A stretch of DNA of 64,000 nt. It comes from Vogesella margarita. GTDB taxonomy: Bacteria > Pseudomonadota > Gammaproteobacteria > Burkholderiales > Chromobacteriaceae. A program made the position numbers and the translations under genes. The notes below the pieces were generated by a model. That model was not told the DNA's origin and ran no database searches. It worked only from the letters and a program-made list of their open reading frames with translations. This document shows positions 1 to 64,000 of this stretch, piece by piece; within the stretch, counting starts at the first letter, position 1, and the number at the start of each line of letters is the position of its first letter. The DNA is taken from contig NZ_JAQQLE010000004.1 of NCBI RefSeq assembly GCF_028548475.1, positions 1 to 64,000 of the forward strand, in the 5' to 3' direction.

Positions 1-53
1 ACAGTGCAAGTATTTGGCTTGGCCAGACACTTACACCTATCGGTTATTCGTTT

Positions 54-65
54 TGTTAAAGAGCA
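54..65 (-). promoter_or_regulatory. boxA antitermination site of an rRNA operon leader
   Basis: Read on the minus strand this is TGCTCTTTAACA, the classical bacterial rRNA boxA bound by NusB/NusE during rRNA antitermination. It lies about 45 bases downstream of the promoter at 109-137, as in rRNA leaders. The remaining bases 1-53 continue the leader; the 16S gene itself must lie to the left of the window. Confidence 0.9.
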
Positions 66-108
66 GTGCTGCGTCGCGTTTCGTTTGCGGCGTCAGCTGA
101 GGAGACGA

Positions 109-137
109 ACTATAGCGAAGCCGGCTACCGGCGTCAA
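109..137 (-). promoter_or_regulatory. Strong sigma-70 promoter of a leftward rRNA operon
   Basis: On the minus strand the -35 TTGACG (137-132) and -10 TATAGT (114-109) are separated by exactly 17 bases. A canonical boxA follows downstream, so this is read as the main promoter of an rRNA operon transcribed out of the left edge. No 16S sequence is inside the window. Bases 138-328 hold no convincing gene: they must carry the nadB promoter, which I could not place, and one copy of the dispersed 15-base repeat. Confidence 0.85.
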
Positions 138-215
138 CATCCCGCCACGCACTTTATCGCACAAAATCGGCAAGTCGTTGATTTCACAACCAGTACACCG
201 CCAAGAAAAATGAAA

Positions 216-229
216 AAGGTTGGCCGCAA
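216..229 (-). repeat. Dispersed 15-base repeat, single copy
   Basis: The plus strand reads AAGGTTGGCCGCAA, the reverse complement of the window-wide motif TTGCGGCCAACCTT. It lies in the nadB upstream region. Confidence 0.8.
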
Positions 230-328
230 CGATTCTTTGGTGTGGTGCAGCACGCGACTGGCGATTCTGCTAATCTTGCTTTTTTGTTTCAGCGCGTGCT
301 TTCACCACGGTTTCAGAGCGATTCGACA

Positions 329-1912
329 ATGACAACACTGAAGTTTGATGTCCTGATTATTGGTAGCGGCCTGGCCGGCATGACCCTGGCGCTGCATCTG
401 GCCGAGCATTACGAGGTCGGCCTCATCACCAAGCGGGATTTGCTGGAGGGCAGTTCTTCTTATGCACAAGGTGGTATAGCCGCAGTGCTGGATACCGGCG
501 ATTCGGTCGCCAAGCATATCGATGACACGCTGATCGCCGGCGCCGGGCTATGCAACGAAGAAACCACCCGCTTCATCGTCGAGAATTCGAAGGATGCCAT
601 TGACTGGCTGGTGGACCTCGGCGTACCGTTCACCCGGGATGCCAGTCACCAGACCGGCTTTCACCTGACCCGTGAGGGTGGCCACAGTCATCGCCGCATC
701 ATCCACGCCGCCGATGCCACCGGCGCGGCGGTGACGTCCACCCTTGGCCAAAAGATCAAGGCTCACCCGCGTATCCGCGTGCTGGAAAACCATATTGCGG
801 TCGACCTGATTACCGGCAAGAAGCTGGGGCGCAGCGAGAACCGCTGCTATGGTGCCTACGCACTGGACAAGGATCTGGACGAGGTGGTGACCATTGCGGC
901 CAACCATACCATCCTCGCCTCCGGCGGCGCCGGCAAGGTCTACCTCTATACCACCAATCCGGACACCGCCACCGGCGACGGCATCGCCATGGGCTGGCGT
1001 GCCGGCTGCCGGGTCGGCAATATGGAGTTCATCCAGTTCCACCCGACCTGCCTGTATCACCCGCACACCAAGTCGTTCCTGGTCTCGGAGGCGGTACGCG
1101 GCGAAGGCGGCATCCTGCGCCTGCCGGACGGCACCCGCTTCATGCCGCAGCACGACGAGCGCGCCGAGCTGGCGCCGCGCGACGTGGTAGCGCGCGCCAT
1201 CGACTTCGAGATGAAGAAGCACGGCCTCGACTGCGTGTATCTGGACATTTCCTACAAGCCGGCCAGCTTCATCCAGGAGCACTTCCCCAATATCTACGCC
1301 CACTGCCTGGAGCTGGGCATCGACATCACCCAGCAGCCGATTCCGGTGGTACCGGCGGCGCACTATACCTGCGGCGGCCTGGTCACCGACCTGGAAGGTC
1401 GCACCGATGTGGAGGGCCTGTACGCGGTCGGCGAGGTCGCCTGCACCGGCTTGCACGGCGCCAACCGTCTGGCCAGCAACTCGCTGCTGGAGTGCATGGT
1501 GATCGGCAAGGCGGCCGCGGCCAACATCCTGGCGTCGAAGACGGTGCCGCTGCCGGCGATTCCGGACTGGGACGACAGCCGCGTCACCGACCCGGACGAA
1601 GAGGTGGTGATCTCGCACAACTGGGACGAGCTGCGCCGCGCGATGTGGGACTACGTCGGCATCGTTCGCACCAACAAGCGGCTGGAGCGGGCGCTGCACC
1701 GCATCAACCTGCTGTCGGAAGAGATCAACGAGTACTACAGCCACTTCCACGTCAGCAACGACCTGATCGAGCTGCGCAACCTGGTGCAGACCGCCGAACT
1801 GATCGTGCGCTCTGCCCTGCTGCGCAAGGAGAGCCGCGGCCTGCACTTCAGCCGCGACTATCCGCAGACCGACGCCACCTGCCACGACACCGTGCTGACG
1901 CCGGCAGGCTGA
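329..1912 (+). CDS. nadB: L-aspartate oxidase NadB
   Basis: 527 residues, close to the usual ~535. NadB is a cytosolic flavoprotein that oxidises L-aspartate to iminoaspartate, the first step of de novo NAD synthesis (NadA uses the product). The N-terminus has the FAD-binding GSGLAG (residues 12-17) and the [10 protein letters not shown] segment. The family active-site stretch [10 protein letters not shown] and the FAD-contacting [12 protein letters not shown] follow, then the helical C-terminal domain shared with succinate dehydrogenase flavoproteins. The start ATG at 329 is chosen because homology begins there; an in-frame upstream extension to 242 looks non-coding. nadA and nadC are not nearby, so the gene stands alone. 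It converges on the sensor kinase gene through an inverted-repeat hairpin. Confidence 0.95.
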
Positions 1913-1919
1913 GCGACAC

Positions 1920-1950
1920 AAGGTTGGCCGCAGCCATTGCGGCCAACCTT
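1920..1950. terminator. Inverted pair of the dispersed repeat, likely bidirectional terminator
   Basis: AAGGTTGGCCGCA and its exact complement TGCGGCCAACCTT flank a 5-base loop between the convergent nadB and sensor kinase genes. The stem is 13 bp without a long T-run; a terminator role is inferred from the position. Confidence 0.7.
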
Positions 1951-1963
1951 TGCCCTCGTCCGG

Positions 1964-4267
1964 CTACTGCGCGCCGTTGTGGCCGGACAGCGGCAGCGTG
2001 AACCAGAACACGCAGCCACCGGCCAGCGTGTCGCTGACGCCGAATTCGCCGTGGTGGAATTCGACGATGGAGCGGCAGATGTTGAGGCCGATGCCCATTC
2101 CGTCCGGCTTGGTGGAATAGAACGGCGTAAACAGGTTGTCCTTCACTTCCTGCGCCAGCCCCGGCCCGCTGTCGCTGACCTCCACCCGCCAGAAGCGCTC
2201 GCCGGCCTCGGTGCGGATCGCCACCAGCGGCCGCCGCACGTCGGCCTCACGCATCGCCTCCACCGCGTTCTTGATCAGGTTGAGCAACACCTGCTCGATC
2301 AGCACCGGATCCATCTGCACCGTCACCGGCTTGTTGCCCGGCTCCCACAACAACTGGGCGCCGTACTTTTCCGCCAGCGGCAGCGCCAGCGCATGGGCGC
2401 GCGACACCGACAGGTCGGGATCGGCACTCTCCAGCTGCGGCGCGTGTTTCTTGACGAAGGCGCGGATGCTGTTGACGATCTGCCCGGCGCGGCGCGCCTG
2501 CTGCACGATGGCCTGGATTGCCTCCAGCACGCCATACTGCTGCTGTACCGCCTCCGGCAGCCGCCGCGACACCCCGGCGGCGTAGGTGGAGATGGCGGTC
2601 AGCGGCTGGTTCAACTCGTGCGCGAGACTGGACGCCATCTCGCCCATCGCGATCAGGCGCGAGGTGGTCTGGAAGCGCTCGTCCTGCGTTCGCGCCCGTT
2701 CGTCGCGCTGACGCTGCTCGGTAACGTCGACCAGCATCGCCAGCCACGCCTCCTCCTCGTTGACCCAGCTGATCTTGCGGTACTGCAGCTGGAACCAGTG
2801 CTCGTCGTGATCCGGCGAGAACTCCAGCGACATGCGTTCCGCCGGCGTCGTACTGGCCAGCCCCGGCAGCATCGGGCAGTACGCCCCCGTCGGCTCGAAC
2901 TGAGCCCACATCTCGGCAAAGGCCGGATTGGCGTACAACAGCTGCAAGCTGGCACCATCGACCACGCACAGGCCGACGTCGAGACCGTTGAGCACCGTCA
3001 GGAAGCGCTGGTGCGAATAGTTGAGCGCCAACCGCTTCTTCTTCAGCTCGGTGATGTCGTACAGCGACGCCACCCAGCCGCTATGACGCCCGTCATTGCC
3101 GCGCAGCGGCGTGGCGTAAAAGCGCACCTCGAAGCGCTCGCCGTCGCGATGGCAGAACGGCAGCTCGAAGCCGTGCTCTGGCAATTCGCCACTTAGCACC
3201 GCCTGCATTGCCGCCTGCAACAACGCCTCCTCTTCCTGTGGCCAGAAGGAATACGGCGGCGACTGGCCGACCAGCTCGGCCGCCTCCAGCCCAGTCAGCT
3301 CGCAGAAGGCGCGGTTGACGTGCACGATCCGGCCACGCAAATCCAGCGCCAGCAGCCCGCTCTTCATGCTGCTCTCGATCGCCTGGCGCAGCATCATCTC
3401 GTGCTGCAACGCCTTTTCTGCCTGCGCCCGCTCGCGCACATGGCCACGGATGCGCCACAGCGAATACAGCAACGCCAGCGTCAGCAGTCCGATGAAACTG
3501 GACAGCACCGGCAGCGCCAGCCCGACACCGGCGCGGTAGCTGACCGCGCGCAGGCTGAGACCGTAGCCCGGCGGATCGAAACTGATCTGGTGGAACAGCG
3601 TGTTGCGCGGCGGCGTCTGCTCGAACTTGCTGGCCAGCGCCTTGCCCTCCAGATCCACCACGCTGATGTGGTATTGCGAGGCGATCCACCACGGCACCTG
3701 GTGGTTCAGCAGCCCCGCCATGTCGTAGACGATGCGCACCCCGCCCTGATAGCGGCCGTGCACCAGCACCGGCACCGCCAGATCAAAACGGTATTTGCCG
3801 TCCGCGGCACGGTACGGCGCGCCGAACACCGGCCGTTTCAGACGCTCGGCGCGCCACAGCGCGTCGTAGCTGCCGCCATCCAGCTGCTGGCCACCGTTGG
3901 CCACACCATTGGCATCGAGCAGCACGCGGCCGCGGCCATCCACCCACTGCACTTCCGCGATCTCGCGGCTCTCGCGCCGCAACAGGCTGGCGGCGGCGAC
4001 AAAACGCTGCTGCCCCGCTTCGCCGCCCTGCAGATCCGGCGTCATGCTCTCCACCGTCTGCTGATGCCCTTCCAGATGCAGACGCAGGCTCTGCTCCAGC
4101 CACAGCAACTCCTGCACCAGGCTGTCGCGCTGCTCGTCCACCCAGTCGCGATAGACCACGGAATAAAGCCCGGCCAGCGCGGCCAGCAAGGCAACCAGGG
4201 TCAGCGCCACCCCCAGCCACAGCAGGCGGGGCGAGGTTTTCAAGGGGGGAGTATCGATGACACGCAT
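1964..4267 (-). CDS. PAS-domain membrane sensor histidine kinase (DctS-like)
   Basis: 767 residues from the ATG at 4267, which has CAGG upstream; a TTG six codons earlier is also possible but lacks a ribosome site. Order: membrane segment ~15-38, periplasmic sensor region ~40-248, second membrane segment ~250-270, two PAS domains (~295-410 and ~420-520), then a kinase core. The core has phospho-acceptor His ~550 in AHELNQPLTA, N-box NLIKNAVEAM, and G boxes DSGPGL and GMGIGL. The layout and H-box resemble DctS/FixL-type kinases. It is divergent from dctPQM, so the likely ligand is a C4-dicarboxylate or similar acid (inference). No response regulator lies beside it, which is unusual for this arrangement. 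Confidence 0.85.
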   Translation of the reverse strand: MRVIDTPPLKTSPRLLWLGVALTLVALLAALAGLYSVVYRDWVDEQRDSLVQELLWLEQSLRLHLEGHQQTVESMTPDLQGGEAGQQRFVAAASLLRRESREIAEVQWVDGRGRVLLDANGVANGGQQLDGGSYDALWRAERLKRPVFGAPYRAADGKYRFDLAVPVLVHGRYQGGVRIVYDMAGLLNHQVPWWIASQYHISVVDLEGKALASKFEQTPPRNTLFHQISFDPPGYGLSLRAVSYRAGVGLALPVLSSFIGLLTLALLYSLWRIRGHVRERAQAEKALQHEMMLRQAIESSMKSGLLALDLRGRIVHVNRAFCELTGLEAAELVGQSPPYSFWPQEEEALLQAAMQAVLSGELPEHGFELPFCHRDGERFEVRFYATPLRGNDGRHSGWVASLYDITELKKKRLALNYSHQRFLTVLNGLDVGLCVVDGASLQLLYANPAFAEMWAQFEPTGAYCPMLPGLASTTPAERMSLEFSPDHDEHWFQLQYRKISWVNEEEAWLAMLVDVTEQRQRDERARTQDERFQTTSRLIAMGEMASSLAHELNQPLTAISTYAAGVSRRLPEAVQQQYGVLEAIQAIVQQARRAGQIVNSIRAFVKKHAPQLESADPDLSVSRAHALALPLAEKYGAQLLWEPGNKPVTVQMDPVLIEQVLLNLIKNAVEAMREADVRRPLVAIRTEAGERFWRVEVSDSGPGLAQEVKDNLFTPFYSTKPDGMGIGLNICRSIVEFHHGEFGVSDTLAGGCVFWFTLPLSGHNGAQ

Positions 4268-4308
4268 ACGGGGGACCTGAGGCAAGCACGATCAATCATT
4301 AGGGAAAA

Positions 4309-4331
4309 CCCCAATGCGGAAGTCCCCAATG
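4309..4331 (+). promoter_or_regulatory. Direct repeats CCCCAATG in the kinase/dctP divergent region
   Basis: CCCCAATG occurs at 4309-4316 and again at 4324-4331, 15 bases apart, in the 167-base gap between the divergent kinase and dctP. A 15-base period could suit a dimeric regulator such as a DctR-type response regulator. No sigma-54 promoter was found here. The function is a guess. Confidence 0.3.
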
Positions 4332-4434
4332 GCAAGCCCCCATCGCGGGAACTAATGTTGATCGGGTGAACAGTCCGCTTGTCTGACACGGACGATAACA
4401 CGCACAACACGACAAATAACAGGAGAGTACCGAG

Positions 4435-5433
4435 ATGAAACTGAAATATGCAGCCCTTGTGATTGGCGCCACTTTCGGCCTGGCCGGCGCAGCCCACGCC
4501 GCCGATTTCGTGATCAAGTTCAGCCATGTGGTGGCACAGGACACCCCGAAGGGCAAAGCCGCCGAATACTTCAAGAAGCTGGCCGAACAGCGCACCAAGG
4601 GTCGCGTTCAGGTGCAGGTATTCCCCAACAGCCAGCTGTACAAGGACAAGGAAGAGCTGGAAGCGCTGCAGCTGGGCGCAGTGCAGATGCTGGCCCCGTC
4701 CCTGGCCAAGTTCGGCCCGCTGGGCGCCAAGGAATTCGAGGTGTTCGATCTGCCGTACATCTTTGACAACTACGACGAACTGCACAAGGTCACCCAGGGG
4801 CCGATCGGCATGCAGCTGCTGGCCAAGCTCGAAAACAAGGGCATCAAGGGCCTGGCCTACTGGGACAACGGCTTCAAGATTTTCTCCGCCAACAAGCCGC
4901 TGAAGTCACCTGCCGACTTCAAGGGCCTGAAGATGCGCATCCAGTCGTCCAAGGTGCTGGAAGAAGAAATGCGCGCGCTGGGCGCCATGCCGCAGGTGAT
5001 GGCCTTCTCCGAGACCTATCAGGCGCTGCAGACCGGCGTGGTGGACGGCACCGAGAATCCGCCGTCCAACATGCTGACGCAGAAAATGCACGAAGTGCAG
5101 AAGTACGCCACCGTGACCAATCACGGCTACCTGGGCTACGCGGTGATCGTGAACAAGAAGTTCTGGGACGGCCTGCCGGCCGACATCCGCACCACACTGG
5201 ATGGCGCGATGAAGGAGGCCACCGTCTACGCCAACAAGATCGCCCAGCAGGAAAACGAAAGCGATCTGGCCAAGATCAAGGCCTCCGGCAAGACCCAGGT
5301 CTATGTGCCGACCGCCGCGGAACGCGCTGCCTTCAAGAAGGCACTGGTGCCCGTGCACACCAAGATGGATGACCGCATCGGCGAAGGCCTGGTTCAGCTG
5401 ATCTACAAACAGACCGGCTACACCCCGAACTGA
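4435..5433 (+). CDS. dctP: TRAP transporter periplasmic binding protein DctP
   Basis: 332 residues with a clear Sec signal peptide (MKLKYAALVIGATFG, cleaved after AHA at about 22). The mature protein has the DctP-family fold features: FSHVVAQDTPKGKAA near the start, the MRIQSSKVLEEEMRALGA segment, and TGVVDGTENPPSN, which holds ligand contacts in family members. It captures a carboxylate in the periplasm and delivers it to the DctQM membrane pair, driven by a Na+ gradient. RBS AGGAG lies 9 bases before the ATG. It is first in the dctPQM operon. The exact substrate cannot be read from sequence; C4-dicarboxylates are the family's usual substrates. Confidence 0.93.
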   Translation: MKLKYAALVIGATFGLAGAAHAADFVIKFSHVVAQDTPKGKAAEYFKKLAEQRTKGRVQVQVFPNSQLYKDKEELEALQLGAVQMLAPSLAKFGPLGAKEFEVFDLPYIFDNYDELHKVTQGPIGMQLLAKLENKGIKGLAYWDNGFKIFSANKPLKSPADFKGLKMRIQSSKVLEEEMRALGAMPQVMAFSETYQALQTGVVDGTENPPSNMLTQKMHEVQKYATVTNHGYLGYAVIVNKKFWDGLPADIRTTLDGAMKEATVYANKIAQQENESDLAKIKASGKTQVYVPTAAERAAFKKALVPVHTKMDDRIGEGLVQLIYKQTGYTPN

Positions 5434-5451
5434 ACCATCCCTGACTGACTG

Positions 5452-5491
5452 AAGGTTGGCCGCATTTCCTGCCTGGCATGCGGCCAACCTT
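5452..5491. repeat. Inverted pair of the dispersed repeat between dctP and dctQ
   Basis: AAGGTTGGCCGCA (5452-5464) pairs with TGCGGCCAACCTT (5478-5490) around a 13-base loop. It sits inside the operon, so it may act as a partial terminator or mRNA stabiliser that raises the ratio of binding protein to membrane subunits, a common need in transport operons (inference). Confidence 0.65.
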
Positions 5492-5513
5492 TGTCTTAAC
5501 CGGAGTCACTATC

Positions 5514-6125
5514 ATGAAATTCCTCGACCATCTCGAGGAGTGGCTGATTGCAACCCTGATGGCGGCGGCAACACTGATCACGTTCTTTGCAGTGGTGCAC
5601 CGTTACGGCAGCGGCATCGAGTCACTTCAACCCTATCTCGCGCACATTCACACCAGCTGGGCGCAGGAACTCACCATCTACCTGTTCGTGTGGATGGCCA
5701 AATTCGGCGCCGCTTACGGCGTGCGCACCGGCATCCACGTCGGCGTCGACGTGCTGATCAACAAGCTGTCCGACAAGAACCGCGCCAAGTTCATCGTGAT
5801 CGGCCTGCTGGCCGGCGCGCTGTTCACCGGCATCGTCGGCACCCTGGGCGCCACCTTTGTCTGGGAAATCGGCCACACCGAACAGACCTCGGCCGACCTG
5901 GAACTGCCGATGTGGCTGGTCTACCTCGCCGTGCCTTGCGGCTCCTACCTGATGTGCTTCCGCTTCCTGCAGGTGATGGTCAATTTCCTCAAGACCGGCG
6001 AGCTGCCCAAGCACGACCACAGCCATGTCGAAGGCATGGACGACGTCACCGAAGACAGCAACTGGTTCTCCATGGACGACAACCTGCATCCGCACGACGT
6101 AAGCAATAAAGGAGGCAAGCCATGA
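5514..6125 (+). CDS. dctQ: TRAP transporter small membrane subunit DctQ
   Basis: 203 residues with four predicted membrane helices (about 14-34, 57-77, 98-120, 140-160), the pattern of the TRAP small subunit. It partners DctM in the inner membrane and contacts the loaded DctP. The ATG at 5514 begins MKFLDHLEEWL, a typical DctQ opening; GGAGT lies upstream. The C-terminal ~45 residues are charged and His/Asp-rich, longer than in many homologues. Its stop overlaps the dctM start (ATGA), which points to translational coupling. Confidence 0.9.
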   Translation: MKFLDHLEEWLIATLMAAATLITFFAVVHRYGSGIESLQPYLAHIHTSWAQELTIYLFVWMAKFGAAYGVRTGIHVGVDVLINKLSDKNRAKFIVIGLLAGALFTGIVGTLGATFVWEIGHTEQTSADLELPMWLVYLAVPCGSYLMCFRFLQVMVNFLKTGELPKHDHSHVEGMDDVTEDSNWFSMDDNLHPHDVSNKGGKP

Positions 6126-7405
6126 GCGCCCTCATCATTTTCGGCCTGCTGCTGGTGCTGATGCTGACCGGTATGCCGATCTCCATCTCGCTCGGCCTGA
6201 CGGTACTGACCTTCCTGTTCACCATGACCGAAGTGCCGATCGAGGCGGTGGCACTCAAGCTGTTCACCGGCATTGAGAAGTTCGAGATCATGGCGATTCC
6301 GTTCTTCATCCTCGCCGGTAACTTCCTCACCCACGGCGGCGTGGCGCGGCGGATGATCAACTTCGCCTCGTCCATGGTCGGCCACTGGCATGGCGGCCTC
6401 GGGCTTGCCGGCGTGGTGGCCTGCGCGCTGTTTGCCGCGGTATCGGGCTCCAGCCCGGCCACCGTGGTGGCCATCGGCTCCATCCTGCTGCCGGCGATGG
6501 TGAAGCAGGGATTCCCCAACAGCTTCGGCGCGGGCGTCATTACCACCTCCGGCGCGCTGGGCATCCTGATCCCGCCGTCCATCGTGATGGTGATGTACTC
6601 GGTGGCCACCAACACCTCGGTGGGCCAGCTGTTCATGGCCGGCGTGATTCCGGGCCTGATGCTGGCGGGCTTCCTGGGCCTCACCACCTGGTACCGGGCG
6701 CGCAAGTTCAACTACCCGCGCCTGCCCAAGGCGACCTTCAAGCAACGCATCAAGGCACTGCGCGAGTCGATGTGGGGCCTGTTCCTGATCGTGGTGGTGA
6801 TCGGCGGTATCTACACTGGCATCTTCACCCCGACCGAAGCCGCCGCGATGTCCGCCGTGTACGCCTTCATTGTCGCCGTGTTCATCTACAAGGATCTGAC
6901 GCTGAAGCAGGTGCCCAAGGTGCTGCTCGATTCGGCCAGCATGTCTGCCATGCTGCTGTACATCATCACCAACGCGGTGCTGTTCTCCTTCCTGATGACC
7001 AGCGAAGGCATCCCGCAGGCGATGGCCAGCTGGCTGATCGACGCCGGTCTCGGCCCGATCGCCTTCCTGCTGGCGGTGAACGTGATCCTGCTCTTGGCCG
7101 GCAACGTGATGGAGCCGTCGTCCATCGTGCTGATCTTCGCGCCCATCCTGTTCCCGGTGGCAATGCAGCTGGGTATCGACCCGGTGCACTTCGGCATCCT
7201 GATCGTAGTCAATATGGAAGTCGGCATGTGCCATCCGCCGGTCGGTCTGAACCTGTACGTGGCCTCCGGCATCACCAAGATGGGCATCACCGAGCTGACG
7301 GTGGCAGTCTGGCCGTGGCTGCTGACCATGCTGGTTTTCCTCGGTCTGGTGACCTATGTGCCGATGATCTCGCTGTGGCTGCCCAAGACCCTGGGCATGA
7401 TGTAA
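6122..7405 (+). CDS. dctM: TRAP transporter large permease subunit DctM
   Basis: 427 residues, very hydrophobic, with about 12 membrane helices. Signature stretches of the large TRAP subunit are present: SGSSPATVVAIGSI, GALGILIPPSI, GIFTPTEAAAMS and HPPVGLNLYV. It forms the Na+-coupled transport pathway. The start overlaps the end of dctQ by 4 bases and GGAGGC lies just upstream. It is the last gene of dctPQM, followed by a good intrinsic terminator. Confidence 0.93.
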   Translation: MSALIIFGLLLVLMLTGMPISISLGLTVLTFLFTMTEVPIEAVALKLFTGIEKFEIMAIPFFILAGNFLTHGGVARRMINFASSMVGHWHGGLGLAGVVACALFAAVSGSSPATVVAIGSILLPAMVKQGFPNSFGAGVITTSGALGILIPPSIVMVMYSVATNTSVGQLFMAGVIPGLMLAGFLGLTTWYRARKFNYPRLPKATFKQRIKALRESMWGLFLIVVVIGGIYTGIFTPTEAAAMSAVYAFIVAVFIYKDLTLKQVPKVLLDSASMSAMLLYIITNAVLFSFLMTSEGIPQAMASWLIDAGLGPIAFLLAVNVILLLAGNVMEPSSIVLIFAPILFPVAMQLGIDPVHFGILIVVNMEVGMCHPPVGLNLYVASGITKMGITELTVAVWPWLLTMLVFLGLVTYVPMISLWLPKTLGMM

Positions 7406-7422
7406 CAAGCCTGTTGGCCGCA

Positions 7423-7453
7423 AAACGCGACGGAACCTCCCCGTCGCGTTTTT
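7423..7453 (+). terminator. Rho-independent terminator of dctPQM
   Basis: AAACGCGACGG and CCGTCGCGTTT form an 11-bp stem around GAACCTCC and run into a T-tract. A half copy of the dispersed repeat (TTGGCCGCAA) abuts its left side. Confidence 0.88.
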
Positions 7454-7491
7454 TGTCCGACATGGCATAGCCTGCACCCGAGGGTTGGCCC

Positions 7492-7497
7492 TATAAT
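7492..7497 (+). promoter_or_regulatory. Probable -10 box of maeB
   Basis: A perfect TATAAT lies 49 bases before the maeB ATG. No good -35 is visible at 16-18 bases upstream, so an activator may be needed or this may be a weak promoter. Confidence 0.5.
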
Positions 7498-7545
7498 GTC
7501 AGCCCTCTCCACACCCTCATGAAATAATAATCAGGAGCCAACAGA

Positions 7546-9822
7546 ATGGACGAGCAACTGCGCCAAGCCGCACTCGATTTCCACCAGTTCCCACAGCCGG
7601 GCAAGATCCAGGTCGCCCCTACCAAGCCGCTGGCCACCCAGCGCGACCTGGCCCTTGCCTACTCGCCAGGTGTGGCAGCACCATGCGACGCGATCGTTGA
7701 AGATCCGCTGAACGCCTACAAGTACACCGCCCGTGGCAACCTGGTTGCCGTGGTCACCAACGGTACCGCCGTGCTGGGTCTGGGCAATATCGGCCCGCTG
7801 GCCGGCAAGCCGGTGATGGAAGGCAAGGGTGTGCTGTTCAAGAAATTTGCCGGCGTCGACGTGTTCGACATTGAGCTGAACGAGAACGACCCGGACAAAC
7901 TGGTCGACATCATCTGTGCGATGGAGCCGACCTTCGGCGGCATCAACCTGGAAGACATCAAGGCTCCGGAATGCTTCTACATCGAGAAGAAGTGCCGCGA
8001 GCGCATGAACATTCCGGTGTTCCACGATGACCAGCACGGCACCGCCATCGTGGCCGCCGCCGCAGTGCTGAACTCGCTGCGCCTGGTGGACAAGGACATC
8101 GGCAGCGTACGCGTGGTGGCCTCCGGCGCCGGCGCCGCCGCCATCGCCTGCCTGGAGCTGCTGGTAGCGCTGGGCGTGAAACGCGAAAACATCACCGTCT
8201 GCGACTCCAAGGGTGTGATCTACCAGGACCGCGACGACAAGATGGACGAATCGAAGAAACGCTTCGCCATCCCGGACAACGGCCAGCGCAAGCTGGCGGA
8301 CGCCATGGTCGGCGCCGACATCTTCATGGGTCTGTCCGGCCCGAAACTGGTTTCCCAGGACATGGTGAAGTCCATGGCCGCCAACCCGGTGATCCTGGCC
8401 ATGGCCAACCCGGAACCCGAAATCCTGCCGCCGCTGGTGAAGGAAGTTCGCCCGGACGCCATCATCGGTACCGGCCGTTCCGACTTCCCGAACCAGGTGA
8501 ACAACGTACTGTGCTTCCCGTTCATCTTCCGTGGTGCGCTGGACGTGGGCGCCACCACCATCAACGAAGAGATGAAGCTGGCCACCGTGCGCGCCATCGC
8601 CGATCTGGCCATGGCCGAGCAGAACGACGTAGTGGCTACCGCCTACGGTGACCAGGAGCTGTCCTTCGGCCCGGAATACGTGATTCCGAAGCCGTTCGAC
8701 CCGCGCCTGATCGTGAAGATCGCCCCGGCCGTGGCCCAGGCCGCGATGGACTCCGGCGTTGCCACCCGCCCGATCGCCGACATGGATGCCTATGTCGAGC
8801 AACTGGCACAGTTCGTGTACAAAACCAACCTGTTCATGAAGCCGGTATTCACCCAGGCGAAGAAAGCCAAGGCACGCGTGGTACTGGCCGAAGGTGAAGA
8901 CGAGCGCGTGCTGCACGCGACCCAGGAAATCATCTCGCAAGGTCTGGCCTACCCGATCCTGATCGGCCGTCCGAGCGTGATCGAGAAGCGTATCGAGCGC
9001 CTCGGTCTGAAGATGAGCGCCGGCGTCGACTTCGATCTGGTCAACAACGAGTCCGATCCTCGCTTTGCCGAATACTGGAAAGAGTACTACGAGCTGAGCA
9101 AGCGTAAGGGCGTGTCGCAGGAACAGGCGCGTCGCCGCGTGATCGGCAACACCACCCTGATCGCCGCGCTGATGGTGCGTCGCGGTGAAGCGGATGCCAT
9201 GATCTGCGGCACCTACGGCCCGTATCGCCAGCACTTCGACATCATCGAGAACGTGATCGGCTATGCCCGCCAGGACAAGGTGGCCGGTGCGATGAACGCG
9301 CTGATCCTGCCGACCGGCAACATCTTCATCGCCGACACCTACGTGAACCCGAACCCGGACGCCGAGCAGCTGGCAGCGATCACCGAGATGGCGGCACAGT
9401 CGGTACGCCGCTTCGGCATCAACCCGAAAGTGGCCCTGCTGTCCAACTCCAGCTTCGGTACCTGGAACTCGGAAGGCGCCTGCAAAATGCGCGACGCGCT
9501 GGCTCTGGTACAGGAAGCGCATCCGGAACTGGAAATCGACGGCGAAATGCAGGGCGATGCCGCGCTGATCGAAAGCATCCGCCAACAGGCGATGCCGGAC
9601 AGCACGCTGAAGGGCGCGGCCAACCTGCTGGTGATGCCGAACGTGGAAGCGGCCAACATCAGCTACAACCTGCTGCGTGTTTCGGCGTCCGATGGCGTGA
9701 CCATCGGCCCGATCCTGATGGGCATGGCCAAGCCGGTGCACATCCTGACTCCGATCTCCTCGGTACGCCGCATTGTCAACATGGTGGCCCTGGCCGCGGT
9801 GGATGTACAAGCAAATGGCTAA
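7546..9822 (+). CDS. maeB: NADP-dependent malic enzyme MaeB with C-terminal phosphotransacetylase-like domain
   Basis: 758 residues, the normal size of the two-domain MaeB family. The N-terminal ~420 residues are the malic enzyme: [12 protein letters not shown] near residue 40, the catalytic region, and a dinucleotide-binding segment with [14 protein letters not shown]. The C-terminal ~330 residues resemble phosphate acetyltransferase ([11 protein letters not shown], then [16 protein letters not shown]). In MaeB this domain is generally regulatory, sensing acetyl-CoA, rather than a proven acetyltransferase. The enzyme decarboxylates malate to pyruvate with NADPH production. It lies downstream of the C4-acid uptake genes but behind its own promoter and terminator, so malate use is a plausible link. 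RBS CAGGAG precedes the ATG. Confidence 0.95.
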
Positions 9823-9842
9823 ACGCCGATAGTGGTTATACT

Positions 9843-9876
9843 GAACGGGTGAACGTCATGTTCACCCGTTTTTTTA
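9843..9876 (+). terminator. Rho-independent terminator of maeB
   Basis: AACGGGTGAAC and GTTCACCCGTT form an 11-bp stem with loop GTCAT, followed by seven Ts. Confidence 0.93.
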
Positions 9877-9878
9877 TG

Positions 9879-9893
9879 TTGCGGCCAACCTTG
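9879..9893 (+). repeat. Dispersed 15-base repeat, single copy
   Basis: Full consensus TTGCGGCCAACCTTG, placed between the maeB terminator and the ribosome site of the next gene. Confidence 0.85.
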
Positions 9894-9904
9894 TGGAGAT
9901 TCCG

Positions 9905-10150
9905 ATGAGCGCCGATTTCAATCCTGCCGATCCGTTCGCCCTGTTCCGCCAGATGATGCAAAGCGCAACCCCGCCGGGGGCGCAGCCCTTCCTGCCGCCG
10001 ATGAGCGAAGAGGAAATCGACCGCCGCATGGCCGAGCTGCGCGTGGTGGAAACCTGGCTCACCATGAACCTCGGTGCGCTGTCGATGCAGCTGCGCACCC
10101 TGGAAATGCAAAAGGCGGCCCTCGCCGCCCTGCGCCCGAAAAGCGAATAA
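9905..10150 (+). CDS. PhaM-like polyhydroxyalkanoate granule-associated protein
   Basis: 81 residues. The pattern is DPFALFRQMMQ, a proline-rich linker, then PMSEEEIDRRMAELRVVETWLTMN and LEMQKAALAAL. This matches my recollection of PhaM-family proteins, which activate PHA synthase and link PHA granules to the nucleoid. Most PhaM proteins have a longer basic tail; here the chain ends after the helical core, so the DNA-binding part may be missing. The start ATG at 9905 is preferred over GTG 9893 because GGAG sits 7 bases before it. No other PHA genes are nearby. The family call is from pattern memory only. Confidence 0.65.
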   Translation: MSADFNPADPFALFRQMMQSATPPGAQPFLPPMSEEEIDRRMAELRVVETWLTMNLGALSMQLRTLEMQKAALAALRPKSE

Positions 10151-10152
10151 AA

Positions 10153-10186
10153 AAACGTTGGCCGCAACAGCTTGCGGCCAACGTTT
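10153..10186. terminator. Inverted pair of the dispersed repeat (AACGTT variant), bidirectional hairpin
   Basis: AAACGTTGGCCGCAA and TTGCGGCCAACGTTT form a perfect 15-bp stem with a 4-base loop, between the convergent phaM-like gene and the gene at 10206. A-rich and T-rich flanks suit termination in both directions. Confidence 0.8.
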
Positions 10187-10205
10187 GCTTCACGACGCGA
10201 CCGGT

Positions 10206-10700
10206 TCAGCCCGCCAGTGCCGCGATGTCGAAACGGCAGGGATTGAGCGGCGTTTCCCCGTGCGGGATGCGGCTGGCGCGGCGTTCGTACTGCAGCCACA
10301 GCTGGCGCCGCGCCGGGGTATCGAACATCCGCGCATGCAGCTGGTCGAGGAAGTGCAGCATGGTCTGGGCATCGACGCGGGCCTTGCCCAGCGTCTGCTC
10401 GCCCAGCACACAGGACATCGCGTAACGCACCTGCGTCACCTCCGGCCCCAGCCTCGCCGGATCGGTCTGCCGCACCGCGCGCTGCCACGCCCGCGCCAGC
10501 TGACTGCTGGCGGCAAACGCTGCTGCATTGCCGGCAAAGCGCGCGGCAATCATGTCGCCGACGTCGTCACGCAGCAGGTCGCCATTGCGATCCGGCGGAA
10601 ACACGGACTCCGCCACCGGCAGGCGCGGCTGCGCCAGAAACAGTAACAGCGCACCGCCACTGGCTGCGGCAACGGCACTGATCAGCAATCGGCCCGCCAT
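10206..10700 (-). CDS. Small exported or membrane-anchored protein of unknown function
   Basis: 164 residues. The N-terminus MAGRLLISAVAAASGG plus LLLFLAQ is a signal peptide or membrane anchor. The following ~145 residues are soluble and probably periplasmic. A segment near residues 36-46, DRNGDLLRDDV, resembles a calcium-binding EF-hand or dockerin-like loop but is a single copy. I recognise no family. The gene lies downstream of the NSS transporter on the same strand with a 67-base gap, so cotranscription is possible. Codon use is like its neighbours. Confidence 0.6.
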   Translation of the reverse strand: MAGRLLISAVAAASGGALLLFLAQPRLPVAESVFPPDRNGDLLRDDVGDMIAARFAGNAAAFAASSQLARAWQRAVRQTDPARLGPEVTQVRYAMSCVLGEQTLGKARVDAQTMLHFLDQLHARMFDTPARRQLWLQYERRASRIPHGETPLNPCRFDIAALAG

Positions 10701-10767
10701 CCTCTTCTCCCGCTCCCGCGTGTCCTGTTGGTTAGATCGCCGACACGGCCGCGCATGCCCCGCCGTA

Positions 10768-12150
10768 TTACAGCAGCCCCAGCCCCTTCAGCATCACCAG
10801 CAGGATCAGCAGCGGGGTCACGTATTTCAGCAAGCCATACAGCAGCTGCACCACGACACGGTTGTGCAGCACACCCTCGTTCGACAGCGCCGCCATCATC
10901 TTGTCCTTGCCCCACACCCAGGACACGAACAGGCAGATGAAGATGCCGCCTATCGGTAACAGGATGGACGACGACACGAAATCGAACAAGTCGAAGAAGG
11001 TCATGCCGAACAGTTTGACGTCGGCCAGCACGCTATTGGACAGCGCGCAGCTAGAACCGATCACGCCCAGCAGCAACAGGTTGATCAACGTCGCCTTGGC
11101 ACGGCTGATGCCGAAACGGCCCACCATCACCGACACCGGCACCTCAAGCAGCGACAGCATCGCACCGGTGGCCGCTACCGCCGACAGCACGAAGAATAGC
11201 ACCATGAACAGGTGCCCCATCGGCATGCTGGCGAACACCGCCGGAATGGTGATGAACAGCAGCGACGGCCCGGCTTCCGGCTTGAAGCCGAAGGTGAACA
11301 CCGCCGGGAACACCACGATGCCGGCCAGCATCGACACGAACAGGTCGGCGCTCATCACCCGCACCGTGGTGGCCGGAATATTCTGGTCGTCACGGAAATA
11401 GCTGCCGTAGGTCATCATGGTGCCCATGCCGATCGACAGCTTGAAGAACGCCAGGCCCATCGCGATCAGCGCCACTTCGGCGGTGATCTTGGAGAAATCG
11501 GGGGCGAACAGGAAGGCCAGCCCCTGCGCCGCGCCCGGCAGCATCAGGCTGCGCACGCCCAGCACCAGCAACAGGATGAACAGCACCGGCATCAGCTTCT
11601 TGGTGACCGCCTCGATACCCTTGGCCACGCCCAGCAACAGGATGCCGCCGATGAACAGCAGCACGCCCCACTGCCACAGCAGCGACTGCAGCGGATCGGA
11701 CACCAGCGCACCGAACGCGGCCGAGGTCTGCGCCGGATCCTTGCTCAGGATATCGCCGCCGATGGCCTTGAACACGTAGGCGAACACCCAGCCCGCCACT
11801 TCGGAATAGAACGACAGGATCAGAAACGCCGCCAGCACGCCGGAGGCGCCGATCAGCCACCAGTACTGTCCGGCCGGTGCCAGCACCCGCAGGGTGGTGA
11901 CCGCATCGGCCTTGGCTTTGCGGCCGAGCATGATCTCGGCAATCATCACCGGCAGGCCGACCAGCAGCGTGGCCAGCAGGTAGACCAGCAGGAAACCGGC
12001 GCCGCCGTTGGCACCGGTGACATAAGGAAACTTCCAGATATTGCCCAGCCCGACCGCGGAGCCGAGCGTCGCCGCCAGCACGCCGAAGCTGCTGGTAAAG
12101 GCATCCCGAGCCTGACCCGCGGGTGTCACGGGTTGCGTAGTTTGTTTCAT
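10768..12150 (-). CDS. Neurotransmitter:sodium symporter (NSS/SNF) family transporter
   Basis: 460 residues with about 11-12 membrane helices. The first helix carries LGSAVGLGNIWKFPYVTGANGG, the unwound Na+/substrate-binding helix 1 typical of LeuT-like transporters. NSS proteins import amino acids or related compounds with Na+. The ATG at 12150 is chosen because AAGGTGG lies at proper spacing; an upstream GTG at 12162 is too close to that site. The substrate cannot be predicted. Upstream lies only a repeat element and the end of argE. Confidence 0.9.
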   Translation of the reverse strand: MKQTTQPVTPAGQARDAFTSSFGVLAATLGSAVGLGNIWKFPYVTGANGGAGFLLVYLLATLLVGLPVMIAEIMLGRKAKADAVTTLRVLAPAGQYWWLIGASGVLAAFLILSFYSEVAGWVFAYVFKAIGGDILSKDPAQTSAAFGALVSDPLQSLLWQWGVLLFIGGILLLGVAKGIEAVTKKLMPVLFILLLVLGVRSLMLPGAAQGLAFLFAPDFSKITAEVALIAMGLAFFKLSIGMGTMMTYGSYFRDDQNIPATTVRVMSADLFVSMLAGIVVFPAVFTFGFKPEAGPSLLFITIPAVFASMPMGHLFMVLFFVLSAVAATGAMLSLLEVPVSVMVGRFGISRAKATLINLLLLGVIGSSCALSNSVLADVKLFGMTFFDLFDFVSSSILLPIGGIFICLFVSWVWGKDKMMAALSNEGVLHNRVVVQLLYGLLKYVTPLLILLVMLKGLGLL

Positions 12151-12274
12151 GGTTTGTCCCACCTTGAAATGACAACAAGCCCGCCGCCGTGGATAACGGC
12201 GCGGGCATCACTCTCCACCGCAATGGAGGGTCGGGATTTTGAAGGGGGAACGAAAGACAGTAAAGAAGATTCTT

Positions 12275-12416
12275 AGAGCGTGTTCATGATCTAGCGAGCT
12301 AGAGCGAGACAAGGCGAAAACGGCTGAGGAAGCGGAGTTGACATGGGGTCAATGAGCATTCCGAAGCCGTTTTCAACGCAGTATCGCCGAAGCGCAGCAG
12401 ATCGTGAACAGGCGCT
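12275..12416. repeat. MITE-like palindromic element, copy 1
   Basis: About 142 bp bounded by AGAGCGTGTTCA and TGAACAGGCGCT, imperfect inverted repeats. Inside, AAAACGGCT (12317-12325) pairs with AGCCGTTTT (12365-12373), and TTGAC (12338-12342) pairs with GTCAA (12348-12352). The same architecture recurs at 49378-49518 and 62282-62433. It is non-coding and touches the argE stop codon. It may be a non-autonomous transposable element or a structured intergenic repeat. Confidence 0.8.
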
Positions 12417-13579
12417 TACAGCCCCGCCGGACACACAAGGCGCCCGGTCAGCCGCAACAGCCAGTCGCGGCACAGCGCCAGCTGCCCGAGTTCGACATAC
12501 TCGTCGGGACGGTGCGCCTGCTCGATCGAACCGGGGCCGCACACCACCGCGGCAATGCCGGCCTCGGCAAAGCGGCCGGCCTCGGTGGTGTAGGCCACCG
12601 CCTCGCCACGGCAGCCGTGGCACAGCGCGTCGACATGCTGGCGCACGCTGCTGTCGGCGTCCGATTCGAACGGCGGGCAGTTGACCAGCGGCTCGAAGCT
12701 GATCGCCGCCTCCGGCGCCACCTGCTGCATCTCCGCGCTCAGCAGTGCCGCGTAGTCGCGCACCGAGTCGACGAAGCGCTGGTGATTATCACCCGGCAAC
12801 CAGCGGCACTCGAACACGAACTCGCAATCCTTGGGCACGATGTTGGCCGCGGTGCCGCCGTGAATGACGCCGGTCTGCAAGGTGGTGAACGGCACGTCAT
12901 ACAGCGCCTGGCGCATACCGAAACTCTGCTCGGCATCGGCCAGCTTGCGGATGTGCACGATCAGCTTGGCGGCATACTCGATGGCATTGACGCCCTTGGG
13001 CGTCAGCGAGGAGTGCGCAGCGCGACCGAGCACGCGGCAACGGTAGTGTGCAATGCCCTTGTGCGCGATCACCGGCCGCATCATGGTCGGCTCGCCGATG
13101 ATGCAACCCTCGATTGGCAGCTGGCGCTGCTGCAGGTCGGCAATCAGGCGCCCGACGCCCAGGCAGCCGACCTCCTCGTCATAAGACAGAGCGATACCGA
13201 TGGCGCGCTGCAGCTGGCCGGCTGCGGCCAACCTTGTCCACTCTTCGACCAGGGACAGCACGCAGGCGATGAAGCCTTTCATGTCGCAGCTGCCGCGACC
13301 GTAGAGACGGCCCTCGCGCTCGCTCATGACAAAAGGGTCACTCTGCCAAACCTGGCCGTCGACCGGCACCACATCGGTGTGCCCGGACAGCACCACGATC
13401 GGCAACGCCGGACCCCCGATCACCGCGAACAGGTTGGCCTTGTCGCCGGCATCGGAAAAGGTCAGCGTGCTGTCCACGCCAAACTGCGCCAGATAGTCCT
13501 TCACCCACCGGATCAGGGCCAGGTTGGACTCACGACTGGTGGTATCAAAAGCGATCAGTTGGGCGAGGATGGTTTGCAT
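12416..13579 (-). CDS. argE: Acetylornithine deacetylase ArgE
   Basis: 387 residues, normal for ArgE. It is an M20-family metallohydrolase that removes acetate from N-acetylornithine in arginine synthesis. Metal and catalytic motifs are in order: SGHTDVVPVD (first metal His and catalytic Asp), RGSCDMKG (bridging Asp), SYDEEVGC (catalytic Glu pair) and the C-terminal metal His in EQAHRPDEYVE. The ATG lies only 7 bases after the flgL stop on the same strand, so it is probably read through from flgKL, an unexpected partner. A copy of the dispersed repeat lies inside the gene (13223-13236) and the MITE-like element begins at its stop. Confidence 0.92.
   Translation of the reverse strand: MQTILAQLIAFDTTSRESNLALIRWVKDYLAQFGVDSTLTFSDAGDKANLFAVIGGPALPIVVLSGHTDVVPVDGQVWQSDPFVMSEREGRLYGRGSCDMKGFIACVLSLVEEWTRLAAAGQLQRAIGIALSYDEEVGCLGVGRLIADLQQRQLPIEGCIIGEPTMMRPVIAHKGIAHYRCRVLGRAAHSSLTPKGVNAIEYAAKLIVHIRKLADAEQSFGMRQALYDVPFTTLQTGVIHGGTAANIVPKDCEFVFECRWLPGDNHQRFVDSVRDYAALLSAEMQQVAPEAAISFEPLVNCPPFESDADSSVRQHVDALCHGCRGEAVAYTTEAGRFAEAGIAAVVCGPGSIEQAHRPDEYVELGQLALCRDWLLRLTGRLVCPAGL
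13223..13236 (+). repeat. Dispersed repeat copy inside argE
   Basis: TGCGGCCAACCTTG within coding DNA; on the argE strand it encodes TRLAA. Confidence 0.75.
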
Positions 13580-13586
13580 GGTGCGA

Positions 13587-14561
13587 TCAGAGGTAGTTGA
13601 ACAGGGACAGGTTCTTCACTTGGGCAAAGGTTTTCTGCGTCACTTCCAGCGCTGTCCTGGCTATCTCGAAATCGGACACCGCCTTGGCCAGATCCAGGTC
13701 TTCCAGGTTGCTGATCTGCGACGCGTACTGCACGTTCAGCGCATCCCCCATCTCGATCAGCGAGTCAGTCTCCTGCATGCGCGATCCGAGCGAGGCACGA
13801 CTGGCCAATACCTGTGACAGACCGTCATCCAGCCCCTGAATCACCGCAGCCATATTGGCGACGTAGTTGGGATCCACCGGGCCGACCGACAGCGCACCAT
13901 CGAACACCGACAACGATTGCCACAGCTCGTTGCCGGCCGAGGTCGGCGGGGCCGACAAGGCCGGAGGAATCGGGACTGGAGGTGTAGAAGTGCGGCCGAA
14001 GACCAAGGAGCCGGGCTCGGTCACCGCAATCTCACGGCTGGACGAGATCGCCATATATTGGCGCTGGTCATTGCCCTGGTAGTTGATGTCCAGCTGCGGC
14101 GCGGTCGCCTGGATGGTCAGCGTAAACGGCGGTTGGCTCTTGTCGGTACCGCCAAAGATGTAGTTGGACGCGCCGTCAGTGCTGTTAGCCAACGCTATTA
14201 GCTCTTTCGCTTTCTCGCGCATCTCATTCTGAATCGCCCGCCGGTCCTCGTTGGTCAGCAACGTATTGCCAGCCTGCACCGCCAGGGTCTTGATCGATAT
14301 GACGGTGTCGGTGACATTACCGAGGATGGCATCGGTAATCGCCAGTTGGGAGGCAGCCGCCTTGGCATTGCTGGACTGCTGCGTAGTCATCGACTTGGAC
14401 TGGCTGACATCGACCAGCGCTGCTGCCGACACCGGATCGTCTGACGCCCGGTTGATGCGTTTCAGCGTTGACAGCTGCTCGTTGAGGCGATTGAGCTGGG
14501 AACCCTTGCTCTGCAGGTTGTAGGTGCCCATGATGTACTGGGTGTTGCTGCTGACTCTCAT
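13587..14561 (-). CDS. flgL: Flagellar hook-filament junction protein FlgL (HAP3)
   Basis: 324 residues. The N-terminus MRVSSNTQYIMGTYNLQSKGSQL and the RINRASDDPVSAAALVD segment are the flagellin-like D0/D1 helices, and the C-terminus DLAKAVSDFEIARTALEVTQKT closes the coiled coil. FlgL is exported through the flagellar type III apparatus and joins FlgK to the filament. A proline-rich stretch around residues 190-205 (TPPVPIPPALSAPP) lies in the variable middle domain. It follows flgK by 21 bases and is expected to share its sigma-28 type promoter. Confidence 0.95.
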   Translation of the reverse strand: MRVSSNTQYIMGTYNLQSKGSQLNRLNEQLSTLKRINRASDDPVSAAALVDVSQSKSMTTQQSSNAKAAASQLAITDAILGNVTDTVISIKTLAVQAGNTLLTNEDRRAIQNEMREKAKELIALANSTDGASNYIFGGTDKSQPPFTLTIQATAPQLDINYQGNDQRQYMAISSSREIAVTEPGSLVFGRTSTPPVPIPPALSAPPTSAGNELWQSLSVFDGALSVGPVDPNYVANMAAVIQGLDDGLSQVLASRASLGSRMQETDSLIEMGDALNVQYASQISNLEDLDLAKAVSDFEIARTALEVTQKTFAQVKNLSLFNYL

Positions 14562-14582
14562 TACCTTACCCTCTGAAAACTA

Positions 14583-16421
14583 TCAGCGCAGATCCAGCAG
14601 CGACTGGAACATTTCCTGTGCCACCTGAATGACCTTGCTCGATGCCTGGTAGGCCTGTTGATAGCGTATAAGATTCGCTGCTTCCTCGTCGAGATTGACG
14701 CCGGAGAACGATTCCCTCTTCAATTTTACTTCCTGCAACGCCGCTTCCTGCGCCTTCTGGCTCACCTGTACCACATTGGTGCGGCTACCGACGTAGCTGA
14801 CGGTCTGACCATAGAAAGACTGCAGGCTGCCAGTGCGCGCGGCGCCCACGGCCGGCAGAAAGGTGGAAGTAGAGTTGGGTGTAGCCGCCATCAGTGGCCG
14901 GGTTTGCAAGCGCGCCATTTCCAGCAGGTTGGCGTTGTCCAGCTGCGCCGATTCGCCGGCGGCGCCGGTGCGCGGCGTCACCGCGATGGTCTGGTTGCTT
15001 GCCGCCTGCCCCTCGAACTTGAAGGCGATATGCTGGCCGCTGGCGAGGGTGAATTCGTAAACGCCGGTCTGGCTTGCCGACTGGGTCACCGGCACGATGG
15101 TGCCGCCGAAGTCCGCCTCAAACGGCGGTGTGCTACCCGGGATATAGTTCAATGCCAGCGCCGGCGCCGCTGGCAAAAGCGGGTTGGCCGCCGGCGACAG
15201 ATTGGATACCTGCCAGATCGCCGAAATGGACGGCTTGCCGCCCGGCACCTCGGCCGGGTTGACCGGCACGGCGGCACCAGCCTGGATACCGGAGGCGACC
15301 GCCAGCTGTGATGGCTCCTGCATCGCAACGGCAAAACGGCGCAGCGCGTCACGCATCGCCTTGGCCTCGCCGGCCGGCGTAGTCGCATTCTCCGCATCCG
15401 TCCGGAACGACGTCAGGTCGGCAAACATCGGGGTACTGGCCGGCTGGCCGCTCAGGTCGACCCCCAGCGCCTGCTGCCGGTTCATCGCGTCGGAAAACTC
15501 GACCGCCATGCGGCCAAGGTCGGTCTGCACCCGGGTAACGTCGTAATTCAGCGTCGTCATGGCACCGGCGATACTACCACCGGCGATCAGCTGCGAATTG
15601 AGCACCACCGTGTTGTTGGTGCCCGGCAGTTTGATCGCCAGTGACGGCGCTTCAGGATCTTCCGGCTGCGCCGGTGCGCCGCGCGTCATGGTCATTTCGT
15701 AACTGGTCTCACCGATTACCAGCGGGTGGCCCTGACCGACATAGACACTGTACATGCCGTCAGATTGCTGGACTACGTCGGTCTTGATCAGCTTGTTCAG
15801 GTCGCGCACCAGCGTATCGCGCTGATCCAGCAGGTCGTTGGGCGCGCGTCCCTCTCCCTGATCCAGGGAAATGATCTGCTCGTTGAGGGCGGCAATCTGC
15901 TTGGCGTAGGAGTTGACCCCGTCCACCGAGGTATTGATCTGGTTGATCAGGCCGTTGCGCACCTCTTCCATGCGCGTGTTCATCGACTGGAAACGGCCGG
16001 ACAACGACTCGGCCTGGCTGATCACCGATTGCCGCGCAGCGATGGAGGTCGGCTGCTGGCTCAGGGTCTGCAGGCTGGTGTAGAAACCCTGCATCACATT
16101 GGAAAGGCCTGCATTGCCGTCTGTAATCAGGTTGTCGATATCAACGAGGGCGGTGGCTTGGGTCTGGAAGCCACTACTGGACGCGGTGACATTCTGCAGC
16201 TGCTCTTCCATGAAGCCGTCGTACAGCCGCGACACCGCGTACAGGTCGACACCGCGGCCGGCGTAACCGTAGCCAACAAACTGCGGCGTCGCCGCACTCT
16301 GGGAAAGACGCTGGCGGTTGTAGCCATCGGTATTGACGTTGCTGATGTTGTGGCTGGTCACGTCCAATGCCGCGCGTGCCGCATTGAGGCCACTGATGCC
16401 AATACTGAAAATCCCGCTCAT
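14583..16421 (-). CDS. flgK: Flagellar hook-associated protein FlgK (HAP1)
   Basis: 612 residues. The N-terminus has FSIGISGLNAARAALDVTSHNISNVNTDGYNRQR with the axial-protein pattern, and the C-terminus VNLDEEAANLIRYQQAYQASSKVIQVAQEMF is the matching D0 helix. FlgK caps the hook and links it to FlgL. The middle ~350 residues are variable. RBS AGGGAGAG lies upstream of the ATG. A sigma-28 type promoter at 16442-16469 precedes it and overlaps the end of flgJ, so flgKL are expected to be late genes. Confidence 0.96.
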   Translation of the reverse strand: MSGIFSIGISGLNAARAALDVTSHNISNVNTDGYNRQRLSQSAATPQFVGYGYAGRGVDLYAVSRLYDGFMEEQLQNVTASSSGFQTQATALVDIDNLITDGNAGLSNVMQGFYTSLQTLSQQPTSIAARQSVISQAESLSGRFQSMNTRMEEVRNGLINQINTSVDGVNSYAKQIAALNEQIISLDQGEGRAPNDLLDQRDTLVRDLNKLIKTDVVQQSDGMYSVYVGQGHPLVIGETSYEMTMTRGAPAQPEDPEAPSLAIKLPGTNNTVVLNSQLIAGGSIAGAMTTLNYDVTRVQTDLGRMAVEFSDAMNRQQALGVDLSGQPASTPMFADLTSFRTDAENATTPAGEAKAMRDALRRFAVAMQEPSQLAVASGIQAGAAVPVNPAEVPGGKPSISAIWQVSNLSPAANPLLPAAPALALNYIPGSTPPFEADFGGTIVPVTQSASQTGVYEFTLASGQHIAFKFEGQAASNQTIAVTPRTGAAGESAQLDNANLLEMARLQTRPLMAATPNSTSTFLPAVGAARTGSLQSFYGQTVSYVGSRTNVVQVSQKAQEAALQEVKLKRESFSGVNLDEEAANLIRYQQAYQASSKVIQVAQEMFQSLLDLR

Positions 16422-16441
16422 GAATCACTCTCCCTTGTTCT

Positions 16442-16469
16442 TTATCGGCAGCCAGGTGTCCGAACTTTA
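16442..16469 (-). promoter_or_regulatory. Sigma-28 (FliA) promoter for flgKL
   Basis: On the minus strand TAAAGTTC (16469-16462), a 12-base spacer and GCCGATAA (16449-16442) match the FliA consensus TAAAGTTT-N11-GCCGATAA with one changed base. The -35 overlaps the flgJ stop codon. The -10 ends 20 bases before the flgK ATG. Confidence 0.85.
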
Positions 16470-17378
16470 GCGCGACAGCAGGGACTGGGCGACGCCGGCC
16501 AGTTTGCGCGCATACGCTGGATCGGTGGCGTAGCCGCCCTGCTGTAGCGCTACGGCAAAGCCCTGCGCGTCATCACCCTGATTCAGTGCGCGCTGGTAGC
16601 GGCTGCTGCCTTCCAGCAACTTGGCGTAATCGTCGAATGCCGCCTGCAGGCTCGGGTAGGAGCGGAACGACTCCACCTGCTTGCGTGCCTTGCCGTCGAC
16701 GTACTCGGTGGTCAGGGTCGCCACCGACTCGCCGCGCCACGAACCGCCGGCCTTGATGCCGAACAGGTTGTAGCTCTCGCGGCCATCCGGATGGCGGATG
16801 CTGCGGCTGCCCCAGCCGCTTTCCAGCGCGGCGTGGCCAACGAGCAACTCCGGCGCCACGCCGAGCCGCTCTGCCGCCGCCGCCGCATGCGGCAACAGGG
16901 TGCTGACAAATGCCTGCCGCTCAGTCGGGATCGCCACCGGAGCCGGAGCCGGAGCCGGCGCGGCGGTGCCGGCGGCTTCCGCGTACTGGCGGATGGCTTT
17001 TGCCGCCGTGGCGGGCAGCGCCGGCAGAGGCAGCATGCCGCTGCTGGCGGCCGGCGTCGCCGTCCGGTCTATCCGCGCCACGCCCTCGATCTGGCGCGCC
17101 AGCATCTCGGCCAGCCCGGTCCCACCGCCCTGCACCATCGCGTTGACCATCTGCTGGTCGAGCATGCCGCGATAGGTGCCCAGCTCCGAGGAATCCTCTT
17201 CACCGTCGAAACCGTTGCTGCGCATCGACGCCATCATCTGGTTGAGCAGAATGGCCTCGAACTGGCTGGCAACCTGCCGGATCGCTTCCTTCGGATTGCT
17301 GCGTGCAAGGGAAGACAGGCGCTCGGTCGCATTGGGATCGATCGCTAACTGATTGCTGGCATCACGGGAAACTTGCAT
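16467..17378 (-). CDS. flgJ: Flagellar rod-assembly protein / muramidase FlgJ
   Basis: 303 residues. The N-terminal ~100 residues are the rod-binding domain (ASQFEAILLNQMMASMR, ELGTYRGMLDQQMV). An Ala/Pro linker with repeated AP pairs (~140-150) follows. The C-terminal ~150 residues are a peptidoglycan-hydrolase domain of the beta-N-acetylglucosaminidase type (GHAALESGWGSRSI with the catalytic Glu). It caps the growing rod and opens the cell wall for it. Unlike the rest of the operon it is separated from flgI by a terminator and has its own sigma-54 type promoter. Confidence 0.95.
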   Translation of the reverse strand: MQVSRDASNQLAIDPNATERLSSLARSNPKEAIRQVASQFEAILLNQMMASMRSNGFDGEEDSSELGTYRGMLDQQMVNAMVQGGGTGLAEMLARQIEGVARIDRTATPAASSGMLPLPALPATAAKAIRQYAEAAGTAAPAPAPAPVAIPTERQAFVSTLLPHAAAAAERLGVAPELLVGHAALESGWGSRSIRHPDGRESYNLFGIKAGGSWRGESVATLTTEYVDGKARKQVESFRSYPSLQAAFDDYAKLLEGSSRYQRALNQGDDAQGFAVALQQGGYATDPAYARKLAGVAQSLLSR

Positions 17379-17415
17379 GGCAGGAACGCTAAACAGACAC
17401 AGATGCGGGAATTAC

Positions 17416-17431
17416 AGCAAGAATCAGGCCA
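17416..17431 (-). promoter_or_regulatory. Sigma-54 type promoter for flgJ
   Basis: The minus strand reads TGGCCTGATTCTTGCT. The -24 GG and -12 GC elements are at the right separation for the sigma-54 consensus TGGCACG-N4-TTGCT. It starts directly after the flgI terminator and 38 bases before the flgJ ATG. Confidence 0.7.
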
Positions 17432-17432
17432 G

Positions 17433-17465
17433 CAAAAAAGGCGATGCCCGTCGGGACATCGCCTT
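17433..17465 (-). terminator. Rho-independent terminator after flgI
   Basis: On the minus strand AAGGCGATG and CATCGCCTT form a stem around TCCCGACGGG and run into six Ts. It ends the flgBCDEFGHI transcript before flgJ. Confidence 0.87.
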
Positions 17466-17474
17466 GTCTGTGGC

Positions 17475-17489
17475 TTGCGGCCAACCTTG
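17475..17489 (+). repeat. Dispersed 15-base repeat, single copy
   Basis: Full TTGCGGCCAACCTTG, 4 bases beyond the flgI stop. Confidence 0.85.
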
Positions 17490-17493
17490 CTGA

Positions 17494-18591
17494 TCAGATG
17501 ATCTGCAATTCCGCCTTCAGTGAGCCGGAAGCCTTCATCGCCTGCAGGATGGAAATCAGATCCTGCGGCGTGGCACCGACCGAATTCAGGGCGCCGACCA
17601 CCTCCGACAACGAAGCACCGCCGGGAATATTCACCACTTTGCTGCCGTCGGCACTGACGCTGACGTCGGCCTTGCGGGTGATTGCCGTCTGGCCGCCGCT
17701 CAGCGGTGGCGGTTGGCTCACCGTCGAGGTGCTGTTGACCGTCACCGACAGGTTGCCGTGGGCAATCGCGCACGGGTCGATGCGCACCGCCTTGTTCATC
17801 ACGATGGAGCCGGTGCGGGCGTTGATGATCACCAGGGGGGAAACTTCTGCCGCCTCGACGGCAATATTTTCCAGCCGCGACAGAAACTGGATGCGTGCAT
17901 TGCTATCCTGCGGCGCCCGCACCTCGATCTGGCGGCCGTCCAACGCGCGCGCCGTCTGGCCGCCCAGCTCGCGGTTGATTGCCTGCACCACACGGTTGGC
18001 GGTGGTGAAGTCCGACTCCAGCAGTTGTAGCGCCACCATGTCGCCCATGCCCAGCGAGGCTGGCAGCTCGCGCTCGACCGTCGCCCCCGACGGAATGAGG
18101 CCAACGCTGAGGTGATTGATCTGCGTCTTGCTGCCACCGGCGGCAGCACCGGCACCGCCGACCACCACATTACCCTGTGCCAGCGCGTAGATCTGGCCGT
18201 CGATACCCTTCAGCGGCGACAGCAGCAAGGTGCCGCCGCGCAGGCTCTTGGCGTCACCGATCGACGACACCGTGATGTCCAGCGACTGACCGCGCCGTGC
18301 AAACGGCGGCAGGGTTGCGGTCAGGCTCACCGCGGCCACGTTTTTCGGGTCGACCTTCATGCCCGACGGGATCTGTACTCCGAGCTGGTTCAGCATATTG
18401 CCCAGCGACTGGCCGGTGAACGGCGAGGCACTGGCCTTGTCGCCACTGCCGTCGAGGCCGACCACCAGGCCATAGCCGATCAGCGGGTTGGAGCGCACGC
18501 CGGCCACGCTGGCCAGCTCCTTGATTTTCTGTGCGGCAAACAGCGGGCTGGCAAACAACGCCAGGCAAACCACCACGACAAAACGCGACAT
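17494..18591 (-). CDS. flgI: Flagellar P-ring protein FlgI
   Basis: 365 residues with a signal peptide (MSRFVVVVCLALFASPLFA, cleaved before QKIKEL). Family landmarks are RSNPLIGYGLVVGLDGSGD, FTGQSLGNMLNQLG and DPKNVAAVSLTATLPPFARRGQ, all close to typical FlgI. It forms the periplasmic P ring around the rod. It lies 10 bases after flgH, so it is in the same transcript. Confidence 0.96.
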   Translation of the reverse strand: MSRFVVVVCLALFASPLFAAQKIKELASVAGVRSNPLIGYGLVVGLDGSGDKASASPFTGQSLGNMLNQLGVQIPSGMKVDPKNVAAVSLTATLPPFARRGQSLDITVSSIGDAKSLRGGTLLLSPLKGIDGQIYALAQGNVVVGGAGAAAGGSKTQINHLSVGLIPSGATVERELPASLGMGDMVALQLLESDFTTANRVVQAINRELGGQTARALDGRQIEVRAPQDSNARIQFLSRLENIAVEAAEVSPLVIINARTGSIVMNKAVRIDPCAIAHGNLSVTVNSTSTVSQPPPLSGGQTAITRKADVSVSADGSKVVNIPGGASLSEVVGALNSVGATPQDLISILQAMKASGSLKAELQII

Positions 18592-18601
18592 CGCTTATCC
18601 C

Positions 18602-19291
18602 TTAAAACGGCAGCAGTGACAGAAAGACTTTCTGCAGCCAGCCGGTGTCATTATACGCACGGCTGCGACCCTGGTTGATCTGCTCGATGCGGGCATCGGC
18701 CAGCCGCGTCGATTCGACGTTGTTGCCCTGCTTGATGTCGCGCGGATTGACCACGCCGGACAGGCGGATGAACTCGTGCTCGCCGTTGATCTTCATCTGC
18801 TTCTCGCCGCTGACCAGCAAGTTGCCGTTGGGATAAACGTCGATCACGGTGACGGTGATGGAGGCATTGAAGGAGCTGCTGTTGGTATTGCTGCTGGAGC
18901 CTTTCTCGCTGGCGGTGCCACTACCGCTCAGGCTGGCTCCGCCCAGTTTCTTCTCGATGGCACCAGGGAAGAACGGCAGCGACACGCCGGCATTGATGCC
19001 GCCATTGATCGCCGAATCGCGCTTGCCATCGCTCTCTTCCTTACTGCTGGAGCTGTTGTTTTCGCGAATGGTAACGGTCAGGATGTCGCCGACGCGCACC
19101 GGCACCTTGTCCTCGAACAGTGGCTGGTAACTGGCAGCCTGGAAAATGGAGCCGTCGGCCGGCAGCTGTGCCGGCTGCGGCTGCGGCCGCACCGCCATCG
19201 GCTGATGCGTGATCGGTGCCGTCTGTACCGCGCAAGCGGCCAGCAGCAATGCCGAACACAGCGGCAACACGAGATTCGGCAGGCGCTTCAT
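18602..19291 (-). CDS. flgH: Flagellar L-ring lipoprotein FlgH
   Basis: 229 residues. The lipoprotein signal peptide ends in the lipobox LLAAC with Cys20 as the lipidated residue. Typical FlgH stretches are SIFQAASYQPLFEDKVPVRVGDILTV, NGNLLVSGEKQMKING and IRLSGVVNPRDI. It assembles the L ring in the outer membrane, which confirms a Gram-negative envelope. A Ser/Asn-rich low-complexity stretch lies at ~110-130. It sits between flgG and flgI with short gaps. Confidence 0.96.
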   Translation of the reverse strand: MKRLPNLVLPLCSALLLAACAVQTAPITHQPMAVRPQPQPAQLPADGSIFQAASYQPLFEDKVPVRVGDILTVTIRENNSSSSKEESDGKRDSAINGGINAGVSLPFFPGAIEKKLGGASLSGSGTASEKGSSSNTNSSSFNASITVTVIDVYPNGNLLVSGEKQMKINGEHEFIRLSGVVNPRDIKQGNNVESTRLADARIEQINQGRSRAYNDTGWLQKVFLSLLPF

Positions 19292-19307
19292 GGACTACTC
19301 CTTAGAC

Positions 19308-20090
19308 TTAGAGCTGGGTCAGCTTCTGCAGCATTTCGTCTGCGGTCTTGATCGCACGCGAGTTGATCTCGTAGGAACGTTGCGCGGTGATCATGTTGAT
19401 CAGCTCTTCGGTCACGTTGACGTTGGAGCCCTCGACAAAACCCTGCGAAATGGTGCCGCGACCATCGAGGCCGGGCTGGCCCTCGATCGGATCGCCGGAG
19501 GCGCCGGTCGCCAGATACAGGTTGCCGCCGATGCTCTCCAGCCCTTGCGGATTGATGAAGGTGGCGGTGTTGATCTGGAACGAACCGGTAGCGGTCGTCG
19601 CCCCGGCATCGAAATACTCCAGCAGACCTTCCGGCGACAGCGTGATCTTGGTAGCGGTCGCCGGGATGGTGATCGCCGGGTCCAGTGCGAGGCCCGCGGC
19701 ATTGACCACCAGGCCTTCGTTGTTGCGCTTGAACTCGCCGTTGCGGGTGTAGGCGATGGTGCCGTCGGTCTGCTGGATACGGAAGAAACCGTCGCCGGAG
19801 ATCGCCATGTCCAGCGACTGCTCGGTGCGGATCATCTCGCCCTGGGTGTGCACCCGCGCGGTGGCCACCGGCGCGGCACCGGTGCCGGCGTGCAGGCCGG
19901 TCGGCAGCACGTTGCCGTTCGACAGCTGGGCACCGGGCTGGCGCAGGGTCTGGTAGTACAGGTCTTCAAAAATGGCATTGGAGCGCTTGAAGCCCTTGGT
20001 GTTCACGTTGGCAAGGTTGTTGGAGACCACGTCCAGCTTGAACTGGCTGGCATCCATACCGGTCTTGGCCACATACAAGGCACGAATCAT
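19308..20090 (-). CDS. flgG: Flagellar distal rod protein FlgG
   Basis: 260 residues, the standard size. The start MIRALYVAKTGMDASQFKLDVVSNNLANVNT is the rod-protein signature and the end NVNVTEELINMITAQRSYEINSRAIKTADEML is the matching D0 helix. FlgG forms the distal rod that passes through the P and L rings. It shares the operon with flgF (23 bases upstream). Confidence 0.97.
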   Translation of the reverse strand: MIRALYVAKTGMDASQFKLDVVSNNLANVNTKGFKRSNAIFEDLYYQTLRQPGAQLSNGNVLPTGLHAGTGAAPVATARVHTQGEMIRTEQSLDMAISGDGFFRIQQTDGTIAYTRNGEFKRNNEGLVVNAAGLALDPAITIPATATKITLSPEGLLEYFDAGATTATGSFQINTATFINPQGLESIGGNLYLATGASGDPIEGQPGLDGRGTISQGFVEGSNVNVTEELINMITAQRSYEINSRAIKTADEMLQKLTQL

Positions 20091-20113
20091 ATTGTTATCC
20101 TGTTATCGCTTCG

Positions 20114-20857
20114 TTAGCCGTTAATCGACAGCAATTCTGTCGCCTGGCGGGCATTCTGCTCCGCCGTCTGCATCAGCTTGATATTGAGATCGTAATGGCG
20201 GGAGTGGCTGATCATTTGCACCAGACTCTCGACCGCATTGACGTTGCTGGCCTCCAGGAAGCCGCTTTTCAGCTGCACGTTGGCCGCAGCCGGCGCGTCC
20301 TGGCCGTCGTGCTGGCGGAACAGGCCGTCATCGCCCTTGTACACAGCCCGATCGCCCGGATTGACCAGCTTGATGCGGCCCAGCACCTGAACGGTACGGT
20401 CGGCGCCTGCACTGGGAGTGGCAGACACGGTGCCGTCGATGCCAAGGGTGATCCGCGAGCCCGGCGGTACCACGATCTGGCCGCCCTCACCCTGGATCGC
20501 CAAGCCGGAACGGGTACGCATCACGCCTTCGGTATCGACGATGTAGCCACCGTCGCGAGTGTAGGCCTCGCCGCCACCCGGCGCCTCTACCGCAAAGAAG
20601 CCCGGCGTCGCCAGCGCAAAATCGCTTTCGTTGCCGGTCTGCTGCAGCGAACCCTGACTCATGTCGTGACCGACGGTATTGTCGACCTGGTAGGTGCGCG
20701 TCGGTGCACCGTCGCCAACCACGCGCAGCGCCCGGAAAGACGCCAGATCGGCCTTGAAGCCGTTGGTATGGATGTTGGCAAGGTTGTTGGACGTGGTCGC
20801 CTGCTGCCATGCGACCTGCTTCGCCCCGTTCATTGCCAGATACAGCACCTTATCCAT
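20114..20857 (-). CDS. flgF: Flagellar proximal rod protein FlgF
   Basis: 247 residues. The N-terminus MDKVLYLAMNGAKQVAWQQATTSNNLANIHTNGF and the C-terminus NVNAVESLVQMISHSRHYDLNIKLMQTAEQN are the family axial helices. FlgF is a proximal rod subunit exported through the flagellar apparatus. It lies between flgE and flgG in the conserved order. Confidence 0.97.
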   Translation of the reverse strand: MDKVLYLAMNGAKQVAWQQATTSNNLANIHTNGFKADLASFRALRVVGDGAPTRTYQVDNTVGHDMSQGSLQQTGNESDFALATPGFFAVEAPGGGEAYTRDGGYIVDTEGVMRTRSGLAIQGEGGQIVVPPGSRITLGIDGTVSATPSAGADRTVQVLGRIKLVNPGDRAVYKGDDGLFRQHDGQDAPAAANVQLKSGFLEASNVNAVESLVQMISHSRHYDLNIKLMQTAEQNARQATELLSING

Positions 20858-20893
20858 GAATCCGTCTCTCCGCGCTTAGCATTTCAACCCGCA

Positions 20894-22189
20894 TTAACGC
20901 AGGTTGAGCAGGGTCTGCATGATAGTGTCTTGGGTCTTGATTGTCTGCGCGTTGGCCTGATAAAAACGTTGCGCCACAATCATGTTCACCAGCTCGGCAG
21001 TGGTATCGACGTTGGACTCCTCCAGTGCCGACGACTTGATAGAGCCCATGCCGCCAGCGTTGGGATCAGCCATGCTGCGGGCACCGGCGTCGCTGGTATA
21101 CAGCCAGCGGTTACCGCCATTTGGCGTCAGGCCCTGGATGTTGGCGAAGTTGTACAGTGTGAGCTGACCGATCGGCTCGGTAATGCCGTTGGTGTATTTG
21201 GCATAGATCACCCCGGTAGAGTCGGCACTAACACCGGTAAACTTGCCAGCCGCATAGCCACCAACCACTTGACTGGCGACGCTGAAGTCACCGCTGAACT
21301 GGGTGCTGCCGGTAAAGTCGATATCGAACTGTGGATGGGCGCTGGCGGCACTGGTATCGGCGGCAATTGTAATGGTGTTGTCCGACCACGCAGTCAGCTG
21401 ACCGGCTTGGTCAAACTTGACCTGGGTCGGCGCGCCAGCCACCAGGGTGCCGTCTACGGCGTGATACACGTCCCAGTTGTTCACATCCAGAGTCGACGGC
21501 GGCACGGTGGCCGGGACCACTGGATCGATGGTCGGGGCACGACGGGCAAAGTACACCGACACGGTATGCACGTTGCCGTAGTTATCGTAGAACTTGGCGC
21601 CGCTGGTATAGGAGTAGGTCGTCGCGTCCAGCGAGTCGAACGGCTTGACCGCCGGATCTATTACCTTGGCACTGCCATCCAGGTTGAAGCTCCAGTCGAT
21701 GCCGCGCTCGCCCACTGCACCAGTTGCCTTGGCAATGCCGCTGTTGATGGTGGACACCTGCAGCGGCTGTTCGGCACCGGTCTTCACGCCGTTGACCATG
21801 CGATAGCCGTTCAGGTAGTAGCCGTTGTTGACGATATAGCCTTCCTTGTCCAGCTTGAATTCGCCGTTGCGGGAAAACGCCTCGATGCCGCCATTAGGCG
21901 TATTGTCGCTGGTTACCCGGAAAAAGCCGTTGCCGGAAATCGCCATGTCCAACGGATTATTTGTGCTGGTGATATTGCCTTGCTGAAACTGCTGCGAGAC
22001 GGCTACGGTCTGTACGCCTATGCCAGACTGGGTATTTACAGTCGCAGCCAGTGTACTGGCATACAAATCACTAAATTCCGTGCGCGAGCTTTTAAAGCCA
22101 ATGGTGCTGCTATTGGCAATGTTATTACCGATGACATCCAATTGCTTGGACGCCGCATTCAAACCACTCAAACCTTGCTGGAAACCCAT
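20894..22189 (-). CDS. flgE: Flagellar hook protein FlgE
   Basis: 431 residues. The N-terminus MGFQQGLSGLNAASKQLDVIGNNIANSSTIGFKSSRTEFSD and the C-terminus SNVDTTAELVNMIVAQRFYQANAQTIKTQD are the D0/D1 parts; the middle is variable and rich in Asn, Thr and Val. It polymerises into the hook on the FlgD scaffold, whose gene lies 32 bases upstream. The length is ordinary for betaproteobacterial FlgE. Confidence 0.97.
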   Translation of the reverse strand: MGFQQGLSGLNAASKQLDVIGNNIANSSTIGFKSSRTEFSDLYASTLAATVNTQSGIGVQTVAVSQQFQQGNITSTNNPLDMAISGNGFFRVTSDNTPNGGIEAFSRNGEFKLDKEGYIVNNGYYLNGYRMVNGVKTGAEQPLQVSTINSGIAKATGAVGERGIDWSFNLDGSAKVIDPAVKPFDSLDATTYSYTSGAKFYDNYGNVHTVSVYFARRAPTIDPVVPATVPPSTLDVNNWDVYHAVDGTLVAGAPTQVKFDQAGQLTAWSDNTITIAADTSAASAHPQFDIDFTGSTQFSGDFSVASQVVGGYAAGKFTGVSADSTGVIYAKYTNGITEPIGQLTLYNFANIQGLTPNGGNRWLYTSDAGARSMADPNAGGMGSIKSSALEESNVDTTAELVNMIVAQRFYQANAQTIKTQDTIMQTLLNLR

Positions 22190-22221
22190 GTTCTATCCCC
22201 CGAATGCCTAACCGGAATGTC

Positions 22222-22887
22222 TTAGATAAGTTGCGTCACGTCGCTCATCGACATCCGCTTGCCGTTTTCCAGCACCAATGAAGAAACGCCCTTGTCGATC
22301 GCCACACTGCTGATCTTGACAGGGTTCAGGATCTTGGCGTCCACCGCCACCGAACCGTTTACCGCCTTGATCGAGACCGAGTACTGGCCGTCCGGCTGCT
22401 GCACACCGGCCTCGTTCTTGCCGTCCCAGCCGAACGTCATTTGGCCGGCCGTCTGCGCGCCAAGCTTGATCTCGTTGACCACCACGCCGGCGGCGTTCTT
22501 GATGGTGAGCACCGCGTCGCTGGCCGACTGCGGGAAATCCACCACCGCCTTGGCCGCGCCGCCACTGAGGTTGACTTCGTTGCCCGGGATCAGCGCGTAG
22601 CGGCCGATCATCAGCGTTGCCAGCAGCGACTGGCTGGCGGACTGGTTGTCCGACAGCGCCTTGATCGACTGGTTGACGCTTTCCAGACCGCTGACGGTGC
22701 TGATCTGCGCCATCTGGCTGGTCATCTGCGCGTTGTCCATCGGGTTCGACGGGTCCTGGGTTTTCAACTGCGTGGTCAGCAGCTTCAGGAAGCGGTTCTG
22801 GATGTCTTCGGCATTACTGGCCGCCTTGTTGCTGGCGACGTTGAACGACTCGTAGTCGATGCCGGTGGCGCTATTTACGGTTGCCAT
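22222..22887 (-). CDS. flgD: Flagellar hook scaffold (cap) protein FlgD
   Basis: 221 residues. The N-terminal NRFLKLLTTQLKTQDPSNPMDNAQMTSQMAQISTVSGLE is the conserved FlgD core. The C-terminal part holds the tudor/FnIII-like domains (TFGWDGKNEAGVQQPDGQYSV). It caps the growing hook and is absent from the finished flagellum. It lies 16 bases after flgC. Confidence 0.96.
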   Translation of the reverse strand: MATVNSATGIDYESFNVASNKAASNAEDIQNRFLKLLTTQLKTQDPSNPMDNAQMTSQMAQISTVSGLESVNQSIKALSDNQSASQSLLATLMIGRYALIPGNEVNLSGGAAKAVVDFPQSASDAVLTIKNAAGVVVNEIKLGAQTAGQMTFGWDGKNEAGVQQPDGQYSVSIKAVNGSVAVDAKILNPVKISSVAIDKGVSSLVLENGKRMSMSDVTQLI

Positions 22888-22903
22888 GCGAGACCTCTAA
22901 CGG

Positions 22904-23314
22904 TTACTGGCCAAGCTGCAAGGTTTTTTGCAGCAGGGTCTTTGCGGTATTCATTACTTCGACGCTGGTCTGGTAGGAGCGCGAAGCGGAAATCATGTCG
23001 GCCATTTCTTCCACCGGATTGACGTTGGGCATCTTGATGTAGCCGCGCTCGTCGGCCAGCGGGTGGCCCGGTTCGTACTTGAGGCGGAACGGCGAGGTAT
23101 CCTCGACGATGGAGGTCACCCGCACCCCGGCCACCTGCGGCATGTCGACGGTCACCGGCGTGGCGGTGAACACGGCGTGACGGCCGCGGAACGGCTCGCC
23201 GGTGGAACTGGTCGCGCTTTCCGCGTTGGCGATATTGCTGGCCACCAGGTTCAGACGCATCGACTGTGCCGTCAGCGCCGAGCCGGCAATATTGAAGACA
23301 TTAGACAGCGACAT
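22904..23314 (-). CDS. flgC: Flagellar proximal rod protein FlgC
   Basis: 136 residues. The N-terminus has SALTAQSMRLNLVASNIANAES and the C-terminus has PNVNPVEEMADMISASRSYQTSVEVMNTAKTL, the standard FlgC helices. It is a proximal rod subunit. It starts 2 bases after the flgB stop, so the two are almost certainly translated from one transcript. Confidence 0.97.
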   Translation of the reverse strand: MSLSNVFNIAGSALTAQSMRLNLVASNIANAESATSSTGEPFRGRHAVFTATPVTVDMPQVAGVRVTSIVEDTSPFRLKYEPGHPLADERGYIKMPNVNPVEEMADMISASRSYQTSVEVMNTAKTLLQKTLQLGQ

Positions 23315-23316
23315 GG

Positions 23317-23727
23317 TTATTGCCCACCCTTGATTGCGTCCATCAGCCCGCTGATTCTCCGGTTGAGGAAGGTCAGCGTGGACTGGTATTTCATCGCGTT
23401 GTCGGTAAACGCGGCGCGCTCGACATCCATGTCGACGGTGTTACCGTCAAGGCTGGGCTGTACCGCGCTGCGATACTGCAGACCGCCATCAGTAGCGCTG
23501 GCGTGGCCCTGGGCCGCCAGATGGCGCTCGTTGCTGGTAGTCAGCGCCAGGCCACTTTGCGATGCGCGCAGCTGGCCTTGCAACGCCTTGCCGAAATCGA
23601 AATCCACCGCCTTGTAGCCAGGCGTGTCCGCGTTGGCGATGTTGCTGGCAATCACTTCCGCCTTCTTGGCTCGCAGGCCCAGAGACTGCTGGAAGAAATT
23701 GAGGTGATCGGAAATCTTGTCGAGCAT
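23317..23727 (-). CDS. flgB: Flagellar proximal rod protein FlgB
   Basis: 136 residues with the FlgB opening [30 protein letters not shown] (here [13 protein letters not shown]) and the C-terminal helix [19 protein letters not shown]. It is the first gene of the flgBCDEFGHI operon and carries the sigma-54 type promoter at 23759-23774 in front of it. flgA and flgM, often adjacent, are not found in this window. Confidence 0.96.
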   Translation of the reverse strand: [136 protein letters not shown]

Positions 23728-23758
23728 GGTCGGTCGTCCATTAAGTTGGCATTACCCA

Positions 23759-23774
23759 AGCATGAACTGTGCCA
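23759..23774 (-). promoter_or_regulatory. Sigma-54 promoter for the flgBCDEFGHI operon
   Basis: The minus strand reads TGGCACAGTTCATGCT. TGGCAC and TGC with correct -24/-12 spacing are a near-consensus sigma-54 promoter. The ATG of flgB lies 32 bases further on. This implies an NtrC-type activator such as FleQ/FlrC, encoded elsewhere. Confidence 0.85.
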
Positions 23775-23933
23775 AGCAAAAAAACCCCGCCAGCGCTCAA
23801 GTTTTGCCGGCATCAGCCGAAATTCCCAGCCAGGCAGGGCCTGCCGGCAACGGCAAGGCGGCAAGATTTGCCGCCGCACAGCGGAAACGGCAACGCCACC
23901 GGCAAGGGTGGCGTTGGCACTGGCAAGGCGGCC

Positions 23934-23947
23934 AGGGTTGGCCGCAA
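23934..23947 (-). repeat. Dispersed 15-base repeat, single copy
   Basis: AGGGTTGGCCGCAA on the plus strand, just past the stop of the OsmC-like gene. Confidence 0.75.
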
Positions 23948-23960
23948 TCGGTCAGCAGGC

Positions 23961-24380
23961 TCAGTCGTCGCTGCGGATCTCGAAATCGTGCGTGATGTCG
24001 GCGGTCTTGCCGAGCATGATCGAGGCGGAGCAGTATTTCTCCGCCGACAGCTTGATGGCGCGCTCCACCACGTCCGCCTTCAGCTCGCGGCCGACCACCA
24101 CGAAGTGGAAGTGGATCTTGGTGAACACTTTCGGATCGCTGTCGGCGCGCTCGGCGTCCATCTCCACCCAGCAGTCGCGCACGTCCTGGCGCGACTTCTT
24201 CAGGATGTTCAGCACGTCATAGCTGGTGCAGCCGGCGGTGCCCAGCAGCAGCAATTCCATCGGTCGCGGGCCGAGGTTGCGGCCGCCGCCTTCCGGCGCG
24301 CCGTCCATCACCACCGCATGGCCGCTGCCGGTTTCGCCCATGAAACACACGCCGTCCACCCACTTCAGTCTTGCTTTCAT
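23961..24380 (-). CDS. OsmC family protein
   Basis: 139 residues. The family pattern is clear: a short beta start, [30 protein letters not shown] with the first redox Cys, and [11 protein letters not shown] with the second Cys. OsmC/Ohr proteins reduce peroxides with this Cys pair. This sequence resembles the YhfA-like subgroup, whose physiological substrate is unclear. The gene is divergent from tsaD with about 100 bases between them. It lies downstream of nothing on its strand, so it is probably a single unit. Confidence 0.88.
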
Positions 24381-24484
24381 CTTGCTTCCCCCAGGATTCG
24401 GACCGCAAGCGTATCACTGCCGATTTGGGCGAACAAAGAATCACCGGTAAAATGGAAAGATTGTTTAGTTTTGAAGCCACTCAC

Positions 24485-25510
24485 ATGCTCGTATTGGGAA
24501 TTGAATCGTCTTGCGACGAAACCGGCGTCGCGCTGTACGACACCGAACGCGGCCTGATTGCCGACCAGCTGCACTCGCAGATGGCGATGCACGCCGAATA
24601 CGGCGGCGTGGTGCCGGAGCTGGCCAGCCGCGACCACATCCGCCGCGTCACGCCGCTGACCCGCGCCTGCCTTGCCGAAGCCGGCAAGACGCTGCAGGAC
24701 ATCGACGCCATCGCCTACACCGAAGGCCCGGGTCTCGGCGGCGCGCTGCTGGTCGGCGCGAGCTTTGCCAACGCGCTGGCGGTGGGGCTGAACATCCCGG
24801 TGATCGGCGTGCACCATCTCGAAGGCCACCTGCTGTCGCCGCTACTGGCCGAGCCGCGCCCGGCATTCCCGTTCCTGGCGCTGCTGGTCTCCGGCGGCCA
24901 CACGCAGATCATGGCGGTGCGTGGCGTCGGCGATTACGAGATCCTCGGCGAAACTGTGGACGATGCCGCTGGCGAAGCCTTCGACAAGACCGCCAAGCTG
25001 CTCGGCCTGCCCTATCCCGGCGGCCCGCTGCTGTCGAAACTGGCGGGAGAAGGCGACCCGGAACGCTTCACCCTGCCGCGACCGATGCTGCACAGCGACA
25101 ACCTCGACATGAGCTTCTCCGGCCTGAAAACCGCCGTGCTGATGCTGAAGAAACAGGTCGAAGCCGAATACGGCAGCATCGACGAACAAACCCGCAAGGA
25201 CATCTGCCGCGCCTTCCAGGAGGCCATCGTCGACGTACTAGTCAGCAAGTGCGTGAAGGCGCTGAAACAGTACGGCCTGCAGCGCATCGTGGTCGCCGGC
25301 GGCGTCGGCGCCAACAAGCAGCTGCGCGCGGCGCTGGATGCCGCCGCGGCCAAACGCCGCTTCGGCGTGTTCTACCCGCCGCTGAAGCTGTGCACCGACA
25401 ACGGTGCGATGATCGCCTTCGCCGGTGCCATGCGCCTGCAGTACGCGCGCAGCGCCGGCAGTTTTACCGTGAAGCCGCGCTGGGACCTGTCCACCCTGCC
25501 CAAGGCCTGA
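24485..25510 (+). CDS. tsaD: tRNA N6-threonylcarbamoyladenosine synthase subunit TsaD
   Basis: 341 residues, the usual size. TsaD (with TsaB and TsaE) transfers threonylcarbamoyl to A37 of ANN-decoding tRNAs and is essential in most bacteria. The start [19 protein letters not shown] is diagnostic. Metal-binding His residues are in [11 protein letters not shown], and the ATPase-fold segments [11 protein letters not shown] and [11 protein letters not shown] follow. The ATG at 24485 is set by homology; no strong ribosome site is visible. rpsU, a frequent neighbour, is not seen. Confidence 0.97.
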
Positions 25511-25519
25511 CCCTCATCC

Positions 25520-25543
25520 GCCGGCCGCCATGCGGCGGCCGGC
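25520..25543. other. Perfect hairpin between tsaD and yheS
   Basis: GCCGGCCGCC and GGCGGCCGGC form a 10-bp perfect stem around ATGC. There is no T-tract, so it may be a weak terminator or an mRNA-stabilising structure ahead of yheS. Confidence 0.6.
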
Positions 25544-25557
25544 CAAACCGAATCGCC

Positions 25558-27459
25558 ATGATCCAGCTAAAAAACCTCACCCTGCGCCGCGGCCTGAAAG
25601 AACTGCTCGTTGCGGCCAACCTCACCATCAACCCCGGAAACAAGGTCGGCATGACCGGCGCCAACGGCGCCGGCAAATCCAGCGTGTTCGCGCTGCTGAA
25701 GGGCGAACTGCACGCCGAAAGCGGCGAAGTGCTGCTGCCGCCGCACTGGACCATGGCGCACGTGGCGCAGGAAACCCCGGCGCTGGCGCAATCGGCACTC
25801 GATTTCGTGCTCGACGGCGACGCCGAGCTGCGCCGCCTGCAGCAAGACTTGGCCGCAGCCGAAGCCAGCGGCGACGGCAACGCCATCGGCAGCCTGCACG
25901 CCGAGCTGGACCGCATCGATGGCTACTCCGCCGCCGCCCGCGCCGGCAAGCTGCTGGCCGGCCTCGGCTTCCCCGTCGAACACCAGGGCCGTGCGGTGTC
26001 CACCTTCTCCGGCGGCTGGCGCATGCGTCTGAACCTCGCGCAGGCGCTGATGTGCCGCTCCGACCTGCTACTCTTGGACGAACCGACCAACCACCTGGAC
26101 CTGGAAACGGTGCTGTGGCTGGAAGACTGGCTGAAGGCCTACGAGGGCACGCTGATCGTGATCTCGCACGACCGCGACTTCCTCGACAGTGTGGTGACGC
26201 ACATCGTCGACGTGTCGCAGCAGAAGCTCACCCTCTACACCGGCAACTACAGCCAGTTCGAGGTGATGCGCGCCGAGAAGCTCGCGCTACAGCAGGGCAA
26301 CTACGAGAAGCAGCAGCGCCAGGTCGCCCACCTGGAATCGTTCATCACCCGTTTCAAGGCCAAGGCCAGCAAGGCACGCCAGGCGCAAAGCCGTATCAAG
26401 GCGCTGGAAAAGCTGGAGCGCATCGCGCCGGCACACGTCGATTCGCCGTTCGATTTCCACTTCGACACCCCGGACAACCTGCCCAACCCGCTACTGAAGC
26501 TGGAGCGCGCCGATGTCGGCTACGGCGACACCCCCATCCTGCGCCAGCTGTCGCTGTCGGTAGAGTCCGGCAGCCGCATCGGCCTGCTCGGCGTCAACGG
26601 CGCCGGCAAGTCGACGCTGGTGAAGCTGCTGGCAGGCGAGCTCAAGCCGCTGGCCGGCGAGGTGATCGGCGCCAAGATGCTGCGCATCGGCTACTTCACC
26701 CAGCACCAGCTCGACACCCTGCGCTCCGACGAAACACCGCTGTGGCACATGCAGAAGCTGGCGCCGCAGGCGCGCGAGCTGGAGCTGCGCAGCTTCCTCG
26801 GCGGCTTCAACTTCCGCGGCGACACCGTCAACAACCTGGTCGGGCCGATGTCCGGTGGCGAAAAGGCGCGTCTGGCGCTGGCGCTGCTGGTGTGGCAAAA
26901 ACCGAACCTGCTGCTGCTGGACGAACCGACCAACCACCTCGACCTCGACATGCGCCACGCGCTGATGCTGGCGCTGCAGGACTTCGGTGGCGCGCTGATC
27001 GTGGTGTCGCACGACCGCTCGCTGCTGGAATCGACCACCGACGCGTTCTGGCTGGTGGCCGGCGGCAAGGTGCAGCCCTTTGACGGCGACCTGGAGGACT
27101 ACCGCCAGTGGCGGCTGCAACAGCAGGCCGACAACGGAAAGGCGCCGGGCAGCGCCGCCAGCGACGGCGTCAACCGTAAGGAACAGAAGCGGCTGGAGGC
27201 CGACGCCCGCAACAAGCTGGCCGCGCAGCGCAAGCCACTGCAGAACAAGCAGAACAAGCTGGACAAGGACATGGCCACGCTTAACGCCGAAAAGGCCGAG
27301 CTGGACGCCTTCCTGCTGCTGGAAGATGCCTACCAGGAGCACAACAAGGCACGGCTGGCCGCTTCGCTGAAACGCCAGGGCGAACTCACCGCCCAGCTGG
27401 ACGAGATGGAAATGGCGTGGCTGGAACTGCAGGAGGCGATGGAGGCACTGGAGGGCTGA
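25558..27459 (+). CDS. yheS: ABC-F family ribosome-associated ATPase YheS
   Basis: 633 residues without membrane segments: two ABC ATPase domains in tandem. The first has Walker A GANGAGKSS and Walker B LLLLDEPTNHLDLET; the second has GVNGAGKST, signature MSGGEKARLAL and LLLLDEPTNHLDLDM. An interdomain linker (~230-290) rich in Lys/Gln and a C-terminal coiled coil (~530-630) are as in YheS. ABC-F proteins act on ribosomes to relieve stalling. The start ATG 25558 fits the family N-terminus MIQLKNLTLRRG. It is downstream of tsaD by 47 bases. A partial copy of the dispersed repeat (25610-25622) lies at codons ~18-22. Confidence 0.92.
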   Translation: MIQLKNLTLRRGLKELLVAANLTINPGNKVGMTGANGAGKSSVFALLKGELHAESGEVLLPPHWTMAHVAQETPALAQSALDFVLDGDAELRRLQQDLAAAEASGDGNAIGSLHAELDRIDGYSAAARAGKLLAGLGFPVEHQGRAVSTFSGGWRMRLNLAQALMCRSDLLLLDEPTNHLDLETVLWLEDWLKAYEGTLIVISHDRDFLDSVVTHIVDVSQQKLTLYTGNYSQFEVMRAEKLALQQGNYEKQQRQVAHLESFITRFKAKASKARQAQSRIKALEKLERIAPAHVDSPFDFHFDTPDNLPNPLLKLERADVGYGDTPILRQLSLSVESGSRIGLLGVNGAGKSTLVKLLAGELKPLAGEVIGAKMLRIGYFTQHQLDTLRSDETPLWHMQKLAPQARELELRSFLGGFNFRGDTVNNLVGPMSGGEKARLALALLVWQKPNLLLLDEPTNHLDLDMRHALMLALQDFGGALIVVSHDRSLLESTTDAFWLVAGGKVQPFDGDLEDYRQWRLQQQADNGKAPGSAASDGVNRKEQKRLEADARNKLAAQRKPLQNKQNKLDKDMATLNAEKAELDAFLLLEDAYQEHNKARLAASLKRQGELTAQLDEMEMAWLELQEAMEALEG

Positions 27460-27566
27460 ACCGCCGGCGCTGCTTTGCGACGCCGGTCAGGCCACCGGCG
27501 CAAAACGGCTTGCCGCCGGCGCGAAGCAGCCCCTACTATCATTGCCAGTTATCGAAACCCGCGGTC

Positions 27567-28985
27567 ATGTCCGAGATGCGTCTTTTCACTGCCCGCCTGC
27601 CGGCGTTGGCGTTCCTGCTCGCCGGCAGCCTGCCGCTACAGGCCGCCACCCTCAGTGCAGCCGAAGCCCGCTACCTGCAAGCGCATCCGGTGGCCACGTT
27701 CTGTGTCGATCCGGACTGGGCGCCATTCGAGCGCATCAACGAACAGGGCCGCCACGAGGGTATCGGCGCCGACCTGCTGCAACTGGCCGCCCGCCGCGTC
27801 GGCCTGCGCCTGCAACTGGTGCCCACCCGCAGCTGGGACGAAAGCCTGGCGGCATCGCAGCAGGGCCGCTGCCAGCTCTTGAGCTTCCTCAACCAGTCGC
27901 CCAAGCGCGATGCCTGGCTGCTGTTCACCACCCCGCTGTTTACCGACGCCAATGTGTTCATCACCCGCGAAGAACACCCGTTCATCGTCGATCCGGCATC
28001 GCTGGTCGATGCCAGCATCGTCTTCCCGCGCGGCACGGCGATGGAAGAACACTTCCGCCACGACTACCCCAATGTGCGCGTCCTGAACACCGGCAGCGAG
28101 GCGGAAGCGCTGGCGCTGGTCAGCCAGCGCAAGGCCGACATGACCCTGCGTTCGCTGGTCATGGCGGCCGACACCATCCGCAACCAGGGCTGGTTCAACC
28201 TGAAAATATCTGGCGAGCTGCCCGCCTACGCCAACCACTTGCGCATCGGCGTGCGCAGGCAGGACGCGCTACTGCGCGACATCCTGGACAAGGGCGTGCA
28301 GTCGATCAGCGCGCAGGAACGCAGCGAGATCGTCAACCGCCATGTGGCGGTGAAGATGGAGCGCGGTATCGACTACTGGCTGATCGGCAAGATCGTGGCC
28401 GCCTGCGCCGCGCTGCTGCTGCTCGCCGCCGCGTGGAACCTGAAGCTGAACAAGCTCAACCGCGAGCTGGAGCGTCGCTCGCTGACCGACCCGCTGACCG
28501 GGCTGGCCAACCGCAGCCTGATCAACCTGCAGCTGCCGCGCGAGCTGGCCCGCGTCGCACGCAGCGGCCAGCCGCTGTCGCTGCTGCTGCTCGACATCGA
28601 CCACTTCAAGCGCGTCAACGACCAATTCGGCCACCAGCTTGGCGACCGCTGCCTGCAACACGTCGCCGCCTGCCTGCGCGACAGCATACGCAGCAGCGAC
28701 TACCTGGCACGCTGGGGCGGCGAGGAATTCCTGATCCTGTGCCCCGGCAGCGACAGCCAGCAGGCCCTGTTGCTGGCCGAGCGCATCCGCCACACCCTGC
28801 AGCAACAGCCCGCCCCCACCGGCCAGCAGCAGACGGTCAGCATCGGCATCGCCAGCCATCTGCCCGGCGACGATGCCGACAGCCTGCTGCGCCGCGCCGA
28901 CGAGGCGATGTATCGTGCCAAGCACAATGGCCGTGACGGCGTGGTGCTGCACCAGCAACACCGCCTCGCCAGCAGTCCGCACTGA
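27567..28985 (+). CDS. Membrane diguanylate cyclase with periplasmic solute-binding sensor domain
   Basis: 472 residues. A signal or anchor segment (~6-27) is followed by a periplasmic bacterial extracellular solute-binding type 3 domain (~35-260, TFCVDPDWAPFERIN), a membrane helix (~272-292) and a GGDEF domain (~300-465). The active site GGEEF is at 384-388. An RxxD inhibitory site (RSSD, 375-378) lies five residues before it, so product inhibition is expected. It makes cyclic di-GMP in response to a small ligand, probably an amino acid (inference). No EAL domain. It stands as a single gene after yheS, convergent with the radical SAM gene. Confidence 0.92.
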   Translation: MSEMRLFTARLPALAFLLAGSLPLQAATLSAAEARYLQAHPVATFCVDPDWAPFERINEQGRHEGIGADLLQLAARRVGLRLQLVPTRSWDESLAASQQGRCQLLSFLNQSPKRDAWLLFTTPLFTDANVFITREEHPFIVDPASLVDASIVFPRGTAMEEHFRHDYPNVRVLNTGSEAEALALVSQRKADMTLRSLVMAADTIRNQGWFNLKISGELPAYANHLRIGVRRQDALLRDILDKGVQSISAQERSEIVNRHVAVKMERGIDYWLIGKIVAACAALLLLAAAWNLKLNKLNRELERRSLTDPLTGLANRSLINLQLPRELARVARSGQPLSLLLLDIDHFKRVNDQFGHQLGDRCLQHVAACLRDSIRSSDYLARWGGEEFLILCPGSDSQQALLLAERIRHTLQQQPAPTGQQQTVSIGIASHLPGDDADSLLRRADEAMYRAKHNGRDGVVLHQQHRLASSPH

Positions 28986-29004
28986 ACGCGTGCCCCAAAA
29001 AAAT

Positions 29005-29040
29005 ATTGCGGCCAACCTTGTCACCAAGGTTGGCCGCAAT
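29005..29040. terminator. Inverted pair of the dispersed repeat, bidirectional terminator
   Basis: ATTGCGGCCAACCTTG and CAAGGTTGGCCGCAAT form a perfect 16-bp stem with loop TCAC, flanked by A-runs on the left and TTTT on the right. It separates the convergent cyclase and radical SAM genes. Confidence 0.87.
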
Positions 29041-29057
29041 GTTTTGTGCCCGCCGTC

Positions 29058-30977
29058 TCAGCGCTGGCTGAACAGCGCCTTGCTGATGAAGTGGCGCGAT
29101 ACTCGCGTGCGCGGCACCTTGCTGTCGAACCACTCGCGCACGTCCGCCTCCAGCCCGATGCCGTGCATGTAGTTGTACAGCGCCTTGTTCAGCGCGCGGC
29201 CCATCGCGTCGTGGTCGGTGCCGGTCGGGTCGATGAAGCCGATGTCGTTCTTGGCGAAGGTCACCTCCGGCAGCGGGATCAGCTTGACGCCGTACTCCTC
29301 CGGGTTCTGCCCCACCGGCGAATGCACGGTGCAGGCGAAGCGGTGGAAGAAGCCGCTCTGGATGCAGCCGTTCTCGAACAGCTGGCGCACGTACTCCAGC
29401 GCGTCCACCGTGTCCTGCACCGTCTGCGTCGGGAAGCCGTACATCAGGTAGGCATGCACCAGCACCCCGGCCTCGGTAAAGCCCTGCGTCACCCGCGCCA
29501 CCTGGTCGACCGACACGCCCTTCTTCATCAGCTTCAGCAGGCGGTCGGAGGCCACCTCCAGCCCGCCGGAGATGGCGATACAGCCGGATTCGGCCAGCAG
29601 CTGGCACAGCTCGGGGGTGAACGACTTTTCGAAGCGGATATTGCCCCACCACGAGATGCTGACATTGCGCCGCAGCAGCTCCTCCGCCAGCGCGCGCAGC
29701 ATCTTCGGCGGCGCCGCCTCGTCCACGAAGTGGAAGCCGGTCTGGCCGGTCTCGGCGATGATGGCCTCGATGCGGTCGACCAGCGTGGCGGCGGACGCCG
29801 TCTCGTAGCGCGAGATGTAATCCAGCGTCACGTCGCAGAAGCTGCACTTCTTCCAGTAGCAGCCGTGCGCGACGGTCAGCTTGTTCCAGCGCCCGTCGCT
29901 CCACAGCCGGTGCATCGGGTTGAGCATGTCCAGGAGCGACAGATAACGATCGATCGGCAGCCCGTCCCAGGTCGGCGCGCCAACGTCCTCGAAGGCGATG
30001 TCGCCTTCCATCATGTTCACGTAGCGCACGGCATCGCCGTCTCGCACATAGGTGCGCACCAGCCGGCTGACGCCACGCTGCCCCTGCAGGTGCTCCAGCA
30101 GCGCCAGGATCGGCTTCTCGCCATCGTCCAGCGTCACGAAATCGAAGTAGTCGAACACACGCGACTCGCGCAGTTCGCGCAGCTCGGTGTTGACGAAGCC
30201 ACCGCCGAGCGCGGTCTTGATATGCGGCCAACGTTGCTTGATGGTCTGCGCGATGCGGAACGCCGCATACACAGAACCGGGGAAGGGCACCGACAGCAGC
30301 ACGAGGTCAGGCTGGTGCTTTTCGATGGCGGCAATAGTCAGCGCCTGCAGCGTGTCGTCCACCAGCGTCGGCGGTGCCGCCAGCGCAGCAGCCAGCGGCT
30401 CGAAGGTCGGCTGGCTCATCGCCAGCGATTCGGCGTAACGCACAAATTCAAAACGCTCGTCCACCGCGTCGCGCAGCACGTCGGACAGGTCGTTCAGGTA
30501 CAGCGTGGCCAGATGCCGCGCCCTGTCCTGCGCCCCCAGCGCGCCGAACGCCCACGCCAGCGGGTCGCCGCCGTCCGGATCATCCGGGTCAACATAGTTG
30601 TCCAGCGCGGCAAAGCGCGCGCCCTCCGGCAAAAAGCCGCGACTGCAGATGCGGTGGCTGACGGTGGAATCGCCGCCCTGCAGGAAGCGGATCACCGGGC
30701 CGATGGTGGCGAGGTAACGCTCGAAGAATTCGACGAAGTGGCGCACCTGATGGCTGCGCTTTTTCGGCGCGATGGCGTCGATGCGCTCGCGCACAGCCTT
30801 CAGACCGGCCACCGAGAACAGCTGCAACACCAGCGCCAGCGCCAGATCCTCCTGCACCGCGTCGATCCCGCGCGAGCGCAGAAAGCCGGTGATGTAGGCG
30901 GTGGACGGGTAAGGCGTGTTCAGCTGCGTCATCGGCGGGATGACGGACAGCACGCGGGGGGTAGCGTGGTGGGACAT
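29058..30977 (-). CDS. B12-binding domain radical SAM protein, function unknown
   Basis: 639 residues. An N-terminal part (~1-270) has the look of a cobalamin-binding Rossmann domain (HQPDLVLLSVPFPGSVYAA, IKTALGGGFVNTE), though no DxHxxG motif is evident. The radical SAM core (~360-600) has the cluster motif HGCYWKKCSFCD: Cys373, Cys378 and Cys381, spaced CX4CX2C, one residue longer than the usual CX3CX2C. Other SAM-core features are GFHFVDEAAPP and AISGGLEVASDR. The ATG at 30977 is favoured over an upstream start at 31013. Its substrate cannot be inferred from its neighbours, and it appears monocistronic. It may belong to the B12-dependent methyltransferase class, but this is not established. 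Confidence 0.83.
   Translation of the reverse strand: MSHHATPRVLSVIPPMTQLNTPYPSTAYITGFLRSRGIDAVQEDLALALVLQLFSVAGLKAVRERIDAIAPKKRSHQVRHFVEFFERYLATIGPVIRFLQGGDSTVSHRICSRGFLPEGARFAALDNYVDPDDPDGGDPLAWAFGALGAQDRARHLATLYLNDLSDVLRDAVDERFEFVRYAESLAMSQPTFEPLAAALAAPPTLVDDTLQALTIAAIEKHQPDLVLLSVPFPGSVYAAFRIAQTIKQRWPHIKTALGGGFVNTELRELRESRVFDYFDFVTLDDGEKPILALLEHLQGQRGVSRLVRTYVRDGDAVRYVNMMEGDIAFEDVGAPTWDGLPIDRYLSLLDMLNPMHRLWSDGRWNKLTVAHGCYWKKCSFCDVTLDYISRYETASAATLVDRIEAIIAETGQTGFHFVDEAAPPKMLRALAEELLRRNVSISWWGNIRFEKSFTPELCQLLAESGCIAISGGLEVASDRLLKLMKKGVSVDQVARVTQGFTEAGVLVHAYLMYGFPTQTVQDTVDALEYVRQLFENGCIQSGFFHRFACTVHSPVGQNPEEYGVKLIPLPEVTFAKNDIGFIDPTGTDHDAMGRALNKALYNYMHGIGLEADVREWFDSKVPRTRVSRHFISKALFSQR
30223..30236 (+). 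repeat. Dispersed repeat copy (AACGTT variant) inside the radical SAM gene
   Basis: TGCGGCCAACGTTG; on the gene strand it encodes QRWPH, a different frame from the argE copy. Confidence 0.7.
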
Positions 30978-31066
30978 GGCAAGGTTCCGGCGGCAAAACA
31001 AGGCGGGCAGCATAGGCTGCCCGTGACGCCGGGGATTTTCTCATGAAACGGCGGGCGTGGGCAGCC

Positions 31067-31081
31067 TTGCGGCCAACCTTG
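31067..31081 (+). repeat. Dispersed 15-base repeat, single copy
   Basis: Full TTGCGGCCAACCTTG, 9 bases beyond the stop codon of the subtilase gene. Confidence 0.85.
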
Positions 31082-31090
31082 CCCCCGCCG

Positions 31091-33496
31091 CTAGCGCACG
31101 ACCAGCCCCACGCTCTGGCTGTGGCTCAGGCTGCCGCTGCTGCCTGTCACCTGCAGCTGATAGCTGCCGGCCGAGGTCGTCTTGGCGGTCTTGACGGTCA
31201 GCGTGGACGAACCGGCGCCGGCCACCGGATTGGGGCTGAAGCCGAAGGTGACGCCGGACGGCAGGTTGGAGACGCCGAGCGTGACGGCGCCGTTAAAGCC
31301 GTTCAGCGCGCTGACGGTGACGGTATAGCTGGTGCGGCTGCCGCGCTTCACCGTGCGGCTGGAGGGCGACACCGCCAGCGCGAAGTCCGCGCTCGGCGCC
31401 GTCACCAGCAGTGTGGCCGCGCTGCTGCGGCTCAGCCCGCCGCCGACGCCGCTGATCAGCAGCGGGTAGCTGCCGGCCGAGGTGGCGCTGCTGGTGCTCA
31501 CGCTGAGGGTGGAAGAGCCGCTCCCGCCACTGAGCGGATCGGGACTGAAGCTGCCGCTGGCACCGGCCGGCAGGCCGCTGACGCCGAGATCGACACTGCT
31601 GCCGAAGCCGCCCGTGGCGGTGACGGTGGTGGTGTAGCTGGTGCTGCCACCGCTGACCACGCTGCGGCTGGCCGGGGTGGTGCTCAGCGAGAAGTCCGGG
31701 CTCGCCACCGTGGCGGCCAGCGGGCCGCGCGACAGGTCGAGTGCGAAGCTGCCACCCTTGCCCTTGTTGACGCCGTTCGGATCCTGGTCGCCCCACACCT
31801 CGATACGGTAGGTGCCGGCGACGGTCGGCATCGCGTGCAGCGTTTCCTGGCGGCCGAGTGCCACCAGCGGTGCGCGCGGTGCAGCGCAGTCCGTGCCTGC
31901 GCCCATGCAACCGCTGAACGACAGCTGCGTGCCGTCCGGCGCCAGCAGCCGGGCATCGAGATCCGGGTCCCACTGGTAGGCAAAACAGAAACCGAACAGG
32001 TACTGGGTACACAACGGCTGGCCGACGATGGTCACCGTGGCCGCCAGCGGCTGGCCCAGATCGCTCTCGGCAAGGCTGAAGCTGTGGCTCCACACCTGGT
32101 TGTTGCCGACACTGGCGTCCAGATGCACGGCGGTGGGCATCGCGGTGCGGACGCTGGCGGCGGCATTCTGCGCGCGGGCGACAAAGGCGTAGCCGTCGAG
32201 CAGGCCGGCGCCCCACTCGTTGTCCTTGCCGCTGGCGCCGCGATCCTGCGCGCTGCCCTCCAGCAGGCTGCGCACCTGCGCCGGATTGCCCTTCAGCGCC
32301 GGATTGGCCTCCAGCGCCAGCGCCACGGCACCGGCGACAAACGGCGTCGCCATCGAGGTGCCGCTGTAGGCGACGTAGTCCGCAACACTACCGGCCGCCG
32401 CCGCGGCAATACTGTGCCCCGGGCCGCAGATATCGGGCTTGATGTAGCTGGTGCTGGCATTTACCGTGATCGGGCCGCGGCTGGAGAACGCCGTCAGATA
32501 CACGCCATCCGAATGGTTGACCGCAGCCGGCGATGCAGACCACTCGGCACAGGCGCCGACGGTGATCGCCCCTACCGCCGCGCCGGGCGAGCCGACGGTG
32601 CCGGGCTCGTCGCCATCATTGCCGGCGGCCACCACCAGTACCTTGCCTGCCGCCACCGCGGCATCCACCGCCTGGCTCATCGCGTCCTTGCCGTCAGCCG
32701 GCGGCAACGCTGCCAGGCTCATGGAAATGACGTGCACCCCGGCCTGCGCGGCGCACCACTGGATGCCGGCGACCACGTCGCTTTCCGCCCCGCTGCCCTG
32801 CGCGTCGAGCACCTTGGCGGCGTACAGCGCGGCGCCGCTGGCGACACCCCGGAACGCCGCGGCGGCCGACCCACCGCTGCCGTCTCCGGCGGCGATGGCG
32901 GCAACATGGGTGCCGTGGCCGTTATCGTCGTAGGCCACGCTGCGACCGGCGATATAGTCGATAAAGGCCGCCACCTTGCCGTTGTCCAGCTGCTCATGCT
33001 GCGGATCGACACCGGTGTCGACGGTACAGATACCAACATTGCGCCCGATCAGGCCACCCTCTGCCAGACCACGCGCCGCCTCGATGCCGAAGTCGGCGCG
33101 CGCGGCATTGAGCTGGGTGCGCACCGTGGCATCTTCCTCGATGCGCAGCAGACCCGGCGCGTGTAACAGCCCGCGGATCTGCGCCGCGCTGAGGCGGCCG
33201 GCAAAACCGGGGATGAGCCTGAATTCATGACGCGGCACGAAATTGCCCAGCGTCTGGCGTGCAGCCGCCGCCTGCGCCGGCTGCAAGAAGGTGAGCACCA
33301 CGTCGAAGCGCGCGTCCGGCGCCGCCGTGGCGAGCTGCTGTTGCAGGCTGTCACCGAGGCCGTCGCCGTCGCGGTCTGCCAGCACCGCCACGCGGGCTGG
33401 CACTGGCGCATCGGCTGGCGGCGCGGCCAGCTTGACGGCAGAGGAGAAGGACGGCAATAGCAGGGCCAGACAGCAAAGCAGAATGGAATGACGCAT
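31091..33496 (-). CDS. Exported subtilisin-like (S8) serine protease with two C-terminal Ig-like repeats
   Basis: 801 residues. A signal peptide (MRHSILLCCLALLLPSFSS) and an inhibitor-like propeptide (~60-125) lead to the S8 catalytic domain. Its catalytic residues are Asp160 (VDTGVD), His194 (GHGTHVA) and Ser382 (SGTSMATP), with Asn294 as the oxyanion residue. A beta-rich domain (~465-610, with several Cys) follows. Two tandem repeats of about 90 residues (~612-705 and ~710-801) share FSLSTTPASR/FALAVSPSSR, LPAGASGSFSP/LPSGVTFGFSP and SAGSYPL/SAGSYQL. The ATG at 33496 has GGGAG upstream. It is likely a secreted protease for nutrient supply. The secretion route is not shown. Confidence 0.92.
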   Translation of the reverse strand: MRHSILLCCLALLLPSFSSAVKLAAPPADAPVPARVAVLADRDGDGLGDSLQQQLATAAPDARFDVVLTFLQPAQAAAARQTLGNFVPRHEFRLIPGFAGRLSAAQIRGLLHAPGLLRIEEDATVRTQLNAARADFGIEAARGLAEGGLIGRNVGICTVDTGVDPQHEQLDNGKVAAFIDYIAGRSVAYDDNGHGTHVAAIAAGDGSGGSAAAAFRGVASGAALYAAKVLDAQGSGAESDVVAGIQWCAAQAGVHVISMSLAALPPADGKDAMSQAVDAAVAAGKVLVVAAGNDGDEPGTVGSPGAAVGAITVGACAEWSASPAAVNHSDGVYLTAFSSRGPITVNASTSYIKPDICGPGHSIAAAAAGSVADYVAYSGTSMATPFVAGAVALALEANPALKGNPAQVRSLLEGSAQDRGASGKDNEWGAGLLDGYAFVARAQNAAASVRTAMPTAVHLDASVGNNQVWSHSFSLAESDLGQPLAATVTIVGQPLCTQYLFGFCFAYQWDPDLDARLLAPDGTQLSFSGCMGAGTDCAAPRAPLVALGRQETLHAMPTVAGTYRIEVWGDQDPNGVNKGKGGSFALDLSRGPLAATVASPDFSLSTTPASRSVVSGGSTSYTTTVTATGGFGSSVDLGVSGLPAGASGSFSPDPLSGGSGSSTLSVSTSSATSAGSYPLLISGVGGGLSRSSAATLLVTAPSADFALAVSPSSRTVKRGSRTSYTVTVSALNGFNGAVTLGVSNLPSGVTFGFSPNPVAGAGSSTLTVKTAKTTSAGSYQLQVTGSSGSLSHSQSVGLVVR

Positions 33497-33806
33497 GGCA
33501 GTACTCCCATGCCGGCGCACGGCCGAACCACGACGGCGACCCCACGCCTGCTTCCGGCCACCTCGCGCCTGGCCGCCCACACCCGAGGCGGAGGCATGCA
33601 CACGCAGCGACCGGCTTTCTTGCAACGGCGCGGTTTGCTGTCACGCGCCAACCCAGCGCCTCCGGCGATCGCACCGCCGGCAACGTCATCTCACCGTTAT
33701 AGAAGGCCACCGCTGAAAAGCCCACACCCGTCGCCGGCAGCGCGCCGCGCGGCATGGTAACCATGACGGCGGATGGCAGCGATGGCGGCGGCTTTGCCGG
33801 CAACCT
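33497..33806 (-). other. Non-coding leader/upstream region of the subtilase gene
   Basis: No supportable gene in these 310 bases. On the minus strand a TATAAC box lies near 33697-33702, about 200 bases before the subtilase ATG, with no clear -35. If used, it gives a long leader. The leader holds GCAAACC (33638-33632) and AAGCCGG, a faint echo of cyclic di-GMP riboswitches; the rest of that fold is absent. Confidence 0.35.
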
Positions 33807-34133
33807 TCACGCCCCGCCGTCGTCACCGCGCCGGAAGCGGCTCAGCAGCGCCTGCCATTGCGCGGCGGCACTGCCTTCCGGCTGCTGCAGGCGCAGCAGT
33901 TGCAGGTGCAGCAGCAGGTTTTCCAGCACCAGATGCGCGGTGGACAGCAGGTAGATCAGCTGGCACTCCTCTGCCGAGGCGCTGGCCTGCAGTTGCTCGT
34001 CGCGCTGCAGCAGATCGCTCAGCACCAGCCGCCGCAGCCGCTCCTCGTCCATCGGCAGGTCGGCAAAATCCAGCGGATCGCCCTGCTCCACCTCCTGCAG
34101 CAGCTGCAGCATTTCCTCCAGCCCCAGCTTCAT
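33807..34133 (-). CDS. Small helical cytosolic protein of unknown function
   Basis: 108 residues, almost all predicted helix, very Leu/Gln/Glu-rich (EEMLQLLQEVEQGDP near the start, LENLLLHLQLLRLQ near residue 85). No signal peptide or Cys. The ATG at 34133 is supported by a strong GGGAGGA site 7 bases upstream, which argues that it is real. It may be a small coiled-coil adaptor. No family recognised. It precedes the subtilase gene on the same strand by about 310 bases, so it is probably separate. Confidence 0.6.
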   Translation of the reverse strand: MKLGLEEMLQLLQEVEQGDPLDFADLPMDEERLRRLVLSDLLQRDEQLQASASAEECQLIYLLSTAHLVLENLLLHLQLLRLQQPEGSAAAQWQALLSRFRRGDDGGA

Positions 34134-34261
34134 CGCTTGTCCTCCCGGCTCCCCGACTTTGAGTGTAGCCAGTAAACACCGGCACGGTGGCACGGCCGAC
34201 GGGCGGCCATGGCTGGCGCGCCATGCCGTGCAGACAGCCGCGGCCGGTACGTCAGCAGATC

Positions 34262-34276
34262 TTGCGGCCAACCTTG
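34262..34276 (+). repeat. Dispersed 15-base repeat, single copy
   Basis: Full TTGCGGCCAACCTTG in the gap between the pirin gene and the small helical protein gene. I see nothing else in that 221-base gap. Confidence 0.85.
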
Positions 34277-34354
34277 GCCGACACACGAGCCGGCAAGCCC
34301 CTGCGCCCCGCCCGGCCGGCAACACAGACAGCGACAGGTGGCGCGCGCGCCGGC

Positions 34355-35050
34355 TCAGGCCAGATCGAACAGCAGCGCCTGCAGCGGCTCGCTGCCGGTG
34401 TTGCGCAGGCTATAGGCCGGCAACTCGCTGACCCTGGCGCCATCGCCCGGCGCCAGTTGCACATCCGCCAGCTGCAGACTGCCGCGGATCAGGTGCACGT
34501 AGCTGCGGCGGCCGCTGGCCTGTGCGAAATCCAGCACCGCGCCCGGCGCCAGCAGCAGCTGGTACAACCGCGCGTCCTGACGGATGGCGAGGCTGCCGTC
34601 GGCGCCGTCCGGCGAGACCACCAGCGTCAGCCCCGGCTGCAGGCCGAAGTCCTTCTGCTGGTAGGCCGGCTCGCCGCCGGTCTCGCGCGGCTCAATCCAG
34701 ATCTGCAGGAAGTGCAGCGGCGCGTCGTTGCTGGCGTTGAACTCGCTGTGCAGGATGCCGCGCCCGGCGCTCATCACCTGGAATTCACCGGCGCGCAGCA
34801 CCGCCTCGTTGCCGGCGGAGTCGCGGTGGCGGATGGCGCCGTCGAGCACGTAGCTGATGATTTCCATGTCGCGGTGGCCGTGGGTGTCGAAGCCGGCGCG
34901 CGGCGCGACACGGTCGTCGTTGATCACGCGCAGGTCGGAAAATCCCATGTGTGCCGGATCGTAGTAGTGGCCGAAGGAAAAACTGTGACGGCTCTGCAGC
35001 CAGCCGAAATCGGCCTTGCCACGGGCGTGGGCGGGACGGATAGCAATCAT
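34355..35050 (-). CDS. Pirin family protein
   Basis: 231 residues, a bicupin of the pirin/YhaK type. The N-terminal cupin has FSFGHYYDPAHMGFSDLRVINDD, then the metal ligands in THGHRDMEI (two His) and the third His in ILHSEFNAS, followed by HFLQIWIEP. Bacterial pirins of this kind can bind iron and some act as quercetin dioxygenases; the physiological role is uncertain. The ATG at 35050 (MIAIRPAHARGKADFGW) has AAGGAA upstream; an 11-codon extension looks spurious. Single gene. Confidence 0.9.
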   Translation of the reverse strand: MIAIRPAHARGKADFGWLQSRHSFSFGHYYDPAHMGFSDLRVINDDRVAPRAGFDTHGHRDMEIISYVLDGAIRHRDSAGNEAVLRAGEFQVMSAGRGILHSEFNASNDAPLHFLQIWIEPRETGGEPAYQQKDFGLQPGLTLVVSPDGADGSLAIRQDARLYQLLLAPGAVLDFAQASGRRSYVHLIRGSLQLADVQLAPGDGARVSELPAYSLRNTGSEPLQALLFDLA

Positions 35051-35315
35051 GATCTGGTTCCTTGAGTGTGTGCTGACTGGCATGTGCGCTGACTGGCGGA
35101 GGCCAATCCCGATGCCGGCACTGTAGCGCCCGCGCCGCGCGCACCATAGCGGAAAAAACCGACGGCCCGTTCAGGAAAACCGAACAAGCCCGGGGCGCCA
35201 TCCGCCAGCAGACAGGGCCAGTCGCCACCGGGCACCCCGCTTCACGATACAGCGGCTATAAAGCACTACAGGGTGTGGCAGCGGTGCACCCGTAACCGAT
35301 ACGGAGGCAGAGACC

Positions 35316-35642
35316 ATGGGTGACAAGATCAATGAGCTGGTGGCCGGCTGGTGCAGCGGGACCGCCAGTGCCTATAGCTGCGACCTGCGCAGCTCTTCGG
35401 TGCGCAATGTGTCCGGCCCGGTGCCGGCGACGCTGGTGCGCGAGCTGGAAGCACTGGCCCACCTGCGGCAGCGCGATCCGGCGTGCATGGTCGGCGACCT
35501 GCTCGCCGCCGCCATCAGCGACGCGCTGGCTGCGCTGCCGGACAATGTACGCGCCCAGCTGAAGGAAGACCTCATCGCCACCGAGCGCGCCGAGGCGGAG
35601 GAAAAGCGCGAGGTGCTGAGCTGGCACGTGGGCGGGACCTAG
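35316..35642 (+). CDS. Small cytosolic protein of unknown function
   Basis: 108 residues. A strong ribosome site GGAGG lies 8 bases before the ATG. The sequence starts MGDKINELVAGWCSG, has a helical middle (ALAHLRQRDPACMVGDLLAAAISDAL) and a charged end. The middle loosely resembles a ribbon-helix-helix or small regulatory domain, but this is not a firm call. No neighbours in an operon. The ~265-base gap before it shows no promoter I can defend. Confidence 0.6.
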   Translation: MGDKINELVAGWCSGTASAYSCDLRSSSVRNVSGPVPATLVRELEALAHLRQRDPACMVGDLLAAAISDALAALPDNVRAQLKEDLIATERAEAEEKREVLSWHVGGT

Positions 35643-35808
35643 GCGCTGGCGGTTGCCGGCAACCCGCCGGTGAGCGCCTGGCCGCAGGCCAACTCGCCAC
35701 CGGCCGCAGCGTTTGCCATCGGCCCCAAGGCAAACCGGGCACGGACCAATATTCGCCGCCATGCTGCGCGCCGGCCGGCAGCGGTTGAGTGCGGCCGGCC
35801 GGTAGCCC

Positions 35809-35828
35809 TTGCGGCCAACGTTGGCCGC
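35809..35828. repeat. Self-complementary variant of the dispersed repeat
   Basis: TTGCGGCCAACGTTGGCCGC: two half-sites overlap through the palindrome AACGTT. It lies in the gap before the acyl-CoA ligase stop. Confidence 0.75.
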
Positions 35829-35911
35829 CCACCTCCCCAAAAAACAACCGTGGCGGTGGCGACACCGCGCACGGTTGCTGTTGACGGGGTAAACCGCAAG
35901 GCGCCGGCGCG

Positions 35912-37612
35912 TCAGGCGGTCCTGGCTTCGTCCAGCCCCAGTTTGTCCTTCATCTGCTGGCGCATCATGAATTTCTGGATCTTGCCGGTGATGGTCATCG
36001 GGAAGGCGTCGACGAACTCGATGTAGCGCGGGATCTTGTAGTGCGCGATCTGGCCGTCGCAGAAGGCGCGGATCTCCTCCGCGGTGCAGCTTTCGCCGTC
36101 GCGCAGCCGTATCCACGCGCACAGCTCCTCTCCGTACTTGGCGTCCGGCACGCCGACCACCTGCACGTCCTGCACCTTGGGATGGCGGTACAGGAATTCC
36201 TCGATCTCGCGCGGGTAGATGTTCTCGCCGCCGCGGATCACCATGTCCTTCACGCGGCCGACAATATTGCAGTAGCCGTCATCGTCCAGCACCGCCAAGT
36301 CGCCGGTGTGCATCCAGCCGGCGGCGTCGATCGCCTCGCGCGTCTTCTCCTCGTCGCCCCAGTAACCCAGCATCACCGAGTAGCCGCGGGTGAGCAGCTC
36401 GCCGGTTTCGCCGCGCGGCACGATGCGGCCCTCGACGTCGACAATCTTGACCTCGACATGCGGGTGGATGCGGCCAACGGTGGACACCTTCTTTTCCACC
36501 GGGGTGTCGGTATGGCTCTGGAAGCTGACCGGGCTGGTCTCGGTCATGCCGTAGGCAATGGTGACCTCGGCCATGTGCATCTGCGCCACCACCCGCTCCA
36601 TCACCGAGATCGGGCACGGGCTGCCGGCCATGATGCCGGTGCGCAGCGTGGACAGGTCGAACTCGGCGAAGCGCGGGTGATCCAGCACCGCGATGAACAT
36701 CGTCGGCACGCCGTGCAGCGCGGTGCATTTTTCTTCCGCCACCGCTTGCAGCACCGCCAGCGGCTCGAAGGCCTCGGACGGAAACACCATCGCCGCGCCG
36801 TGGGTCACGCAGGCCAGCACGCCCAGCACCATGCCGAAGCAGTGGTATAGCGGCACCGGAATGCACAGCCGGTCGTGCTCGGTGAGCCGCATCGCCTCGC
36901 CGACGAAAAAGCCGTTGTTGAGGATGTTGTGATGGGTGAGCGTGGCGCCCTTGGGGCTGCCGGTGGTGCCGGAGGTGAACTGGATATTGATGGCGTCGTC
37001 GAACTGCAGCGTGGTGCCGATTGCGGCCAACGTTTGCCGCTCTTCCGCCGTCGGTTCGGCCAGCAGCGCCGGGAAGTTGAGCATGCCCGCCGTCGCCTCC
37101 TCGCCCAGGCGGATCACCCAGCGCAGCGCCGGCAGCTTCGCCGCCTGCAATTCGCCAGCTTGGCTTGCGCCCAGCTCCGGCGCGAGGTCGTTCACCATCG
37201 CCAGGTAGTCGCTGCTCTTGAAGCTGGGCGCCAGCACCAGCGCGCGGCAATCGACCTTGTTCAGCGCGTACTCCAGCTCGCTGCGGCGGTAGGCCGGATT
37301 GATGTTGACCAGCACCAGCCCGGCCTTGGCGGTGGCGAACTGCATCAGCAGCCACTCGCTGTTGTTCTGTGACCAGATGCCGATGCGCTCGCCCGTCTGC
37401 AGCCCCAGCCGGCGCAGGCCGCAGGCGAGGCGCGTCACCTGTTCCTGTAGCTCGGCATACGTCCAGCGTATGCCCTGATGACGCACGATCAGCGCGTCAC
37501 GTTCGGCAAAACGGCGGCAGGCGTCGTCAAAAAACCGGCCGATGGTCTGGCCGATCAGCGGCTTGTCACCGGTGCCGTGCACATAACTGGGTAGAGCGGA
37601 CATCGACGTCAT
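35912..37612 (-). CDS. Medium/short-chain acyl-CoA ligase (AMP-forming) of the leucine/isovalerate cluster
   Basis: 566 residues. ANL-superfamily motifs are in order: [15 protein letters not shown] (P-loop), [27 protein letters not shown] and the C-terminal hinge [20 protein letters not shown], with the catalytic Lys in TITGKIQKF. The enzyme activates a carboxylic acid to its CoA thioester. Divergence from liuR-liuABCDE, with a shared palindromic operator, suggests isovalerate or another branched acid as substrate (inference). The ATG at 37612 has GGAG upstream. A repeat copy lies inside (37021-37036). Confidence 0.9.
37021..37036 (+). repeat. Dispersed repeat copy (AACGTT variant) inside the acyl-CoA ligase gene
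   Basis: TTGCGGCCAACGTTTG; on the gene strand it encodes QTLAAI. Confidence 0.75.
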
Positions 37613-37662
37613 GGTGTGTTCTCCGTTGCATTGTGCTGTTATCGCTTTGCCATAAACTTACT

Positions 37663-37678
37663 ATTACGTTAACGTAAA
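37663..37678 (-). promoter_or_regulatory. LiuR operator and promoter region of the acyl-CoA ligase gene
   Basis: The minus strand reads TTTACGTTAACGTAAT, centred on the perfect palindrome ACGTTAACGT (37666-37675). It overlaps a -35-like TTTACG with TTATGG 17 bases further on. The same palindrome lies before liuA. MerR-family regulators bind in just such spacer positions. Confidence 0.75.
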
Positions 37679-37744
37679 CTCAAGCCTTGTCGCGGCAAGG
37701 CCGGCAAAAAACGCTACAATCGCGCCAGACCAACAGGAACCATC

Positions 37745-38146
37745 ATGAGCGAAGAACGCCTTTTCACCATTTCCGACCTGGCACGCGATTTCGACATCAC
37801 GTTGCGCACCATCCGCTTCTACGAGGAACAAGGCCTGATCGAGCCGCAGCGCGAAGGCCGCCAGCGCCTGTTCACCCACCGCGACCGCGCGCGGCTGAAG
37901 CTGATCCTGCGCGGCAAGCGCATTGGCCTCGCCCTGTCGGAGATCCGAGAGATCCTGGACCTGTACGAACTGGCGCGCGACGAGGCCAGCCAGTCGCTGA
38001 AGCTGCTGCAGCTGTTGTCCGAGCGCAAGAAGCAGCTGGAAGAACAACGCAACGACATCGACGCGGTGCTGTCCGAGATCGTGGTGCTGGAAGGCCACTG
38101 CCGCCAGGTAATCGACACCATGACCGGCAAGGACGCCACAAACTGA
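37745..38146 (+). CDS. liuR: MerR family regulator LiuR of leucine degradation
   Basis: 133 residues. The N-terminal MerR helix-turn-helix reads FTISDLARDFDITLRTIRFYEEQGLIEPQREGRQRLFT, with the typical winged part and RGKRIGLALSEIREIL. A long dimerisation helix follows (~75-125), and no metal-binding Cys cluster is present. In other proteobacteria LiuR controls the liu/ivd genes. AGGA lies upstream of the ATG. Identical palindromes sit on both sides of the gene, so it likely controls both the ligase and liuABCDE. A TACAAT box at 37715-37720 may be its own -10. Confidence 0.9.
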   Translation: MSEERLFTISDLARDFDITLRTIRFYEEQGLIEPQREGRQRLFTHRDRARLKLILRGKRIGLALSEIREILDLYELARDEASQSLKLLQLLSERKKQLEEQRNDIDAVLSEIVVLEGHCRQVIDTMTGKDATN

Positions 38147-38187
38147 GGCTTTCACGCCATCCCGACGGATGGTTTCGTCATTTCGTA

Positions 38188-38203
38188 TTGACGTTAACGT
38201 AAG
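38188..38203 (+). promoter_or_regulatory. LiuR operator overlapping the liuA promoter
   Basis: TTGACGTTAACGTAAG contains ACGTTAACGT (38191-38200), identical to the site at 37666-37675. A consensus -35 TTGACG lies at 38188-38193; the -10 is a poor A/T-rich stretch 17-19 bases on, as expected for a MerR-activated promoter with a distorted spacer. Confidence 0.78.
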
Positions 38204-38325
38204 CGTAATTCAAAATTAAGCCATGCATCAGCGCAGATGGCGCAATCGCCGCCATCCGCTACAACACAGAGATAGCCGCCACGAGATGCCAAGGGCACCG
38301 GGCAGTTCGCATAAAGGAGAGAGAC

Positions 38326-39495
38326 ATGTACAGCAGCTTGCGCTTTGCCCACGGTGACACCTACGACATGCTGCGCGAAACGGTGCGCGACTTCGCCCAG
38401 AGCGAGATCGCGCCGCGCGCCGCCGACATCGACCGCGACAACCTGTTCCCGGCCGACCTGTGGCAGAAGTTCGGCGATCTCGGCCTCTTGGGCATCACCG
38501 TCAGCGAGGAATACGGCGGCGCCAACATGGGCTATCTCGCGCACATGATAGCGATGGAGGAAATCAGCCGCGCCAGCGCCTCGGTCGCCCTCTCCTACGG
38601 CGCGCACTCCAACCTGTGCGTGAACCAGATCTACAAGAATGGCAATGAAGAACAGAAACGCAAGTACCTGCCCAAGCTGATCTCCGGCGAACATATCGGC
38701 GCACTGGCAATGTCCGAGCCGAACGCCGGCTCCGACGTGGTGAGCATGAAGCTGCGCGCCGACAAGGTCGACGGCGGCTACAAGCTTAACGGCAGCAAGA
38801 TGTGGATCACCAACGGCGGCGACGCCGACACCCTGGTGGTGTACGCCAAGACCGACGTCAACGCCGGCCCGAAAGGCATCACCGCCTTCATCATCGAGAA
38901 GGGCTTTGCCGGCTTCAGCCACGGCAGCAAGCTGGACAAGCTGGGCATGCGCGGCTCCAACACCTACCCGATCTTCTTTGACGACTGCTTCGTGCCGGAA
39001 GAAAACGTGCTGGGCGGCGAAGGCAACGGCGTCAAGGTGCTGATGAGCGGCCTGGACTTCGAACGCGCGGTGCTGTCCGCCGGCCCGCTGGGCATCATGC
39101 AGGCGTGCATGGACGTGACCGTGCCCTACCTCAACGACCGCAAGCAGTTCGGCCAGGCCATCGGCGACTTCCAGCTGATGCAGGGCAAGCTGGCCGACAT
39201 GTACGTGAAACTGTCCGCCAGCCGCGCCTACGTCTACGCCGTCGGCCAGGCGCTGGACCGCGGCGAATCCGGCCGCCAGACGCGCAAGGACGCCGCCGGC
39301 GCCATCCTCTACGCCGCCGAAGCGGCAACCCAGATGGCGCTGGACGCCATCCAGTGCCTGGGCGGCAACGGCTATATCAACGAATACCCGACCGGCCGCC
39401 TGCTGCGCGACGCCAAGCTGTACGAGATCGGCGCCGGCACCAGCGAAATCCGCCGCTGGCTGATCGGCCGCGAACTGATGGCCGAGACCCGCTAA
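38326..39495 (+). CDS. liuA: Isovaleryl-CoA dehydrogenase LiuA
   Basis: 389 residues. An acyl-CoA dehydrogenase of the isovaleryl type: [20 protein letters not shown] (flavin contact), [46 protein letters not shown] and the C-terminal [19 protein letters not shown]. It oxidises isovaleryl-CoA to 3-methylcrotonyl-CoA with FAD, passing electrons to ETF. AAAGGAGAG precedes the ATG. First gene of liuABCDE. A repeat-derived hairpin separates it from liuB. Confidence 0.96.
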
Positions 39496-39517
39496 GCGCG
39501 GCTCGCCAAGCCCAAGC

Positions 39518-39540
39518 GGTGCGGCCAACCTTGCCGCACC
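39518..39540 (+). repeat. Dispersed repeat forming a hairpin with its flanks, liuA-liuB gap
   Basis: TGCGGCCAACCTTG (39520-39533) lies within GGTGCGG...CCGCACC, a 7-bp stem around the repeat. The single copy is thereby made into a hairpin inside an operon. Confidence 0.7.
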
Positions 39541-39567
39541 TTGTTCCGTACCGATAGAGGCGCAACC

Positions 39568-41166
39568 ATGCCCATCATCGAATCCAAGCTCTCCCCCCGC
39601 GCCGCCGATTTCCAGGCCAACGCCGAGAAAATGCGCAGCATCGTGGCCGACCTGAAAGAAAAAGTCGCCAAGGCCGCGAACGGCGGCGGCGACAAGGCGC
39701 GCGCCAAGCACGTGGCCCGTGGCAAACTGCTGCCGCGCGAGCGCATCGACCTGCTGCTGGATGCCGGCTCGCCGTTCCTGGAGCTGTCGCAGTTGGCCGC
39801 ATACGGCATGTATGGCGACGACGCGCCGGGCGCCGGCGTGATTACCGGCATCGGCCGCATCGGCGGCATCGAATGCCTGATCGTGGCCAACGACGCCACC
39901 GTCAAGGGCGGCACCTACTACCCGATGACGGTCAAGAAACACCTGCGCGCGCAGGAAGTCGCCCGCGAAAACCGCCTGCCCTGCGTCTATCTGGTCGACT
40001 CCGGCGGCGCCTTCCTGCCGCTGCAGGATGAGGTGTTCCCCGACCGCGACCACTTCGGCCGCATCTTCTACAACCAGGCCAATCTGTCCGCCGCCGGCAT
40101 TCCGCAAATTGCGGTGGTGATGGGCAGCTGCACCGCCGGCGGTGCCTATGTGCCGGCAATGAGCGACGAGACGGTGATTGTCAAGGAACAAGGCACCATC
40201 TTCCTCGGCGGACCGCCGCTGGTGAAGGCCGCCACCGGCGAGGTGGTATCGGCGGAAGAACTGGGCGGCGGCGACGTGCATACCCGCGTGTCCGGCGTGG
40301 CCGACCACCTGGCGCAGAACGATGCGCACGCACTGGCCATCGCCCGCCGCATCGTGTCCGACCTCAACTGGCGCAAGCAGGGCGAACTGGACCGTGCCGA
40401 GCCGAAGCCGCCGCGCTACGCCGCCGAAGAAATCTACGGCGTGATTCCGGCCGACCCGAAAAAACCGTTCGACGTGCGCGAGATCATCGCCCGCCTGGTG
40501 GACGACTCCGACTTCGACGAATTCAAGCAGAACTACGGGACTACTTTAGTAACAGGCTTCGCCCGATTAAACGGGTACCGCGTCGGCATCATCGCCAACA
40601 ACGGCATCCTGTTTTCGGAGTCGGCCCTCAAAGGCGCCCACTTTGTGGAGCTGTGCTGCCAGCGCGGCATCCCGCTGATCTTCCTGCAGAACATCACCGG
40701 CTTCATGGTGGGCAAGAAGTACGAAAACGGCGGCATCGCCAAGGACGGCGCCAAGCTGGTCACCGCGGTCGCCTGCGCCAGCGTGCCCAAGTTCACCGTG
40801 CTGATCGGCGGCAGCTTCGGCGCCGGCAACTACGGCATGTGCGGCCGCGCCTACTCGCCGCGCTTCCTGTGGATGTGGCCGAACAGCCGCATCTCGGTAA
40901 TGGGTGGCGAACAGGCTGCCGGCGTGCTGGCCCAGGTGAAGAAAGAACAACTGGGCGACGCGTTCACCCCGGAGCAGGAAGAAGCGCTGAAAGCCCCGGT
41001 GCGCGAACAGTACGAACACCAGGGCCACCCCTACTACGCCAGCGCACGGCTATGGGACGACGGCGTGATCGACCCGGCACAAACCCGCGACGTGCTGAGC
41101 CTGGCGCTGGAAGCCAGCCTGTCGGCGCCGGTGGACAAGACGCGCTTTGGCGTGTTCCGGATGTAA
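39568..41166 (+). CDS. liuB: Methylcrotonyl-CoA carboxylase beta (carboxyltransferase) subunit LiuB
   Basis: 532 residues. The carboxyltransferase fold is shown by [48 protein letters not shown] and [15 protein letters not shown]. It moves CO2 from biotin on LiuD to 3-methylcrotonyl-CoA. The pair forms a large cytosolic complex. The ATG 39568 has GAGG upstream. Codons ~324-338 (about 40537-40578) are unlike the rest of the gene, with TTA, GTA, ACA, CGA, TTA and ACT in a row. Confidence 0.96.
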
Positions 41167-41176
41167 CCTTTGTGAA

Positions 41177-41254
41177 TTAGCCACGGAAGAACACGGACAA
41201 ACCCTCAATGCAGCACTGCTTTTTCCGTGTCTTTCCGTGTGCTCCCGTGGCTAA
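41177..41254. repeat. Long CCACGGA-type hairpin repeat, copy A
   Basis: TTAGCCACGGAAGAACACGGA pairs with its near-complement at 41224-41254 (ending CCGTGGCTAA) around a ~25-base loop. A related structure is at 44302-44420. It lies between liuB and liuC and may influence mRNA level within the operon. Confidence 0.75.
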
Positions 41255-41275
41255 CTAGAAAAGAAAGGTTTTCAA

Positions 41276-42067
41276 ATGACCTACAGCACTTTGGAAATCG
41301 AACGCGCCGGACAGGTCGCCACCGTGTGGATGAACCGCCCCGAGCTGCACAACGCGATGAACGAGCACCTGATCGCCGACCTCACCGCCGCCTTCCGCAC
41401 CCTGAACGAGGATGCCGGCGTGCGCGTGATCGTGCTGGCCGGCCGCGGCAAGAGCTTCTCCGCTGGCGCCGATCTGGACTGGATGCGCCGCGCCGCCGGT
41501 TACGGCGAGGCGCAGAACCTCGACGACGCGCGCAAGCTGGCGGCGATGCTCAAGGGCATCTACCGCAGCAAGAAGCCGGTGATCGCCCGTATCCACGGCG
41601 CAGCGATGGCCGGCGGTACCGGACTGACTGCGGTGTGCGACATCGCCATCGCCACCGACGCCGCCAAGTTCGCGCTGACCGAGGTACGCCTGGGGCTGAT
41701 CCCGGCCACCATCGGCCCTTATGTCGCCGATGCCATCGGCTGGCGCCAGGCGCGACGCTACTTCCTGACCGCCGAGCGCATCGACGCCGCCACCGCCGAA
41801 CGCATCGGCCTGGTGCACGAGATCGTGACTGCGGACGCGCTGGACGCGCGCGTGGCCGAGGTGGCCGCCGAGCTGGTCCGTGGCGGCCCGCACGCGCTGA
41901 CCGCCGCCAAGGAACTGCTGGGTGATCTGCGCCAGGACTCGCCGCTGGACGACACGCTGCTGGACGATACCGCACACGCCATCGCCGCCATCCGCGTCAC
42001 CGACGAGGCACGCGAAGGCCTGGCCGCCTTCTTCGACAAGCGCCCGCCACAGTGGGTCAAGGATTGA
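41276..42067 (+). CDS. liuC: Methylglutaconyl-CoA hydratase LiuC
   Basis: 263 residues of the enoyl-CoA hydratase/isomerase (crotonase) family. The oxyanion segments are GRGKSFSAGADLDWM and IHGAAMAGGTGLTAVCDIAIA; the catalytic Glu region TEVRLGLIPATIGPYV follows. It hydrates 3-methylglutaconyl-CoA to HMG-CoA. AAAGG lies upstream of the ATG. It takes its place between the carboxylase genes as in Pseudomonas liu operons. Confidence 0.93.
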   Translation: MTYSTLEIERAGQVATVWMNRPELHNAMNEHLIADLTAAFRTLNEDAGVRVIVLAGRGKSFSAGADLDWMRRAAGYGEAQNLDDARKLAAMLKGIYRSKKPVIARIHGAAMAGGTGLTAVCDIAIATDAAKFALTEVRLGLIPATIGPYVADAIGWRQARRYFLTAERIDAATAERIGLVHEIVTADALDARVAEVAAELVRGGPHALTAAKELLGDLRQDSPLDDTLLDDTAHAIAAIRVTDEAREGLAAFFDKRPPQWVKD

Positions 42068-42077
42068 GCACCCTGCT

Positions 42078-42108
42078 CTTGCGGCCAAGCTTTGACGTTG
42101 GCCGCAAG
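42078..42108. repeat. Inverted pair of the dispersed repeat, liuC-liuD gap
   Basis: CTTGCGGCCAA (42078-42088) and TTGGCCGCAAG (42098-42108) form an 11-bp stem around GCTTTGACG. It may reduce read-through into liuD. Confidence 0.7.
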
Positions 42109-42202
42109 TAGCCCAAGACCAAGTACCAGCAAACCCGAACTGGCGGACTCCACCGGATGCTCCTCCCTTCAAGCGAACAGACAAGAAAAGGGAAAACTCC
42201 CA

Positions 42203-42334
42203 ATGTTCACCAAGATTCTGATTGCCAACCGTGGCGACCAGCAGCCGCAAGGCTGCGCAGCTGCGCAGCAAAATTGCCTGGCGGCACGCAAGTGCCGCGG
42301 CGAATTCGCCACGGGAGATCACTATGTTTACTAA
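42203..42334 (+). CDS. 43-codon leader ORF duplicating the start of liuD
   Basis: The ORF begins MFTKILIANRGD, the same first 11 residues as LiuD, then diverges (QQPQGCAAAQQNC...) and ends in TAA overlapping the liuD start: its last codons GTT TAC TAA share bases with ATGTTTACTAA. In the first 35 bases the two copies differ at five positions, all synonymous. A purine-rich GGGAAAA lies upstream. Either it is a remnant of a local duplication or a translated leader peptide coupled to liuD. Confidence 0.55.
   Translation: MFTKILIANRGDQQPQGCAAAQQNCLAARKCRGEFATGDHYVY
42241..42298 (+). promoter_or_regulatory. Two GCAA-loop hairpins before liuD
   Basis: GCAGCC-GCAA-GGCTGC (42241-42256) and GCGGCAC-GCAA-GTGCCGC (42281-42298) are perfect stems with GNRA-type loops. 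They lie inside the leader ORF and just before the palindrome GGCGAATTCGCC (42299-42310) that precedes the liuD ribosome site. An attenuation or RNA-processing role is possible; no evidence beyond the fold. Confidence 0.5.
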
Positions 42335-44291
42335 GATCCTCATCGCCAACCGTGGCGAAATCGCCTGCCGCGTCATCAAGACCGCCCGTGCTATGGGCGT
42401 GACCACCGTGGCGGTGTATTCCGATGCCGACGCCAATGCCCGCTTCGTGAAGCTGGCGGATGAAGCCTACCGGCTGGGGCCGGCGCCGGCAGCCGAGTCC
42501 TACCTCAAGGCTGATCTCATCCTCGACATCGCCCGCAGCAGCGGCGCACAGGCGGTGCATCCGGGTTACGGCTTTCTGTCGGAGAACGAGGACTTCGCCG
42601 CCGCCTGCGAGGCCGCCGGCATCGCCTTCATCGGCCCACCGGCCAGCGCCATTGCCGCCATGGGCAGCAAGTCCGCCGCCAAGGCACTGATGGAGCGCGC
42701 CAATGTGCCGCTGGTGCCGGGCTACCACGGTGACGATCAGGATGAGCAATTGCTGAAGAACCAGGCCGACGCCATCGGCTACCCGGTGCTGATCAAGGCC
42801 AGCGCCGGCGGTGGTGGCAAGGGCATGCGCATCGTGGAACGCGGCGACGACTTCCTCGCCGCGCTGGCCAGCTGCCAGCGCGAGGCGCGCGCCAGCTTTG
42901 GCGACGACAAAGTGCTGGTAGAGAAATACCTGACTCGCCCGCGGCATGTAGAAATTCAAGTCTTCGCCGACAGCCTCGGCGGTTGTGTCTACCTGTTCGA
43001 GCGCGACTGCTCGGTGCAGCGCCGCCACCAGAAAGTGCTGGAAGAAGCCCCTGCCCCGCACCTGCCGGCAGAAACCCGCCAGGCCATGGGCGAAGCGGCA
43101 GTCGCTGCCGCCCGCGCCGTGGGCTATGTGGGCGCCGGCACGGTGGAATTCATCATGGACGTGGACAGCGGCAAGTTCTACTTCATGGAAATGAACACCC
43201 GCCTGCAAGTGGAACACCCGGTAACCGAGATGATCACCGGCCAGGACCTGGTGGCCTGGCAGCTGAAGGTGGCCAGCGGCCAGCCGCTGCCGTTGCAGCA
43301 GCATGAGCTTGCTATCCACGGCCACAGCATCGAGGCGCGCATCTACGCCGAGGACCCGGACAAGGGCTTCCTGCCGGCCACCGGCACCCTGCTGCACCTG
43401 GTGCCGCCAGTAGAAAATGCCCACGTGCGGGTGGATACCGGCGTACTGCAGGGCGATACCATCTCGCCGTTCTACGACCCGATGATCGCCAAGCTGATCG
43501 TGTGGGGCGAAACCCGCGAAGCGGCGCTGCAGCAGCTGGACGCGGCTCTGGCTGCATATCAGGTGGTGGGCGTCACCACCAATATCCGCTTCCTGCGCCG
43601 CATTGCGGCCAACCCGGCGTTTGCCAACGGCGACGTGGATACCGGCCTGATTGCCCGCTACCACGACAGCCTGCTGCCCACACCGGCCGCCCCCGACAGC
43701 GAACAGCTGGCGCTGCTGGCGCTGGGCGAGGTGCTGGCCAGCGCCAGCAGCGACAACCATGCCTTCGGCGCGCTGCAGGGCTGGCGCCTGAACGGCACAC
43801 AGCAACGCCGCATCGGCTTTGCCCACGGCGAGCAGCGCTGCGAAGTCGTGCTGCAGCATGACGGCCAGGGCTTTGTGCTTGCCATCGGCGACGACACCTT
43901 CCACGCCAGCGCCAGCCTGCACGGCAGCCGGCTTGCGGCCAACCTTGGCGGCAAACAGCTGCAGGCCACGCTGGTGCGCCACGGGCTGCAGCGCGTGCTG
44001 TTTGCCGACGGCGAACGCATTGCCGTGGACTACCTCGACCCTTACGCCTATGAAGAAGCAGGCGTGCACGGCGAGACCCATCTCAAGGCACCGATGCCGG
44101 GCCGCGTGGTGGCGCTGCTGGCCGAAAGCGGCCAGACCGTGGCCAAGGGCGAACCGCTGCTGATCCTGGAAGCGATGAAGATGGAACACACCATTGCCGC
44201 CCCGGCCGACGGCAAGGTGCTGGCCTTCTACTTTGCCGCCGGCGAGCAGGTGAACGACGGCGACGAGCTGGTGGATTTCGAGGCGGACTGA
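42324..44291 (+). CDS. liuD: Methylcrotonyl-CoA carboxylase alpha subunit LiuD (biotin carboxylase/BCCP)
   Basis: 655 residues. A biotin carboxylase domain (MFTKILIANRGEIACRV, ATP-grasp loop SAGGGGKGMR, FMEMNTRLQVEHPVTE) is followed by a linker region and the biotinyl domain. The biotinylated Lys is about residue 619 in EAMKMEH. It carboxylates its own biotin with bicarbonate and ATP for LiuB. The start ATG 42324, with GGGAG upstream, is preferred over longer in-frame starts because homology begins there. A copy of the dispersed repeat (43933-43948) lies in the coding region. Confidence 0.96.
   Translation: MFTKILIANRGEIACRVIKTARAMGVTTVAVYSDADANARFVKLADEAYRLGPAPAAESYLKADLILDIARSSGAQAVHPGYGFLSENEDFAAACEAAGIAFIGPPASAIAAMGSKSAAKALMERANVPLVPGYHGDDQDEQLLKNQADAIGYPVLIKASAGGGGKGMRIVERGDDFLAALASCQREARASFGDDKVLVEKYLTRPRHVEIQVFADSLGGCVYLFERDCSVQRRHQKVLEEAPAPHLPAETRQAMGEAAVAAARAVGYVGAGTVEFIMDVDSGKFYFMEMNTRLQVEHPVTEMITGQDLVAWQLKVASGQPLPLQQHELAIHGHSIEARIYAEDPDKGFLPATGTLLHLVPPVENAHVRVDTGVLQGDTISPFYDPMIAKLIVWGETREAALQQLDAALAAYQVVGVTTNIRFLRRIAANPAFANGDVDTGLIARYHDSLLPTPAAPDSEQLALLALGEVLASASSDNHAFGALQGWRLNGTQQRRIGFAHGEQRCEVVLQHDGQGFVLAIGDDTFHASASLHGSRLAANLGGKQLQATLVRHGLQRVLFADGERIAVDYLDPYAYEEAGVHGETHLKAPMPGRVVALLAESGQTVAKGEPLLILEAMKMEHTIAAPADGKVLAFYFAAGEQVNDGDELVDFEAD
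43933..43948 (+). repeat. Dispersed repeat copy inside liuD
   Basis: TTGCGGCCAACCTTGG, encoding LAANLG in the gene frame. A less exact copy is at 43603-43615. Confidence 0.8.
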
Positions 44292-44301
44292 TTGTTTATT
44301 T

Positions 44302-44420
44302 GCCACGGAAGCACACGGAAAACACAGACAAAGCCAAAGGCCCCTCGCACGCGGCAAGGGCTGACAACGGTTTACCCTTAGAGCCCGTTTTTCTTCCGTG
44401 CCTTCGGTATACTTCCGTGA
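44302..44420. repeat. CCACGGA-type hairpin repeat, copy B
   Basis: GCCACGGAAGCACACGGAAAA is complementary, with mismatches, to TTCTTCCGTGCC and ACTTCCGTGAC at the far end. The inner part differs from copy A. It lies between liuD and liuE. Confidence 0.65.
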
Positions 44421-44437
44421 CGAAAAAGGAACTCAGC

Positions 44438-45331
44438 ATGACGCACGTAAAGATCGTCGAAGTCGGCCCGCGCGACGGGCTGCAGAATGAAAAGCACAGC
44501 ATCGGCCTGGACACCAAGCTGGAGCTGATCCGTCGTCTGGGCGACAGCGGCCTGAAATGCATCGAGGCCGGTGCCTTCGTATCGCCCAAGTGGGTGCCGC
44601 AGATGGCAGACAGCCTGCAGGTGCTGCAGGCACTGGACATGAATGCCGGCATCGACTACCCGGTGCTGGTGCCCAATGACAAGGGCCTGGATGCGGCGCT
44701 GGAAGCCGGCGTGCGCGAGATCGCGGTGTTCGGCGCCGCGAGCGAAGCGTTCAGCCAGAAGAACATCAACGCCAGCATTGCCGAAAGCCTGCAGCGCTTC
44801 GAATCGGTGATGAAGCGAGCACAGGCAGCCGGCATCAAGGTGCGTGGCTACGTGTCCTGCGTGGTGGGCTGCCCGTACGAGGGAGAAGTCGCGCCATACA
44901 AGGTGGCCGAAGTGGCACGCGCACTGTACGACATGGGCTGCTACGAGATTTCGCTGGGCGACACCATCGGCGTGGGCACACCCAACAAGGTAACGGCAAT
45001 GCTGGATACGGTATGCGAAGTGGTGCCGGTGCAGAAACTGGCCGGCCACTTCCACGATACTTACGGCATGGCCATCGCCAACATCCACACCGCACTACAG
45101 GCCGGGGTGCGTACCTTCGACAGCTCGGTATCCGGCCTGGGCGGCTGCCCGTATGCGCGCGGCGCCTCCGGCAACGTGGCCACCGAGGACGTGGTGTACC
45201 TGCTGCACGGCCTGGGCTACCACACCGGCGTGGATCTGGACAAACTGGCGGCAACGTCGTGGTTCATTGCCGAGGCTCTGGTGCGCGACCCGGGCTCGCG
45301 CTATGCCAAGGCCCGCGGCCTGAGCAACTGA
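44438..45331 (+). CDS. liuE: Hydroxymethylglutaryl-CoA lyase LiuE
   Basis: 297 residues of the HMGL-like TIM-barrel family: [17 protein letters not shown] with the metal/catalytic Arg-Asp, [24 protein letters not shown], and [13 protein letters not shown] with the metal His pair. The Cys-loop [19 protein letters not shown] closes the active site. It splits HMG-CoA to acetyl-CoA and acetoacetate, the last step of the operon's pathway. AAAGGA lies upstream of the ATG. A strong hairpin follows. Confidence 0.96.
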
Positions 45332-45348
45332 GCCCTTGCCGTCCACGC

Positions 45349-45380
45349 GGCCAGCCGGCGACCAGGGTCGCCGGCTGGCC
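45349..45380 (+). terminator. Terminator-like hairpin after liuE
   Basis: GGCCAGCCGGCGAC and GTCGCCGGCTGGCC form a perfect 14-bp stem with loop CAGG, followed by GTTGTCTTT. Confidence 0.8.
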
Positions 45381-45506
45381 GTTGTCTTTGCCGCTGCCGG
45401 TGGCTCGTGTTGCGCTGCCAAGGCAAGTACAATCCGGCAGCAAGCAGCGCCGTGGGGGCGCTGCCACGTGGCACCTTCCCGAGCGACTTCGCGAGCAAAG
45501 AGCAAC

Positions 45507-46574
45507 ATGACCATTCTGGTAACCGGCGGTGCCGGCTTCATCGGCGGCAATTTCGTGCTGGACTGGCTGGCCGGCAGTGACGAGCCGGTCGTCAACCTGG
45601 ACAAGCTGACCTACGCCGGCAACCTTCAGACGCTGGCCGGCCTGCAAGGCGATACGCGGCACCGCTTCGTGCACGGCGACATCGGCGACCGCGCGCTGCT
45701 GGGCCGCCTGCTGGCAGAACACCAGCCGCGTGCGGTGATCAACTTCGCAGCAGAGAGCCACGTCGACCGCTCGCTGCACGGCCCCGGCGACTTCATCGAC
45801 ACCAATGTCGTCGGCACCTTCAATCTGCTGGAAGCGGTACGTGCCTACTGGAACGAGCTACCTGCCGCAGACAAAAGCGCCTTCCGCCTGCTGCACGTGT
45901 CCACCGACGAGGTCTACGGCACCTTGGCCGCAGAGGATGCACCGTTTACCGAAGCACACCGCTACCAGCCGAACAGCCCGTACTCCGCCAGCAAGGCCGC
46001 GTCCGACCATCTGGTGCGCGCCTGGCACCACAGCTACGGTCTGCCGGTACTGACTACTAATTGCAGCAACAACTACGGCCCCTACCACTTCCCGGAAAAA
46101 CTGATCCCGCTGGTCATTCTCAACGCGCTGGCCGGCAAGCCGCTGCCGATCTACGGCGACGGCCAGCAGATCCGCGACTGGCTGTACGTAAAGGACCACT
46201 GCGCCGCCCTCCGCCGCGTGCTGGACGCCGGCACGCCGGGCGAGACCTACAACGTCGGAGGCTGGAACGAGAAGACCAACCTCGACGTGGTGCGCACCAT
46301 CTGCGCGCTGCTGGACGAATTGCGCCCGCGCGCCGACGGCAAAGGCTACGCCGAACAGATCAGCTATGTGCAGGACCGCCCCGGCCACGACCGCCGCTAC
46401 GCGATCGATGCGCGCAAGCTGGAACGCGAGCTGGGCTGGAAACCGGCGGAAACCTTCAATTCCGGCATCCGCAAGACTGTCCAGTGGTATCTGGACAACC
46501 AGGACTGGGTTACAGGCGTCACCAGCGGCCACTACCGCGACTGGCTGGAGCGGCAATACGGTGAGCAGGCATGA
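45507..46574 (+). CDS. rmlB: dTDP-glucose 4,6-dehydratase RmlB
   Basis: 355 residues of the short-chain dehydrogenase superfamily. NAD-binding is at [22 protein letters not shown] holds the conserved Thr-Asp-Glu of the dehydratase, and [12 protein letters not shown] has the catalytic Tyr-x3-Lys. Second enzyme of dTDP-L-rhamnose synthesis. The ATG at 45507 begins MTILVTGG. The stop overlaps the rmlD start by 4 bases. Rhamnose is probably destined for LPS or other surface glycans. Confidence 0.96.
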
Positions 46575-47476
46575 GCCGGCCAGCCACCATCCTCATCACC
46601 GGCAGCAGCGGCCAGGTCGGCTTCGAGCTCCAGCGCGCGCTGGTGCTGCACGGCAGGCTGATCTGCCCCGACCGCAGCCAGTTCGACCTGTCGCAGCCGG
46701 CCACGCTGACGGCGGCACTGGATGCCTGGCAGCCCGACATCATCGTCAACCCGGCCGCCTACACCGCCGTTGACCGCGCCGAAGACGAGCCGGCGCTGGC
46801 CCACGCCATCAACGCAGAATCCGTGGCGGCGATGGCCCGCTGGGCGGCGGCCAACAAGGCGCTGCTGGTGCACTACTCCACCGACTACGTGTTCGACGGC
46901 AGCAAGGATGACGCCTGGCGCGAGGACGATGCCGCCAACCCGCAGTCGGTCTACGGCCTGAGCAAGTGGTTGGGCGAACAGGCGATCCGCGATAGCGGCT
47001 GCCGCCATTTCATCCTGCGCAGCTCGTGGGTGGCCGGCGTCTACGGCCAGAACTTCCTGAAGACCATGCTGCGCCTGGCCGCCAGCCGCGACAGGCTGGC
47101 CGTAGTCGCCGACCAGTTCGGCGCACCGACCCCGGCCAGCCTGCTGGCCGACGTATCGGCCAACCTTGTCGCACGCTGCCAGGCCGATGCCGGGCAGCCC
47201 TACGGCACCTATCATGTTGTCGCCCAGGGACGCACCAGCTGGCACGAATATGCCTGCTTCGTCATCGCGCTGGCTCGCGACGCCGGCTGGCCGCTGGCCC
47301 TGGCCGGGGCGCCGCGCGCCATCGCCAGCCGCGACTACCCGCAAAAAGCCGTCCGCCCGGCCAATTCACAACTGGATTGCAGCAAGTTGATGCACACCTT
47401 CGACCTGAACCTGCCACCGTGGCAGGACGCGGTACGCCAGCTGTTCCAGACCATAGACGATGCGAGAAAACCATGA
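46571..47476 (+). CDS. rmlD: dTDP-4-dehydrorhamnose reductase RmlD
   Basis: 301 residues. NADPH-binding [13 protein letters not shown], active-site [13 protein letters not shown] and [12 protein letters not shown] (Tyr-x3-Lys) are as in RmlD. It performs the last reduction to dTDP-L-rhamnose. Its start overlaps rmlB and its stop overlaps rmlA, so the three are translationally coupled. Confidence 0.95.
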
Positions 47477-48342
47477 AGCGCAAAGGCATCATCCTGGCCG
47501 GCGGTTCCGGCACCCGCCTCTACCCGGCCACCCTCGCCGTCAGCAAGCAATTGCTGCCGATCTACGACAAACCGATGATCTATTACCCGCTGAGCACGCT
47601 GATGCTGGCCGGTATTCGCGAGATCCTGATCATCTCCACACCGCAGGACACCCCCCGCTTCAGGCAATTGCTGGGCGACGGCAGCCAGTGGGGCATCCGG
47701 CTGGAGTACACGGTGCAGCCCAGCCCGGACGGGCTCGCGCAAGCCTTCATCCTCGGCGAATCCTTCCTCGCCGGCGCGCCGTCGGCGCTGGTACTGGGCG
47801 ACAACATCTTCTACGGCAACGACTTCCAGAAGCTGCTGCAGCGGGCCAACAGAAAAGATAGCGGCGCCTCGGTGTTTGCCTATCACGTCAACGATCCGGA
47901 GCGCTACGGCGTGGTGGAGTTCGATGCCGCCGGCCGCGCCGTCAGCATCGAAGAAAAACCGCAGCAGCCCAAGTCCAACTACGCCGTCACCGGCCTGTAC
48001 TTCTACGACGAACAGGTGGTCGACATCGCCAAGTCGCTCAAGCCGTCGCCGCGTGGTGAGCTGGAAATCACCGACGTCAATGCCGCCTACCTGCGACAGG
48101 GCACGCTGGAGGTGCAGACCATGGGCCGCGGCTATGCCTGGCTGGATACCGGCACCCACGAATCGATGCTGGAGGCCGGCCAGTTCATCGCCACGCTAGA
48201 AAAGCGCCAAGGCCTGAAGGTGGCCTGTCCGGAAGAAATCGCCTACTGTGCCGGCTGGATCGACGCAGCCCAGGTGGAAAAGCTGGCCGCGCCGCTGAAG
48301 AAGAATGCCTACGGCCAGTATCTGCTGGCCATGCTCCGTTAA
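47473..48342 (+). CDS. rmlA: Glucose-1-phosphate thymidylyltransferase RmlA
   Basis: 289 residues. Nucleotidyltransferase signature [31 protein letters not shown], plus [10 protein letters not shown] and [20 protein letters not shown], typical of RmlA. It makes dTDP-glucose and is the feedback-controlled first step. The ATG at 47473 overlaps the rmlD stop. An inverted-repeat hairpin separates it from rmlC. Confidence 0.97.
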
Positions 48343-48349
48343 TCCTGCC

Positions 48350-48384
48350 AGGGTTGGCCGCACGCCGTGTTGCGGCCAACCTTG
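48350..48384. repeat. Inverted pair of the dispersed repeat, rmlA-rmlC gap
   Basis: AGGGTTGGCCGCA (48350-48362) pairs with TGCGGCCAACCTT (48371-48383) around an 8-base loop. It divides rmlBDA from rmlC. Confidence 0.75.
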
Positions 48385-48403
48385 TTCCATCCCGGCCATC
48401 CGC

Positions 48404-48946
48404 ATGAACATCACCGCTACCGCCATTCCCGACGTCAAAATCATCGAACCCAAGGTCTTCGGTGACGAGCGCGGCTTCTTCTACGAGAGCTTCCACCAGC
48501 AACGCTTCGATGATGCCATCGGCCGTCATGTCGAGTTCGTGCAGGACAACCACTCCCGCTCCAGCCGCGGCGTGCTGCGCGGCCTGCACTACCAGCTGCC
48601 GCCGCAGGCACAAGGCAAGCTGGTGCGCTGTGTGGCCGGCGAAGTGTTCGATGTCGCCGTCGACCTGCGCCGCGGCGCCGCCACCTTCGGGCAATGGGTC
48701 GGTGTACTGCTGTCGGCGGCCAACCATCGCCAGCTGTGGATTCCGGAAGGCTTCGCCCACGGCTTCGTCACGCTCAGCGATCACGCCGAATTCCTGTACA
48801 AGACCACCGCCTACTGGAGCCCACAGCACGAGCGCGCGCTACGCTGGGACGACCCGCAGCTGGCGATCGCCTGGCCGCTGCGCGACGGGGTGCAGCTGTC
48901 GGCCAAGGACCTCGCCGCCCCCCTGCTGGCGGACGCCGAATACTGA
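48404..48946 (+). CDS. rmlC: dTDP-4-dehydrorhamnose 3,5-epimerase RmlC
   Basis: 180 residues, a cupin. EPKVFGDERGFFYESFHQQRFD, QDNHSRSSRGVLRGLHYQ (with the conserved active-site His) and WIPEGFAHGFVTLSD are diagnostic. Third enzyme of the rhamnose pathway. The ATG at 48404 is set by homology; the upstream bases include the repeat hairpin, so expression may be tuned separately from rmlBDA. Confidence 0.95.
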   Translation: MNITATAIPDVKIIEPKVFGDERGFFYESFHQQRFDDAIGRHVEFVQDNHSRSSRGVLRGLHYQLPPQAQGKLVRCVAGEVFDVAVDLRRGAATFGQWVGVLLSAANHRQLWIPEGFAHGFVTLSDHAEFLYKTTAYWSPQHERALRWDDPQLAIAWPLRDGVQLSAKDLAAPLLADAEY

Positions 48947-49039
48947 GCGACCGGCCGCCGTGCCGATGCTTATTTTGCCTCAAGGAAAGCGGCGCGGCGG
49001 CTGCGTAAGCTGGGCACTGTTACAGACAGGAGTCCATCC

Positions 49040-49378
49040 ATGCACACCCACACCTCTGACTTGTCGGTTTTCCCTTTTGATGCGCGCGGCGTGGCCAAGC
49101 GTTTCCGTCATGCAGCCATCTTTGGCGCGCTGGAATCGCTGAACCATGGCGAGCGCATGCGCTTCGTCAACGACCACGACCCGCTGCCCCTGCTCGGCCA
49201 GATCGAGCAGCGCTACGGTGGCCAGGTGCTGATCAACTACGTGGAGCGCTCGCCGCAACAGGTCGTCATCGACTTCACCATCCACGTCGCCGACAGCGAG
49301 CCGGCTCCGGCCCAGGCACCGGCGCAACAGCAAGGCGGTTGTGGCGGTGGCGGTGGTTGCGGCTGCTCCGGCGGCTAA
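49040..49378 (+). CDS. DUF2249-domain protein with Gly/Cys-rich tail
   Basis: 112 residues. The first ~80 residues match the DUF2249 pattern (FDARGVAKRFRHAAIFGALESLNHGERMRFVNDHDPLPLL, here with GERMRFVNDHDPLPLL). The tail GGCGGGGGCGCSGG carries three Cys in a Gly-rich run, which could bind a metal. DUF2249 proteins often occur with nitrogen-oxide or redox genes, but none are near here. AGGAG lies upstream of the ATG. The MITE-like copy 2 starts at its stop codon. Confidence 0.75.
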   Translation: MHTHTSDLSVFPFDARGVAKRFRHAAIFGALESLNHGERMRFVNDHDPLPLLGQIEQRYGGQVLINYVERSPQQVVIDFTIHVADSEPAPAQAPAQQQGGCGGGGGCGCSGG

Positions 49379-49518
49379 GAACGTGTTCACGATCTCGCGA
49401 GCTAGAGCGAGACAAGGCGAAAACGGCTGAGGAAGCGGAGTTTACAAGTAGTAAACGAGCATTCCGAAGGCGTTTTTAACGCGTATCGCCGACGCGCAGC
49501 AGATCATGAACAGGTTCT
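49378..49518. repeat. MITE-like palindromic element, copy 2
   Basis: 141 bp from AGAACGTGTTCA to TGAACAGGTTCT. The terminal repeats are complementary except at one base. The central stem is GTTTAC (49440-49445) and GTAAAC (49451-49456) with loop AAGTA. The left end overlaps the TAA stop of the DUF2249 gene. Confidence 0.85.
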
Positions 49519-49591
49519 AAGCGATACGGCAACGGGCCGGCATATTGCCGGTCCGTTTTGCTTTGTGTGAACGGCACACCAGCACTGCCAC

Positions 49592-50356
49592 TCAACCGCG
49601 ATAGCCGATCTGCGCGGAGATGTCGGCCGCCGCGCTGCGCAGCCGCTGCGCGATCACCCCGTTCCAGTCCGAGGAAAACGTCGCCGCCGGCCCCAGCGTG
49701 GTCATCACCAGCGCCAGCTGGCCGGCGTGATCGAACACCGGCGCACTGAAGGCGTTGATGCCGGGCAAGGGATAGCCCACCGCGCGCGCCATGCCGCGCT
49801 CGCGCACCCGCTGCAGCGCCGACTGGAACGCGGCCTGCTCCTCGATACCGGCCTGCCGCGCCGCCATTTCGCTGGCGATCATCTCCTCGGTCAGCCGCGG
49901 CGGCAGGTAGGCGGCAAACACCTTGCCGGTGGCCGAATCCAGCAGCGACATCACCGTGCCGGTCCGCATATTGATGTGCACCACGCGATTGCACTCCTGG
50001 ATGCGCACCACGGTCGGGCCGTGGTTGCCCCACACCGCCAGCGCCACGTTCTGCTGGATGTCCAGCGACAGCGCCGCCGCCCGTTCGGTGGCGATCTTGA
50101 CCGCGTCCAGCTCGTGCAGTGCCACCAGCCCCATCTGCAGCGCGAACGGCCCCAGTTTGTACAGGCCGCTGCCCGCGTCCTGCTCGATCAGCCCCAGCTT
50201 GCCGAAACTCACCAGATAAGGGTGCGCCTTCGCCGCCGGCATGCCGGCCTCGCCGGCCAGGTCCTTCAGCATCATCGGCGCTCCATGGCGCACCAGCGTC
50301 TGCAGCAGGCTGCCGCCCACCTCGATTGATTGGATTCCGCGCCGGTCTTTTTCCAT
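49592..50356 (-). CDS. IclR family transcriptional regulator
   Basis: 254 residues. An N-terminal winged helix (~10-70: SLLQTLVRHGAPMMLKDLAGEAGMPAAKAHPYLVSFGKLGLI) is joined to the IclR effector domain (~85-250), with DSATGKVFAAYLP and GINAFSAPVFDHAGQLALVMTTLGP typical of the family. Divergent from the VOC gene and followed on the other strand by the acetoacetyl-CoA synthetase gene, so it likely controls one or both in response to a small acid. The region between holds an A/T-rich palindrome. Confidence 0.9.
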   Translation of the reverse strand: MEKDRRGIQSIEVGGSLLQTLVRHGAPMMLKDLAGEAGMPAAKAHPYLVSFGKLGLIEQDAGSGLYKLGPFALQMGLVALHELDAVKIATERAAALSLDIQQNVALAVWGNHGPTVVRIQECNRVVHINMRTGTVMSLLDSATGKVFAAYLPPRLTEEMIASEMAARQAGIEEQAAFQSALQRVRERGMARAVGYPLPGINAFSAPVFDHAGQLALVMTTLGPAATFSSDWNGVIAQRLRSAAADISAQIGYRG

Positions 50357-50438
50357 CGTTACCCCGTCTTGCCCGCTGGCATGGTCAGTGTTGTTGAAAC
50401 GGCGGCAATTCTAGCATTTTCACCACGCCAGCAACGGC

Positions 50439-50480
50439 GATAATATTTGTTATTATCGAACAAATTGACCAATAACGAAT
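50439..50480. promoter_or_regulatory. Palindromic operator region between the IclR gene and the VOC gene
   Basis: CGATAATA-TTTGT-TATTATCG is a perfect inverted repeat (50439-50459) in an A/T-rich island. AATAACGAA follows at 50472-50480 and recurs at 51251-51259 before the acetoacetyl-CoA synthetase gene. It is a candidate site for the IclR regulator. Confidence 0.5.
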
Positions 50481-50580
50481 TAATGGTTAACTTGCCAGCA
50501 TCGCCACTGGCCGCCACCGCGATCAGTGCCAGACTGAAATCAGCGCCGCACCACGGCCACCGCTCACGGAGACAAGCATC

Positions 50581-51120
50581 ATGCTGATCAAGAAAATCCA
50601 CCACGTCGCCTATCGCTGCAAAGACGCCAAGGAAACGGTGGAGTGGTACGTGAAACACCTCGACATGAAGTTCGTGCTGGCGATCGCCGAGAACGAAGTG
50701 CCGTCCACCAAGGCGCCGGACCCGTACATGCACGTGTTCCTCGACGCGGGCCAGGGCAACATCCTCGCCTTCTTCGAGCTGCCGACGCGACCGCCGATGG
50801 ACCGCGATCCGAACACGCCCAACTGGGTGCAGCATCTGGCGATGGAGGTGGATTCACTGGACACCCTGCTCGCCACCAAGGCCCGGCTGCAGGCGGCCGG
50901 CATCGACGTGATCGGCCCCACCGACCACACCATCTTCAAGTCCATCTACTTCTTCGACCCCAACGGCCACCGCCTGGAGCTGGCCTGCAATACCGGCACG
51001 CCGAAGATGATGCAGATGCTGGACGAGGTGAAGTGGGACATGCTCAACGAATGGGCGGAAACGCGGAAGGCGCCGCAGCACGCGCGCTGGATGCACGACG
51101 GCAGCTACTCCGAAGACTGA
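50581..51120 (+). CDS. VOC (glyoxalase/dioxygenase fold) protein
   Basis: 179 residues. Two vicinal-oxygen-chelate modules: KKIHHVAYRCKDAKETVEWYVKHLD with the first metal His, WVQHLAMEVDSLDTL with the second, and YFFDPNGHRLELACNT with the metal Glu. The fold covers glyoxalase I, epimerases and extradiol dioxygenases; the reaction here is not clear. The gap to the acetoacetyl-CoA synthetase gene is 185 bases with a hairpin, so a common operon is uncertain. The shared regulator region suggests a role in acid or ketone catabolism. Confidence 0.85.
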   Translation: MLIKKIHHVAYRCKDAKETVEWYVKHLDMKFVLAIAENEVPSTKAPDPYMHVFLDAGQGNILAFFELPTRPPMDRDPNTPNWVQHLAMEVDSLDTLLATKARLQAAGIDVIGPTDHTIFKSIYFFDPNGHRLELACNTGTPKMMQMLDEVKWDMLNEWAETRKAPQHARWMHDGSYSED

Positions 51121-51128
51121 GCCTGCGC

Positions 51129-51160
51129 TTGCGGCCAAGCTTGCCCAAGGTTGGCCGCAA
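51129..51160. terminator. Inverted pair of the dispersed repeat after the VOC gene
   Basis: TTGCGGCCAAGCTTG and CAAGGTTGGCCGCAA form a nearly perfect 15-bp stem (one mismatch) with a 2-base spacer. No T-tract. Confidence 0.7.
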
Positions 51161-51305
51161 CACCCTGCCAGTAGCGGCACGGATCGCGAGGTCGGCGACC
51201 TATACCGCAGGCATGGCTGTGCAGTAAACTTGCCGGCAAACAGCTTTCATAATAACGAACGACACCCTTGAGCGACCCCACACGCTACCCGAGGAGAGAC
51301 TTGAT

Positions 51306-53267
<1,962 letters not shown>

Positions 53268-53271
53268 CATC

Positions 53272-53291
53272 TGCGGCCAACGTTAGCCGCA
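53272..53291. repeat. Self-complementary variant of the dispersed repeat
   Basis: TGCGGCCAACGTTAGCCGCA, a palindrome with one mismatch pair, immediately past the acetoacetyl-CoA synthetase stop. Confidence 0.7.
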
Positions 53292-53300
53292 AGCGCATGC

Positions 53301-53330
53301 AAAACGCCACCGTCTCCGGTGGCGTTTTTT
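53301..53330. terminator. Terminator after acetoacetyl-CoA synthetase (bidirectional)
   Basis: AAAACGCCACC and GGTGGCGTTTTTT form an 11-bp stem around GTCTCC with T-runs in both directions. It separates this gene from the convergent glycosyltransferase gene. Confidence 0.93.
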
Positions 53331-53345
53331 GTGGGTGGCGGCCGC

Positions 53346-54989
53346 TTACGGCAGGCGCTGCCACAGCACGAACTGCTCGCGCTTGTCGCGCGCGCGGTTG
53401 CCGCGCCAGCGCTCCTGCCAGCCCGGCAACGGCGCCTCGGCGTGGCGGTCGCGCACCATCAGCAACAGATTGCACGCCGGTGCGGCACCATCGGCGACCG
53501 GTTGCAGGCGCAGGCCGGCGTAGTACGCCCAGCTGATGCGCGCCAGCTGCTGACTGGCCGACACCGACACGCAGTGCTCGCCAGTCGGCATCGCACGCAT
53601 CATGCCCTGCACCACCGGCTGGTAGCTCTTGGCGGCATCGAGAAAAGGCAGCCACAGCGTCATCAGCAGCCCCCACAGCAACGCGAGACCGGCGGCCCAG
53701 TTGGTCACCGCCTGGCGGCCGCGCAGATGGCGCCGCGTCACCGCCCAGCCCCATAGCGCGGTGGCGACCAGCGCCAGCAGCAGCGCCAGCCACGACACCT
53801 GCGGCTCGTAGTAAGGGCTGAAATAGCGGGCGCGCTCCGCCAGCTTGACCGGCCAGCCGAAGTTCATCGCCGCCCAGCCCAGCCACACCAGCAGCGAGAA
53901 CAGGCCGAAGGCCATCAGGCCGAACCAGTTGAGGAAGGCGGCCGCGCCACGGCGCAGGCTGTCCAGCTCCACCGCTGCCAGCACCGCCAGCGGCAGCAGC
54001 AGCGGCATCGCGTCCTCGGTATTACTGCGGTTGGAGAAGGTCAGCAGCAGCAGGATCACCGCAAAGAACAGCAGCGGCAGCTGCAGCATCGGCAGCTCGT
54101 AGCGGCGGTTCTTCCATAGCGTCCATGCCGCCAGCGGCCACGCCGGCCAGCCGTACCACAACACCAGCTTCGGGTAGTAGCCGAACTCGTGGAACAGGCC
54201 CAGGCTACCGAAGCCGTCCAGCGGCCCTAGCGCGTGGAACTGCCACCAGGCATGGAACACCTCCGGCGCACCGCGATACAGTGCCAACGGCCACAGCGCC
54301 GCCAGCGGCAACGCGAACAGCAGCGCCATCAAGAGCGTGATGGCGTAGCCCTTGTTGCGCCAGCTGGCGAAGGCCGGCAGCATCAGCGCCACGCTCCATA
54401 CCAGCAGCACCGGCAACAGGCTGGTGGACAGGAACAGCACCACCGTCGCCGCGCCGAGGATGGCGCCGGAGAGCGCCGGCGCCCGCCGCGTCAGCACCAG
54501 CGCGTACAAGGCCGCGGCATAACCGGCAAAGCCCGCCACCACCGGGTTCATCTCGTGGCCGGTGACGATCAGCCCCAGGCAACCGATCAGGATCAGCACC
54601 ACGCTGCGGCCATGGCGTCCCCCAATCAGCTCGCGGCCAACCCCGCCGGCAAAGGCGAGGCCGATGGCCATGAACAGTGGCGTCGCCAGCCGCGCGGCGT
54701 CGTGCAGCGGCAGCAGCCACGGCGACAGCAGCCGCGCGAACAGCGTGGCCACCCAGTAGTACAGCGGCGCGCTGTCGAGATAGGCCTGGCCGTCGATCGC
54801 CGGCAACCACCACGGCCCGCCGGCCAGCATGTGCTGTACCACGGCGGTAACGTAGGGTTCGTCCGGCTTCCACGGCGTGTGCCCCAGAATGCCGGGCCAC
54901 AGCCAGGCAAAGGTCAGCAATAACAAGAGCCACGGTTTTTCGGTGGCGGCAGGCAGGCGGGACTGGGAAGAGTCGCTATAGGTCAGCAT
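53346..54989 (-). CDS. Membrane GT-C glycosyltransferase (ArnT/PMT-like, GT83 type)
   Basis: 547 residues with about 11-13 membrane helices. The first periplasmic loop holds HTPWKPDEPYVTAVVQHML, including the Asp-Glu pair of the GT-C catalytic loop, then GQAYLDSAPLYYW. This is the pattern of ArnT-like enzymes that move a sugar from a polyprenyl carrier to lipid A or a glycan. No arn genes are close, so the acceptor is unknown. The ATG at 54989 is chosen; a TTG at 55010 would add seven residues. The C-terminal ~100 residues are soluble. Confidence 0.82.
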   Translation of the reverse strand: MLTYSDSSQSRLPAATEKPWLLLLLTFAWLWPGILGHTPWKPDEPYVTAVVQHMLAGGPWWLPAIDGQAYLDSAPLYYWVATLFARLLSPWLLPLHDAARLATPLFMAIGLAFAGGVGRELIGGRHGRSVVLILIGCLGLIVTGHEMNPVVAGFAGYAAALYALVLTRRAPALSGAILGAATVVLFLSTSLLPVLLVWSVALMLPAFASWRNKGYAITLLMALLFALPLAALWPLALYRGAPEVFHAWWQFHALGPLDGFGSLGLFHEFGYYPKLVLWYGWPAWPLAAWTLWKNRRYELPMLQLPLLFFAVILLLLTFSNRSNTEDAMPLLLPLAVLAAVELDSLRRGAAAFLNWFGLMAFGLFSLLVWLGWAAMNFGWPVKLAERARYFSPYYEPQVSWLALLLALVATALWGWAVTRRHLRGRQAVTNWAAGLALLWGLLMTLWLPFLDAAKSYQPVVQGMMRAMPTGEHCVSVSASQQLARISWAYYAGLRLQPVADGAAPACNLLLMVRDRHAEAPLPGWQERWRGNRARDKREQFVLWQRLP

Positions 54990-55036
54990 GGGACAGCCGT
55001 ACTCGGACAATGGGCTTCAGGATAAACCGGAACAAC

Positions 55037-55063
55037 AAAAAAGGCAGCCGTGGCTGCCTTTTT
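55037..55063. terminator. Terminator of rpmE
   Basis: AAAAAAGGCAGCC and GGCTGCCTTTTT form a stem with a 2-base spacer (GT). T-runs on both strands fit termination of rpmE and of rightward reads. Confidence 0.88.
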
Positions 55064-55083
55064 GCGGACTGCTGCAAGCGTGA

Positions 55084-55299
55084 TTAGCGCTTGAAGAAGC
55101 TGCCGAACTTCTGGTTGAAGCGGTCAACACGGCCAGCGGTGTCAACGATCTTCTGCTTGCCAGTGTAGAACGGGTGGCACTCGGAGCACACTTCGATATG
55201 GAAGGCGTCTTTAGCCATGGTGGACTTGGTCACGAAAGTGTTGCCGCAGGAGCAAGTCACGTTCACTTCTTTGTAGTTCGGCTGGATGTCAGCTTGCAT
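55084..55299 (-). CDS. rpmE: 50S ribosomal protein L31 (zinc-containing type)
   Basis: 71 residues, the usual length. [24 protein letters not shown] begins the protein. Cys16, Cys18, Cys37 and Cys40 (TCSCG, VCSECH) are the zinc ligands of the C+ form, so the zinc-free YkgM type is not the one seen here. AAAGGAAAAG lies upstream of the ATG. It has its own promoter and terminator. Confidence 0.97.
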
Positions 55300-55320
55300 G
55301 GTCTTTTCCTTTTCAATCGG

Positions 55321-55387
55321 GCGCAGGGGTTTTGCCTGCGCTTCATCTAAAACGCAGCATTATCCGCACTTGGTAATGGTTTGGCAA
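55321..55387 (-). promoter_or_regulatory. rpmE promoter and leader hairpin
   Basis: On the minus strand -35 TTGCCA (55387-55382), a 17-base spacer and -10 GATAAT (55364-55359) form a sigma-70 promoter. The leader holds GCGCAGG/CCTGCGC (55321-55341), a 7-bp hairpin just before the ribosome site that could serve L31 autoregulation (inference). Confidence 0.75.
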
Positions 55388-55424
55388 GGGTTTGGCAAGC
55401 AAATGCTGGCCGCGCCCTTCGTGC

Positions 55425-56795
55425 TCAGGCACGGCGCCAGGTGGTGGTGCCGGCGCTGTCTTCCAGCACGATGCCGGCAGCGGTCAGCTCGTCGCGAATG
55501 CGGTCGGACTCGGCCCAGTTCTTGGCGGCGCGTGCATTCTTGCGCGCCTGGATCAGCGCCTCGATCTGTTCTGCCGACAGGCCGTCGCCGGCCTCGCCCT
55601 GCAGGAAGGCTTCCGGATCGCGCTGCAACAGGCCCAGCACACCGGCCAGGTCCTTCAGCAGGCGTGCCTGCTGCACGTCGCGGCTCTTGTTGACTTCGCC
55701 GGCCAGCTCGAACAGCACGGAAATCGCCTCGGAGGTGCCGAAGTCGTCGTCCATCGCCGCCTTGAAACGCGCCGCGTAGGCGTTGTTCCAGTCGATGCCG
55801 CCGGAAGCCGGCAGCTCCAGACCGCGCAAGGCGGTGTAGAGACGGGTCAGGCCTTGCTTGGCGTCGTTCAGGATGCCGTCGGTGAAGTTGACCGGGCTGC
55901 GGTAGTGGCTACGCACGATAAAGAAGCGGATCACCTCGCCATCGAAATGGCCGAGCACGTCGCGGATGGTGAAGAAGTTGCCCAGGCTCTTGGACATTTT
56001 CTCGCCGTCGACGTTGATGAAGCCGTTGTGCATCCAATAGTTCACGTACTGCTGGCCGTGCGCGCCTTCGCTCTGCGCGATTTCGTTCTCGTGGTGCGGG
56101 AACTGCAGGTCCTCGCCGCCGCCGTGGATGTCGAAATGCTCGCCCAGGTGGTGGCAGCTCATCGCCGAGCACTCGATATGCCAGCCCGGACGGCCGGCGC
56201 CCCAAGGGCTTTGCCACTGCGGCTCGCCCGGCTTGGCCGCTTTCCACAGCACGAAGTCGTGCGCGTCGCGCTTGTTCGGGTCCACCTCGACGCGCTCGCC
56301 GGCGCGCAGGTTGTCCAGCGTCTTGCCGGACAGCTTGCCGTAGCCGTCGAACTCGCGCACCGCGTAGTACACGTCGCCGTTGGCCGCCGGATAAGCCTTG
56401 CCGCGGGAGATCAGCTTGCTGATGATGTCCTGCATGCCGCCGATGTGGGCGGTGGCGCGCGGCTCGAAGGTTGGCCGCAACAGGCCCAGCGCCTCGGTGT
56501 CGGCGTGCATGTCGGCGATGGTTTCTTCCACCAGCGCCTCGGCGCTGATGCCGCGCTCGGCGGCGCGCTTGATGATCTTGTCGTCGATGTCGGTGATGTT
56601 GCGCACGTAGGTGACGTCGTAACCGGAGGCGGCGAACCAGCGGTAGATCACGTCGAACGCGGTCAGCATGCGCGCATGGCCGATGTGGCACAGATCGTAG
56701 ACAGTCATGCCACACACATACATCTTTACCTTGCCGGGTTCGATCGGGTTGAATGCTTCTTTTTGGCGGGTCAGTGTGTTGTAAAGATTAAGCAT
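55425..56795 (-). CDS. cysS: Cysteinyl-tRNA synthetase CysS
   Basis: 456 residues, class I synthetase. Zinc ligand Cys28 in [13 protein letters not shown] motif in LCHIGHARM (~36-43), [12 protein letters not shown] with further zinc ligands, and KMSKSLGN (~265-272). It charges tRNA-Cys. The ATG at 56795 begins [13 protein letters not shown] as in the family. A copy of the dispersed repeat (56467-56480) is inside the coding region; in the gene frame it reads LRPTF. Single gene, with 162 bases to the divergent ABC gene. Confidence 0.97.
56467..56480 (-). repeat. Dispersed repeat copy inside cysS
   Basis: The plus strand reads AAGGTTGGCCGCAA. On the gene strand TTGCGGCCAACCTT encodes LRPTF, a third reading frame compared with the argE and radical SAM copies. 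Confidence 0.8.
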
Positions 56796-56957
56796 GACTG
56801 GATGAGCCTGTGCAGTTGGTTATTGGTGAACCGCTATTGTAGCAAAGCTGTCAATCACCCCGCAGCGGAGTTTGCCGCTGCCCCGCCCGCGCAAAAAACG
56901 CTATGCTGGCGGCCATATCCAAACGGATTTTGCATTACCGCACCATAAGGAGAACCG

Positions 56958-58751
56958 ATGAACTGGAGTCAGGAACTGCTGCAAAGCGCCATCTGGCTGG
57001 GCGAGGCCACCGCCATCACGCTCGTGGCATCACTGTTGCTGGGGATCGCGCTGGCGCGCACCACGGTGTGGGGACGCCAGTTCTGGCGGCTGGCGGCACC
57101 GTTTTTCACCCCGCGCGTCAGCGGCTGGCGACCGTTGCTGAGCCTGGGCTCCATCCTGCTGATCACGCTGGCCGGGGTACGCGTCAACGTGCTGTTCTCG
57201 CGCTGGTACAACGATATGTACAGCGCGCTGCAACAGCTGAACGTGAAGCTGTTCTGGGCCTCGATGCTGATCTTCGGGGTGCTGGCGGCGGTACACGTCG
57301 GCCGCTCGCTGCTGGAGTACTACCTGCGCCAGGTCTTTGCCATTCACTGGCGGGAGTCGCTCAACGAGTACTTCCTCGGCAAGTGGCTGGACAAGCAGGG
57401 CTACTACCGCAGCCAGCATCTGGCCAAGCCGGCGGATAACCCGGACCAGCGTATCCAGCAGGACATCAGCAGCTTTGTCGGCTCCTCGCTGTCGCTGGCG
57501 ATGGGGGTGATCGACGCGCTGGTGTCCACCTTCGAATTCACGCTGATCCTGTGGGGGCTGTCCGGCATGTTCGCGCTGTTCGGCGTCGAGATCCCGCGCG
57601 GGCTGGTGTTCATGGTCTACATCTACGTGATCGTCGCCACGGTGCTCGCGTTCCGCATCGGCAAGCCGCTGATCCGGCTCAACTTCCTCAACGAAAAATT
57701 CGGTGCCGACTACCGTTACGCACTGGTGCGGCTGCGCGAGTACGGCGAGAACATCGCCTTCTACCGCGGTGAGAAGGTCGAAGGCACCACCCTGCGCCTG
57801 CGCTTCCGCCAGGTGATCGGCAACGCCTGGGACATCGTGCACCGGACGCTGAAGCTGTCCGGCTTCAACCTGATCGTCAGCCAGACCGGGGTGATTTTCC
57901 CTTTCATCCTGCAGGCGCCGCGCTTCTTCTCCAAGCAGATCACGCTCGGCGACATGGTGCAGACCTCGCAGGCCTTCGGCCAGCTGCAGAGCAACCTGTC
58001 CTTCTTCCGCAGCGCCTACGACGAGTTCGCCGGCTTCAAGGCGGTGCTGGATCGTCTGACCGGCTTCATCGACGCCATCCACAGCGCCGACCAGCTGCCA
58101 ACACCGCAGCTGACACCGCAGAACGAGGGCCTCAGCGTGTGGCAGCTGACGATCCGCACCCCGGACGGCAAGCCGCTGCTGGCCGAGCTCGGCTTCAGCC
58201 TTGGCGCCGGCCAGGCGCTGCTGATCCGCGGCCCGTCAGGCAGCGGCAAGACCACGCTGCTGCGCGCCATCGCCGGGCTGTGGCCGCACTGTGACGGCCA
58301 CATCCAGCGCCCGCCGCAAAGCGAGGTACTGTTCCTGTCGCAGCGCCCCTACCTGCCGCTGGGCAGCCTGCGCGCGGCGCTGCACTACCCGCATCCGGCC
58401 TCGGCCAATACCGAGCGCGCGGCGGAAGTGCTGCGCTCGGTGCAGCTGGGCCACCTGATCGACAAGCTGGACGAGGAAGCCGACTGGGGCCGCATCCTGT
58501 CGCTGGGCGAGCAGCAGCGCCTGGGCTTCGGCCGCCTGCTGCTGGCGGCGCCGAAGGTAATCTTCCTCGACGAGGCGACCTCGGCGATGGACGAAGGGCT
58601 GGAGGAGGCGCTGTACCACCTGCTGCGCACTCGCCTGCCGCACGCCACGCTGGTCAGCGTCGGCCACCGCAGTACGCTGCTGATCCACCACCAGTTCACG
58701 CTGACGCTGCGCAGCGGCGGCGAGTGGAAGCTGGAGTCGCTGAGCGAATAA
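56958..58751 (+). CDS. SbmA/YddA-type ABC transporter (fused membrane and ATPase domains)
   Basis: 597 residues. The N-terminal ~340 residues with about 6 helices match the SbmA/BacA membrane domain (RVNVLFSRWYNDMYSALQQLN, HWRESLNEYFLGKWL, NPDQRIQQDI). The C-terminal ABC ATPase has Walker A GPSGSGKTT, signature LSLGEQQRLGFGR, Walker B VIFLDEATSAMDE. The family (YddA, Rv1819c, human ABCD) moves peptides, cobalamin or long acyl chains; the cargo here is unknown. AAGGAG precedes the ATG. Single gene, divergent from cysS. Confidence 0.9.
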   Translation: MNWSQELLQSAIWLGEATAITLVASLLLGIALARTTVWGRQFWRLAAPFFTPRVSGWRPLLSLGSILLITLAGVRVNVLFSRWYNDMYSALQQLNVKLFWASMLIFGVLAAVHVGRSLLEYYLRQVFAIHWRESLNEYFLGKWLDKQGYYRSQHLAKPADNPDQRIQQDISSFVGSSLSLAMGVIDALVSTFEFTLILWGLSGMFALFGVEIPRGLVFMVYIYVIVATVLAFRIGKPLIRLNFLNEKFGADYRYALVRLREYGENIAFYRGEKVEGTTLRLRFRQVIGNAWDIVHRTLKLSGFNLIVSQTGVIFPFILQAPRFFSKQITLGDMVQTSQAFGQLQSNLSFFRSAYDEFAGFKAVLDRLTGFIDAIHSADQLPTPQLTPQNEGLSVWQLTIRTPDGKPLLAELGFSLGAGQALLIRGPSGSGKTTLLRAIAGLWPHCDGHIQRPPQSEVLFLSQRPYLPLGSLRAALHYPHPASANTERAAEVLRSVQLGHLIDKLDEEADWGRILSLGEQQRLGFGRLLLAAPKVIFLDEATSAMDEGLEEALYHLLRTRLPHATLVSVGHRSTLLIHHQFTLTLRSGGEWKLESLSE

Positions 58752-58760
58752 GCCGGCACC

Positions 58761-58793
58761 AGGGTTGGCCGCAACGCGTTGCGGCCAACCTTG
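58761..58793. terminator. Inverted pair of the dispersed repeat after the ABC transporter gene
   Basis: AGGGTTGGCCGCAA and TTGCGGCCAACC(TTG)CCCT form a 12-bp core stem with loop CGCG, extended by outer AGGG/CCCT bases. Confidence 0.8.
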
Positions 58794-58844
58794 CCCTGTT
58801 CCAGCCGTGTACGGATAGCGGAAAAGTCCGACCCGACAGAATGC

Positions 58845-58881
58845 AAAAGGCCGCCGGCACCCATGGTGCGGCGGCCTTTTT
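58845..58881. terminator. Terminator of ridA
   Basis: AAAAGGCCGCC and GGCGGCCTTTTT form an 11-bp stem around an inner GCAC/GTGC hairpin; T-runs on both strands. It follows the ridA stop. Confidence 0.88.
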
Positions 58882-58915
58882 GCGCGGCGATCAGACTGCC
58901 GGCGCCATGCCGGTC

Positions 58916-59260
58916 TTAGCGGCTGGCGACGATGCGGATCTCGATCTTCCAGTCCGGATGGGCCAGTTTCGCCTGTACCGTGCAGCGCACCGGCGCATTG
59001 CCTTCCGCCACCCAGGCGTCCCACGCCTCGTTCATGGCGTCGAAATCGGCGAGATCGGTCAGGAAGATGGTGGCTTCCACGATCTTGCTCTTGTCGCTGT
59101 CCAGCTCGGCCAGCACGGTGTCGATCAGGCCCAGGGTCTCGGCGGTCTGCGCGCGGGCATCGCCCTGCCCGCTTTCCGGTACCTGCACGGTGTAGATCAG
59201 GCCGTTGACGACCACGGCCTCCGACATGCGCTTGCCTGGTTTGTGACGATACAGACTCAT
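58916..59260 (-). CDS. RidA/YjgF family enamine/imine deaminase
   Basis: 114 residues, slightly shorter than most RidA proteins (~128). NGLIYTVQVPESGQGDARAQTAETLGLIDTVLAELD is the trimer core, NAPVRCTVQAKLAHPDWKIEI holds the conserved Arg that binds the imine carboxylate. The family destroys reactive enamine/imine intermediates of amino acid metabolism; close relatives with other functions exist. The ATG at 59260 with GGGAG upstream is preferred over a 60-residue longer ORF. Single gene. Confidence 0.88.
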   Translation of the reverse strand: MSLYRHKPGKRMSEAVVVNGLIYTVQVPESGQGDARAQTAETLGLIDTVLAELDSDKSKIVEATIFLTDLADFDAMNEAWDAWVAEGNAPVRCTVQAKLAHPDWKIEIRIVASR

Positions 59261-59311
59261 TGCGACTCCCGAATAAACAGATAATGGACACTGGCGCCGT
59301 TCGGCGGCACC

Positions 59312-59341
59312 AAACAAAACGCCGGAGACTCGCTCCGGCGT
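59312..59341 (-). terminator. Terminator of the desaturase gene
   Basis: On the minus strand ACGCCGGAG and CTCCGGCGT form a 9-bp stem around CGAGT, then TTTGTTTG. Confidence 0.83.
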
Positions 59342-59361
59342 CGGGTCAGACAATAGCGGGT

Positions 59362-60543
59362 TCAGGCTACCGAGGCGCGGCGCAGGCTCAGCGAGAAACG
59401 CTGCAGCGATTCGATACCGCTGGCCTCGGCGCGGGCGCACCAGTCCTGCAGTTCCTTCAGCAGCTCGTCACGAGTCAGCGACGAGCGCTCCCACAGGCGC
59501 GACAGCTCCTGGCGCATCGAGTACACGGTATGCAGCACCTGGCTCTTTTCCAGCACCACAGCCAGCTGCTCGCGTTCCTGCGCCGGGGTGTCCTTGGCGT
59601 CCTGCTTCAGCCACACCTTCATCTTGCGTACCAGCTGCGGCGCCTTCAGTTCCGGCAGGTGCAGCTTTTCCACCTCGCTGCGGTACACGTCCTTCAGCTC
59701 GCGGGCGTAGCGCGCGGCCACCGCGTAGCGGTTGGCGATGATCGCCTGCAGGTGTTCCAGATCCAGCTGCTGGGCACGCTGCTCTTCCACCAGCCGCGGC
59801 GCGACCTTGCGCACCTTGGCGAGGCCGCAGATTTCCAGAATGCGGATGTACATCCAGCCGATGTCGAACTCGAACCACTTGTACGACAGCTTGGCCGAGG
59901 TACCGAAGGTGTGGTGGTTGTTGTGCAGCTCTTCGCCACCGATCAGGATGCCCCACGGCAGCACGTTGGTGGACGCGTCTTCGTTCTCGAAGTTGCGATA
60001 GCCCCAGAAGTGGCCGATGCCGTTGATCACGCCGGCGGCGAAGAACGGAATCCACGCCATCTGCACCGCCCAGATCGACAGGCCGGCCGCGCCGAACAGC
60101 AGCACGTCGATGGCCAGCATCAGCAGGATGCCCTTGCCGGTGTGCTTGGTATACAGATTGTGTTCCAGCCAGTCGTCAGGCGTGCCGTGGCCGAATTTTT
60201 CCATGATGCTGCGGTCCTTGCAGGCGGCGCGGTACAGTTCGGCGCCTTCCCACATGACTTTCTTGATGCCCAGCACTTGCGGGCTGTGCGGGTCTTCCGC
60301 CGTTTCGCAGCGTGCGTGGTGCTTGCGGTGAATCGCCGCCCATTCCTTGGTCACCTGGCCGGTAGTCAGCCACAGCCAGAAACGGAAAAAGTGGCTAGGA
60401 ATCGGGTGCAGGTCCAGGGCGCGGTGCGCTTGATGACGATGCAGGAAGATGGTCACCGACGCGATGGTGATGTGGGTCAGAACCAGCGCCACCACGATAT
60501 AACCCCACCAGGGCAGGTCGATCAGACCGTTAAGCCATTCCAT
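59362..60543 (-). CDS. Membrane fatty acid (acyl-CoA/phospholipid) desaturase
   Basis: 393 residues. The three His boxes of delta-9 type desaturases are present: HRHQAHR (~35-41), HRKHH (~72-76) and HNNHH (~206-210), with membrane helices between. They bind a di-iron centre that puts a double bond in an acyl chain with O2. The last ~130 residues (after KVRKVAPRLVEEQ) are an extra helical region absent from minimal desaturases; their look (SLTRDELLKELQDWCARAEASGIESL) recalls the C-terminus of ISL3-type transposases. Proteobacterial homologues often have this tail. Single gene. Confidence 0.9.
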   Translation of the reverse strand: MEWLNGLIDLPWWGYIVVALVLTHITIASVTIFLHRHQAHRALDLHPIPSHFFRFWLWLTTGQVTKEWAAIHRKHHARCETAEDPHSPQVLGIKKVMWEGAELYRAACKDRSIMEKFGHGTPDDWLEHNLYTKHTGKGILLMLAIDVLLFGAAGLSIWAVQMAWIPFFAAGVINGIGHFWGYRNFENEDASTNVLPWGILIGGEELHNNHHTFGTSAKLSYKWFEFDIGWMYIRILEICGLAKVRKVAPRLVEEQRAQQLDLEHLQAIIANRYAVAARYARELKDVYRSEVEKLHLPELKAPQLVRKMKVWLKQDAKDTPAQEREQLAVVLEKSQVLHTVYSMRQELSRLWERSSLTRDELLKELQDWCARAEASGIESLQRFSLSLRRASVA

Positions 60544-60701
60544 TCGTAGTCAAACCTCATTGTTTTAACAGAGATAACGCACCATTTTACACAATTCGCC
60601 GGCGTAAACGGCAAAAGAATCGACAGTCGCCAGCGTACCGATTCGTCACACCGGCGCGGCTATTGTAAGATACGCAGTCATTTCGTCACTCAGGCCGGAT
60701 C

Positions 60702-62282
60702 GTGAACGTCAACAAGCACGCTATCAAACTCACCGCCGCCGCTGTCGCCGGCACTTTTGCTTTCTATGGCGCTTTTTCCTACTGGGCCGGCATCAAGGCC
60801 GAGGAAACGCTGACAGAGCAACACCAGATGATTGCGGCGATGTCGGTGTTCAAGGTCAAGTCGCACCAGTACCAGCGCGGCTGGTTCTCGTCGCAGGAAA
60901 CCACCGAGCTGGAATTCAACCAGGAACTGCTCGGACCCTATATCGGCCTGCTGCCGGAGAACGTGCGCCCGCTGTTCCAGGGCATCATCCGCTACCACCA
61001 CGACGTGGCACACGGCCCGCTGCCAGGCCTGCTCAGCGGCCACTTCAGCCCCGGGCGCGCCCGCGTCGAAACCACCTTCGACATGAGCGAGGGCACGCGC
61101 AAGACACTGCAACGCTTCTTTGGCGACGCCGAGCCGATCACCGTGGTCAACCACCTCGGCCTCGCCGGCGGCGGCGAGCTGAGCGTGTCGGTGCCGAAAT
61201 TCGACTACGAGGAAACCCTGGCCGGCGTGAAGATGACCTGGCGCGGTTTCGACCTGCGCCTGAACTACGCCGACGGCTACAAGGAATACCAGGCCGAGTC
61301 GGTGTCACCCGGCTTCGTGCTGGAGGCCGGCCCCAAGGGCCGCTTCAGCTTTGACAACATCCGCTACCTGTCCGACGTGCGCCCGGGCAACACCGGCGTC
61401 AAGCTCGGCACCGGTGAGCTGTCGGTGGCCAATGTCCACCTGAAGTGGAACGAAAGCATTCCGTACAGCATCAAGCTCAACGAGCTGATCCACCTGGTCA
61501 GCCGCGTACGTGTCGGCGAGTTCATCAACCCGAGCGGCGAATTCCGCCCGTCGAACGTCGAACTGAAGAACCTGAAATACCAGATCGTCACCAGCGAGCA
61601 GGAAGAATTCATCAACACCCGCGGCAAGCTGGATTTCGACACCTTCAGCTACAACGACAGCGTGTACGGCCCGCTGAAGCTGGACATCTCCGCCAATCAC
61701 CTGCACGGCCCGACGCTGGTGAAGCTGGACCAGGCCTTCACGCGCATCCCGTTCGAGGAGAAGGACCCGACGCAGCTGCGCAAGCGCTACATCGAGGCGA
61801 TCACCAAGCAGGGCCTGCCGCTGCTGATCAACGATCCGAAGATCATGATCAACACCTTCTCGCTGCGCATGCCGACCGGCGAGGCCAAGCTTGACGGCCA
61901 GATCGCGCTGCAGGGGTTGCAGGAAAGCGACCTGAAGACGCCGCTGGAATTCATCAAGCGCTTCATCGCGCTGCTCAACATCGAGCTGCCGCGCCAGACG
62001 CTGGAAAACCTGGTGGTGGCGCAAGCGCGCAACCTGTTCACCGTCGACGCCAGCGCCGAAGAGCAGCCGGATCTCGGCGAAATCGACAACCTGGCCAAGA
62101 GCCTGCTCGACGCCCAGCTCAGCGAGTGGAAAAGCCAGAAGCTGATCTCGGAGCAAAACGGCCAGCTGGCCACCAAGATCGATTTCAAGAACGGCGCGCT
62201 GCTGGTCAACAGCACCCGCGTCGCCCTGCCGTGGGAAGAAGAGGAAGATCCGGCGCCGCCGGCCGCCTCGGCCGCCCAGTAA
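60702..62282 (+). CDS. DUF945 (YdgA-like) family protein
   Basis: 526 residues. An N-terminal membrane anchor or signal segment (KLTAAAVAGTFAFYGAFSYWAG, ~9-30) is followed by a long periplasmic region of mixed alpha/beta with YQRGWFSSQETTELEF and HGPLPGLLSG, the marks of the DUF945 family. Function unknown; YdgA of E. coli is linked to the cell envelope. The start is GTG at 60702 (no ATG fits the family N-terminus). The C-terminus ends in EEEEDPAPPAASAAQ, a charged tail. Divergent from the desaturase gene. The third MITE-like copy starts at its stop. Confidence 0.82.
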   Translation: MNVNKHAIKLTAAAVAGTFAFYGAFSYWAGIKAEETLTEQHQMIAAMSVFKVKSHQYQRGWFSSQETTELEFNQELLGPYIGLLPENVRPLFQGIIRYHHDVAHGPLPGLLSGHFSPGRARVETTFDMSEGTRKTLQRFFGDAEPITVVNHLGLAGGGELSVSVPKFDYEETLAGVKMTWRGFDLRLNYADGYKEYQAESVSPGFVLEAGPKGRFSFDNIRYLSDVRPGNTGVKLGTGELSVANVHLKWNESIPYSIKLNELIHLVSRVRVGEFINPSGEFRPSNVELKNLKYQIVTSEQEEFINTRGKLDFDTFSYNDSVYGPLKLDISANHLHGPTLVKLDQAFTRIPFEEKDPTQLRKRYIEAITKQGLPLLINDPKIMINTFSLRMPTGEAKLDGQIALQGLQESDLKTPLEFIKRFIALLNIELPRQTLENLVVAQARNLFTVDASAEEQPDLGEIDNLAKSLLDAQLSEWKSQKLISEQNGQLATKIDFKNGALLVNSTRVALPWEEEEDPAPPAASAAQ

Positions 62283-62433
62283 GAGCCTGTTCAAAGTCTC
62301 GCGAGCAAGAGCGAGACAAGGCGAAAGCGCCTGAGGAAGCGGCGTTTAGCTGGATATAACCAGCATGCAGAAGGCGCTTTTAACGCCGTATCGCCCCATT
62401 GAGATCAGTCGCAGCAGACATTGAACAGGTTCT
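62282..62433. repeat. MITE-like palindromic element, copy 3
   Basis: 152 bp from AGAGCCTGTTCA to TGAACAGGTTCT (one mismatch). Inner stems: AAAGCGCCT (62324-62332) with AGGCGCTTT (62372-62380), and AGCTGG...CCAGC around ATATAA (62348-62364). These stems differ in sequence from copies 1 and 2 but still pair. The left end overlaps the TAA of the DUF945 gene. Apart from the terminator that follows, the ~300-base gap to the next gene holds nothing else I can name. Confidence 0.85.
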
Positions 62434-62443
62434 AAGGCCTGCG

Positions 62444-62470
62444 GCCCCGTATCACGACACGGGGCTTTTT
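62444..62470 (+). terminator. Rho-independent terminator after copy 3
   Basis: GCCCCGT and ACGGGGC form a 7-bp stem around ATCACGAC, then five Ts. It probably terminates the DUF945 transcript after the repeat. Confidence 0.8.
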
Positions 62471-62588
62471 CTTGCCCGCCGCCCCGTCATGCCATGCCCT
62501 TAAAACGGCAGCAAGCACGCAATGAATCCCGCCGGCAGCCCCCCTTGAACTAGGCTGAAAGCAGAAACCCACCGGAAGACCGTACACC

Positions 62589-63626
62589 ATGAGCCTGCCC
62601 CTGAATGTCGCCCTGATCGGTTACGGCTACGCCGGCCGCACCATCCACGCCCCGTTGCTGCGCGCCTGTCCGCAGCTGTGCCTGCATACCATCGTCAGCA
62701 GCAAGGGCGAACAACTACTGCACGAACATCCGGACAGCCGCGTACTCAGCGACGTGGCGCTGGTGCTGGCCGATCCGGACATCGACCTGGTGGTGATCGC
62801 CAGCCCCAACGACAGCCACTTTCCGCTGGCGGCGGCGGCGCTGGCGGCCGGCAAACACGTGGTGGTCGACAAGCCATTCACGCTGACCTCGGCCGAGGCA
62901 CAGGAGCTGCAGGTGCTGGCCGGCGTGTACCGGCGCCAGCTGTCGGCCTTTCACAACCGGCGCTGGGATGCCGACTTCCTCACCGTGCGCCAGCTGCTGC
63001 AGGACGGCACGCTGGGCGACATCGCGCTGTTCGAGTCGCGCTTCGAGCGCTACCGGCCGCAAGTGCAGGCGCGCTGGCGCGAATCCGCCGGCGCCGGCGG
63101 CGGGCTGTGGTTCGATCTGGGCCCGCACCTGCTGGACCAGACGCTGCAGCTGTTCGGCCGGCCGCGCACCATCCACGCCGACTTCGCCGCGCAACGCTGC
63201 GGCGCCGTCGCCACCGACTACTTCCACGTTCAGCTGCACTACGGCCGGCTGCGGGTGCGGCTGTCGGCCAGCAGCCTGATCAGCGGCGGCGTGCCGCGTT
63301 TCGCGGTGCACGGCACGCTGGGCAGCTACGTGAAGTACGGGCTGGACACCCAGGAAGCGGCGCTGAAGCGCGGCGAGGCGCCGGGCTGCGCCGGCTGGGG
63401 CGAGGACCCGCTGCACGGCCTGCACTACTGGCAACAGGATGGCGAGGAGCACGGCGACGTGGTGCCGACCGTAAACGGCGACTACCGCCACTACTACAGT
63501 GCAGTGGCGGCGGCGATCCGCGGTGAAGGCGCCAACCCGGTGCCGGCGGACGACGCGATCACGGTGATGCAGCTGATCGAGCTGGGACTGGACAGCGCCC
63601 GCAACGGCCGCGAGCTGCTGGTATAA
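62589..63626 (+). CDS. Gfo/Idh/MocA family NAD(P)-dependent oxidoreductase
   Basis: 345 residues. The Rossmann motif is GYGYAGRTIH at ~11-20, and DKPFTLTSAEA (~94) is the family's EKP-like dinucleotide contact. The C-terminal half holds the substrate domain with FHNRRWDADF and WFDLGPHLLDQTLQLFG (His in the usual catalytic area). It resembles the E. coli YdgJ/YhhX group, whose substrates (sugar-like or inositol-like) are not settled. No sugar operon surrounds it. It converges on the regulator gene through a strong inverted repeat. Confidence 0.9.
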   Translation: MSLPLNVALIGYGYAGRTIHAPLLRACPQLCLHTIVSSKGEQLLHEHPDSRVLSDVALVLADPDIDLVVIASPNDSHFPLAAAALAAGKHVVVDKPFTLTSAEAQELQVLAGVYRRQLSAFHNRRWDADFLTVRQLLQDGTLGDIALFESRFERYRPQVQARWRESAGAGGGLWFDLGPHLLDQTLQLFGRPRTIHADFAAQRCGAVATDYFHVQLHYGRLRVRLSASSLISGGVPRFAVHGTLGSYVKYGLDTQEAALKRGEAPGCAGWGEDPLHGLHYWQQDGEEHGDVVPTVNGDYRHYYSAVAAAIRGEGANPVPADDAITVMQLIELGLDSARNGRELLV

Positions 63627-63637
63627 GACCACGCTGC

Positions 63638-63685
63638 AAAACGCTTGCGGCCAACCTTGATACCAAGGTTGGCCGCAGGCGTTTT
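63638..63685. terminator. Inverted pair of the dispersed repeat, bidirectional terminator
   Basis: AAAACGC-TTGCGGCCAACCTTG pairs with CAAGGTTGGCCGCA-GGCGTTTT around a loop of 4 bases (ATAC), one unpaired or mismatched position, with A- and T-runs at the ends. It lies between two convergent genes. Confidence 0.88.
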
Positions 63686-63702
63686 GTCCTGACGCAGACG
63701 CG

Positions 63703-64000
63703 CTATTCCCACACCACGCTGCTGACGAACAGGTAGCCGGCGCCGTACACGGTCTTGATCAGGCGCGGATTGTAGGAGTCGTCCTCCAGCTTGCGCCGCA
63801 GCCGCGAGATGCGCACGTCGATGCTGCGGTCGAACGGCGAGATGTCGTTCTGCCCCAGCAGCTGCTCGCGCGGCAGCACACGGTTGGGCCGCTCCAAAAA
63901 GCGCAGCAGCATCAGCCCCTCGCCGGCGCTGAGCGGGCGCTCGCTGCCGTCCGGCGCGTACAGCGACAGCCGCGCCACGTCGAAACGCCAGCCGGAGAAA
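63703..64000 (-). CDS. OmpR/PhoB-family response regulator, C-terminal part (cut by window edge)
   Basis: Only the winged-helix DNA-binding domain is inside: FSGWRFDVARLSL, LSAGEGLMLLRFL, LPREQLLGQNDISPFDRSIDVRISRLRRKLE and KTVYGAGYLFV, typical of OmpR-like regulators. The receiver domain lies to the right, beyond position 64000; the frame is open to the edge, so the apparent start at 63978 (a GTG codon) is not the true one. Its kinase is not visible. The Gfo/Idh/MocA gene converges on it. Confidence 0.9.
   Translation of the reverse strand, partial: FSGWRFDVARLSLYAPDGSERPLSAGEGLMLLRFLERPNRVLPREQLLGQNDISPFDRSIDVRISRLRRKLEDDSYNPRLIKTVYGAGYLFVSSVVWE

Follow-up and report, generated by a model that had tools for sequence, protein, structure and literature searches.

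The window analysed here, a stretch of 64,000 nucleotides from Vogesella margarita, carries three copies of a small mobile element built around a hairpin core, and the pattern of covariation across copies and genera leaves us highly confident that the folded shape itself is under selection. The element is very likely an IS5-type MITE and a member of a large superfamily. The best overall explanation, which we consider reasonably probable, is that of an IS5-type MITE with a selected hairpin, to which an RNA action at gene ends can be added at low confidence.

Copies, limits and distribution of the element

The sequence-only reading had proposed a MITE-like family in which three copies have common ends and a common middle. 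All three are indeed present and share the 18-mer GAGCGAGACAAGGCGAAA (3 occurrences in the window, against 0.05 expected), and the covariance model finds 36 copies of the core in the whole Vogesella genome (35 by BLAST). Using the terminal repeats and the TNA target-site duplications to set the limits, copy 1 spans 12276-12415 (140 bp, plus strand, core at 12310-12389), copy 2 spans 49379-49517, and copy 3, which has a longer right arm, spans 62283-62432 (150 bp, plus strand, core at 62317-62396). Copy 1 is flanked by TTA duplications at 12273-12275 (plus strand) and 12416-12418, the latter being, on the minus strand, the stop codon TAA of the gene at 12416-13579. In copy 2, the left TAA duplication (49376-49378) is the stop codon of the upstream gene at 49091-49378, and is followed by the left terminal inverted repeat GAACGTGTTCACGATCT (49379-49395), which is similar to ends on the insertion sequence (IS) loci L081 and L090, by the conserved hairpin core (49413-49491; model R1, E 4.9e-24), by the right terminal inverted repeat AGATCATGAACAGGTTC (49501-49517) and by the right TAA duplication (49518-49520), all on the plus strand. 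The left TAA duplication of copy 3 (62280-62282, plus strand) is likewise the stop codon of the gene at 60702-62282, and the right one lies at 62433-62435 on the same strand.

The terminal inverted repeats of the window copies are 17 bp long (n = 3), and the element measures about 139-158 bp, with a core of about 80 nt inside it. Copy number ranges from 0 to 88 across 13 Vogesella genomes, which fits a mobile repeat. By pattern scan, the element is present in Vogesella, Chromobacterium haemolyticum, Pseudogulbenkiania, Aquitalea and two Pseudomonas strains, and no match was found in E. coli. Spread by phages was rejected, as phage records and viral contigs contained no match to the element. 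The right arms of own-genome copies such as L012, L015, L018, L022 and L025 take three or more forms (short, CCCCATTGAGATCAGTCGCAG and GTGTAACGTTTCACGAAGCG), so that the subfamilies appear modular, with a degraded apex in some. A second palindromic repeat, GCGGCCAACGTTGGCCGC / AAGGTTGGCCGCA, adjoins copies L012, L013, L014, L023, L027 and L033.

Covariation in the hairpin core

The three window copies fold with z values of -5.1 to -8.0 as RNA and -5.1 to -7.5 as DNA relative to dinucleotide shuffles, none of the 200 shuffles being as good as any copy. The whole element, terminal repeats included, folds as one long hairpin, and the terminal repeats pair within each copy with a median local score of 13.5, against 6 for mismatched partners. 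The compensation described earlier for the central stem is present across the three copies (TTGAC/GTCAA in copy 1, GTTTAC/GTAAAC in copy 2 and GCTGG/CCAGC in copy 3). The second stem had been described as always paired, which holds in part: in the 49379 copy, AAAACGGCT against AAGGCGTTTTT has one G.G mismatch, and the compensated form AAAGCGCCT/AGGCGCTTT occurs in the 62283 copy only.

Three copies alone are insufficient to argue for the fold, since many of the compensations within Vogesella mark subfamilies and arose only a few times independently, several of them once, and since the apex is degraded in one Vogesella subfamily. Changes at pair 68-78 number about five. A set independent of the core model, made up of 102 distinct full-length copies without gaps and drawn from 14 genomes, shows 96.0% pairing over the 33 inner pairs, against 33-42% in slid controls. 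The same gapless copies gave 17 same-branch compensatory changes, compared with a mean of 1.5 and a maximum of 6 in 200 simulations of a home-made tree null, on a tree of 140 sites that is poorly resolved. Among 91 aligned cores, 97.1% of cells are paired, 19 of the 23 pairs show changes on both sides, and both-side cells number 321 against 81 after shuffling, while slid controls collapse; since the model both guided the alignment and selected its members, these figures lean towards pairing, a bias that affects the gapless set, pair 7-105 and stem c less. Pair 7-105, outside the model, covaries (A-T in 49, G-C in 32), and stem c (5 bp, also outside the model) has 85 both-side cells, against 17-25 when slid. 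For 86 distinct cores, most of which come from other genera, we counted 93 same-branch compensatory changes against 7.5 under the tree null. Chance and shared descent are rejected by these nulls as sources of the covariation, and pairing is retained in most copies. The lower stems can even be wholly replaced yet remain paired, as with GGGGGTCTTT/AAAGACCCCC in L300 and ACAATCCTC/GAGGATTGT in L297. The earlier proposal that the covariation means that the fold matters is thus supported, the mismatch in copy 2 and the degraded-apex subfamily being the exceptions.

In stem a, the outer A-T pairs hold their letters and the inner pairs change, and the internal loops mostly carry 1.5-2.0 bits, against 0.16-1.2 for the inner pairs of stem a. 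The near-invariant internal loops comprise tandem GA/GA, GGA/GA, AAC, CAAGGC and a bulged A. In the first loop G.A and A.G are kept in 81 of 86 cores, and in the second in 75 and 83, with at most three Watson-Crick cases.

Relationship to IS5-family elements and other repeats

Identical TNA target-site duplications flank 81 of the 130 extracted copies, and the insertion target has the consensus C-TNA-G. In Pseudogulbenkiania subflava we found an 850-bp IS (L081) with ends GAACCTGTTCAAAGTCT...AGACTTTGAACAGGCTC and a TTA target-site duplication, whose two ORFs match DUF4096 (PF13340) and DDE_Tnp_1 (PF01609) and which belongs to the IS5 family by NCBIfam (NF033580); the hairpin core was not seen in this IS, the one examined at full length. 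Ends of the GAAAAGT type bound stretches of about 904-912 bp around PF13340 matches in two genomes, and IS5-family elements with like ends were found for two of the MITE end types. The MITE identity suggested earlier agrees with the presence of terminal repeats and TNA duplications, with the number of copies and with an IS5-family element that has ends of a similar kind, and the shared ends suggest that IS5-family transposases mobilise the element. None of the PF01609/PF13340 transposase loci of the searched Vogesella genomes has matching ends, and a partner IS within Vogesella was therefore rejected; the MITE may be orphaned there, although draft assemblies may hide ISs. The own genome also contains an IS5-type transposase fragment without matching ends (L080, C3:273482-273703).

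REP and BIME sequences are likewise short palindromes behind genes, formed by a single palindrome that is tied to RAYT transposases and bears a GTAG/CGTC tag, whereas the terminal repeats and TNA duplications of the Vogesella element point elsewhere. The Correia/nemis elements also differ from it in size and ends. They are small palindromic MITEs located between genes in Neisseria (PMC10969869). MITEPsy1 of Pseudomonas syringae is also a small MITE linked to the IS5 family (ISPsy2), with terminal repeats and reported to transpose (PMC3189936). In a comparison covering size, ends and duplication, it differs in its length of 100 bp, its ends GGAAGGTCTGAAAAAGCC and its 4-bp duplication CTAG/YTAA. 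MITEPsy1-like sequences were seen by its authors in P. stutzeri, other Pseudomonas, Marinobacter and others, and the term secondary structure is absent from their paper (PMC3189936). The IS5-family ISs (NF033580; ISPsy19 among others) have the same kind of ends and the TNA-type duplication of the Vogesella MITE but are full-length and coding, and the ISPsy19 ends GAGGGTGTAGACAAAAT resemble one end type of the core elements (PMC3189936). The R0-R200 repeats of Pseudomonas fluorescens, compared here by description and not by sequence, are similarly MITE-like, stem-loop forming and placed tail-to-tail between genes, with no covarying core described in the part of the publication considered (PMC2718517).

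Insertion at stop codons

Genes were called with a codon-usage caller trained on the window, which replaced greedy ORFs (too noisy) and an intermediate GC3 method (79 of 130 copies at stops). Any TNA triplet reads as a stop codon on one of the two strands. With this caller, the target-site duplication falls exactly on a stop codon in 26 of the 31 scorable own-genome copies (84%) and in 63 of 99 copies from relatives, or 89 of 130 overall (68%), and none of the 130 lies inside a called gene. In 30 long-flank copies, mostly from other genera and with approximate boundaries taken from local alignment, the boundary lies 6 bases or less from a stop codon in 14. The element inserts at TNA, mostly on a stop codon, and the duplication restores that codon.

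Convergent gaps are enriched among the insertions (51 of 128 copies, against 8 of 53 gaps in the window), and divergent gaps are rare among element positions. Genes whose stop codon carries the insertion more often run into the right end of the element (57 against 32), a bias that lies in convergent gaps, so that the mRNA contains the minus strand and not the strand on which G.U pairs are favoured. Copies 2 and 3 lie between the stop codon and the apparent own terminator of the gene. The terminator-like sites at 49531-49557, just 3' of copy 2, and at 62443-62466, 3' of copy 3 (both on the plus strand), are intact and probably belong to the upstream genes, which indicates that the element is not needed there for termination.

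Possible origins and roles of the fold

Complementary arms do not by themselves require selection, as template switching in replication (quasipalindrome correction) can keep hairpin stems paired, as described for RNA hairpins (PMC8794818). Templated repair does probably occur in this family: locus L035 (1514-1567) forms an almost perfect palindrome, its 26-nt arms being 96% complementary around a 2-nt spacer, and has lost the GA/GA loops, and we regard it as a probable template-switch product; most of the inferred double changes also fall on one branch. However, template switching should convert the loops too, whereas GA/GA and GGA/GA have remained non-complementary. The own-genome set includes just one palindromic copy of this kind, and G.U is more frequent than A.C. 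We therefore reject template switching alone as sufficient and consider an account without selection on the fold quite improbable; loops that are frozen and non-complementary are our best argument for selection. The position at stop codons might, for its part, result from the transposase target (CTNAG-like) and the loss of in-gene insertions alone, the hairpin having no part in placement. The target consensus C-TNA-G agrees with this, as do the strict CTNAG sites outside coding sequence in the window, which are mostly stops (13, against 6 other non-coding) and imply an expectation higher than the roughly 41% at stops given by a weighted site-preference model, itself a rough estimate from one 64-kb window. 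The observed shares exceed the predicted 41%, at 84% for this genome and 68% for all copies, and target preference is silent on stem compensation, so that we hold it possible but doubtful as the whole explanation.

Regarding the level at which a selected fold would act, a cruciform or single-strand hairpin in DNA could help the transposase by drawing together the terminal repeats, the 140-bp element being stiff, which would account for the single long hairpin and for the within-copy pairing of the terminal repeats, and GA/GA mismatches are stable in DNA. Extrusion from double-stranded DNA predicts no excess of G.T over A.C on one strand, though, and leaves the frozen loop letters unexplained, while leading and lagging orientations number 19 to 19 among the 38 listed of 67 copies in one complete Vogesella genome, by which we rejected lagging-strand (single-strand) mobility; a DNA-level role thus appears unlikely. 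On the plus strand, G.U outnumbers A.C by 111 to 17 cells, which are not independent, and by 35 to 17 without pair 30-81, a near-constant G.U (76 G.U, 0 A.C); counted as events on the close-relative tree, the numbers are 37 to 25 and not clearly different. This excess fits a single folded strand and is shared by two RNA-level readings. By analogy with Neisseria nemis transcripts, which are processed by RNase III, the core might be a motif for a host protein or RNase, with a role in stability, in processing or as a small RNA. Loops that are non-canonical yet frozen (CAAGGC, GA/GA, GGA/GA, the bulged A and AAC) among freely compensating helices are typical of a recognised structure, but the core is without an Rfam match and the favoured insertion orientation places the other strand in the host mRNA, making this rather unlikely. 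The mechanism that we favour, and only tentatively, is an RNA-level role at gene 3' ends: when transcription enters the element, the core may stop transcription in both directions or serve as a 3'-end structure, and would thereby render insertions behind genes harmless, and copies keeping the fold would persist and spread. The constant outer A-T pairs of stem a, next to variable inner pairs, support a transcription stop; on the other side, many cores have a short T run on the minus strand, the loop letters are more conserved than a terminator requires, and the favoured orientation (57 to 32) transcribes the minus strand and not the G.U-favoured one. A consensus scan for Rho-independent terminators called the neighbouring sites and not the core, whose interrupted stem may escape such a scan. 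As a separate observation, the minus-strand apex TGCTCATTTACA of the window core copies resembles the boxA antitermination motif, TGCTCTTTAACA.

One core with several ends

The core model R1 matches 60 of 398 sampled Pseudomonadota genomes and 28 of 213 genera, a count that includes many weaker, unvetted matches in one family of small genomes. A known RNA family was rejected, as cmscan against Rfam 15 gave nothing relevant for the window (at gathering scores) or for seven other loci (at E<=1). The searchable literature yielded no description of the core, the sequence-string matches listed being all unrelated. A weak match to the apical hairpin (25 bits), which may be due to chance, lies on a Staphylococcus aureus plasmid (L374, 682-761), upstream of an apparent 23S rRNA.

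The plasmid matches in Halomonas and Pseudomonas syringae have the core in common and different ends. Overall, the core is flanked by the distinct end types GARCCTGTTCACGATCT, CAGGCCGTTGAAAAACG, GAGGGTGTTTACAAAT, GGARCCTCTGATTAACG, GGCTYTGTCTGAAAAGTCG and GGTTTGTACGAAAAGTCG, and by GAGACCTTTGCACGGTG, GGGCCTGTTAACACTACC and GAGGCTGTTTGGTGATTG, which come from single or few examples; all were sorted by eye, and some are possibly interrelated. Cores group by end type across genomes in 28 of 35 cases, with within-genome exceptions in 6 of 35, indicating that ends and core are largely co-inherited, with occasional exchange. We give about even chances to the view that one structured motif has been paired with several IS5-family end lineages across the Pseudomonadota and kept for a function of its own, insertion at stop codons making its spread nearly cost-free.

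MITEs are usually taken as deletion remnants of one IS, whereas here one folded core is found with several ends, so that it can be tested whether the core or the ends are the persisting unit. With many copies per genome, the family also offers a natural test case: its mismatched loops are constant and its helices change, which should allow a selected fold to be told apart from repair by template switching.

Follow-up and report, generated by a model that had tools for sequence, protein, structure and literature searches.

The closest described counterparts of the repeat reported here are the uptake sequences (DUS) of the Neisseriaceae. As far as the available parts of the published accounts go, these are 10- to 12-mers present in about a thousand or more copies (PMC3630211, PMC1852404); they are spelled in genus-level dialects and go together with a ComP-type pilin (PMC3630211), and their inverted pairs are enriched between convergent genes, neighbours in the same orientation being rare (PMC3630211, PMC1852404). 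The resulting uptake-sequence terminators of Neisseria were described by Kingsford 2007 (PMC1852404) and Frye 2013 (PMC3630211), in the portions of those papers accessible to us. The USS of the Pasteurellaceae likewise form gene-end hairpins, but they have different letters, occur in a different class of bacteria and have another minor pilin, PpdA/ComN, as predicted receptor, according to partial texts (PMC1852404, PMC12616744). Frye 2013 saw no obvious DUS in Laribacter, Lutiella, Pseudogulbenkiania and two Chromobacterium genomes, and the accessible part of the text names no Vogesella among these five (PMC3630211).

Vogesella is placed by the NCBI taxonomy in the Chromobacteriaceae, Neisseriales. 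The window analyzed here, a stretch of 64,000 bases, belongs to a Vogesella genome (G000) assembled as 3,329,447 bases in 26 contigs, and it contains many copies of a repeat with consensus AAGGTTGGCCGCA (13-mer) and core GTTGGCCGCA (10-mer), 20 of the former and 37 of the latter. In the whole 3.33-Mb genome the 13-mer has 951 exact copies, compared with none for a reversed-word control, an abundance of the kind known from DUS. The copies are split 466:485 between the strands, and an apparent one-sidedness along contig C1 proved to be an artefact of the places listed (80 forward, 20 reverse). In a 464-kb sample (the window plus C1:1-400000), forms with one mismatch inside TTGGCCGC hardly occur, with 0 or 1 copies each, and the base preceding GTTGG is G or, less often, C; the conserved unit comprises only 10 to 13 bases. 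The 12-mer AGGTTGGCCGCA is present in 680 to 1095 copies in all 13 Vogesella genomes, compared with at most 15 in each of 48 other family members, and in an order-wide draw of 300 genomes the 13-mer reached 905 to 960 copies in three Vogesella and no more than 3 in the other 297. No Rfam family matched at gathering score in the window or in stretches L143 and L144. We regard the repeat as a genus-specific, uptake-sequence-like word of Vogesella; its distribution is that of an uptake sequence, from which we infer a role in uptake. The open literature that we searched (supplements excluded) yielded no report of the word as an uptake sequence. Among the matches listed there (titles and abstract starts), none of six 10-mers was tied to uptake, and the sole co-occurrence of CGGCCAAC with "uptake sequence" was a paper in which CGGCCAAC sits in a cloning primer.

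The word differs from the DUS of the Neisseriaceae in being found in a different family and in its letters. The core common to Vogesella and related genera, GTTGGCCG(C/A)A, has CCG at +6 to +8 instead of the CTG given as invariant in the available part of the DUS survey (PMC3630211). CCG is present in every spelling that we found; the A at +10 is kept in the GCA and GAA spellings but not in GAG. A letter homology to the Neisseria DUS GCCGTCTGAA was considered but is not claimed: the GAA spelling agrees at 6 of 10 positions (P = 0.03 in fixed register, 0.14 with register and strand free), and GCA and GAG agree at 5 of 10. Because the invariant CTG is absent and the letter similarity is not significant, we do not class the Vogesella word as a Neisseria DUS dialect. 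A parallel exists in the pattern of change, in that A to C at +9 sets King3DUS apart from kingDUS (PMC3630211, seen in part), and likewise Vogesella from its sisters with the GAA spelling.

A sequence-only reading of the window had proposed that nine close inverted pairs of the repeat serve as gene-end hairpins. All nine are present, built from AAGGTTGGCCGCA, and their stems are perfect or nearly so, as described: seven consist of two exact GTTGGCCGCA copies, and those at 42078 and 51129 each have one mismatch in one arm. The loops, given as 2 to 13 bases, measure 0 to 12 bases between the arms. The four pairs assigned to convergent genes are indeed there, and the pair at 58761, which faces the minus-strand gene 58916-59260, makes a fifth; the remaining four, said to end genes or split operons, lie between tandem genes.

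The convergent pairs, with neighboring genes named from Pfam matches, are 1920..1950 (exact arms, loop 5) at the end of nadB, facing a histidine kinase gene; 10153..10186, with an AACGTT variant in both arms; 29000..29045, with 21-nt arms that are 95% complementary, a gap of 4, a fold z-score of -8.3 and A/T flanks that extend the stem; 58760..58793 (gap 0), where an ABC transporter gene meets a gene of the L-PSP family running towards it; and 63637..63686, flanked in the same convergent manner by a Gfo/Idh/MocA-family gene and a gene for a response regulator. This last pair has 23-nt arms (63637-63659 and 63664-63686, so that the span of 63638-63685 first given is one base short at each end), 96% complementary around a gap of 4, and it folds at -45.5 kcal/mol (z = -8.4). 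The tandem pairs are 5452..5491 (exact arms, gap 12) between dctP and dctQ; 42078..42108, after an enoyl-CoA hydratase gene; 48350..48383, between genes for a nucleotidyltransferase and a dTDP-sugar epimerase; and 51129..51160, after a glyoxalase-family gene. By our own gene calls, all nine start 6 to 21 nt past the stop codon of the upstream gene. Their folding energies range from -23.5 to -45.5 kcal/mol and their z-scores from -1.5 to -8.4; the weakest fold is that at 51129, for which 15 of 200 shuffles fold as well. Two palindromic pairs with one mismatch each, absent from the earlier reading, lie at 53272..53291, 4 nt after a stop and between convergent genes, and at 35810..35829, in a convergent intergenic region whose left gene call is doubtful.

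We extended the pair survey to 864 kb of G000 (26%), consisting of the window, C1:1-400000 and the first 200,000 bases of each of C2 and C3, with genes called by a simple ad hoc caller of our own and close pairs defined as copies no more than 16 bases apart. The caller leaves a flagellin cluster of 7.8 kb without genes, and a stretch of 4 kb that one of the pairs faces is likewise uncalled. The 546 copies of the 10-mer (260 plus, 286 minus) form 77 inverted close pairs and no direct ones. Apart from 3 that are genic or at a sample edge, the pairs are intergenic. Convergent regions hold 39 of these 74, where 17.3 would be expected from the number of bases, tandem regions hold 35 and divergent regions none; 65 of the 74 follow a stop by no more than 60 nt, compared with 18.5 expected. 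Neither the convergent count nor the stop-proximity count was matched in any of 20,000 random placements, and the same holds for the zero divergent count, so the pairs are far from randomly distributed relative to gene ends, in agreement with the gene-end position first proposed for them. An exact pair is present in 37 of the 116 convergent intergenic regions.

In 26 of the 77 pairs the 10-mers adjoin without a gap, and 24 of these form the palindrome TGCGGCCAACGTTGGCCGCA; of the intergenic gap-free pairs, 20 of 24 lie no more than 60 nt past a stop. The overlapping simDUS/kingDUS dyads of Simonsiella resemble these gap-free pairs, but the accessible text reports no placement preference for them (PMC3630211), whereas those of Vogesella are mostly just after stops. 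Single copies (392 of 546 outside exact close pairs) are genic or at an edge in 271 cases; the intergenic ones comprise 64 in tandem, 36 in convergent and 21 in divergent regions. Within 60 nt of a stop lie 66 of these 121, so that the preference for stops belongs in part to single words.

Orthologous gene ends show what the pairs replace. At the end of nadB, a word pair lies 8 to 20 nt past the stop in 10 of 11 Vogesella orthologues, with differing loops, and in the eleventh, that of G351, a plain hairpin of G+C with a short run of T takes its place; two of the 13 Vogesella assemblies (G348 and G350) gave no such orthologue. Among 17 orthologues from nine other genera there is no word pair, and 11 show, by eye, an ordinary hairpin followed by T. 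The gap between dctP and dctQ contains a word pair in all four Vogesella sequences read (the window, G343, G345 and G347); elsewhere, hairpins of unrelated sequence with T runs are present in G302 and G341, and inspection by eye shows a weak hairpin or none in G117 and G328. The word pairs at nadB and dctP thus stand where relatives have ordinary hairpins, and this replacement at the same place is the best support for the view that a pair does a terminator's work. Other genera that carry a word have kept an ordinary hairpin at the end of nadB, so the word pair is one solution among several. The hairpin between dctP and dctQ (window 5434-5513) is kept across genera despite different letters, and it possibly sets the ratio of binding protein to transporter.

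We propose, with a probability of roughly 0.72 for the reading as a whole, that the repeat is an uptake-like word whose inverted pairs act as terminators or 3'-end stabilizers. Some 70% of the single copies are genic (or at a sample edge), and single copies would probably label DNA as self in natural transformation, through type IV pili that include a minor pilin resembling ComP. Where two inverted copies lie just past a stop codon, the transcript is predicted to fold into a strong hairpin, which between convergent genes may serve as a two-way terminator and between tandem genes as a partial terminator or a 3'-end stabilizer; the pairs may be kept because they help end or protect transcripts. 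Sister genera would do likewise, each with its own spelling.

The most durable alternative accepts the uptake word but denies the terminator: intergenic DNA 3' of genes would tolerate pairs, and the hairpins would at most slow mRNA decay. Like a Rho-independent terminator, the pairs provide a G+C-rich hairpin shortly after a stop codon, but T content beside them is raised only to a moderate degree, in runs that are short and sometimes taken up in the stem. In the 10 nt outside looped pairs the T count is 4.3 where genes converge; at tandem pairs it is 2.9 on the downstream side and 2.6 on the upstream side, and beside single copies it is 1.7. T is thus not asymmetric about the tandem pairs, unlike the Neisseria uptake-sequence terminators as far as the available descriptions go. 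A strict hairpin-plus-T scan of 50000-64000 returned 13 sites (10.9 expected by shuffling), and the pairs at 51129, 58761 and 63645 are not among them. Complementarity of the flanks outside 31 pairs is weak (P 0.01-0.25). The weak T runs, the missing asymmetry, the three unlisted pairs and the position of intergenic singles near stops would all suit mere tolerance. Tolerance would not by itself explain why all 77 close pairs are inverted, why they are found between convergent genes at more than the expected number, why T content is highest there, or why the corresponding sites of relatives hold ordinary hairpins with T after them. We consider it unlikely, and think it probable that the paired words at gene ends, folded as hairpins, contribute to ending transcripts.

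Less probable still is that the word is a binding site for a chromosomal protein acting in segregation, recombination, nucleoid structure or methylation, and not an uptake word. Such a site would fit the high copy number and also the spacing, since the 217 sites of C1:1-400000 (pairs merged) are more evenly spaced than random (coefficient of variation 0.78 compared with 0.99 for the null, reached in 0 of 2,000 trials). However, polar segregation sites and Chi-type sites are strand-biased, and neither the 13-mer nor the surveyed 10-mer shows any such bias. The existence of sister spellings and of a ComP homologue, described below, is instead the pattern reported for uptake sequences in the part of the survey seen (PMC3630211).

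A mobile palindromic repeat (REP or MITE) that a transposase had spread to sites behind genes would account for hundreds of copies, inverted pairs and intergenic enrichment, but we think it very improbable, given that most singles are genic or at an edge, that the conserved unit is so short and that the word did not arrive by insertion in the genes compared. All 11 Vogesella orthologues of nadB have the single word that lies inside this gene (895..904, minus strand), the 17 others lack it, and the 28 align there without a gap; the site of the copy inside cysS (56470..56479, plus strand, antisense to the gene) aligns without a gap in 80 of 80 orthologues, so that in both genes tested the word arose by substitution in place. 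Equally hard to credit is a merely favored terminator stem with no uptake role, which would explain the gene-end hairpins but neither the many copies outside close pairs and inside genes nor a core that hardly varies, when terminators need no fixed letters.

Genic words favor certain reading frames; in the window and C1 sample, for example, one frame holds 67 of 161 antisense words. The only word-free stretch longer than 6 kb in C1:1-400000 is 12.3 kb long (88937-101217). We considered whether the word is missing there because the DNA was acquired, but the gap is within the 95% Poisson limit for the largest gap, 14.3 kb, and is neutral on this point. The stretch includes a flagellin/FlaG/FliD/FliS cluster (G000:C1:91748-99514; L145:11748-19514) that is low in G+C (about 0.48 to 0.56) and outside the genome's codon usage; a 438-residue neighbor of the cluster has no Pfam match.

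Unbiased word counts on 20 to 60 kb from each of nine genera, together with whole-genome counts, revealed related words in six sister genera (g4, g137, g138, g140, g141 and one member of g3), and none in the samples of g2, g136 and g139. The GAA spelling, GTTGGCCGAA, has 2168 copies in G331, 1851 in G338, 1368 in G117, 1245 in G283, 1104 in G339, 893 in G341, 579 in G330 and 183 in G340, compared with 8 to 78 in the other 53 genomes. The GAG spelling, GTTGGCCGAG, was found in the samples and pair listings of G328 and G329. When AGGTTGGCCGAA was counted in 399 genomes drawn from across the order, only G117 and G283, two Chromobacteriaceae, gave high numbers, and the 386 genomes from outside that family had at most 4 copies. 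Pairs were counted across genomes with loops of 2 to 16 bases, the inverted patterns, which are palindromic, being counted on one strand. Inverted pairs outnumber direct ones by 1510 to 58 in the 13 Vogesella genomes and by 543 to 22 in 10 other carriers, compared with 7 to 4 in 38 genomes without a word; inverted pairing therefore follows the dialect.

The sampled g3 stretches (L164-L166, from G223 and G302) are dominated by an AGAGAC-type tandem array, which swamped the word counts for that genus. A kingDUS-like dialect in g2 was also considered, since CCGGCAGCCTGA stood out in 60 kb, and was rejected because GGCAGCCTGA is flat at 28 to 98 copies in all 61 genomes. Within g3, G117 has its 1368 copies of GTTGGCCGAA against 11 to 36 in nine congeners; within g138, G330 and G331 differ as the totals above indicate (579 and 2168); and within g141, the low count of G340 comes from an assembly that is 84% complete, against 1104 and 893 in its congeners. 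Judged from these counts, gain, loss or decay of GTTGGCCGAA is apparently under way within genera.

A candidate reader of the word, a type IV minor pilin, is encoded at C1:11036-11470 of G000, beside genes that we take, from their order and sequence starts, to be aroB, aroK and pilQ, P, O and N. Its best match among solved structures is 2nba (E = 3.7e-10), which is presumably the ComP of N. subflava; the further ComP entries 2m3k (7e-7) and 5hz7 (4e-6) rank behind several general pilins. The G331 orthologue matches only 2nba, 2m3k and 5hz7 at E values up to 0.001. The homologue is present in six Vogesella genomes (G000, G027, G342, G344, G192 and, at 49% identity, G351) and in sister genera. 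No such homologue was seen in G345, whose single PF16732 match is another pilin, or among all but one of the PF16732 matches in each of G347 and G350; the reading covered the Vogesella genomes other than G343, G346, G348 and G349. Genomes without the word also encode diverged relatives of the homologue, and PF16732 matches, found in 61 of 61 genomes, do not discriminate. A ComEC domain is present in 28 of 30 genomes, the exceptions being two of the 13 Vogesella assemblies (G348 and G349). The gene neighborhood of the homologue (aroB, aroK and others) recurs in G027 and is absent from 12 loci of about 5 kb each in other genera; as it is not shared by those genera, ComP orthology rests on sequence.

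The likening of the pairs to the uptake-sequence terminators of Neisseria is supported by their gene-end placement and by the replacement of ordinary hairpins at nadB and dctP, and further by the copy number, the restriction to a genus, the sister dialects with inverted pairs of their own and the ComP homologue. It is about an even chance that the Chromobacteriaceae hold a second, undescribed set of uptake dialects, with core GTTGGCCG and ComP-like readers, in which the word is respelled genome-wide and terminators are rebuilt from the current spelling. Whole genomes would then have been respelled together, by A to C at +9 in Vogesella and A to G at +10 in another genus. If this is true, uptake-sequence systems reach a neighboring family in which the 2013 survey saw none obvious in five genomes, and a single family would contain three spellings, word-free lineages and the contrast between G117 and nine relatives. 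How an uptake code is gained, lost or altered wholesale would become directly testable, in bacteria mostly of water and soil, and there would also be a natural experiment on how terminators are made out of a repeat whose reason for existing lies elsewhere.

The orientation of the pairs varies among carriers. Over the whole G000 genome, with loops of 2 to 16, both orientations are common (103 and 67 inverted pairs, with 1 direct), whereas Neisseria, in the accounts available, strongly favors one. The word followed by its reverse is the commoner arrangement in G000, and the preference is reversed in G328 (39 to 91) and G329 (21 to 61).
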